Assembly: GCA_022822275.1 (NCBI GenBank)
Contig: JAJEBZ010000103.1
Coordinates: forward strand, 1-34,523
DNA: 34,523 nucleotides
Reading direction: 5' to 3'
Origin: Candidatus Poribacteria bacterium
GTDB taxonomy: Bacteria; Poribacteria; WGA-4E; WGA-3G
The notes below the pieces were generated by a model that did no database searches, was not told where the DNA came from, and saw only the letters and a list, made by a program, of their open reading frames with translations. A program made the translations under genes and the position numbers. Shown here piece after piece: positions 1 through 34,523 of the stretch (position 1 is its first letter; each line of letters begins with the position of its first letter).

Positions 1-398
1 GGACGCAAACGCGATGATGCGTAGACCTATAGACACATTGCTTTTGAGCAAGTGACATACGCCCAAGAATCATGACTAATTTCTGATCAATTGTAGTGTC
101 TATATATCGGTTACCCACTGTTCAATTCCCACCGTGTACCAAAAATATTATTCCCTTTCCAAAACCTCTTACAATGCTTAACGTTAAGTAGCATAACATA
201 AATTTCAACAAATGTCAAATTTATTTTAGAAAATTTACGAAATTCCTTAAGTTTTTCACTATTTTTGTTAATTATACACGCGAATTTATTTTTGTCAAAT
301 TAAATTCTAACAAATTCCGCCTATTTATTTTTCCTTTTCAAGAGGCGGTTTTGGTGGATTTCAAGGGCGTTCCTGTCTCTGCCCAAAGTAACGCGCTA
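1..398. other. AT-rich gene-free stretch
   Basis: I see no convincing coding frame here. The stretch is very AT-rich with many short A and T runs. One weak hairpin pairs CCGCCT (317-322) with AGGCGG (343-348) across a 20-base loop and is followed by TTTT, so it could be a poor terminator for a gene left of the window. Nothing else is recognisable. Confidence 0.5.
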
Positions 399-586
399 AT
401 ACCAAATTAATTGGATTTACCTTATTTCGTTGGCATTAGGTGCGGTTAGGAAACCGCAAATCAAGAAATCAACGGTATGAAGGTCTCCTTATGGCATTCC
501 CCGGGTATGAATCATGGCGAATGCCATGCGCGCATTCGCCCAAAGGCATTCCCCGCCTACCGCTATGAATCATGTTAATTTGGTAT
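399..586. repeat. ATACCAAATTAA-type inverted-repeat element, variant copy 1
   Basis: A 188-base non-coding element bounded by ATACCAAATTAA at 399 and TTAATTTGGTAT ending at 586. Inside are the core GGTTAGGAAACCGC, a roughly 45-base segment also found in copy 2 (ends in GGCATTCCCC), and a hairpin of GGCGAATGC against GCATTCGCC. It carries no ORF, so it behaves like a MITE or other non-autonomous repeat. It ends one base before the next copy begins. Confidence 0.7.
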
Positions 587-587
587 A

Positions 588-780
588 ATACCAAATTAAC
601 ATGATTCGTCTTGTTTTCACGGGCGAGGAAACCTCACCCCTACGGACAGTTCCTTGGTTCATCAGAATACGCGTATGGTATTCTGAATTGGTTAGGAAAC
701 CGCAAATCAAGAAATCAACGGTATGAAGGTTTCTTTATGGCATTCCCCGCCTACCGAGGCAAATCACGTTAATTTGGTAT
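588..780 (-). repeat. ATACCAAATTAAC-type inverted-repeat element, copy 2 (inverted)
   Basis: A 193-base element with ends ATACCAAATTAAC and GTTAATTTGGTAT. Read on the minus strand it matches the 148-base copies at 11987 and 14678, including the internal near-palindrome around TACGCGTATTCTG. It has about 45 extra bases beside the GGTTAGGAAACCGC core, shared with copy 1. It abuts copy 1 with a single A between the ends, which suggests insertion next to or into an existing copy. No coding capacity. Confidence 0.8.
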
Positions 781-846
781 AACATATCCGCGATCACCGC
801 GTTACCCTGCCGTATCCTACGAATACCGTCCTCAAACCCGCGCTGA

Positions 847-905
847 GTTATGTAAAGTCCTGTCACGTTATGTAAATGTATGTACGTTTCAATCAGCTAT
901 GTAAA
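847..905. repeat. Short direct repeats TATGTAAA (three copies)
   Basis: GTTATGTAAA occurs at 847 and 867, exactly 20 bases apart, and a third TATGTAAAG lies at 898-906 over the stop codon of the SDR gene. The 20-base spacing is about two helical turns, so a protein-binding role is possible but unsupported. The word also resembles the end of the element at 29888. Confidence 0.35.
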
Positions 906-1613
906 GAACTCCTCATTATATGGTCGGACATCTACCTCAAAACTCCACGCACTACGTTCCTGCTGCACCAAAGCCCAATATGTATCAGCAATAGAATCCG
1001 TGGAAAGCAACGGTTCATCTTCTGCTAACTGGTACCGTTCCCGTACGCCAGGGGTATCAATCACACCGTCAATGATGATATGTGCAACGTGGATACCTTG
1101 CGGTCCAACCTCACGTGCAAGGGATGATGCTAATCCACGCATAGCGAATTTGGCACTGCTAAAAGCAATTGCACCTGCACGACCGCGTACAGCAGAAGTT
1201 GCACCCGAAAAAAGGATCGTCCCACCCCCCTTATTAATCATACCTGGTACGACCTGCTTCGTGCATAGAAACGCACCGAGCGTACAGACACGCCATGCGT
1301 TCTCAAACGCTTCCGCAGTCAGTTCAGAGAGGTTACCCCAGGCTGCATTTCCGGCATGATTCACCAAGATATCAGGCACACCCAACTCCTCACGAATCTG
1401 TGCAAAACTTGCAGCAACTTGCGCAGCATCCGTTATATCTGTTGGAATCGGGATAGCAGTTACACCTGTTTTTTCCAATCTATTTGATAAGTTGATGCTG
1501 TATGCCGATGAACGCGATAGCAATGCAAGATCGCATCCTTCACTTGCGAATTTCCGTGCAATCGCTGCACCTAAGCCTGGACCTATCCCCGCAATCACAG
1601 CTATTTTGGACAT
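897..1613 (-). CDS. Short-chain dehydrogenase/reductase-like protein with Phe in place of catalytic Tyr
   Basis: A 238-residue Rossmann protein of SDR length. The nucleotide-binding turn is G9-I-G-P-G-L-G15, a variant of TGxxxGxG that lacks the Thr. The structural NNAG motif is N85-H-A-G88. The usual YxxxK active site reads F151-S-S-A-K155, so the catalytic Tyr is Phe while the Lys is kept. From memory, this pairing of an incomplete Gly motif with Phe for Tyr is described for the SDR_c10 subgroup. It probably binds NAD(P), but ordinary dehydrogenase activity is doubtful. The ATG follows AGGAGG by about six bases, a strong ribosome site. It is the last gene of a likely operon, 58 bases after the aldo/keto reductase. 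Substrate unknown. Confidence 0.9.
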   Translation of the reverse strand: MSKIAVIAGIGPGLGAAIARKFASEGCDLALLSRSSAYSINLSNRLEKTGVTAIPIPTDITDAAQVAASFAQIREELGVPDILVNHAGNAAWGNLSELTAEAFENAWRVCTLGAFLCTKQVVPGMINKGGGTILFSGATSAVRGRAGAIAFSSAKFAMRGLASSLAREVGPQGIHVAHIIIDGVIDTPGVRERYQLAEDEPLLSTDSIADTYWALVQQERSAWSFEVDVRPYNEEFFT

Positions 1614-1671
1614 GTTGATTCCTCCTATATTTTGTATTTACATTTCAATTATTTCAACGAATCTACCTGTT

Positions 1672-2691
1672 TTAAGACTTCCGAAGTGGCATGTCAACAG
1701 CCTTATCTCTGCGTTCGTGCATATTCTTTTCCATCGCTTCCGGATAACGGTCAGGTAAATGTGATACTTCGTTCAGTTTTTGTAGTGTCTGTTTTTCCAA
1801 TTGCCAACCTATTGCCCCAAGATTATCCTTCAAATGTTCTGTGTGTCTTGCTCCAACAATTGCAGAGGCAACCCCTCGCTGCTGAAGCACCCATCTGAGT
1901 GCGACTTGTGCTGGTGAGCGTTCAATTTCTTTTGAAACCGTCAACAATCTTTCTAATATCTCGTCTGCGTTTGCAGCAAAATACCTTTGTGGAAATGCCC
2001 ATCCTTCTTCGGAGCGCGACTCAATATGCGTGCGTTCACCAGGTTTGTATTTACCTGAAAGAAAACCACCCGCTAAAGGACTCCACACAACAATCCCCAA
2101 TCCTTTGTCCTCACAAAGTGGTACCAATTCCTGTTCAATATCTCTGACCACAAGGTTATACAAGGGTTGGTAGCACACAAACCGAGCTAAGTTTTGAGAT
2201 TCACTGAGCCACAGTGCTTCTGATAACCGCCATGCTTGGTAATTACTGCATGCTGTGTACCTAACTTTACCTTGTCGGACAAGGTCATCTAATGCCCTCA
2301 GCATCTCCTCTAAAGGTGTTTGCGTATCAACGTGGTGAATATAGTAGATGTCTACATAATCCATCTGTAATCGCTTCAGACTATCGTCAATTGCTTGCAT
2401 GATATGCACACGTGACATGCCTGAATCATTCGGACCTGGACCCATCGGATTGAAAAACTTTGTCGCAACAACAGCATCGCGCCGCCTGCCTTTGAGTGCC
2501 TTTCCCAACATTATCTCAGACTGTCCTCCGCTGTATGAATTAGCAGTATCAAAGAAGTTCACACCAGCATCCCATGCAAGATGCACCATCCGTTCCGATT
2601 CTGCTGCATCTGCACCGTGACCGAATGTCATTGTCCCTAAGCAGATTTCGGATACCTTCAGACCACTTTTGCCTAAATGTCGATATTCCAA
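1672..2691 (-). CDS. Aldo/keto reductase
   Basis: A 339-residue (beta/alpha)8-barrel oxidoreductase of the AKR superfamily, expected to reduce aldehydes or ketones with NADPH in the cytoplasm. The catalytic tetrad is visible: D48 (in FFDTANSY), Y53, K78 (in VVATKF) and H119 (in YYIHHVD). The opening MEYRHLGKSGLKVSEICLGT is typical of the bacterial YghZ/Tas-like branch. The start is TTG, not ATG, preceded by GGAGG five bases upstream; no ATG nearby preserves the conserved N-terminus. It lies 15 bases after the GNAT gene and 58 bases before the SDR, so the three are probably co-transcribed. The physiological substrate cannot be read from sequence. Confidence 0.95.
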   Translation of the reverse strand: MEYRHLGKSGLKVSEICLGTMTFGHGADAAESERMVHLAWDAGVNFFDTANSYSGGQSEIMLGKALKGRRRDAVVATKFFNPMGPGPNDSGMSRVHIMQAIDDSLKRLQMDYVDIYYIHHVDTQTPLEEMLRALDDLVRQGKVRYTACSNYQAWRLSEALWLSESQNLARFVCYQPLYNLVVRDIEQELVPLCEDKGLGIVVWSPLAGGFLSGKYKPGERTHIESRSEEGWAFPQRYFAANADEILERLLTVSKEIERSPAQVALRWVLQQRGVASAIVGARHTEHLKDNLGAIGWQLEKQTLQKLNEVSHLPDRYPEAMEKNMHERRDKAVDMPLRKS

Positions 2692-2706
2692 AATTTCCTC
2701 CGTTGG

Positions 2707-3186
2707 TTAGGTCCTTTTTTTTTGAAGAATCAGATACCTTTCACCGGAATACTCATCACCCCTTAATTCATGTTCCCAATCAACAAATCCTAAACTTTCA
2801 TAAAGGCGCGCGGCTGCTTCATTTTCCCTTACATGACTTGTTGCAATCTGCTCAACTTCTGGATGTAATTTCAATCTTCGTATCACTTCAATCATAGCTG
2901 CTCTACCATAACCCTTTCTTTGAAACTTTTCATCTATCATCAAACGTAAGATGAAACCTACCGCGTCAATAAGTTCATACATTGTGAAGCCTATCATAGA
3001 CGGATTCGCTTGGTAATGGGCTTCTGAGTCATAGATGCCGAAAGGATGATATGTTGGATTGACAAACGCTGCGGCAAGAGATTGCACATTGGTAGCAACA
3101 AATTTCTTTTGATTATCAGCGACCTTGAGGGAGATACACTCATTAAAATTCGTTTGCGTGATTAGTCTGAGGGATACTGTTGCCAT
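2707..3186 (-). CDS. GNAT-family N-acetyltransferase (PaiA/BltD/spermine-acetyltransferase-like)
   Basis: A 159-residue acetyl-CoA-dependent N-acetyltransferase. The acetyl-CoA pyrophosphate loop is Q89-R-K-G-Y-G94 in motif A. The C-terminal part with NEAAARLYESLGF is motif B. The N-terminal stretch VADNQKKFVATNVQSLAAA resembles the segment found in diamine/spermine acetyltransferase-like members such as BltD and PaiA, so a polyamine or small amine substrate is possible but unproven. The ATG is preceded by GAGGAGG four bases upstream. It is first in the likely GNAT, AKR, SDR operon. Confidence 0.9.
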   Translation of the reverse strand: MATVSLRLITQTNFNECISLKVADNQKKFVATNVQSLAAAFVNPTYHPFGIYDSEAHYQANPSMIGFTMYELIDAVGFILRLMIDEKFQRKGYGRAAMIEVIRRLKLHPEVEQIATSHVRENEAAARLYESLGFVDWEHELRGDEYSGERYLILQKKRT

Positions 3187-3502
3187 TTAACCTCCTCTTC
3201 GTAAGAAAACAGTGTCAAACACACTCTTGAACTACAGTGGGGTGATAGATGTGTAGATACACGGTAAAATAATCTCTTGAGTTAGACACCTTTCGTCCCT
3301 CTGAGTTTATTGGATCATTCCTATGCATGTGCTATACACCTTTCATCTCTCTGGGCTGTGCTATTCACAAAATCACATTCAATTCCTTAAAAGTAGAACG
3401 TAGCAAAACTAAACATTTACGCATACGTGCTGGATTTCGCAAGACCTATACAACGGACAATATAAACTTTGTGTAACACCTATCAACTGATAATTCCTAA
3501 AA
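3187..3502. other. Intergenic region with an 18-base direct repeat
   Basis: A 316-base gap with no convincing gene. It holds two copies of an 18-base word, acacctttcgtccctctg at 3286-3303 and a two-mismatch copy at 3336-3353, offset by 50 bases. The promoter of the GNAT operon should lie here on the minus strand, but I see no clear consensus hexamers. Confidence 0.45.
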
Positions 3503-5215
3503 CTAAATAGTCCTACTACTTAATGGCTTCGCTTTGTTGGCAACTTCTAAAATAGCATCAAGCACATCAGTAACTTCTGGATCAATTTGCTCTGCTGGAA
3601 CATATTGGACTAATGTGTGATAATTTGTCTTCTGCATTAGGTTAGGCAACTCAAGCTTTTTGTAAAATGAGGCAAAAAGAGGATCAAGAAAATCAGTACT
3701 CACTTTCGTTTTTGGGGACCAAGGTGATTCTTGACCAAGTGTTTCTCGGGCTTTTTCAATTTCTGTAATTTGTTCTTCCATTATAGATACACAACCTTCT
3801 GAGGACAATGTGTCGCCAGTGTGTTCTGATGCCGCATTACGTGCCCAATTGATTAACACCTGTTTGCTGGAGACAATGTAGTTTTCTATTTCACGACAAT
3901 ACCAAGAATACTCCGTTAATTCAGGACGTGAGCGAAGTTTACGATCAATCCGATCAAAGAGACAAAATCCCACCAAATCTGGTTTTGCCTCACGCAAACC
4001 GTAAAAGTGATTACGTGCTTCTCGTGGCTGGTTACCAACATAGTATACATAAGGCGTTTCTAATACACTTTGGACAGGATGCTTAAGTTTCTTAGCAAAT
4101 GCTTGTAAAACTGGTAGGTCTGTAGCACCTTCAAGATAGAGAACCCATCCTCTTAGTTGTGCCTGATAATAATGTTCAGAACCGATTGTACCGAGTGATT
4201 TCAAGAATTGGCTACCTCGACCATCAACGCGATGGGGTTTGCCGATAAATGCAATAACCATATCACGTTTTGCTGCCTCATTGAGAATTACCTCGGAATG
4301 ACTCGCAGCAATGATTTGACTACCATGTTCAAACGCTAATTCTGTAAGAGTCTGATAAATCTGCCGTTGCCGAAGTATTTCAAGATGTGCATCCGGTTCG
4401 TCAAGCAGGAGGACAGATCCAGGATGTGCGGCGAGATATACAAGTAAAAGTAACGTTTGTTGTAATCCACGACCTGATGAAGACAGATCAAGAGAGATAC
4501 CATTCTCATCACGATAGTTCATTACAAACTCACCGCGTTCTTTAATATAATCTGGTTTATCAAGGCACACACCAAACAGCACCCGAATTTGATCGCAGAT
4601 TTCTTCCCAAGTTTCAGTATCTTGTGAAACATGGTAGCAAAGGTTACGTAATACTTCTGCAGTACGCCCTTCGCCTATACGGACATCAATTGTCCCCTGT
4701 TCTAAACGAATTTCATTGGATGCAAGACCAGATATCGGAGGAAGAAAAGCGAATGAAAAATCCCCTACTTCGTCAGGTATAACCATTCGCGAGGTTACCT
4801 TCCCATTTTTCTCTGAAATTCTCAACGGACGACAGTAAAAGGATTCTTGATTGGCATAATCAAATTCCAATCCACACTTCCAGTTTTTCCCATTGGTAAC
4901 CCCTTCAACGATGATATCAATTCGAACATTTTTCGGATTACGTACTTGCAAATTTCGCCATAGCAATCGCGTCCTTGGGACAGGAACTGAAAGGAGATGG
5001 AGCCGGTTGATAACTACACCTGGTCGTGTTTCTGAATTCGTTTCTCCCGTGCGGTTCTCCTTCCATCTTTTTAGACCAATTTCCCACAACGTTAAAGCTT
5101 GCAACGCAGTTGTTTTGCCTGAATTATTTGGACCGATGAAGACAACCGGATTCCCTAATTCAACCTCTATTTCGTCAAACATCTTAAAATTTCGACAAAT
5201 TAACTTCGTTAGCAT
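3503..5215 (-). CDS. AAA-ATPase with C-terminal TOPRIM domain (OLD-family-like nuclease candidate)
   Basis: A 570-residue protein with an ABC-type ATPase half and a TOPRIM-like half. Seen: Walker A G28-P-N-N-S-G-K-T35, a signature-like SSSGRGLQQ (246-253), Walker B with D272-E273, D-loop D276-A-H, and H-loop H306 in AASHSE. After residue 355 come E362-G-A-T-D366, D421-R-I-D424 and E442-I-E-N445, the pattern of OLD-type TOPRIM nucleases (acidic E, D and D ligands, then an IENY stretch). Known OLD nucleases such as GajA are DNA endonucleases in phage defence, often paired with a helicase. No helicase is nearby, so this would be a solitary (class 1-like) OLD protein. The second acidic motif is DRID rather than a plain DxD. 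It follows the Gfo/Idh/MocA gene by 23 bases. Function in defence or repair is inferred. Confidence 0.85.
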   Translation of the reverse strand: MLTKLICRNFKMFDEIEVELGNPVVFIGPNNSGKTTALQALTLWEIGLKRWKENRTGETNSETRPGVVINRLHLLSVPVPRTRLLWRNLQVRNPKNVRIDIIVEGVTNGKNWKCGLEFDYANQESFYCRPLRISEKNGKVTSRMVIPDEVGDFSFAFLPPISGLASNEIRLEQGTIDVRIGEGRTAEVLRNLCYHVSQDTETWEEICDQIRVLFGVCLDKPDYIKERGEFVMNYRDENGISLDLSSSGRGLQQTLLLLVYLAAHPGSVLLLDEPDAHLEILRQRQIYQTLTELAFEHGSQIIAASHSEVILNEAAKRDMVIAFIGKPHRVDGRGSQFLKSLGTIGSEHYYQAQLRGWVLYLEGATDLPVLQAFAKKLKHPVQSVLETPYVYYVGNQPREARNHFYGLREAKPDLVGFCLFDRIDRKLRSRPELTEYSWYCREIENYIVSSKQVLINWARNAASEHTGDTLSSEGCVSIMEEQITEIEKARETLGQESPWSPKTKVSTDFLDPLFASFYKKLELPNLMQKTNYHTLVQYVPAEQIDPEVTDVLDAILEVANKAKPLSSRTI

Positions 5216-5238
5216 TTTCTCACCAGCACAGTGTCAAT

Positions 5239-6285
5239 TTACGTAATCGTAATAGTATCACCCTCAGAACGCAGCCCAGCTTCATATACCTTCATAATCT
5301 CTAATGCAAACTCAAGCGATCCCTTTTCAGCAGGTTTGCCTTCCAAAATGCAATCACAAAAATAACGCATCTCTTGGTAAAATCCTTGGATGAAAAGCCC
5401 CTTGTTTTCAAGTGTTCCGAGACTATATTGAGGTTCCCATACAATAGCACCACTGTCAAAACCTTCAGCGACAAAACTTGTGCTACCTTTGTAATCAAAT
5501 TTCATGCCGCGTTGCAGTAAAACTTGTGTTCCGTTCCGAATTTCAGCATGACATCCATTCCCAAAGAATTGATACAGTTCGGAAGGCTGCCCGTGCCTTG
5601 CACCGTCTGCAAGATGAAAGTTACCTACAGCACCACTGACGAATTCTAACACACAGATGCCGCCACCAAGCTTGCTACGGTGAACGGTAACTCCTGCAAC
5701 CTTCCCGCCAACAGCAAGTAACAGCGATAGCGGATGCACCCCGTTTTGAAGCCAATTCGTATGTTCGCGTTCACGAAGAATACGTTCACCATCGCTCGGA
5801 ATCGTCATCGGATACACACCTAATAGCGTACGCAAAGGTCCAAATTCCTCCGTGTTGAAGATTTCAATGATTTTCTGTGTAGCAGGCATAAACGCCTTCT
5901 TGAATCCCACAACGACAACTCGGTCATTACGATGACGTATCATCTCCTCAATTTCATTTGTGAACATGCCGGGAGGTTTTTCCAACCACACATGCACGCC
6001 TGCATCCAACGCTTCGCAAGTCAGCTCCGGATGTAGACGTGGTGGAACACAAAGAAATATTGCATCTAAATCCTCGTTCCTGAGCATCTCTGCCATGTTG
6101 TCGTAACATGCCTTAACACCATACTGTTCTGCTGTAATCCTTGCACGTTCAATATTAACATCACAGAACGCTTGTAACCGAATGGGGAGAAATGTCATCG
6201 TAGGTAGGACATTCCGATACCCATGCGTACCTACACCAACGACCGCAACATTAAGCCTTTTTTCAAAGTCTCTCTGATAACTCAT
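5239..6285 (-). CDS. Gfo/Idh/MocA family oxidoreductase
   Basis: A 348-residue NAD(P)-dependent sugar or inositol dehydrogenase-like protein. The N-terminal Rossmann fold has GVGTHG (17-22) and the family signature E102-K-P104, whose Lys is normally catalytic. The C-terminal beta-sheet domain includes N181-G-V-H184-P, a candidate for the catalytic His. The region 205-300 has the open-sheet substrate-binding pattern. The family oxidises or reduces cyclic polyols and sugars, but the substrate cannot be predicted. It lies 26 bases after the S10 peptidase gene and 23 before the AAA/TOPRIM gene, so it sits mid-operon. It is only distantly similar to the other family member at 7928. Confidence 0.93.
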
Positions 6286-6311
6286 AACTGCCTATGAAAC
6301 GTAATACCTAA

Positions 6312-7808
6312 CTATATATCCGCAAGGACACCATCAAGGTATGCGTCCATATCTTCCTTCATCTTTTTCAATTCGTCCATGTCAATATACATCATGTGTC
6401 CCGCTTTGTAATACGCCATTGTGATGTTGTCCTGCAAAGACTTGTCCAAGCCAAGATGCGAAAATGTGTATTCAGATGCTAAAAACGGGGTTGCTAAATC
6501 AAAATAACCATTGGCAACATACACTTTCAACGCAGGGTTTGTTGTCATCGCCTTGCGTAGTGTATCCGCAACGTTCACATACTCGTTCTGATGACTTTTA
6601 TAGTCCCAAGGATGCACACGCCCACTAAGGATTTCATAAGGGAGATCGCTTTCAAATTCAAGATCACCTCGCACATAGTCGTTAAGAGTAGCAGTATATG
6701 CACCTTGAATTACCGCAGAACTGGGGTCATATTCATAATTCTCTCCCGCAGAATCTCGGTCTATTCCAGTAAAACGACTATCAAAACGACCAACCGTACG
6801 CCCCTCTTCTCGCAGCAGTTCCTTGCAGAACCTGTTAATCCGAATACGCAGATCCGTTTTTTCTATGTAGTCAGTAGAAAGACCAGTGTACATTGCCAAT
6901 TTCTTAACAATCGCTTGCTTTCTACGATCCGAAATATCTGATCCTTGCATCAATGCCGCAGTATAATCCCCTAAAGCAAAAGACCTTACCTCGTCCAAGA
7001 TACTTTCAAAACTGCCTTCCTGTTTTGTATCCAATTCGCTAAGCTTGCCGTGCCAAAACGCTGTCGCAGTATAAGTTGGTAGAAAAAGAATATACGGTAA
7101 GTCGTTCCCAACTGCGAATCGAATTGTCTGAAAATTCAGCACTACCGAGACCAACATAATACCGTTGAGATAAGTTCCGTTCCTATCCTGTAGATAACCT
7201 GACAAACCACATGCACGTGTTGTTCCATAGCTTTCACCAATCAAGAATTTCGGTGAACGCCAACGTTTATATCGTCCTAAGAATAGCAGAATAAAATCAC
7301 CCACGGATTCAATATCCTTTTGAAATCCATGAAACTGCTTCGCTTCTTCACCGGGCACTGCTCTGCTAAAACCCGTACTGACAGGATCGATGAAGACCAG
7401 ATCAGTTTTATCCAAAATGGAAAATTCGTTGTTAGTCAGTTCATACGGCGGCTGAGGTGGATTTCCATCCTCATCGGGCTTAACACGCCGCGGGCCCAAT
7501 ACACCCAAATGCAACCAAACCGATGAAGACCCCGGGCCCCCATTAAATGAAAATGTTATGGGACGCTCAGACTTATCCTCCACATCGTCAAGGGTATATG
7601 CAACAAAGAAAATTGACGCTTTCGGTTTCTCTCCCTCCTTGTCAACTTCTTTCTTCAAGACAAGTGTCCCCGCTGTCGCAGTATACTTCAGCTCTTTACC
7701 ATTTATCGTCACACTATGGTGCGTAACAGAAAGGTTATCTTCAGGTGTTGAGTTATCCTTTTCTTCAGACTTCTGCTCATCAGTATCTTTCTTTTCTTCT
7801 TTGCTCAT
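6312..7808 (-). CDS. Serine carboxypeptidase-like protein (peptidase S10 family)
   Basis: A 498-residue alpha/beta-hydrolase. The S10 signature NGGPGSSS is at 89-96 (oxyanion region), the nucleophile is S193 in GESYGTT, the Asp is probably D437 in ANGYFDLATP, and the His is H471 in KAGHMMY. The family cleaves C-terminal residues from peptides. It has no signal peptide: the first 25 residues are Lys/Glu/Asp-rich, so the protein looks cytoplasmic, unlike eukaryotic vacuolar homologues. The ATG has AAGGAAG upstream. It opens the minus-strand run with the Gfo/Idh/MocA and AAA/TOPRIM genes and is divergent from the gene at 7928. Confidence 0.92.
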   Translation of the reverse strand: MSKEEKKDTDEQKSEEKDNSTPEDNLSVTHHSVTINGKELKYTATAGTLVLKKEVDKEGEKPKASIFFVAYTLDDVEDKSERPITFSFNGGPGSSSVWLHLGVLGPRRVKPDEDGNPPQPPYELTNNEFSILDKTDLVFIDPVSTGFSRAVPGEEAKQFHGFQKDIESVGDFILLFLGRYKRWRSPKFLIGESYGTTRACGLSGYLQDRNGTYLNGIMLVSVVLNFQTIRFAVGNDLPYILFLPTYTATAFWHGKLSELDTKQEGSFESILDEVRSFALGDYTAALMQGSDISDRRKQAIVKKLAMYTGLSTDYIEKTDLRIRINRFCKELLREEGRTVGRFDSRFTGIDRDSAGENYEYDPSSAVIQGAYTATLNDYVRGDLEFESDLPYEILSGRVHPWDYKSHQNEYVNVADTLRKAMTTNPALKVYVANGYFDLATPFLASEYTFSHLGLDKSLQDNITMAYYKAGHMMYIDMDELKKMKEDMDAYLDGVLADI

Positions 7809-7881
7809 ACGTTCTTCCTTTTTCTATATGAATTATGCCTTCATTTTAGCACATATTCTGAAATAGGTGTTACAAAATTGT

Positions 7882-7909
7882 TTGATATTTTGTCTGAATG
7901 TGGTAAACT
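7882..7909 (+). promoter_or_regulatory. Candidate sigma70 promoter for the second Gfo/Idh/MocA gene
   Basis: TTGATA (7882-7887) and TAAACT (7904-7909) are separated by 16 bases in the short divergent intergenic region. The ribosome site AAAAGGAG and the ATG at 7928 follow at once, so the leader would be short. Called by pattern only. Confidence 0.4.
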
Positions 7910-7927
7910 CTAAAAAAGGAGTATGAG

Positions 7928-8977
7928 ATGAGAAAACCGATACGTATAGGACTAATAGGGTGTGGCGGAATTGTTCAGAAAACCCATGCCCGCGCCTATC
8001 TTTCACTTGCAGATACCGTCAAAGTCACTGCTCTGGCAGATGTTGTAACAGAGAATATGGAAAAGGTTGGTGAACAGTTTGCTGTCCCAATAGAAAATCG
8101 TTTTACAGACTACCGAGATATGCTTGCACAAGCAGATCTTGATGCAGTGACTATTGCTACTCCGCATTCACTGCATGCTGAACAGGTGATTGAATCCGCT
8201 AACGCAGGAGTAGCGATTATCTCTGAAAAACCAATGGCGACAACCCTTGAAGAAGCAGATGAAATTATGGAAACCCTAAGAAACTGCTGCATACCTTACA
8301 CTGTTATTCATAACTACCTTTTTACCGCTGGAATGCAAAAGGCAATTTCCCTACTCCCTGAAATAGGTAAACCCCATTTCGGTCACAGCACCGGAATGGG
8401 ATTAAAACCTACAGATTTTTCTGCTAACCATTCAACGCCTGCGTTTGCATGGCGTGCAAGCAAAGCAAAAGGTGGCGGATGTGTCAGCGATACCAGTTAT
8501 CATGAAATCTATGCCGTCACGACACTCATGCAATCACCAATTCGGTATGTTGAAGCACGCGTCAAAACAATGTGCTTTGACATAGATGTAGATGACATCG
8601 CAATGTTACTGTGTGAACACCAAAACGGTGCGATCACAACAGTTTCTGGGGCATGGTGCGTTCCCGCAACAGATTTTGGTTGGTGCGAAATTCATGCAGA
8701 AAACGGTTCCCTTCGTGTCCGTCATCGCTATAATGTCCGTGACGCACTTCGCCAATATACAAGAACAGAAGGATGGAAGCAATTGGAACTCACAAATCTT
8801 GATGAAGAGGGACTCAAAGATGCAAGCGGACACATCGCATATTTTACCGCAACCCTAAATGCACTTGCAGCAGGCAAGCCAATGCCAATCAGCGCAGAAA
8901 ATGCATACCACAATCTTGCTATCATTGATGCCGCACGAAAAGCAACCACCAAACGCCGTGCAATTGAGGTGCAGTAA
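7928..8977 (+). CDS. Gfo/Idh/MocA family oxidoreductase
   Basis: A 349-residue NAD(P)-dependent oxidoreductase. The Rossmann motif is G11-C-G-G-I15 and the signature is E100-K-P102 with the conserved Lys. The segment GGGCVSD188-TSYH192 is the typical D-xxx-H of the C-terminal catalytic site. It keeps the full K/D/H set, so it should be catalytic. Substrate unknown; sugars, inositols or their derivatives are usual. The start follows AAAAGGAG by about seven bases; an ATG at 7923 is out of frame and hits a stop at once. It stands alone on the plus strand, divergent from the S10 run, and ends before a possible hairpin terminator. Confidence 0.94.
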   Translation: MRKPIRIGLIGCGGIVQKTHARAYLSLADTVKVTALADVVTENMEKVGEQFAVPIENRFTDYRDMLAQADLDAVTIATPHSLHAEQVIESANAGVAIISEKPMATTLEEADEIMETLRNCCIPYTVIHNYLFTAGMQKAISLLPEIGKPHFGHSTGMGLKPTDFSANHSTPAFAWRASKAKGGGCVSDTSYHEIYAVTTLMQSPIRYVEARVKTMCFDIDVDDIAMLLCEHQNGAITTVSGAWCVPATDFGWCEIHAENGSLRVRHRYNVRDALRQYTRTEGWKQLELTNLDEEGLKDASGHIAYFTATLNALAAGKPMPISAENAYHNLAIIDAARKATTKRRAIEVQ

Positions 8978-9016
8978 AAAAACATTGAGATTCATTATTG
9001 TTATGACAACTGATAT

Positions 9017-9056
9017 TTACCGATGGTTTATATAAATCATCGGTAATCAAGATTTT
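9017..9056 (+). terminator. Possible Rho-independent terminator
   Basis: TTACCGATG (9017-9025) pairs perfectly with CATCGGTAA (9038-9046) across a 12-base loop. The bases TCAAGATTTTT follow. The stem is only nine pairs and the T-run starts five bases after it, so this is a plausible but not strong terminator for the gene ending at 8977. Confidence 0.45.
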
Positions 9057-9263
9057 TATGTATTGTTCATGACAATGCGTTATGATTTCCAGAGGCATTC
9101 AATAGTCCAGTTTTTTCAAATACATTATGAAGCATTAATGGAAATCTATAGGATATTTATTGGATATCTATTGTTCCACACCAAAGACAATTTGGAAACT
9201 GACACGCATGACGCGCTATACTATAAAAAAAGCAAAATAAATCACAACAAACGTTAAAAACAC

Positions 9264-9292
9264 TTGACATACATTATTATACGTGTTATAAT
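9264..9292 (+). promoter_or_regulatory. Perfect-consensus sigma70 promoter
   Basis: TTGACA (9264-9269) and TATAAT (9287-9292) are exact consensus hexamers with an optimal 17-base spacer. Transcription would start near 9299. The next start codon on this strand that I accept is 9761, over 450 bases away, so the product is either a long 5' leader or a non-coding RNA. Confidence 0.7.
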
Positions 9293-9488
9293 ATACTTCA
9301 CACATTAAACTTATGATAAAATATTATGACCACATCTATAAAACTGACACATTCCACTCATAAAATACAAGAAATTTCAAAATGTTACACTTTCCAAAAA
9401 AATATTTTTTTCAATTTACAAGAAATCGCCTGTTAACCCTTTCTACCACTGGGTTTACACCACATTTTAAATGTTCCCAAAAAAACGA

Positions 9489-9514
9489 AAAACGTTTTCA
9501 TTTGAAAACGTTTT
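9489..9514. promoter_or_regulatory. 26-base palindrome made of two AAAACGTTTT sites (possible operator or hairpin)
   Basis: AAAACGTTTTCA (9489-9500) and TGAAAACGTTTT (9503-9514) are exact reverse complements around TT. Each half contains the ten-base palindrome AAAACGTTTT, so the site is two operators 14 bases apart as well as one large hairpin. TGAAAACGTTTT resembles LacI-family and catabolite-response operators. No LacI-type regulator is in the window, so the role is inferred. Confidence 0.4.
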
Positions 9515-9676
9515 AAGGATTAATCGTCCAATAAAAACGCATAAATCAACACAGTTTTCGTAGAGGAAATTGACAGCATCTCCTACAAGAAACCTTAAAT
9601 CACTGGGGTTGAAAACACCACACACACAACAGTGTTTCTTGACAATTGAATGCCTCCGCTTTTCCACTTAAATAAT

Positions 9677-9705
9677 TTGATTTAATATGAGAATTCAAGT
9701 AAAAT
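9677..9705 (+). promoter_or_regulatory. Candidate promoter of the two-TM protein pair
   Basis: TTGATT (9677-9682) and TAAAAT (9700-9705) have a 17-base spacer and lie about 55 bases before the ATG at 9761. This may be the direct promoter of the two small membrane proteins, alternative to the consensus promoter at 9264. Confidence 0.4.
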
Positions 9706-9760
9706 ACAATAGATGTTTTTTCATTGCCTACACCGATTTTTCTAAGAAGCGAACATAAGT

Positions 9761-10075
9761 ATGAACAACGATTTGCACCAAGCACACATTGCAGCTTATC
9801 ATGATGCCCAAAATGGCGTAAATAAACTCTTATGGTTTGTTGTGGGTATAGTCGGCAACTTACTTGGCGTTATCATTGCTGCCATATATGAACCAACACC
9901 GTCTACGACACATCTATATTTAAATAAGCATTCACAAGAATTCATTGCGTATTACACAGATAACTATAAAATCAAAGCGAAAAGCATTCAACAAAACTGG
10001 GCTGCTTTAGGTCTTGGCAGCCAGTTTGTAGCCATAGTCCTGTTCGCAATTTGGATAAAAAGCAACTATCCATAA
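9761..10075 (+). CDS. Small two-TM membrane protein, paralogue A
   Basis: A 104-residue protein I do not recognise. Seen: a polar N-terminus with ANDA-like AYHDAQNGVNKLLW, a first hydrophobic segment at about 23-42 (LLWFVVGIVGNLLGVIIAAIY), a polar loop rich in Tyr, Lys and Ser with YYTDNYKIKAKSIQQNW, and a second hydrophobic segment at about 82-100. It matches the next gene in layout and motifs (KLLW, G in TM1, AxIY, YTD-YK-KS-IQ), so the two are tandem paralogues. No clear ribosome site beyond purine-rich AAGAAG. The conserved loop probably faces one side of the inner membrane. Function unknown. Confidence 0.7.
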   Translation: MNNDLHQAHIAAYHDAQNGVNKLLWFVVGIVGNLLGVIIAAIYEPTPSTTHLYLNKHSQEFIAYYTDNYKIKAKSIQQNWAALGLGSQFVAIVLFAIWIKSNYP

Positions 10076-10153
10076 CCTTCTCAAATTTTGAATGAACATA
10101 AACATTGTAATCTATATTGTTCTGTAAGTCGTTACAACTAACATAATAAGAGT

Positions 10154-10510
10154 ATGAATACAAACCGACACAAGATACAAGTTGAAGCTGAAAACGATGC
10201 ACAAACGGATACACACAAATTACTTTGGGTAATTGTCGGTGCAGCACTATCCGTTTTTGGACTACTGGCTGCTTACATATACCAACAGAATCCACCCTTA
10301 AGCCGAACTTATGGAATGGATGATGAAGAAACATATCTGTACACAGATGCATATAAAGCAAAATCACGTCAAATACAACTATCCTCAGCATTTATCGGTT
10401 TCATCATCAGTATCTTATTCTATGTGTTTCTCATAATAGCATTTTTCAGTATTTTCTTTACAACACAATCAGAAATTATAAAAGGTTTTGAACGGACTAG
10501 ACCATGGTAA
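10154..10510 (+). CDS. Small two-TM membrane protein, paralogue B
   Basis: A 118-residue protein related to the one 78 bases upstream. Both carry a DAQ-x-hKLLW entry into TM1 (about 22-43 here), a Pro-rich exit (YIYQQNPP), a Tyr/Asp loop ending TDAYKAKSRQIQ, and a second TM at about 79-104. Here TM2 is longer and Phe-rich (FYVFLIIAFFSIFF), and a short basic tail follows. The ribosome site is weak (AAGAG). The pair looks like a gene duplication within one transcript. I do not recognise the family; I infer an inner-membrane location only. Confidence 0.7.
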   Translation: MNTNRHKIQVEAENDAQTDTHKLLWVIVGAALSVFGLLAAYIYQQNPPLSRTYGMDDEETYLYTDAYKAKSRQIQLSSAFIGFIISILFYVFLIIAFFSIFFTTQSEIIKGFERTRPW

Positions 10511-10582
10511 TGTAAAATCAATTCATTGAAGAAAAACAAATTGTGTAAACACTAACCAAAATATATAGAACCCACAGTGTTT

Positions 10583-10752
10583 TATAATTATAACCTAAGT
10601 TGCCACCTTTGTAGCACAATCTGTTAGATTGTGCATCTTAAGCACACAAACTGACAGTTTGTGCTACAAAAATTTGCGAAAACTGTATTGTACACTATTA
10701 AAAACGGTGTCTGTAGGTCTAAATCCTATAGGTAGCAACTTGAGTAATTATA
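10583..10752. repeat. Nested inverted-repeat element with AAGTTGCCACC ends
   Basis: A left arm ending AAGTTGCCACC (10597-10607) faces a right arm GGTAGCAACTT (10731-10741). The flanking TATAATTA (10583) and TAATTATA (near 10745) also mirror each other. The 63-base hairpin element at 10608 sits directly inside the left arm, which looks like an element within an element. No coding capacity. Confidence 0.5.
10608..10670. repeat. 63-base double-hairpin repeat, copy 1
   Basis: The ends TTTGTAGCACA and TGTGCTACAAA are exact inverted repeats. Inside are two hairpins, GCACAATCTG against GATTGTGC and GCACACAAACTG against CAGTTTGTGC. A second 63-base element with the same outer ends is at 12147. Small size, hairpins and lack of an ORF fit a REP-like or palindromic repeat. 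Confidence 0.7.
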
Positions 10753-10886
10753 GTGAAATCCAAAAATATAGGCACACCCCCGGTAGGCGTGGTTTCCTAA
10801 CCGCACCAGACTCAGTCTGGGTAAACGGTGCGGTTAGGAAACCGCACCTATCAGGAATGTAAAAGTAATTATAGATTTCACTATAA
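10748..10886. repeat. TTATAGTGAAATC-type inverted-repeat element
   Basis: A 139-base element with ends TTATAGTGAAATC and GATTTCACTATAA, exact inverted repeats of 13 bases. The interior is a long hairpin: GTTTCCTAACCGCACC (about 10792-10807) faces GGTGCGGTTAGGAAAC (about 10829-10844). The GGTTAGGAAACCGC core is shared with the ATACCAAATTAAC family, although the ends differ. It sits just before the ribosome site of the barrel-protein gene and may carry its promoter region. Confidence 0.75.
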
Positions 10887-10918
10887 ATCATCACTCCAAT
10901 TTAAATGTAGGAGAAAAA

Positions 10919-11944
10919 ATGAAAATCAAAAGAATGTTTTATTTACTAATTGCTACAATGTTTGTCCTGACGTGCATTATGACCTATTCAACCTACGCAC
11001 AACAGAGTACAGACTCAAATGTCGTTCTTTCAACCCCCAGCACACTGTATATTGTGGATCATCTTGGTGTTAATGAAGTTGATGCAGAGAGTGCGGGGAA
11101 GTTAATAGCTGGTGAATTCCGCAAAATCGGAATTCCTATGAGTGGTCCTGTCTATGAAGAACCTAAAACCGGATACGTTTATCGTCTTTCATTTCAAAGT
11201 TTAGGAGAAAAGATCCTCGTTCATCTGAGCAGGGAAGTACCCGGAATGCCTGCTATTGAAAAACAGATATGGATTGACAATATTGAAGATTTGATTAAGG
11301 CTGCCCCCAGACTGGTAGATGCAGTGGTCCACAACAAAGACATCACCGAAACCACCGAAATGGGAACCGTTACGCAACATGAAGCCACTGAACTCAACAA
11401 AATTCCCGGCGAATCCCTATGGAATATGGGAATTTTCGGTGCTATTGTCCCTGGAACAGATTCCACTGTCGAACCCGGTTTTGAATTCGGTTGGTCCTAT
11501 GAGACCCCAAAGTACGCTGTGGGATCTGAATTCCGATTCAGCGTAAGTGGTGAATATGGTAAATATAATTTTGGATCTTGGTCAATAGGGGGGCGTTACT
11601 TCTTTAATACAAAGAATTTTTCACCCTATGTCGGGGGTGGACTCTCCATATTCGGTGGAAGTTATGGGGATTATTATTACGATGGGGATTATTATTACGA
11701 TGATGGTTATTATTACAATGATCGTAATTATTACGATGATTATGACGAATCAGGTAGAAATTCTGGTTTAGGAGCATACTTTGTCGGGGGAATTTCAATG
11801 CTAAGGCTAACGAAAAGTCGTCTAAAATTGGAAATACGTGTGGATAGACCCTTCTTTCGTTTGCCAGAAGATGACATGATGCCTATTACATTCGGTATCT
11901 TTTTCTCTCAACACTATGTCCCCGGCAGATCCGGTTGCTGGTAG
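10919..11944 (+). CDS. Secreted beta-barrel-like outer-membrane protein with a Tyr/Asp-rich loop
   Basis: A 341-residue protein with a Sec signal peptide (MKIKRMF, hydrophobic core 7-22, likely cut after A27 in STYAQQ). Residues 35-145 form a globular domain I cannot name. From about 170 the sequence alternates as in a small outer-membrane beta-barrel (FEFGWSYE, SIGGRYFF, FSPYVGGGLSIFGG, GAYFVGGISMLRL), ending with aromatic strands. A low-complexity segment at 251-277 is built of Asp, Tyr and Gly repeats (DYYYDG units) and would form an extracellular loop; at DNA level it is made of near-identical GATTATTATTACGAT units. The ATG follows GGAG closely. The repeats suggest length variation. Function unknown; surface exposure is inferred. 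Confidence 0.8.
   Translation: MKIKRMFYLLIATMFVLTCIMTYSTYAQQSTDSNVVLSTPSTLYIVDHLGVNEVDAESAGKLIAGEFRKIGIPMSGPVYEEPKTGYVYRLSFQSLGEKILVHLSREVPGMPAIEKQIWIDNIEDLIKAAPRLVDAVVHNKDITETTEMGTVTQHEATELNKIPGESLWNMGIFGAIVPGTDSTVEPGFEFGWSYETPKYAVGSEFRFSVSGEYGKYNFGSWSIGGRYFFNTKNFSPYVGGGLSIFGGSYGDYYYDGDYYYDDGYYYNDRNYYDDYDESGRNSGLGAYFVGGISMLRLTKSRLKLEIRVDRPFFRLPEDDMMPITFGIFFSQHYVPGRSGCW
11669..11749 (+). repeat. In-frame Tyr/Asp codon repeat
   Basis: Imperfect tandem units close to GATTATTATTACGAT with short GGG or GATGGT joints, encoding residues 251-277 of the barrel-like protein. Unit lengths stay in multiples of three, so unit gain or loss would keep the frame. Confidence 0.7.
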
Positions 11945-11986
11945 GAATGATTAAAAAAATAAAAAGATACCCAAGCTGACCTTGTT

Positions 11987-12134
11987 ATACCAAATTAACG
12001 CGATTTATAGCGGTAGGTTCGGTTTCCTAACCAATTCAGAATACCATACGCGTATTCTGATGAGCCACGGAACTGTCCGTAGGGGCGAGGTTGCCTCGTC
12101 CGTGAATACAAGACAAATCATGTTAATTTGGTAT
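11987..12134 (+). repeat. ATACCAAATTAAC-type inverted-repeat element, copy 3
   Basis: A 148-base element with ends ATACCAAATTAACGCGATT and its near-complement ending GTTAATTTGGTAT. It has the same length as copy 4 at 14678, and by eye the two differ at 11 positions with no gap. The interior has GGTTTCCTAACC, a near-palindrome at AGAATACC/ACGCGTATTCT and a GGGGCGAGG segment. It is non-coding and lies downstream of the barrel-protein gene. Confidence 0.85.
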
Positions 12135-12146
12135 TAGTTTGTGTCT

Positions 12147-12209
12147 TTTGTAGTGTCCACTGTTAGGTTGTGTTCCACAGATGCACAACCTAACAGTGAA
12201 CGCTACAAA
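12147..12209. repeat. 63-base hairpin repeat, copy 2
   Basis: The outer ends TTTGTAG and CTACAAA match those of the 63-base element at 10608. The interior is one strong hairpin: CACTGTTAGGTTGTG (12158-12172) is the exact complement of CACAACCTAACAGTG (12184-12198) with an 11-base loop. Same length and ends as copy 1 but a different interior fold. It starts 12 bases after copy 3 of the ATACCAAATTAAC family. Confidence 0.75.
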
Positions 12210-12271
12210 GACTTTTACCGAACTCACGTTGATTCAAACAATAAACAATGATGCCCTAAAGGAAATACTAT

Positions 12272-13066
12272 ATGCATCCACTTGCTAACTTAAACGTATC
12301 AGAAGGCACTGTTGCTGTACACTGGTTTGAACAGAGCAGCTTTGCAGTTAAAGATTCGTCTGGTACCATAATCCAAATTGACCCCTATTTTCCACACAAC
12401 CGTCCTACAGACAGGTTTATTCACTCTGAACCCCCACTTGATGAGACTGAACTCCCAACCGATTTTGTTCTATTGACACATGCACACGGCGACCATACCT
12501 GCCCAGAATCAATCGCCCGAATTTGGGAGACTTCTAACAAAACCCAATTCATCGGACCAGAAGAAAGTGTACGGAAAATACTGGCGGATACTAATGTTAA
12601 AGAGGAAAATGCTTCAGAGATTCGTGCAGGTGATGAAGTCAGTCTAAACAATTCTGTCCTCCATGTAGTCTACGCAAAACCGCCCGCGGGTGATCCTTCT
12701 GCAGACATAGCACCACCAGATGTAACACACTTGGGGTTTGTCATTGTCTGTGATGGTGTCAGGCTCTATTTCAGCGGTGACCCTATCAACAACTTCGCTG
12801 AGCATGATGACCTTATCTCAGCAGTGGCAGCACACAAGCCGGATGTCGGTTTCTTGACAAACCATCCCAATGAAGGAGAATTTCCATTCTATGATGGATG
12901 TGTCAAAATGGCAACACGCATCGGACTGAAGCATGCTGTGCCCGCACATCGTGCCTGTTTCGTCAAACGCGATTATGACCCAAACGAATGGGCAGCACAA
13001 TTCCCTGATAGTGGGCCCAAACCACTCATCATTCAGAGAAATACCAATATAATCTATCCACAGTAA
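12272..13066 (+). CDS. MBL-fold metallohydrolase (UlaG-like)
   Basis: A 264-residue metallo-beta-lactamase-fold hydrolase. The metal motif is H70-A-H72-G-D74-H75 in LLTHAHGDHT. Later ligands are probably H153 or D170 (in YFSGDP) and H226 (in VPAHRACF). The opening, with WFEQSSFAVKDSSGTIIQIDP, is typical of the UlaG/YfcE-like branch that includes L-ascorbate-6-phosphate lactonase, but no ascorbate genes are near, so the substrate is unknown. No signal peptide, so cytoplasmic. The ATG has AAAGGAA upstream. It is followed by purE after 83 bases on the same strand. Confidence 0.92.
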   Translation: MHPLANLNVSEGTVAVHWFEQSSFAVKDSSGTIIQIDPYFPHNRPTDRFIHSEPPLDETELPTDFVLLTHAHGDHTCPESIARIWETSNKTQFIGPEESVRKILADTNVKEENASEIRAGDEVSLNNSVLHVVYAKPPAGDPSADIAPPDVTHLGFVIVCDGVRLYFSGDPINNFAEHDDLISAVAAHKPDVGFLTNHPNEGEFPFYDGCVKMATRIGLKHAVPAHRACFVKRDYDPNEWAAQFPDSGPKPLIIQRNTNIIYPQ

Positions 13067-13149
13067 ACCATCGTATTTATATTATCATCAGTCAAATTGG
13101 AGATACGCACTGAACACAAAAAACTATAACCTGAGGTACAGATAACAAT

Positions 13150-13677
13150 ATGTCATATAAAGAACAGAAATCACCCCTTGTCGGTATAGTGATGGGGAGT
13201 GATTCAGACTTAGAAAGAATGTCTGAAGCTGCAAAAATATTGGAGGAATTTGAAGTTCCTTATGAAATCACAGTCTCCTCAGCGCATCGTTCACCTGAAC
13301 GAACAATGGAGTGGACAGAAAGAATCAAGGCTGAAGGCGGGAAGGTTATCATTGCAGGTGCCGGACGCGCAGCACACTTAGCAGGTGTAATCGCAGCTCA
13401 CACGACCCTCCCAGTCATTGGTGTACCAATAGATGGCGGACCCCTCAACGGCGTTGATGCTCTCTATGCAACAGTCCAAATGCCACCCGGTATTCCTGTC
13501 GGAACAATGGCAATAGGCTCTGGTGGTGCACGCAATGCAGGTATATTCGCAGTCCAAATACTCGCCGTCCACTATCCGGAACTGGACGCAAAACTTTGGG
13601 ATTATAAAAAGAAAATGAGCGATGGCGTAGCTGAGAAAGCTGCGCGACTTAAAGAGGTCGGATATCAGAATTATTAG
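13150..13677 (+). CDS. purE: PurE-like 5-(carboxyamino)imidazole ribonucleotide mutase
   Basis: A 175-residue PurE-fold protein that would convert N5-CAIR to CAIR (class I), or carboxylate AIR directly (class II), in purine synthesis. Seen: G16-S-D-S-D20 phosphate loop, S44-A-H46-R47 with the catalytic His, AGRAAHLAGV (75-84), and VQMPPGIPVGTMAIG. The length is normal for bacterial PurE. Class I versus II cannot be settled by eye. No purK or other purine gene is adjacent; it is placed between an MBL hydrolase and an RraA-like gene. A weak GAGG ribosome site precedes the ATG. Confidence 0.92.
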   Translation: MSYKEQKSPLVGIVMGSDSDLERMSEAAKILEEFEVPYEITVSSAHRSPERTMEWTERIKAEGGKVIIAGAGRAAHLAGVIAAHTTLPVIGVPIDGGPLNGVDALYATVQMPPGIPVGTMAIGSGGARNAGIFAVQILAVHYPELDAKLWDYKKKMSDGVAEKAARLKEVGYQNY

Positions 13678-13709
13678 TTGATAGCAATTCTGATAAGCCA
13701 TCATGGATA

Positions 13710-14393
13710 ATGAATACCGTACAAACCTACTCGTGGGAAAACGACACTGAACTATTTAACTTGATGCATGGGCAGTTATACGCTGCTGTCCTTTCTGACG
13801 CACTTGATGCTAACGGTTACCGTGAGCAGGTTCTTCAGCACACCATCCGTCCACTGCTTCCTGATACCGTTGTAGTCGGACGCGCAATGCCTGTTCTATG
13901 TCTGGATGTCTATGAGATTTCTGCAGAACCATACCAACAGGAGATCGCTGCAGTTGATAGTCTAAAACAAGATGATGTTCTTGTTTGCTCAACGAACGGT
14001 AGTACCCGAATCTGTTTCTGGGGTGAACTCCTTTCAACAGCAGCAATGGCACGTGGGGCACGCGGCGCGATTATTGACGGTTTCATACGGGATACACGTA
14101 AAATAGTGGATATGGGATTTCCTATTTTCACAACTGGTCTTTCACCAGTAGATTCTAATGGTCGAGGTGAAGTTGTCGCTTATAATGTCCCGATAGAGTG
14201 CGGCGGGGTCACCGTAAATCCTGGCGATATTGTGTTCGGAGATGCTGACGGTGTTGTCGTTGTTCCAAAAGACGTAGAAAATGTAGTTATTCATGCAGCA
14301 CTGGAAAAGGTACAGGGTGAAAACAAAACCCGGGACGCATTACGGGAAGGGGCAACACTACGGGAAGTCTATGATAGATACGGTATTTTATAG
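13710..14393 (+). CDS. RraA-family protein (HMG aldolase/oxaloacetate decarboxylase-like)
   Basis: A 227-residue RraA/demethylmenaquinone-methyltransferase-like fold protein. Members include 4-hydroxy-4-methyl-2-oxoglutarate aldolases, oxaloacetate decarboxylases and the RNase E inhibitor RraA. The family motif is visible as W104-G-E106-LLSTAAMARGARG-AIIDGFI-R127-D128. At the position of the usual motif Gly there is E106. The acidic residue normally two positions after RD (RDxxE/D) is K131 here, so metal binding may differ. The C-terminal GDIVFGDADGVVVVPK is typical. It lies 32 bases after purE, so co-transcription is likely. Old database names calling these methyltransferases are misleading. 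Exact reaction unknown. Confidence 0.9.
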   Translation: MNTVQTYSWENDTELFNLMHGQLYAAVLSDALDANGYREQVLQHTIRPLLPDTVVVGRAMPVLCLDVYEISAEPYQQEIAAVDSLKQDDVLVCSTNGSTRICFWGELLSTAAMARGARGAIIDGFIRDTRKIVDMGFPIFTTGLSPVDSNGRGEVVAYNVPIECGGVTVNPGDIVFGDADGVVVVPKDVENVVIHAALEKVQGENKTRDALREGATLREVYDRYGIL

Positions 14394-14412
14394 AAACTTA
14401 AAACAACTTAAT

Positions 14413-14662
14413 TTAACGTGAGTTTGATAATAATATTGAAGTGGGTTTGACACAATGATTAGAGGAATCCAACACGTTATATCACGTCTACCCAAATTTT
14501 GATGTCGACTAAATCGCGGCACTCCAGCGGAGTGCTATGTTGGACAATTGCTATAAACATATTGCTCCTACGGAGCAAGGTACCTGTTCTGGTTTCCAAC
14601 CAAGATGAGCGTCGACGAAACACCACATTCAAAATTGAATTGTTTTATCAAACTTACGTTAA
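14413..14662. repeat. 250-base inverted-repeat element with TTAACGTRAGTTTGATAA ends
   Basis: The left end TTAACGTGAGTTTGATAA (14413-14430) and the complement of the right end (14645-14662) match at 17 of 18 bases. Inside are two REP-like hairpins, GCACTCC-agc-GGAGTGC (14519-14535) and TTGCTCC-tac-GGAGCAA (14562-14578), and two GTCGAC words. No ORF. It is followed after 15 bases by another repeat element, so the whole gap between the RraA and NIPSNAP genes is mobile-type DNA. Confidence 0.75.
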
Positions 14663-14677
14663 TTTACACAGATTCTA

Positions 14678-14825
14678 ATACCAAATTAACGCGATTCATA
14701 GCGGTAGGTGCGGTTTCCTAACCAATTCAGAATACCATACGCGTATTCTGATGAATCAAGGAACTGTCCGTAGGGACGAGGTTTCCTCGCCCATGAAAAC
14801 AAGACGAATCATGTTAATTTGGTAT
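14678..14825 (+). repeat. ATACCAAATTAAC-type inverted-repeat element, copy 4
   Basis: A 148-base element of the same length and orientation as copy 3, differing at 11 positions by eye. It ends 27 bases before the true start of the NIPSNAP gene. An in-frame ATG at 14751 inside the element would add a spurious 34-residue N-terminus to that protein. Confidence 0.85.
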
Positions 14826-14852
14826 AACACTTACAGAATAGGAAACAGACAC

Positions 14853-15182
14853 ATGATATATGAATTGCGAACTTATCAAGTTGTCCCAGGAAAAATGAAG
14901 AATCTAAATGACCGATTTGAGAATACCACGTTATCTTTATTTGAGAAATATAATATGAAGGTCATCGGTTTCTGGGAAACAGCAATTGGAGAAGCAACTA
15001 CAACGGAACTTGTCTACTTGCTTGCATTTGAGGGTATGGGGCATTATCAACAAGCATGGAATGCATTTATCTCAGACCCAGAATGGCAGGAAGCGAAACG
15101 ACTCACAGAAATCGGAGGACCATTGGTCAACGTGGTCAGTGTTAAAATCCTTGAACCAACAGAATATTCACCCCTGCAATAA
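14853..15182 (+). CDS. NIPSNAP-family protein
   Basis: A 109-residue ferredoxin-like-fold (dimeric alpha/beta barrel) protein of the NIPSNAP family, recognised by the opening MIYELRTYQVVPGKM, the middle VIGFWETAIGEATTTELVYLLAF and ERxx-like WNAFISDPEWQEA. Bacterial members have no settled biochemical role. I place the start at 14853 because conserved sequence begins there and AGGAAA lies eight bases upstream. The longer frame from 14751 begins inside a repeat element and its extra residues are encoded by repeat DNA. It is convergent with the giant C25 gene, whose stop is only seven bases beyond. Confidence 0.88.
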   Translation: MIYELRTYQVVPGKMKNLNDRFENTTLSLFEKYNMKVIGFWETAIGEATTTELVYLLAFEGMGHYQQAWNAFISDPEWQEAKRLTEIGGPLVNVVSVKILEPTEYSPLQ

Positions 15183-15188
15183 ACTGCT

Positions 15189-18100
15189 TCACCGTAGGAT
15201 TGCAAGTTTTCCTATCTTCTGTACAGTTTTTTCCTGCGTTTGTGCAATCACACGATAGAGATATATACCATTAGCGCATCGTATTCCTACCTCATCCTTC
15301 CCATCCCAAAAAGTCTCATTGTTTCCCCGTTTCGCACTTGCATCTGCAATCGTTTTGATGAGCCTACCGCTAACCGTGTAAATCTTGATTGTAACCTTAT
15401 CGGAGGGTTGTGCCAACTGATAAGTGAAAAATGTCTTGCCTTTAACTATTGGATTTGGAACATTAAATACATCGCTTAGGGTAACAGCTTCGTCAAGTGT
15501 AAAATCTGTATTTACTTCAGTCGTGTTGCCACTGGAATCTGTCGCTGCTACATATATCCGGTATGTCCCATTTTGTAGGTCCGGAGCAAAACGGAATTCT
15601 GCTGTCAGTGGATTCTCCTCATCAAACTCCCACGCGGCAGCATCAAATTCGCGATAACGCCGCGTAGGATCAATCGTCATACCATCTGCCGAAATCATAC
15701 TGAATGTTATGTTAAGAAGGTTGTTGTCAATCGCAAAATCATCAGTAACCCTAATTTCACAACTGGGTTGTTCAGTGAAACGTCTATTTTCTGAATTTGC
15801 CCTATTCCCATCATTTCCCGATGCAACCTCCTCTACTGGAAGAAACTCATCATTTACAAGAATCTCTATGGCAGGCGGATCAACATCAGGCACCTCAATT
15901 ACAACGAACCGTGTCTGATATTTCCCAGCTTTGCCTCCAATTGCATGTCCGTTGAAATCACTCGCCTCAATCTCAAAAGCATATTCCCCAGGAAACAGAA
16001 CAGGATTATAGTCTATCGGAACAGTATCTAAGTTTTCGGGATTTCTGAGAACAAAATCTGTGATGGGTTCCAACGGGTTACCATTGTCCCCTCTGCGGAA
16101 AACTAACGTATCTAAGTTGATACCATCAGCATCTTCAAGCAAGATAGAAAAATGTGGACGCGGTTTGATGATACTGCCAGTCTGCGGTTGAACCCCATCC
16201 ACCCATAGATTGAAACTCGGGGCTTCTGTATCATCACTACTTATTAGCGTAAAAGGGGTCAGTTCATTCGTTTCCGCGGTGATCGTTGCTACTTGTGCTG
16301 TACTGAACTTAATTTTGTCCCCGAACACAAACGGTTCAGAACTCGGTGAAACCAGTATTTCAAAACCGAGTTCACTTGCGTATAGTTTCTCATTGATCTC
16401 ACCCACGACAGGAATATCGTTTGACAAATAGACCGCACCTCCAGTCCTGTCACGGAGTTCATATCTGTTAAAGGATGTAAAAAAGATGAACCAATCCCCG
16501 ACTGCGAATTCACCTTTTGGCCCCGCTCTTGCTGTGATTGTGGCTGTGCCGTTACCAATATTCTGATTCCGCACATTCTTCAAGACTGTTGCGGACTGTT
16601 CATATCCTGTTTCAAAAATCAGTATGTCTGCAAATTCAAAGGGAACTACCGGTGAACCATCATTTAATTCCGGCGGAGGTGTCCAACTACTCGGTATGGT
16701 AAATTCAATACCGTAGTTTTCTATACGGTACGTATTGTCGAGTTGACCGGGATTATCAAACCGAGCAAAACCAACGAACTCATTACGTTTAAAATATACT
16801 TCGTACTCTTTTGAATCCAAAAATAGGATGACCCAAAGCCCCGCAGGTGTTTGATTCGGATTGATTCTAATACCCTCTAAAGGAATTAATTGTTTATTCG
16901 CATTTTCAGTCTCAATGGGTGTAACATAATTTTCAAGTTGAAAAATTGGTCCTTCTTTAGGATCAGGTCTTTCGTCCTCAGTAACATAACTGACTTGTGA
17001 TGGTAAACGTCTCCACTTTTCATATTTTAGGTGCCAAGCGTAGAGACTCAGTTTCTCCGCTTCGTCAATCATAGCATCCCTAAAATACTCAGTACCCTCT
17101 TTCCACTCAGTATTCTCTCTAACAAAATCTGCTAAACTGCTGACATCAAAACGCAACTTGATTTTGGCAGGTTTCTTTAGAGTTACATCTGGAGTCCGGA
17201 AGGATACTTCATACTGTTGTGACAATTCCTCACCTGTGCGAATGAGACCTCTTCGAATCGCAGCTACGTGAGGAATTGTAGCATATTTTAAAGACGCTTG
17301 CGTTAGATTAAACGGCGCACTTGAAGAAACCGTTAGCGGTACACGTTCACCTTCAACCGTTGCTGCCTCTGCAGGAATATCAATATCAAAAACCCTGTCT
17401 AAGCTAAAAGCAGACAAAGGTTTTGACGGTTCATAAAAGAACTCATTGACAACAAAGGTGATATTCAAAGTGTTGTCATACTCTTTCGATTCTGCGATAT
17501 TCCCCTTCATTACCTCATCTAAGTCCTCTTCTGGGTCAATCAATACGTAGATATTATGCACACCCGTCGATAGATTCTCTTTCAATCTTAGATTAGCAAT
17601 AGTATGTTGTAAGACCGTATCACCATCTTGCCAATCTTCTGGTTCAATAGTAACGCGTCCTATCTCCTCAGCCTCCTCGTCTATAACGAGATTACCATCA
17701 AGGTCAGGATTCCCTTCCGCAAAAATAACATCTATGGGGTATTTTGCAGTTCTACCACCGATATTTACAATTTCTGCAGTGAGAAAATAGGTCTCTGTGT
17801 TCTTATCAAATGTATAGCGTATAGGAGCGATACTTGCACCGTCTGTACCAACGGACAAGTTTGTTCCTTCTGGCACATTTACATCAACACGCTTAAACAG
17901 TGATGGATAAGCCACTTGCAATCCTGTCGTATCCGTGACAACGATGCGATATCTAACTCTATATCCGGGTAAAGGCAATGAAATTGGAGTCTGAATTTCG
18001 TACCACTGACCGCCTGGAGGTAATTCACCTGTACTGGGAGGAGGAGGGATTTTGACCATTGGTGTACTATCGTTAGCATAGTTCACGTCCCATATCACAT

Positions 18101-21100
18101 CAATAGAACGTATACCTTGAGTACCTCCCATGTCGTCAAAGATAAGCACTTGAATATTGATGGTATGGTCTTTTACAGCATCTATCACTTCACGAACATC
18201 ACCAATTATAGGGGTGTCCACCCACAAAAATGCGCCGCCAACAGCAGCACGTTTACCATCATCAGCAAACAAACGAATTGCACCTTTACCTGGTATTGCT
18301 CGGGATGGAACATCTAACCGAATCGTACTAAATTCACCTTGCCAAACTCGCCCGTCACGGTTCAACGTAAAATCATTGCTTAAATCATCGTCAAAATTGT
18401 TTTGGAAAATAGCAGAAGCAACCAGTTTTTCTGTGCTAAATTCTTCGGCTTTCCACCACACACCATCTGAATCGTAACTGCCAACTTCATTGTTGAAAAC
18501 AACTATTTCCTTAGTGGAATTAAGTGCGAATTCTTCCAGATTCACCCGTATATCAAGCGCAGGTAGTGCAAGCTGCGTTGCAGGGTCACCGAATAGCGTG
18601 TATTGTTCAGCACCAGGTATCCACCTTCTATTAATTATGCGTGAGATAAACCTGATTTTTGCATCTGTGACTATTTTACCGATGCTTAAGGGAACATTTG
18701 ATACTTCAATTGGTCCCTGCTTTGAATTGAAAGGAATACGCGTAAACATAGCAGTAAAAAGGTCCTCATCGAATTCCGAGTTAGCTTGTGCATAAGTTAA
18801 ACGGGTCGCAGAAAGAGAAGAAACCGCACCATATCTACTCAGTAAAAATGCCTCGCTTAGACAATGATTTCCATATTCCTGCGGTTTATCAAATTCCCCA
18901 TTTAAACATGTCGTCGTTATGACTAATGGCAGGTGGCTGTTTCGTAGGCTACTCACATTGTCAATATGGAATATACCCTCATCTGCCCATGTATGAATTC
19001 CGCCGTGTCCGGCATATTCTATAACGAGTGCCCCTTCAGCAAACGCCTTTAGTATCTCACTCTTAGTTCTTTGAGAGTTCTCATACTTCCGCAAGTAGAT
19101 CTGTTTGGTATTATATGCAGGAGGGATAAAATCATTAATGAGATCGTTTCGGCTCAATTCAAAACTGATATCACCTGGATTATTGACTTCATTATCTGCA
19201 ACTTGCACAAGTGTTGCTTGCCACGGCCCTATTCTCGGTTTAGTTTCATAGTCAATAATCTTTTGAACCATCAGTTTAAGTTCAGATGCCTTTTGAACTG
19301 ACAACCGTCCAATTAGCATGTCTGGTAGACGGTCAACACCACTGATATTAACGAACCTTTGATCCATCGCTGTTTCGCCACTCTCCGGTGCCCAGCCGTG
19401 ATAGGTCGGTACAAAATTGGGGTATAGATTATAGGCACGACGGATGTTTGGGTCCTCTGCATAACGTCTGACAATCACCTCTTTATAGTCATAGTGTGCA
19501 TCCCCAACCAACAACACATAAGTTGGTGCAGGGGGTAGCCAAGTATCATAGACATAACGCAAGAAATGCTGAATCGCAAGCGGGTCAAAAAGACCTGCAC
19601 CGAACTCGTCATAGATATCGTCTATATCCACAACTTTCACCGTCAAACCTTGTGAACGCCGATACTCTACTAAAGGTGTTATGCTTTCAATAAATGACTT
19701 GTGCGAAATCACGATATAATCTGCTTGAGTTGTTGGATTTCGCAAGTTACTTGGGGGTACTTCTGTCAGTGCAGTTATACTCTGATAGTTATTACTACCA
19801 ACAACAAAATAATTGGTAAGTCCAAAAATTTCATCCTCAAACACAATTTGGTATCCGCTACTATAACGAGATACTTCACCATCAACAAGTTTTCCTGTTA
19901 TACCCGTACTCTGATTCAATGAATAGACATCAATAGTGTCATTATTAAAGTTGACAACGTTAAACCTTGATTTTCCACTAACAGCAGGTAAAGTAATGGA
20001 GTTAAACTCTAACCTGTTAGAATCTGCACGGAAATTACGCCAATAGTCAAATTCATACCAATCTAAGTAAAAGTCATAAGAACCCTCTGGTGTGCCATTC
20101 CTATCAAGTGCATCTAAACGCAATATGTTTTCCTGATCATGTGATATTCTATTTTGGGGTATAAACCGAGTGATAATTGGATCCTTCTGTCGTCTCCACT
20201 CCTCTATATTACCGAGTTGTCTATCATTGAAATACAATACTGCTTTATGCAGTGCTGCATTCCTACGAGATGCACCTTGAAGTTTTACACGCAACGTAGC
20301 ATCCTCCTCAAGTTCATAACGAGGAAGTGCTTGAGGAAGCAAGACTGCGAAATGCTTTCTGCTAATATCTGAATTGTCGCCCCTTAATCCTGTCCAGAAA
20401 AAGTGATCGTCCAACACACCCTGTACATCATCCCCGTCAAGTGGGTCATAGAAGTTGTTTTTCTCATACCTTATCCTGGTCTTAAATGCTGTTGGTGCCG
20501 CAATGCCTTCTGAATTTGGTGCCGCAGAACGAATACTAGTACGGTAAATGTTATCTGTTTCTTGTGATACATCAGCCCCCTTCTCGTCAAAACTGAACCA
20601 ATACACATTTGTATCGGTAAATTTATTGCTTTGTAAACCACGTGCGTAAAAGACAACCTTCTCACCGCGATCAAGTGTCTCATTTTGGTTTTCATCAAAG
20701 ACATAGAATCCCTGTTGACGCCCCCCTGTCTCCACCTTTATACTATCTAAGTCTATTGTTTCGGGTGTCACCCCAGCTGTAACAAGGTTGTTGTAACTAA
20801 TAAAATACATATCGTTTTGCTTTATAGCAATCTTAAATCGCCGCCTTGTTTCTGTCGGTGCAGCAGGCGCACCTTGTATTGCATGTGTACGCATTTGACC
20901 TAATCCCTGCCGCCAAGGTAAAGACTGCGTATTGTTCAGAAGCATTGTCCTAAACATTCCTTCGTAAATAGGACTATCCTGAGGTAGTGCAGCCAACGGT
21001 GTATGCGTTTCAGTTGAAGCACCAAAAAAATCTATACGGAACGTTATCTCTTCCGTAATTTTTATCTGATTAGTCGTGCTGTTGTATTGTATAGGGTGAA

Positions 21101-21680
21101 TGTGTAAAGCACCGATACGTTGTGATCGAACAAAACCTACGGGTATAACTTCAATCAACTCAGCAGGGTACATTACTGATAACTTTGATCGTATTGGTTG
21201 TGTTGACTCACTGGATACGTCATCTCTCTTGTGTGCGTCTGGGAAAAATGGATCTATTATCTGATTTGTTAATAATGGATTCTGAAGTTTTCTAAATGAG
21301 TTCTTTTTTTGAAGCACCGTTGCAGTCACACTACTGACTGAAGGCAATCCGATTTGTGCCGTCCATTTTGGGAGTTTCGGTCGTCCAAATTCCGTTGTCC
21401 AATGTGCCCTATCAAACTCTATATGTGTGTATATGTCATCATCCTGTTGGAGACTTTGCACTTTTAGTTTTGGCAGTTGAAACCGAAGTATAATGTAATG
21501 GGGTTCTGTCTTTACGACTTCTATCAAATTATTAGATATTGTGCTGGATAGGCCTTGATTATTTGAAATTTGAAATTGGTCAATCGTAGGATTGCAATAC
21601 ACATTATCATAAATTTCACTCTGCAGAATAACCATCAACATGCATGATAAGAATAGTATAATTATAAAACGTTTTGTCAT
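15189..21680 (-). CDS. Giant secreted C25-family (gingipain-like) peptidase with FlgD-like C-terminal domain
   Basis: A 2163-residue protein with a Sec signal peptide (MTKRF, hydrophobic core 6-19). An N-terminal beta-rich region with TEFGRPKLPKWTAQIGLP (96-113) resembles gingipain/PorU prodomains. The C25 peptidase core is about 653-1040, with the probable catalytic H892 in YAGHGG and C925 in TTTCLNGEF. Then come several Ig-like or CARDB-like modules, Asp/Glu-rich segments (IDEEAEEIG, LIDPEEDLDE), and a last domain at about 2075-2163 with IKIYTVSGRLIKTI and FWDGKDEVG. That last domain resembles the FlgD Ig-like fold used as a C-terminal module in secreted proteins, including Bacteroidota type IX cargo. 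A surface or secreted processing peptidase is likely. Its ATG lies three bases after the pdxA stop, so translation is probably coupled. Confidence 0.85.
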   Translation of the reverse strand: MTKRFIIILFLSCMLMVILQSEIYDNVYCNPTIDQFQISNNQGLSSTISNNLIEVVKTEPHYIILRFQLPKLKVQSLQQDDDIYTHIEFDRAHWTTEFGRPKLPKWTAQIGLPSVSSVTATVLQKKNSFRKLQNPLLTNQIIDPFFPDAHKRDDVSSESTQPIRSKLSVMYPAELIEVIPVGFVRSQRIGALHIHPIQYNSTTNQIKITEEITFRIDFFGASTETHTPLAALPQDSPIYEGMFRTMLLNNTQSLPWRQGLGQMRTHAIQGAPAAPTETRRRFKIAIKQNDMYFISYNNLVTAGVTPETIDLDSIKVETGGRQQGFYVFDENQNETLDRGEKVVFYARGLQSNKFTDTNVYWFSFDEKGADVSQETDNIYRTSIRSAAPNSEGIAAPTAFKTRIRYEKNNFYDPLDGDDVQGVLDDHFFWTGLRGDNSDISRKHFAVLLPQALPRYELEEDATLRVKLQGASRRNAALHKAVLYFNDRQLGNIEEWRRQKDPIITRFIPQNRISHDQENILRLDALDRNGTPEGSYDFYLDWYEFDYWRNFRADSNRLEFNSITLPAVSGKSRFNVVNFNNDTIDVYSLNQSTGITGKLVDGEVSRYSSGYQIVFEDEIFGLTNYFVVGSNNYQSITALTEVPPSNLRNPTTQADYIVISHKSFIESITPLVEYRRSQGLTVKVVDIDDIYDEFGAGLFDPLAIQHFLRYVYDTWLPPAPTYVLLVGDAHYDYKEVIVRRYAEDPNIRRAYNLYPNFVPTYHGWAPESGETAMDQRFVNISGVDRLPDMLIGRLSVQKASELKLMVQKIIDYETKPRIGPWQATLVQVADNEVNNPGDISFELSRNDLINDFIPPAYNTKQIYLRKYENSQRTKSEILKAFAEGALVIEYAGHGGIHTWADEGIFHIDNVSSLRNSHLPLVITTTCLNGEFDKPQEYGNHCLSEAFLLSRYGAVSSLSATRLTYAQANSEFDEDLFTAMFTRIPFNSKQGPIEVSNVPLSIGKIVTDAKIRFISRIINRRWIPGAEQYTLFGDPATQLALPALDIRVNLEEFALNSTKEIVVFNNEVGSYDSDGVWWKAEEFSTEKLVASAIFQNNFDDDLSNDFTLNRDGRVWQGEFSTIRLDVPSRAIPGKGAIRLFADDGKRAAVGGAFLWVDTPIIGDVREVIDAVKDHTINIQVLIFDDMGGTQGIRSIDVIWDVNYANDSTPMVKIPPPPSTGELPPGGQWYEIQTPISLPLPGYRVRYRIVVTDTTGLQVAYPSLFKRVDVNVPEGTNLSVGTDGASIAPIRYTFDKNTETYFLTAEIVNIGGRTAKYPIDVIFAEGNPDLDGNLVIDEEAEEIGRVTIEPEDWQDGDTVLQHTIANLRLKENLSTGVHNIYVLIDPEEDLDEVMKGNIAESKEYDNTLNITFVVNEFFYEPSKPLSAFSLDRVFDIDIPAEAATVEGERVPLTVSSSAPFNLTQASLKYATIPHVAAIRRGLIRTGEELSQQYEVSFRTPDVTLKKPAKIKLRFDVSSLADFVRENTEWKEGTEYFRDAMIDEAEKLSLYAWHLKYEKWRRLPSQVSYVTEDERPDPKEGPIFQLENYVTPIETENANKQLIPLEGIRINPNQTPAGLWVILFLDSKEYEVYFKRNEFVGFARFDNPGQLDNTYRIENYGIEFTIPSSWTPPPELNDGSPVVPFEFADILIFETGYEQSATVLKNVRNQNIGNGTATITARAGPKGEFAVGDWFIFFTSFNRYELRDRTGGAVYLSNDIPVVGEINEKLYASELGFEILVSPSSEPFVFGDKIKFSTAQVATITAETNELTPFTLISSDDTEAPSFNLWVDGVQPQTGSIIKPRPHFSILLEDADGINLDTLVFRRGDNGNPLEPITDFVLRNPENLDTVPIDYNPVLFPGEYAFEIEASDFNGHAIGGKAGKYQTRFVVIEVPDVDPPAIEILVNDEFLPVEEVASGNDGNRANSENRRFTEQPSCEIRVTDDFAIDNNLLNITFSMISADGMTIDPTRRYREFDAAAWEFDEENPLTAEFRFAPDLQNGTYRIYVAATDSSGNTTEVNTDFTLDEAVTLSDVFNVPNPIVKGKTFFTYQLAQPSDKVTIKIYTVSGRLIKTIADASAKRGNNETFWDGKDEVGIRCANGIYLYRVIAQTQEKTVQKIGKLAILR

Positions 21681-21683
21681 AAA

Positions 21684-22775
21684 TCAAGAACTCACTAATT
21701 GTGCTGCTGCAGCTATAGCAGCCAGCAGACTGGATTCATTTGCAATGCCTTGGCCAGCGATGTCAAACGCCGTACCGTGGTCAACACTTGTCCGTACAAT
21801 AGGCAATCCTAATGTGATATTCACGACATTACCAAACCCGATCAATTTTATTGGAATATTACCTTGGTCATGAAACATTGCAACGACAGCATCCCAATCA
21901 CCACGTAAAGCCTTTTGGAATAGAGTATCCGCTGGCAACGGTCCATCAACGTGCATACCTACTGACGCTGCTTGTTGTATTGCAGGCAAGATGGTCTCCT
22001 CTTCTTCTTTGCCGAACATACCTTGTTCACCAGCATGCGGGTTCAATCCAGCGACTACTATTCGCGGACTTTCTATGCCGAATCGCACCAATGCATGGTG
22101 CGTTAATTCAATCACATCGCATATTCTTTCTGATGTTATTTGTTGTGCAACTTCAGATATGGGTATATGGTTTGTTACAAATGAGACCGTTAATTCACCT
22201 AAACAGTTAGTTGAATTTACAGCGTTTTTCTTCGATCTTTTTTTATCATTTTGTATATTTGTATCAATAGTCCATGTTTTAAGCATCATCGCAGATTTTT
22301 CAGTTCTTGTTAAACTTGCTAACATCTCAGTGTGACCGGGAAAAGGTGAACCCGCGCATTGTATGGATGCCTTACAAATTGGTGCTGTCGTAATTGCATC
22401 AAGAACGCCATCCTGCGTGAGTTTTACCGCAGCCTCAATAGACTGCACTGCTGCCAAGCCACAGCGGGGGTTCACAGTCCCAAGTGAGAAATCATCAGGC
22501 CCCAACGAAGTTGTATCTATTACATCAATCCGTCCAAAAGTCGTAATAAACTCTATGGACGGTTGGAGGACAGAAACTTGGGGTAAGCAGTTTGTCTCTT
22601 CAGATGAAGTTACTTTTGAAGCTAACCAGTCTAAGGTGTGTTGAAGGATTGTTGAACTACCTATGACGACAGGTTGACAGACTTGGTAGATGTTATTGTT
22701 GGTGAGTGCTTTTACGATAATTTCTGGACCGATGCCAGCAGCATCTCCCATCGTTATCCCTATACGTGGAAGCAT
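21684..22775 (-). CDS. pdxA: 4-hydroxythreonine-4-phosphate dehydrogenase PdxA
   Basis: A 363-residue enzyme of DXP-dependent vitamin B6 synthesis, oxidising 4-phosphohydroxy-L-threonine with NAD. Seen: GDAAGIGPE (10-18), TAPICK135, PGH148TEML, and the metal-binding His triad H203 (TNHIP), H247 (GLNPHAGE) and H302 (FHDQG); then RTSVDHGTAFDIAG. It is about 30 residues longer than usual because of a Lys/Asn-rich insertion at about 168-194 before H203. The stop codon is followed after three bases by the C25 gene. It lies 45 bases downstream of the S4-domain gene. No other pdx gene is in the window. Confidence 0.95.
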   Translation of the reverse strand: MLPRIGITMGDAAGIGPEIIVKALTNNNIYQVCQPVVIGSSTILQHTLDWLASKVTSSEETNCLPQVSVLQPSIEFITTFGRIDVIDTTSLGPDDFSLGTVNPRCGLAAVQSIEAAVKLTQDGVLDAITTAPICKASIQCAGSPFPGHTEMLASLTRTEKSAMMLKTWTIDTNIQNDKKRSKKNAVNSTNCLGELTVSFVTNHIPISEVAQQITSERICDVIELTHHALVRFGIESPRIVVAGLNPHAGEQGMFGKEEEETILPAIQQAASVGMHVDGPLPADTLFQKALRGDWDAVVAMFHDQGNIPIKLIGFGNVVNITLGLPIVRTSVDHGTAFDIAGQGIANESSLLAAIAAAAQLVSS

Positions 22776-22820
22776 GTTAGATTTTGTGTATGACGGAAAG
22801 AGAGTTAAATGTGGTATAAG

Positions 22821-23084
22821 TTAATTTACAAGTTGGTACAATGTCGCAGCACGTGTCTTCGTCACATTACCTTTGGGAATCTCAAGAACCTTGTATGTCA
22901 ATTCTTGTGCTTCTTCTGTGGGAAGTCTATCCGCAATTATTGTGATGTGATCTCCGACTACAAGTGTTTTTCCCGGTTTAGCAGGATGGTCGTTAACTAA
23001 TACTCTACCACGACTACAAAGTGTATTCGCCGCTGTCCTGCGTTTAACCAGTCGTGAAATTTGAAGAAATTTATCTACTCGCAT
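22821..23084 (-). CDS. rqcP: S4-domain RNA-binding protein, RqcP-like
   Basis: An 87-residue S4-domain protein. The opening MRVDKFLQISRLVKRRTAAN and GRVLVNDHPAKPGKTLVVGD match the small stand-alone S4 family of RqcP (B. subtilis YabO), also seen in Hsp15. RqcP binds the 60S-like 50S-tRNA complex and, with RqcH, supports Ala tailing of stalled chains. Hsp15 is an alternative, but the length (87 residues; Hsp15 is about 130) and lack of a long basic tail favour RqcP. It lies 42 bases after lon and 45 before pdxA, so it is co-transcribed with the protease genes. No rqcH is in the window. The family assignment is from memory of the motif, so I give moderate confidence on the symbol. Confidence 0.75.
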   Translation of the reverse strand: MRVDKFLQISRLVKRRTAANTLCSRGRVLVNDHPAKPGKTLVVGDHITIIADRLPTEEAQELTYKVLEIPKGNVTKTRAATLYQLVN

Positions 23085-23126
23085 CTTCCACCATAAGCAA
23101 TGATCAATGATGTACTTACCTAAGTA

Positions 23127-25631
23127 TCAGTTTCCTGTCTGACCCAAAACATCTGAATTCTGTAAGGCGACATCTTCAGTTGCTGGCGTGATAACTTCAG
23201 GTTCATCATCAGTTTTCAATGCTAATTCCAATACCTCTGTTATATCCGTAACCTGATGCCAGTTAATGTTCTCACGTATTTCATTCGGTACATCTGCAAG
23301 GTCTTTTTCATTTTCGTCTGGCATTATGATGTCAACGATCCCATTCCGATAGGCTGCAAGTGCTTTTTCTTTCAGTCCACCAATCGGAAGCACATGTCCC
23401 CGTAACGTAATTTCACCAGTCATCGCCACATCCTTGCGGACCTTTTTCCCCGTTATCGCGCTGAGAATAGCCGTTGCTACAGTGATACCCGCAGAAGGAC
23501 CATCCTTAGGTACTGCCCCTTCAGGAATATGGATATGAATATCATTTTTCTCAAAAATGTCTTTAGAGATGTCATAGTGTGATGCACGTGAACGCAGATA
23601 TGCTACGGCAGTTTGTACAGACTCACGCATCACCTCTTTGAGTTGTCCTGTCATATCCAACTTCCCTTCACCGGGCATCAGGGTGGCTTCAACAGAGACG
23701 ATATCACCACCGACCTGCGTCCAGACCATACCTGTTGAAACACCGACCTCATCGCGTTCCTGTGCTTTTGTCCGAGTCCATTTCGGAGGTCCGAGATAAT
23801 CACTTAAGTTCAGTGGCGTAACCTTAACCTTCATATCCGGTGTGTCTTCAGAGACAATCTGTTTTGCAATTTTCCTGCAAACCCCCGTAATGCTACGTTC
23901 CAAACTTCTTACGCCAGCTTCACGCGTGTATTTATTGACGATGTCGTATATAGCCGAATCATCAAATGTTATATTATCTTCCTTCAGTCCATGGCTTTTC
24001 AGTTGCTTTGGAATCAAACCGTTCGGATGGAATGTCGCAATTTTGTGTTTCTCAAAATCGGTGTAACCAGGAATTTCTATCACTTCCATACGGTCTTCAA
24101 GCGCGGGCGGAATCGTAACTCGTGTATTCGCAGTCGTAACAAACATAACGTCTGAAAGATCAAACTCAACATCCAAATAGTGGTCTCGGAACGTTTCATT
24201 CTGTTCGGGGTCAAGCACTTCAAGAAGGGCAGAGGCAGGGTCACCACGCCAATCGGAACTGAGTTTATCAATTTCATCAAGTAGGAATAACGGGTTTTTC
24301 GTTTGCACATCACGCAAACCTTGAATGATACGCCCGGGTATCGCACCGATATACGTACGACGATGTCCACGTATCTCCGCTTCATCACGCACACCACCAA
24401 GGGACATCCGAACAAACTTCCTACCTGTTGCACGCGCTATAGATTTTCCTAACGAGGTTTTACCAACGCCCGGCGGACCGACTAAACACAGAATAGGACC
24501 CTTGACCTGTTCAACCAATTTTAGCACAGCGAGGTACTCTAACACATTCGTTTTCGGTTTATCTAATCCATAATGGTCTTCGTCTAAAATCTTCTCAGCT
24601 TCTTCAAGTTCAACCGTATTTTCAGTACGTTCTTTCCACGGCACAGCCAGCAACCAGTCAACATAATTGCGAATTACCCCAGATTCTGCCGACATCGGTG
24701 GTATTTGTGCAAGTCTGTCAAGCTCCTTCAAGGCTTTTTTCTCTGCTTCCTCTGTCATACCAGCATTTTTGACCTGTTCGCGTAAGTCATCTATTTCATC
24801 TACCTCATCACCGCGTCCAAGTTTTCTTTGAATAACCTTCATTTCTTCCTGCAGACGGAATTCTTGATGCGCTTTCTTCACAGAGTCACTTACCTCACTC
24901 TGAATTTCCTCATCAAGATCAAGTAACTCGATCTCTGCTTCAAGAAGTACCTTGACTAAATTTAAACGTTTGATAGGGTTGAGTTCTTTAAGTATCTCTA
25001 AACGTCTATCAGCAGGAAACTTAACAAAACGGGCAATATTGTCAGCAAGAACACCAGGTTCAACGATTTCACGTATATGTCTTTCAATTTCAGGAATCAA
25101 CCGTCTGGATTTTTCTACATCCGGAAAACTATAATTGGGTATTATTTTTATCAGATTGCGGAAAGCACCTCTGGTTGCATTAATTAGTCTGGCAGCAGAC
25201 TCAGAGACGCTACGGTGTTCTGGGACGATTTTGACCTCTGCCTTTAAGTAACCATCAACTTGTACACAGCTGACAACATTGGCTCTTGCTGTCGTCTCAA
25301 TTGCAATCCGAAGTGTCCCATTTTTCGGATCAACGTCTTGGATAATATTTGCAACAACACCAACAGAAAGCAGATCTTCTGCAGTCGGTTCAACCTCTTC
25401 CTCAAGGTCTTTTATTTGATGGAGGAGCAAAATTTTAGAATCCGTATCAAGTGCCGCGCGCGCAGCAAGTATACCCATTTTGCGCTTGATATACAAGGGG
25501 GCCCAATCTACTAAATTGTTATCAAAAATAACTTTAGTCCTTGGATAAAAAATATCAAAATCTGTTGGTAATGCAATAACAGGCAAATACATTTCTGTTA
25601 CATTGGCTATTCTTCCAGATTCTTGGTTCAT
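23127..25631 (-). CDS. lon: ATP-dependent protease Lon
   Basis: An 834-residue bacterial-type (LonA) protease. The N-terminal LAN domain with LPVIALPTD starts near 16. The AAA+ module has Walker A G385-PPGVGKT392, Walker B LLDEID (D452) and the [17 protein letters not shown] stretch. The catalytic dyad is S713 (PKDGPSAG) and K756 (GGLKEK). It degrades misfolded and regulatory proteins in the cytoplasm. A small insertion is seen at 534-539, where [13 protein letters not shown] replaces the usual IAxxxLIPKQ. The ATG follows AAAGGAG. It begins 11 bases after clpX and belongs to the same transcript. Confidence 0.98.
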
Positions 25632-25642
25632 GGTTTGCTCCT

Positions 25643-26932
25643 TTACGCAGTTTTGAGGACTTCAGATGTCTTGTTTATCAATTCTGGCGGACTTTTACCT
25701 AAGACCGCATCTTCAGTGATCTGACACGTTTGCACTTCGGTAAGTGATGGAATCTTATACATGGTTTCCAACATTATTCTTTCCATGACTGCTCGTAATC
25801 CACGTGCACCTGTTTCCCGTTCAATGACTTGGTGCGCAATAGCAGAAAGGGCTCTATCTGTTACATCAAATTGCACACCTTCATACGCTAAAAGTTGCCG
25901 ATACTGTTTAACAAGCGCATTCTTCGGTTCTGTAAGAATCCTAACAAGCGCAGATTCATCCAATTCATGCAAATTAGCAACAAAGGGTAATCTACCTATG
26001 AGTTCAGGAATAAATCCATACCTCGTTAAGTCCTTAGCAGTCACATGCTCCAAAATTTCGTGGACCTTCTTATTGTCCTTAGTTTTAATTTCTGACCCAA
26101 AACCAATGCTCTGTCTACCCATCCGATTCTTCACAAGGTTTTCTAAACCGATAAAGGTACCACCGCAGATGAATAAAACATTTTTAGTATCAACTTGAAG
26201 CATTTCTTGATGGGGGTGTTTTCTGCCACCTCGCGGGGGCACATTGGCAAGCGTCCCCTCCAAAATCTTCAACAATGCCTGCTGAACACCTTCACCAGAG
26301 ACATCGCGAGTAATAGATGGATTTTCAGATTTACGCGTGATTTTGTCAATCTCATCTATATAGATTATTCCAGTTTGCGCACGTTTAATGTTACCATCCG
26401 CTGCCTGAACAAGTTTAAGGATAATGTTTTCTACGTCTTCACCAACATAACCCGCTTCCGTTACTGTCGTCGCATCTGCTATAGCAAAAGGAACATTCAA
26501 CACTTTCGCAAGTGTTTCTGCAAGCAACGTTTTTCCTGTACCTGTCGGACCAATCAGTAGAATGTTGCTTTTGTCTAATTCAATTTCGTCTATGTTCTCA
26601 TGCTGCAAACGTTTATAGTGTGTGTAAACCGCGACTGAAAGAATTTTTTTCGCATGTTCTTGTCCGATCACATATTCATCAAGTTTTGCCTTAATCTCGG
26701 AGGGTTCAAGGAGTAACACAGGTGGTTCAAGTTCCTCCTCCTGCTGTTCCTCAGCTTCGGGGGGTGATTCTGGTAAATCTAAAGACGGATTTCCCTTTGA
26801 AAGTAACTTATTGCATTGATCCACACATATATTGCAAATCATCGCATCGTTACCCTGAAGTAGTTCACCGACTTGGCTACGTTCTCTATTACAGAAAGAA
26901 CAAAACATTCTACCTTCAATTGATTCTGACAT
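25643..26932 (-). CDS. clpX: ClpX, ATPase subunit of ClpXP
   Basis: A 429-residue unfoldase. Positions are from the ATG at 26932. The N-terminal C4 zinc finger has C11, C14, C33 and C36; an acidic Glu/Pro-rich linker (about 52-70) follows. Walker A is G127-PTGTGKT134, Walker B has D192-E193, the pore loop is GYVGEDVE, and the ClpP-docking IGF loop is I275-G-F277. I prefer the ATG at 26932 because GGAGG lies just before it; an in-frame TTG four codons upstream would place that ribosome site inside the gene. It is 248 bases after clpP and 11 before lon. Confidence 0.97.
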
Positions 26933-27034
26933 TCTTTCCTCCAACTTCTTTCCAAAATTCAGCTATAGATTTGAAAGTACATCTAACACTTCAGTAGGAT
27001 TGTAAATACCCTATTGGTCTGTCTATACTAAGAG

Positions 27035-27156
27035 TTGTAGGTCGGGTTTCGCTTCGCTCAACCCGACTTTGCTTATGATATGGGGCTTCATGTCCAAATC
27101 AACGCCAAATGCGCGTATGGCATTTGGCGGGTTTCGTTCCTCAACCCGACCTACAA
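27035..27156. repeat. 122-base inverted repeat between clpP and clpX
   Basis: The ends TTGTAGGTCGGGTT and AACCCGACCTACAA are exact inverted repeats. Inside is a hairpin of GCCAAATGC (27104-27112) with GCATTTGGC (27120-27128). No ORF. It splits the clpP-clpX gap, where it could act as an attenuator or mRNA-processing hairpin, or be a neutral insertion. Confidence 0.75.
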
Positions 27157-27180
27157 GTTTAACGTAGACTATCCACTATG

Positions 27181-27777
27181 CTATTTTTCCTTGCGATGCG
27201 TAACAACAGTATCAACAATACCGTACTCAAGTGCCTCTTGAGCTGTCATATAAAAATCTCTGTCGGCATCTGTTTCTATCTTTTCTAAACTTTGTCCAGT
27301 ATGTTGCGATAAAATAGTATACAAACGTTCCCTTTCACGCAAAATTTCGTTTGCATGGATACTAATGTCTGTTGCTTGCCCGCCTATCCCACCTGCCATA
27401 GGTTGATGTATCAACGCTTTCGCATGAGGTAACGCGTATCTCTTACCCGGTGTACCTGCTGCCAACAAGACAGCACCCATACTATAGGCTCTCCCTAAAC
27501 ACCACGTCTGCACATCTGCTCTAATATACTGCATCGTATCGTAAATCGCTAAACCCGCAGAAACCGATCCACCAGGGGTATTCAAATAGAGAATGATGTC
27601 GGCATCAGGATCTTTCCCTTCAAGAAACAGCATCTGAGCAGTAATCAGATTCGCCACAGTATCATCTTCAATCGGTGAACCGATCATGATAATTCTATCC
27701 TCAAGCAACCGAGAATAGATGTCATAAGACCGCTCGCCTCGGTTCGTTTGTTCAACAACAAAGGGTACAAGATTCAT
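27181..27777 (-). CDS. clpP: ClpP, proteolytic subunit of ClpXP
   Basis: A 198-residue serine protease, normal length for ClpP. The catalytic triad is S99, H124 and D174. The oxyanion GGS is in [10 protein letters not shown] (66-75). The Ser motif reads [10 protein letters not shown] instead of the usual GQAASMGA, with Arg and Tyr near the active Ser. [15 protein letters not shown] is one residue longer than the E. coli loop. It forms a tetradecamer that ClpX feeds. No propeptide is obvious. The ribosome site is weak (GGA). It is 74 bases after tig and 248 before clpX, with a repeat element between. Confidence 0.97.
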
Positions 27778-27851
27778 TTGATGTCCGTTGCTAAATCGTT
27801 TGTGTTAATGGGAAATTAAAATGATAAAAGTAATGACCGTGTTAGTTTTGA

Positions 27852-29159
27852 CTATCCAGTAATTATCAATGATTGTTTTTCTGCTACTTCATCAATCAAA
27901 AACTGGTATATCTTTTCATGCTGCAGCTGCAATCTGAAATCCTCTAATTGGTTGCTTGCTTTCAGCAAATCAGCATATTTAAAGGTATCCCGATTCGATT
28001 GTTCGGCTGCACGTCGTATCGCTAACTCCAATTCATCATCGCTTACGCCAATACCTTCCTGAACCGCTATTTCATCAAAAATCCAATTCTGTTTCGTCTG
28101 TCTAATAACATCTGCACGTAATTCTGTAGGCAATGTTTCAAGGTTTATTCCAGCTTCCTCAGGTGTCTGTTGTTGTGAAGTTAACTGTTTTTTCACTTTC
28201 TCTAATGTTTGTTGCACATATTGGTCAACTAATTCATCCGGTATGGATATTTCTATCCTATCAATTAGCTGCTCAAGTATTTCAGTTTTCTGTTTTTCAA
28301 TCTGCACAAACCGCTCATTTTCAACCAAAGTGTTCCATATTACACCATGCATTTGATTATATGTTTCATACCCGAGGTCCTTCGCAAATTCATCATCCAA
28401 CTCCGGTAAGTGTTTTCGAGTGATCGCATGTAATGAAACCTCATATATCGCCTGTTTTCCCGCAAGTGTCTCTACGGGATACGAATCTTCAAAACTGATC
28501 GGTATCTCTTTTGTTTCACCAATTTTCATGCCAATCAATCCATCTTTAAGGTCAGCATTTAATTCGGTGGATGTTAGGTCAACATCAATATCCTGAACAG
28601 ATTCATCTTCAAGTACTTGACCCTCTAATGAACATTCCCAATCTACACGCACACAATCAGAAATTTCCACCGGACGCTCCTCTTCAATCGGTTCAAAAGT
28701 CGCAGATTGTAATTGCAGACGTTTAATATGTGCTTCTACATCCTCTCGCGGCACATTGACTGCAGTCTTATCAATTTCTATCTCATTGAAATCCGGAAGT
28801 GATATTTCCGGTTTTATATTTACATGAACAGCGAAAACAAGCGGTTCGTTTTCTACAGTTTTCAGCTGCTCCAGAGGTGGGTCAAAATCTGGTTGTGCAA
28901 GGGGAATGAGTTGTTTCTCATATAGCGCGTCTTCATAGGCTGGAATGACCAACTGTCTTACAACTTCACTATTAATATGTTCTGGGAAACGAGACTTCAG
29001 TATTGCTAAAGGCACTCTGCCTTTCCTGAACCCCGGAAAAGCCACATAATTCCGCAATTCCTGAACTGCATCATGTAATGCATCGTTGACTTCTTCAGCG
29101 GGAATTTCAATCTCTAATCTGACCTGTGTACTATCAAGTGTTTCAACTTCAACTCTCAA
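27852..29159 (-). CDS. tig: Trigger factor
   Basis: A 435-residue ribosome-bound chaperone and peptidyl-prolyl isomerase. The ribosome-docking signature is G43-F-R-K-G-R-V-P50 (the usual form is GFRxGKxP). The FKBP domain spans roughly 163-247, and the C-terminal helical arms follow to 435 with acidic and Gln-rich stretches. The start is TTG preceded by AGGGAG about nine bases upstream; no ATG nearby preserves the N-terminus. It begins only 34 bases after the tRNA-Leu gene, so it may share the tRNA transcript. Tig-clpP-clpX-lon order is a widely conserved arrangement. Confidence 0.96.
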   Translation of the reverse strand: MRVEVETLDSTQVRLEIEIPAEEVNDALHDAVQELRNYVAFPGFRKGRVPLAILKSRFPEHINSEVVRQLVIPAYEDALYEKQLIPLAQPDFDPPLEQLKTVENEPLVFAVHVNIKPEISLPDFNEIEIDKTAVNVPREDVEAHIKRLQLQSATFEPIEEERPVEISDCVRVDWECSLEGQVLEDESVQDIDVDLTSTELNADLKDGLIGMKIGETKEIPISFEDSYPVETLAGKQAIYEVSLHAITRKHLPELDDEFAKDLGYETYNQMHGVIWNTLVENERFVQIEKQKTEILEQLIDRIEISIPDELVDQYVQQTLEKVKKQLTSQQQTPEEAGINLETLPTELRADVIRQTKQNWIFDEIAVQEGIGVSDDELELAIRRAAEQSNRDTFKYADLLKASNQLEDFRLQLQHEKIYQFLIDEVAEKQSLIITG

Positions 29160-29193
29160 GTTAGAATCTCCCTATATCAACTCAAAGTATAAA

Positions 29194-29279
29194 TGGGCGA
29201 GGAGGGACTTGAACCCTCACGAGGCATAACCCCAATAGATCCTAAGTCTATCCTGTCTACCAAATTCCAGCACCCGCCC
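29194..29279 (-). tRNA. tRNA-Leu (anticodon TAG)
   Basis: An 86-base class II tRNA with a seven-pair acceptor stem (GGGCGGG with CTCGCCC), a variable arm, and the anticodon loop CTTAGGA giving TAG. The T-loop TTCAAGT is normal and discriminator A is present. The CCA end is not encoded. It is the last tRNA before tig, with a 34-base gap. Confidence 0.95.
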
Positions 29280-29391
29280 CTGTTCCTTAACACAGATGCC
29301 ATACACAGAATACTCTAAAAGTGCAACACTGATAAGAATATTTTGACTTAAGAAGGCAACTTCCGCATCCGTTCTGTGACATAAGAACCGA

Positions 29392-29464
29392 TGCGCCGTG
29401 AAGGAATCGAACCTTCAACCCTCTGATTAAGAGTCAGATGCTCTGCCAATTGAGCTAACAGCGC
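29392..29464 (-). tRNA. tRNA-Lys (anticodon CTT)
   Basis: A 73-base cloverleaf with acceptor GCGCTGT pairing ACGGCGC (one G-T pair), anticodon loop CTCTTAA giving CTT, and T-loop TTCGATT. No CCA encoded. It reads AAG codons. Confidence 0.95.
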
Positions 29465-29465
29465 A

Positions 29466-29538
29466 CGCGTCCGGAGGGATTCGAACCCCCAACTTATAGC
29501 TCCGAAGGCTATTGCTCTATCCATTGAACTACGGACGC
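29466..29538 (-). tRNA. tRNA-Arg (anticodon TCG)
   Basis: A 73-base cloverleaf with acceptor GCGTCCG pairing CGGACGC, discriminator G, and anticodon loop CTTCGGA giving TCG for CGA codons. It is separated from tRNA-Lys by one base. No CCA encoded. Confidence 0.95.
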
Positions 29539-29548
29539 ACCCTAAAAA

Positions 29549-29621
29549 GGTGGATGATGGGATTTGAACCCACGACCTCCTGATCCACAGTCAGGCGCTC
29601 TACCCCTGAGCTACATCCACC
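29549..29621 (-). tRNA. tRNA-His (anticodon GTG)
   Basis: A 73-base tRNA including the extra G at -1, opposite discriminator C, the identity pair for histidine. The acceptor GTGGATG pairs CATCCAC and the anticodon loop CTGTGGA gives GTG. No CCA encoded. Confidence 0.96.
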
Positions 29622-29631
29622 AACAGCAATA

Positions 29632-29705
<74 letters not shown>

Positions 29706-29712
29706 ATCCGAA

Positions 29713-29788
<76 letters not shown>

Positions 29789-29823
29789 ATAATAAACCCT
29801 TTCATAAACGAAAGAGTGTTTAT

Positions 29824-29852
29824 ATTATACTATAACTTTTGCCCAATTGCAA
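29824..29852 (-). promoter_or_regulatory. Promoter of the tRNA cluster (and probably tig)
   Basis: On the minus strand TTGCAA (29852-29847) and TATAAT (29829-29824) are separated by 17 bases. Transcription would start near 29817, then a short hairpin (CTTTC with GAAAG) precedes tRNA-Pro. The exact consensus -10 and optimal spacing fit a strongly expressed stable-RNA operon. Confidence 0.65.
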
Positions 29853-29887
29853 ATTAAACACCAAAACGGGTGTGTAAAACTATTCGG

Positions 29888-30142
29888 GGTATGTAAAGTT
29901 TTTGGCACCCTTTGTGTACAGAATCGCGGTGTACAGAATCGCGGATTGCGCGGATTTCACGGAAGACGCGGAGAAGACCTCTGCATCTAATTGTATTGCT
30001 TAGAGAACACTTATCCGCCGCCATTACGATCTCATGCAGGTATCTTCTCCGCGCACTCTGCGAAATCCGTGTAATCCGAGATTCCGTACACACACCACGT
30101 CCTCCGCGATTCTGACAACATCATGCAAAAACTTTACACACC
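29888..30142. repeat. 255-base inverted-repeat element with GGTRTGTAAAGTTTTTG ends
   Basis: The left end GGTATGTAAAGTTTTTGGC faces the complement of the right end, GGTGTGTAAAGTTTTTGC, with one or two mismatches. The inner arms also mirror each other imperfectly: a GTGTACAGAATC and GCGGATTTCACGG region faces a GAAATCCGTG and GAGATTCCGTACAC region. Small frames on either strand are by-products of this symmetry. It lies between the tRNA-cluster promoter and the DUF58 promoter. Confidence 0.75.
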
Positions 30143-30149
30143 TAAAAAC

Positions 30150-30178
30150 TTGCTATTGTTAAGTGAATATGCTATAAT
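30150..30178 (+). promoter_or_regulatory. Promoter of the DUF58-macrodomain-DUF4159 operon
   Basis: TTGCTA (30150-30155) and TATAAT (30173-30178) with a 17-base spacer; TGC before the -10 resembles an extended -10. Start near 30185. This excludes the upstream in-frame TTG at 30178 as a start for the DUF58 gene. Confidence 0.65.
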
Positions 30179-30219
30179 TGCATTACAGTAAATTAAAACA
30201 ATCATGCAAATCAAATATC

Positions 30220-31098
30220 ATGCTAAGCACAGAATTCCTTGCACAACTTGAGCAACTTCGCATCCAATGCAAACAACCTTTCCGAGGCAAATACAGAGGC
30301 GATCGACGAAGTCTCAACCGAGGAACAGGCGTGGAATTCGCAGATTATCGCCAATATGAACATGGAGACGATCTCCGCTACCTCGACTGGAATATCTATG
30401 CCCGTTTGGATAAGTTGTTTATTAAAATGTTCCAAACAGACCAAGAATTAGCAGTTTCTATCTTAATAGATAAAAGCCAATCCATGAAATTCGGTGAGCC
30501 TACAAAAATAGACTATGGGAAAAGAATCGCAGCAGCATTAGCTTATGTCGCATTAGCAAACTCAGACCGAGTCACTTTATATACATTTGCAGAACGTCTA
30601 TCGTCAGTCTTACCAACTCTCTATGGTAAATCACAATATTATCGTATACATAAAGGACTAAACACAATAGAATCAAGCGGAACTACCAACATAACAGAAT
30701 CCCTAAAACAGTTTGCACTCTCCCAACAAAAATCTGGTGTCGTCATCATTTTGAGTGATTTTTTGGATACTGCTGGATATACAAAAGGCATCAATTCGTT
30801 GATAGGTAGAGGGTTTGCGTTGACAATAATCCACATTCAATGTTCTGAAGAAATTGAGCCACCCCCACAAGGTGAATGGCAGTTAGAAGACGTTGAAACA
30901 GGGGAGACGAAAGAGATTACAATTAACGAAGAAACAATCACACATTACCAAAACCAACAACAAGACTATTGTGAAAGTATACACAACTATTGCAAGCAAC
31001 GGGGTATAGGTTATGTCCGCATAAACACAGATGTTGACTTTGAGTCCCTTATCCTAAACAACCTGCAACGAATTGGGTTCATAAAACGTAAACACTAA
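30220..31098 (+). CDS. DUF58 (vWA-like) protein
   Basis: A 292-residue DUF58 protein. The signature EFADYRQYEHGDDLRYLDWN is near 39-58, and the vWA-like MIDAS motif is D84-K-S86-Q-S88. Such proteins usually work with MoxR AAA ATPases in envelope-stress or metal-insertion systems. No moxR is present here. I start at ATG 30220, where homology begins (MLSTEFLAQLEQL); the frame is open back to a TTG at 30178, but that overlaps the -10 box. No clear ribosome site precedes 30220. It is followed after 31 bases by a macrodomain gene. Confidence 0.9.
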   Translation: MLSTEFLAQLEQLRIQCKQPFRGKYRGDRRSLNRGTGVEFADYRQYEHGDDLRYLDWNIYARLDKLFIKMFQTDQELAVSILIDKSQSMKFGEPTKIDYGKRIAAALAYVALANSDRVTLYTFAERLSSVLPTLYGKSQYYRIHKGLNTIESSGTTNITESLKQFALSQQKSGVVIILSDFLDTAGYTKGINSLIGRGFALTIIHIQCSEEIEPPPQGEWQLEDVETGETKEITINEETITHYQNQQQDYCESIHNYCKQRGIGYVRINTDVDFESLILNNLQRIGFIKRKH

Positions 31099-31129
31099 AA
31101 CGCTTTGGGTTTCCATCAGGAGTAGACAC

Positions 31130-31678
31130 ATGAAGAAAACCTATGAAAATACTGAAATAGAACTTATTCAAGGAGACATCACAAAAGCTGAAGTTGATGC
31201 AATTGTAAACGCAGCAAACGAAAAACTCATTGGGGGTGGCGGTGTAGACGGCGCGATACGTCGCGCGGGGGGTGATGAAGTCGTCAAAGCTTGTGATGAG
31301 ATTAGGAAAAGACAAGGGGGGTGTCCAACAGGAACTGCTGTCATCACGACTGGTGGAAACCTACCTGCAAAATATGTTATCCATACCGTAGGACCCGTCT
31401 GGCAAGGTGGCAACAAAGATGAAGACAAGTTACTTGCAAGCTGCTATAAAGAGAGCCTCAAATTGGCAGTAGAAAACGACATCAATTCAATCGCCTTCCC
31501 ATCAATCAGTACAGGAGTCTACGGCTACCCAACAGATTTGGCAGCAGTCACTGCAATTCAAACGATTAGAGACTGGACTGTCCATTATTCACAGAAAATA
31601 CCCACAAATATACAATTTATACTATTTGACATCACAACCTACAAATGCTATGAAAACGCACTAAGTACCTTTGGTTAA
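31130..31678 (+). CDS. Macrodomain protein (MacroD/YmdB-like O-acetyl-ADP-ribose deacetylase)
   Basis: A 182-residue macrodomain, the whole protein being the domain. Seen: IQGDIT (13-18), the N27-A-A-N30 stretch, GGGGVDGAI (35-43) with D40, and PSISTGVYGYP near 124-134 for the distal-ribose loop. This is the MacroD type, which removes ADP-ribose from acidic residues or deacetylates O-acetyl-ADP-ribose. The ATG follows AGGAG by eight bases. It is between DUF58 and DUF4159 genes on the same strand, which is an unusual neighbour and hints at ADP-ribose signalling or simply a shared transcript. Confidence 0.94.
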   Translation: MKKTYENTEIELIQGDITKAEVDAIVNAANEKLIGGGGVDGAIRRAGGDEVVKACDEIRKRQGGCPTGTAVITTGGNLPAKYVIHTVGPVWQGGNKDEDKLLASCYKESLKLAVENDINSIAFPSISTGVYGYPTDLAAVTAIQTIRDWTVHYSQKIPTNIQFILFDITTYKCYENALSTFG

Positions 31679-31696
31679 AAACACAAGGAGAAAAAA

Positions 31697-33145
31697 ATGT
31701 CGTATAACGCGTCAACACTATATTCAAAAAAAAGAAAATGGCAAGCATTGATCGTTTCCTTTATCCTACATTTTGTCGGCATAATAGTATTAGGTTTATG
31801 GTTGTTGAAACCTGTCATACTGCAAACTGATGATCGGACGTACGTTGAATTAATGCATCCACTTGCAGATCGTGATACAATAAGAAAAGAGGTGCCAAAA
31901 CCAAAACCGAAACCCATTACGAAAGTAGTTAGAAAAATCGCAACAACCGGCGCGAAAGGTGTCTCAAGCGCAACAAGTATCCCAACACCTGTCAACCCGG
32001 TAATACCTATTGAAAACATCACACCTTCAGACGCACCAACTATGATTGAAAATGTTACCAGACTCGCACCATCACCAGAATCCATCCTAAACCAATCTCA
32101 AATTGATGGGCCAGAATTAACAGGCGGTGAAGGACCCCCCGAAAGTGTTACAACAGTTAGAAGTACTGGAGGAAGTGGGAATTTGTCTATAGTCAAACAA
32201 GGTGAAGGCAGGTCAGGATTTGGTAATTTCACCGAAGGTTCTGGAACCGGGTCAGGATATGAAGGTTTAGGGGCTGGTTTCGGAAAGTTACCCACACTGC
32301 GAGATGAAATCGGTAATAAACTTGGTGCTGTTATAAAAGGCAAAGGCGCAGATCTGAAGGCACACATACGAATCATACGCCTAAAGCACTCACTCAGCGA
32401 TTGGTGGCAAGACCCAACCGCAATCCCCTCTCTCATAGAATGGTTAGAAGATAACACAGCCGTACGCGCAGATATGAGTTTCGCGGGCGGCGCATTAACA
32501 ATGACTGACCCAAAAATTCTGGATGCACCACTTATTATTATGACTGGACACGAAGAAGAAATGACGATGAACCGAAAGTTGATGAAGGGTGAACCGATGA
32601 AACCAGAATTCACGGAAGAAGAACGCGCTGCATTGCGTATCTATGTACTGGAAAGAGGCGGCACGCTTTTCTTCGATGACTGTGGACTCAAAGCGGGTTT
32701 TTCAAAAACCATTGAGCATGAACTTCGGATGATATTCCCTGAGTATGCTTTAGAAAAACTCCCCCATGACCATGAAATATATAAAATCTATTTCGAACTT
32801 GATAAACCCCCTGAAGGTGGAGAAGTCTTTTGGGAGAGCGAAAACAAAGCCAGACCCACAAAATATAAGTTCCACCGAGGCATATATGTTCCACGAGACC
32901 CAGGCGGCAGAAAACGCCCCAATCTTGAATATAAAGACGCACGAGGTGTCCTACGCACAACAAACAGGTTAGGTGTTGTATTCAATAGAAAAGATTATCT
33001 GTGTGCAATGGAAACAGCAGAGATAAATTCTCGAACTGCACTGCGGATGCGCCGTTCCACAGATGTATACAGGTTTATGACAAACCTTATGGTTTACGCA
33101 CTAAAATATGGCGGGAACACAGACCGTTCAGAATACGAGGAATAA
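31697..33145 (+). CDS. TonB-like N-terminus fused to a DUF4159 domain
   Basis: A 482-residue protein. A basic N-terminus (KKRKW) precedes one TM helix (about 17-40), then a Pro/Lys stretch VPKPKPKPITK (66-76), a Ser/Gly/Thr-rich linker to about 215, and a DUF4159 domain to the end. This front end resembles TonB or a periplasmic-spanning energy transducer. In DUF4159, LFFDDCG (324-330; D327 and D328) and the flanking strands resemble a glutamine-amidotransferase or flavodoxin-like fold. A signal-anchor places the domain in the periplasm. It is 18 bases after the macrodomain gene, with AAGGAG before its ATG. Function unknown; DUF58/MoxR systems often carry DUF4159 partners. Confidence 0.88.
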   Translation: MSYNASTLYSKKRKWQALIVSFILHFVGIIVLGLWLLKPVILQTDDRTYVELMHPLADRDTIRKEVPKPKPKPITKVVRKIATTGAKGVSSATSIPTPVNPVIPIENITPSDAPTMIENVTRLAPSPESILNQSQIDGPELTGGEGPPESVTTVRSTGGSGNLSIVKQGEGRSGFGNFTEGSGTGSGYEGLGAGFGKLPTLRDEIGNKLGAVIKGKGADLKAHIRIIRLKHSLSDWWQDPTAIPSLIEWLEDNTAVRADMSFAGGALTMTDPKILDAPLIIMTGHEEEMTMNRKLMKGEPMKPEFTEEERAALRIYVLERGGTLFFDDCGLKAGFSKTIEHELRMIFPEYALEKLPHDHEIYKIYFELDKPPEGGEVFWESENKARPTKYKFHRGIYVPRDPGGRKRPNLEYKDARGVLRTTNRLGVVFNRKDYLCAMETAEINSRTALRMRRSTDVYRFMTNLMVYALKYGGNTDRSEYEE

Positions 33146-33157
33146 TCATAAATAGAA

Positions 33158-33206
33158 TAGGACTTACGCATTCCCCTCGCTTGCGGGGGGATAAAGGGGG
33201 GCATCC
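33158..33206. repeat. Short GC-rich hairpin repeat
   Basis: GGACTTACGCATTCCCC is followed by CCCCTCGC with GCGGGGGG (one mismatch), then a GGGGGGC tract. It has the look of a dispersed palindromic repeat rather than a terminator because no T-run follows. It separates the DUF4159 and MFS genes. Confidence 0.45.
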
Positions 33207-33264
33207 CTGAAAATAACAAAAAATCAGAGATAAAACCCTTGAAAAAACAATATTTTAAATAGGT

Positions 33265-34446
33265 TTGGCATCCAATAAGTTTAGTCGTGTTTCACTGATA
33301 TTACCCATCTATCTTCCCGCCCTCCTTCTATCAACCGGGGCGGGAATCATCTCTCCAACAGAATCCATTTACATCAACTCATTTAAGTTGTCATATACGC
33401 TGACGACATTTGTTATATCGGTTCGGGTCTTAGGAAACATCCCCGCAGGAATACTGGTAGAACGCATCGGTAGAAAGGCAGCAATGTTGCTTGGTTTGGT
33501 GATGGTTGTCATTTCAACGATTGCCATGGGGATAGCACAAAACCTATTCCAACTCCTCGCCGCACAACTTATTGGAGGCATCGGGAACGCGTTGTGGATG
33601 CTATCTCGACACGCCTATATGACTGATGTAATCCCTTTTGTAAAACGTGGCAGGTCTATCGCTCTTTTTGGCGGTGTTAATAGAATGGGAACTTTTGCAG
33701 GCAAGTTCGGAGCGATTTTTCTCGGGGCAAACCTACGGCTACCGTTCTTTATCTATGCTGGGTTCGCTGTGTTAACATTAGTAATATGTTTTTACGCAAT
33801 TCCCGAAACCAAACGGGAAGCAACTGCTGACCCCCAAAAAACACAACAGTCGTATTTCAAACAACTGTTCCATATTTCAAAACAACACTTCAACCTGTTA
33901 GCCACAGCAGGTATTGGACAAGTATGTGTCCAAACTATTCGACGTGGATGTCATATTATCATTCCGCTCTATGCTAAACACGAAGCAGGTTTATCCACAC
34001 GAAATATCCGTGTGATAGAGACAATATCTTCCGCTGTTGACATGTCAATGTTTCCCGTCGCAGGACACATGATGGATCGTTTTGGTAGGCGGTTTGCTAC
34101 AGTACCGGGTATCAGTATCTTTGCGACCGGCATGATGCTGATGCCATTTACACGCACATTCACACCGCTACTCTTGGCAGCAGTTCTCATGCGGTTTGGC
34201 AATGGAATCGCCTCTGGAACGATGATGACAATGGGAGCAGATTTAGCACCGAAGCAGGGAACAGGCGAATTCCTCGGTCTATGGCGACTTACTGGCGATT
34301 TTGGCGGCGCAGCCGGACCTGTTGTCGTCGGGAATATAGCGGATCTGCTCGGACTGGTTTATTCTGGATTCGCTTTAGGCACAATCGGATACATCGGAGT
34401 CGCTATCTTCCTATGGTTAGTACCAGAAACGCTCCAAAGGGAATAA
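33265..34446 (+). CDS. Major facilitator superfamily transporter
   Basis: A 393-residue protein with the hydrophobic pattern of a 12-TM MFS carrier. Motif A is at about 62-72 (GILVERIGRKA), with a second copy-like MMDRFGRRFAT at about 265-275 in the C-terminal half. Substrate unknown; drugs, sugars or metabolites are possible. The start is TTG at 33265: an in-frame TAA lies at 33256-33258 and no ATG precedes TM1. The ribosome site is poor (AGG), so the start is the weakest part of the call. It ends just before a tRNA-Leu gene on the other strand. Confidence 0.9.
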   Translation: MASNKFSRVSLILPIYLPALLLSTGAGIISPTESIYINSFKLSYTLTTFVISVRVLGNIPAGILVERIGRKAAMLLGLVMVVISTIAMGIAQNLFQLLAAQLIGGIGNALWMLSRHAYMTDVIPFVKRGRSIALFGGVNRMGTFAGKFGAIFLGANLRLPFFIYAGFAVLTLVICFYAIPETKREATADPQKTQQSYFKQLFHISKQHFNLLATAGIGQVCVQTIRRGCHIIIPLYAKHEAGLSTRNIRVIETISSAVDMSMFPVAGHMMDRFGRRFATVPGISIFATGMMLMPFTRTFTPLLLAAVLMRFGNGIASGTMMTMGADLAPKQGTGEFLGLWRLTGDFGGAAGPVVVGNIADLLGLVYSGFALGTIGYIGVAIFLWLVPETLQRE

Positions 34447-34448
34447 GA

Positions 34449-34523
34449 TGCCGGGAAAGGGACTCGAACCCTTACGCGCAAGCTGCACACTAGAACCTGA
34501 ATCTAGCCTGTCTACCAAATTCC
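34449..34523 (-). tRNA. tRNA-Leu (anticodon CAG), truncated by the window end
   Basis: The 3' 75 bases of a class II tRNA-Leu. The anticodon loop TTCAGGT gives CAG, a long variable arm is present, the T-loop is TTCGAGT and the acceptor 3' strand is TCCCGGC with discriminator A. The 5' acceptor strand is beyond the window. No CCA encoded. Confidence 0.9.

Follow-up and report, generated by a model that had tools for sequence, protein, structure and literature searches.

The window, a stretch of 34,523 nucleotides from a Candidatus Poribacteria genome (G000), carries on its forward strand a promoter made of TTGACA (9264–9269) and TATAAT (9287–9292), with a 17 bp spacer and a TG ahead of the −10 element. 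It matches the consensus at all 12 positions, as the initial annotation had reported, and is the top scorer among 17 promoter-like sites in 7500–12000, a total close to the chance expectation of 15.1 ± 3.9. The annotation had also called such an exact promoter rare. For the host genome this is wrong, because a search of its 4.53 Mb found 75 exact sites, compared with one site for the reversed pattern. Nine of the 75, assigned by position, fall in the cassette family described below. About 14 others belong to a separate repeat family whose promoter is likewise exact (TTGACATTTTTGGNAACCAATATTATAAT); repeats of this type lie on contigs C10, C116, C127, C148, C154, C187, C198, C218, C234, C262, and C312 of G000, and C218 has three tandem units of it at a spacing of 47 bp.

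The first gene-sized ORF on the forward strand begins at 9761, 468 bases past the −10 element, which agrees with the distance of more than 450 bases given earlier. It encodes a small membrane-like protein of 104 aa (9761–10075) to which a family search assigned no confident family. The adjacent ORF (10154–10510) likewise encodes a small membrane-like protein with no confident family assignment, and the N-terminal halves of the two are similar. The segment 10591–10886 contains further dispersed repeats, in part inverted copies of one another, which recur in several loci. The 26-base palindrome noted between promoter and gene is located at 9489–9514 and consists of two perfect 11 bp arms and a 4-base centre (AAAACGTTTTC-ATTT-GAAAACGTTTT), so that 24 of the 26 positions are self-complementary.

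Promoter and palindrome lie within a MITE-like element of 569 bp (9090–9658), which we delimited by aligning its copies and by its 18 bp terminal inverted repeats (TIRs), CAGAGGCATTCAATAGTC on the left (9090–9107, forward strand) and CGGAGGCATTCAATTGTC, as read on the reverse strand, on the right (9641–9658). Full-length aligned copies measure ~570 bp and have the terminal repeats CAGAGGCATTCAATTGTC. A search of the genome with up to three mismatches found 60 TIR matches, compared with two for the reversed-pattern control. The element thus combines TIRs with genomic repetition, and no transposase-sized ORF lies inside it. Several of the TIR matches are paired only ~110 bp apart, indicating that the element is a MITE shell that is often without the promoter. 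Target duplications of 8–9 bp were found at three copies (L009, L045, and L046), and none was clear at the window copy. At the orthologous place, the nearest relative that we compared (G007) shares both flanks and the left TIR with the window and has a different interior. Literature searches for this MITE found no description.

Outside the element, at 9677–9705 on the forward strand, lies a possible native promoter of the 104 aa gene (TTGATT-17-TAAAAT, 9/12), whose counterpart at the orthologous place in G007 is TTGACT-17-TAAAAT (10/12). We found no terminator-like site on the forward strand between the promoter at 9264–9292 and the gene. The initial annotation had raised the objection that a downstream promoter could make the only transcript, and this objection is live, because the gene has this possible nearer promoter, which is stronger in the relative. 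The cassette may drive the 104 aa gene, as a candidate only, given the possible native promoter.

The interior of the element is itself a dispersed repeat. A DNA search with 9200–9780 found, among the matches listed, at least ~20 places in G000 and at least ~20 in G007 with high identity, a recurrence that by sequence comparison exceeds chance. The interior, comprising the promoter and ~150 bp with repeated half-sites and a terminal dyad, recurs ~30 times in G000, mostly outside the MITE, and ~9256–9535 of the window is common to many copies that have no TIRs. The order of the cassette is promoter, variable stretch, site 0 (AAAATGTTACAC), a T-rich run, CCTGTAAACCC..ACTGGGTTTACA, site A (AAATGTTxxC), and the dyad B:C. 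Alignment of the copies places the near-invariant half-site 0 at 9379–9390 of the window and half-site A (AAATGTTCCC) at 9469–9478, 21 bp ahead of the equivalent base in half-site B, both on the forward strand. The conserved stretch CCTGTTAACCC-TTTCTACCACT-GGGTTTACA occupies 9429–9459 on the same strand, and its linear sequence is retained more widely than its stem. The palindrome at 9489–9514 is the dyad B:C.

The promoter scored 12/12 in 26 and 11/12 in seven of 37 copies (33 of 37 in total); among 1110 shuffled upstream sequences, ten reached 11/12 and none reached 12/12. In some copies the array is present without a good promoter (L046, 9/12; L107 and L121, 8/12). A covariance model found ~50 copies in each of G000 and G007, including a second cassette family with the motif CATACCACGGTATG-TTATTT-CATACCACGTGGTATG (the weakest of the matches listed were inspected in part). 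In further genomes of the genus, it found weaker relatives whose motifs differ. At one pair of orthologous genes, G000 has a single family-2 leader (L110, contig C143); G007 (L046, contig C138) retains this leader, behind which an insert of ~270 bp carries a family-1 array that has no good promoter.

In a scripted count across G000 and G007, in which genes were called by a simple ORF chooser, the next gene lay on the same strand as the cassette in 30 of 34 copies. The window was scored as opposite among the four exceptions because a spurious reverse-strand ORF (139 aa) overlies the real forward-strand genes. With the window corrected and five orthologous duplicates removed, 26 of 29 independent copies face a gene; the strands of genes upstream of the copies are split 18:17. 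Copies of the second family, with its different motif, face the downstream gene in 10 of 11 cases. The downstream genes are unrelated to one another, with putative resemblance by eye to murB, cinA, truA, tilS, gamma-glutamyltransferase, and others, and a long distance separates many copies in the presumed regulon from the next start codon. The initial annotation had suggested a non-coding RNA or a regulated leader. A regulated leader is borne out in spirit, in that dozens of copies jointly conserve the promoter, the half-site array, and the dyad and nearly always lie 5′ of a same-strand gene; what is present is not a gene-specific leader, but a dispersed cassette that in the window lies within a MITE-like element.

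We considered whether the leader encodes a peptide. Stops and indels interrupt the frame of a 44-codon ORF (9382–9516) in most of the 34 copies compared; a second frame (PINPYxDW) stays open in only part of the copies and is interrupted in the rest. A leader peptide is thereby refuted, and the window leader is, as judged from the aligned copies, non-coding. An Rfam search found no family above its gathering score; the best match was RefA9, at 29.1 bits versus a threshold of 49.

At L022 and several related loci, the cassette is followed directly by the ribosome-binding site (RBS) and start codon of a gene encoding a member of a Poribacteria-only protein family of ~220–250 aa, which we term X. 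The dyad of these genes lies just ahead of the RBS and start codon, and the same layout precedes nearly all X genes (the exceptions are L143, L144, and L152). The motif varies from leader to leader (TGTTACAC, GTTACC, GATACC, CGTACAC, CGCACAA, CGAACCA, TGTACC, CCGTACC, and CTTACC), and the dyad scores 12.5 versus 2.9 in shuffles. The sites of one leader change in concert: the motif of a given X leader recurs in the rest of that leader better than foreign motifs do (0.873 versus 0.760; permutation p ≤ 5e-5). Offsets between repeated words, taken from 19 partly related leaders, cluster at 9–12, 19–23, and 29–31 bp, with two at 13–18 bp and none at 24–28 bp. These distances correspond to about one, two, or three helical turns, as expected if the sites share one face of the DNA.

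X is a helical protein with an N-terminal three-helix unit that is well predicted in an AlphaFold model (pLDDT 78); a fold search with this model matched no known structure. DUF2280 (PF10045) was matched at E < 0.1 by 19 of 22 X proteins (best 1e-5), and among the bit scores that we read for individual members the highest was 22.5, under the Pfam gathering cut-off of 24 bits. The Pfam search found no transposase and no recognised catalytic domain, and literature searches on the function of DUF2280 found no description. In the genome of the window, X sits, as judged by eye, between histidine kinase-like and sigma-factor-like genes. In two other genomes (G016 and G005), X and its leader lie inside type I-B/III-A CRISPR-cas genes (L176, 8861–9541; L177, 2369–3052), after cas3 and before cas10 or cas4. 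We rejected a CRISPR function for X: the array repeat at the cas loci is unlike the motif, and the setting of X in the genome of the window is, by eye, a non-cas one. We likewise rejected X as cargo of a TIR transposon, as no TIR pair encloses the X gene in the loci examined, and a phage origin, as viral contigs and phage records held no relative. A further genome (G002) has ~20 matches to only the first 24–30 codons of X, several of them right behind leaders, which are truncated X elements.

X was found in 42 and the leader model in 40 of 85 genomes of the phylum, and both are confined to the same two genera (g1 and g9) of 22. Both occur in 33 genomes, X only in nine, the leader only in seven, and neither in 36; this co-occurrence is partly due to phylogeny, and the leader model is insensitive to distant motifs. 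Within the genus, X is present in 16 of 18 genomes, and in the GTDB collection it occurs only in Poribacteria records. In G007 the X gene contains stops, yet many leader copies persist, and no X bearing the family-2 motif was seen in G000.

Dozens of copies of one cassette stand before unrelated genes and before the gene of a probable regulator, an arrangement that looks like the wiring of genes to one switch by promoter copying. This lineage-specific gene is that of X, which is probably the regulator of the cassette. As to how it would act, we give roughly an even chance to a model in which X binds the array as DNA and regulates both itself and a regulon that has grown by copying of the cassette. 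In this model, the 5′ region of the X gene constitutes the cassette: a near-perfect sigma-70 promoter, ~50–160 bp, and then an array of half-sites (0, A, B, and inverted C) that ends in the dyad, which is the proposed operator. X would bind its own motif, probably as cooperating units on one face of the helix, and once bound would repress or modulate transcription from the promoter upstream. MITEs and other kinds of duplication would carry copies ahead of other genes. These genes would then be driven by that strong promoter and, if their motif still fits, be controlled by X. Several findings count against a DNA-binding regulator: the array lies ~80–220 bp downstream of the promoter, which is unusual for a repressor; X has no structure match and only sub-cut-off similarity to DUF2280; and there are the broken X gene of G007, the family-2 leaders of G000 with no matching X seen, and the leader-only and X-only genomes.

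Control at the level of RNA would account for some of the same data. Hairpins in the transcribed leader, with A:C competing with B:C and a stem in the central stretch, would act on the downstream gene, possibly with X bound to the RNA as in autogenous translational control. The position of the dyad directly ahead of the RBS in X genes is consistent with this, and the window leader folds better than its shuffles (z = −2.2). Arm C is common to A:C and B:C, and two-sided changes preserve the pairing in both (23 and 21 cells; none of 500 shuffles was as high). An RNA hairpin would keep such paired changes, which also counts against DNA binding, but they are not decisive because they are equally expected from dyad DNA sites. 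The helical phasing of the sites argues against the RNA mechanism, as do the absence of a shared fold among the direct repeats 0, A, and B, the loss of the central stem in many X leaders that retain the linear sequence, the lack of an Rfam match, and the distance of many regulon copies from the next start codon. We consider it unlikely, and the change of motif and the spacing favour DNA operators over the non-coding RNA of the initial annotation, although an RNA hairpin may yet play a part.

The repeats could also be a population that X or a partner mobilises, with their nearness to genes a by-product. There are usually few X genes per genome and tens of repeats, the repeats are palindromic, their motif co-evolves with X, the two share genera, and RAYT/REPIN provides a precedent (PMC8049555). 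A conserved promoter and a gene-facing orientation would be superfluous for a neutral repeat, however, and X has no recognised catalytic domain; furthermore, the MITE ends of the window copy are common to MITEs without the cassette. We regard this explanation as improbable, and we give a smaller chance still to the view that MITEs simply spread a strong constitutive promoter and that the dyad array matters only at X. Conservation of promoter and orientation would be expected of such a mobile promoter, and so would leaders without an intact cognate X, as in G007 and among the family-2 leaders of G000. It does not explain why the regulon copies conserve the ~150 bp array no less than the promoter, or why L046, L107, and L121 have an array and no good promoter.

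Taken furthest, the model of an X-regulated, copied cassette would describe Poribacteria-specific regulators that change their DNA specificity together with their own operators, and mobile elements that copy the whole cassette before unrelated genes and so build and rewire regulons. We put this forward tentatively, at somewhat short of even chances. If correct, it would be a concrete example of regulon growth through the copying of a whole promoter-operator unit, of which related genomes display stages: a different interior at the orthologous place of the window, and a second cassette with another motif behind the first in the relative. With their distinct motifs, the X proteins would form a natural set for the study of specificity change in a DNA-binding protein, and the cassette would open a way into the gene regulation of an uncultivated phylum of sponge symbionts.

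Each of the known systems that we compared resembles this one in part. The spot beside the gene for the terminase large subunit is the usual place of the DNA-binding small subunit. In an Acinetobacter prophage, a DUF2280 gene adjoins that of the large subunit (PMC7760358). Unlike the prophage gene, X was associated with neither a prophage nor terminase genes at the loci inspected, and its Pfam scores are sub-cut-off in the members read out. The window copy is like bacterial MITEs and mobile promoters in that it is short and non-coding, with TIRs and an outward-reading promoter, and several sister copies have target duplications of 8–9 bp; in contrast to MITEs, most cassette copies lie outside the element. 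No MITE promoter is known to be accompanied by an operator array that a regulator gene also carries.

Operators of autoregulated transcription factors, such as those that define the immunity groups of phage repressors, are tandem dyads near the regulator's own gene. Here too, specificity differs among relatives and all sites of one leader change together; unlike those operators, the X sites lie well downstream of the promoter, beside the RBS, and the X family is unrelated in sequence to known repressors. No conserved promoter is known from REPINs, whereas the cassette repeats carry a near-perfect promoter that faces genes. RAYT/REPIN systems usually comprise one or a few protein genes and many dispersed palindromic repeats whose sequence tracks the protein lineage (PMC8049555). 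Dispersed palindromic repeats that co-vary with the X lineage are what we found; RAYTs are tyrosine transposases, whereas X is not recognised by Pfam as a tyrosine transposase (Y1) and has no recognised transposase domain. A promoter and transcription-factor role was once speculated for REPIN/RAYT (PMC8049555), and if X does regulate the cassette, the two would be such a pair, here with a real promoter.
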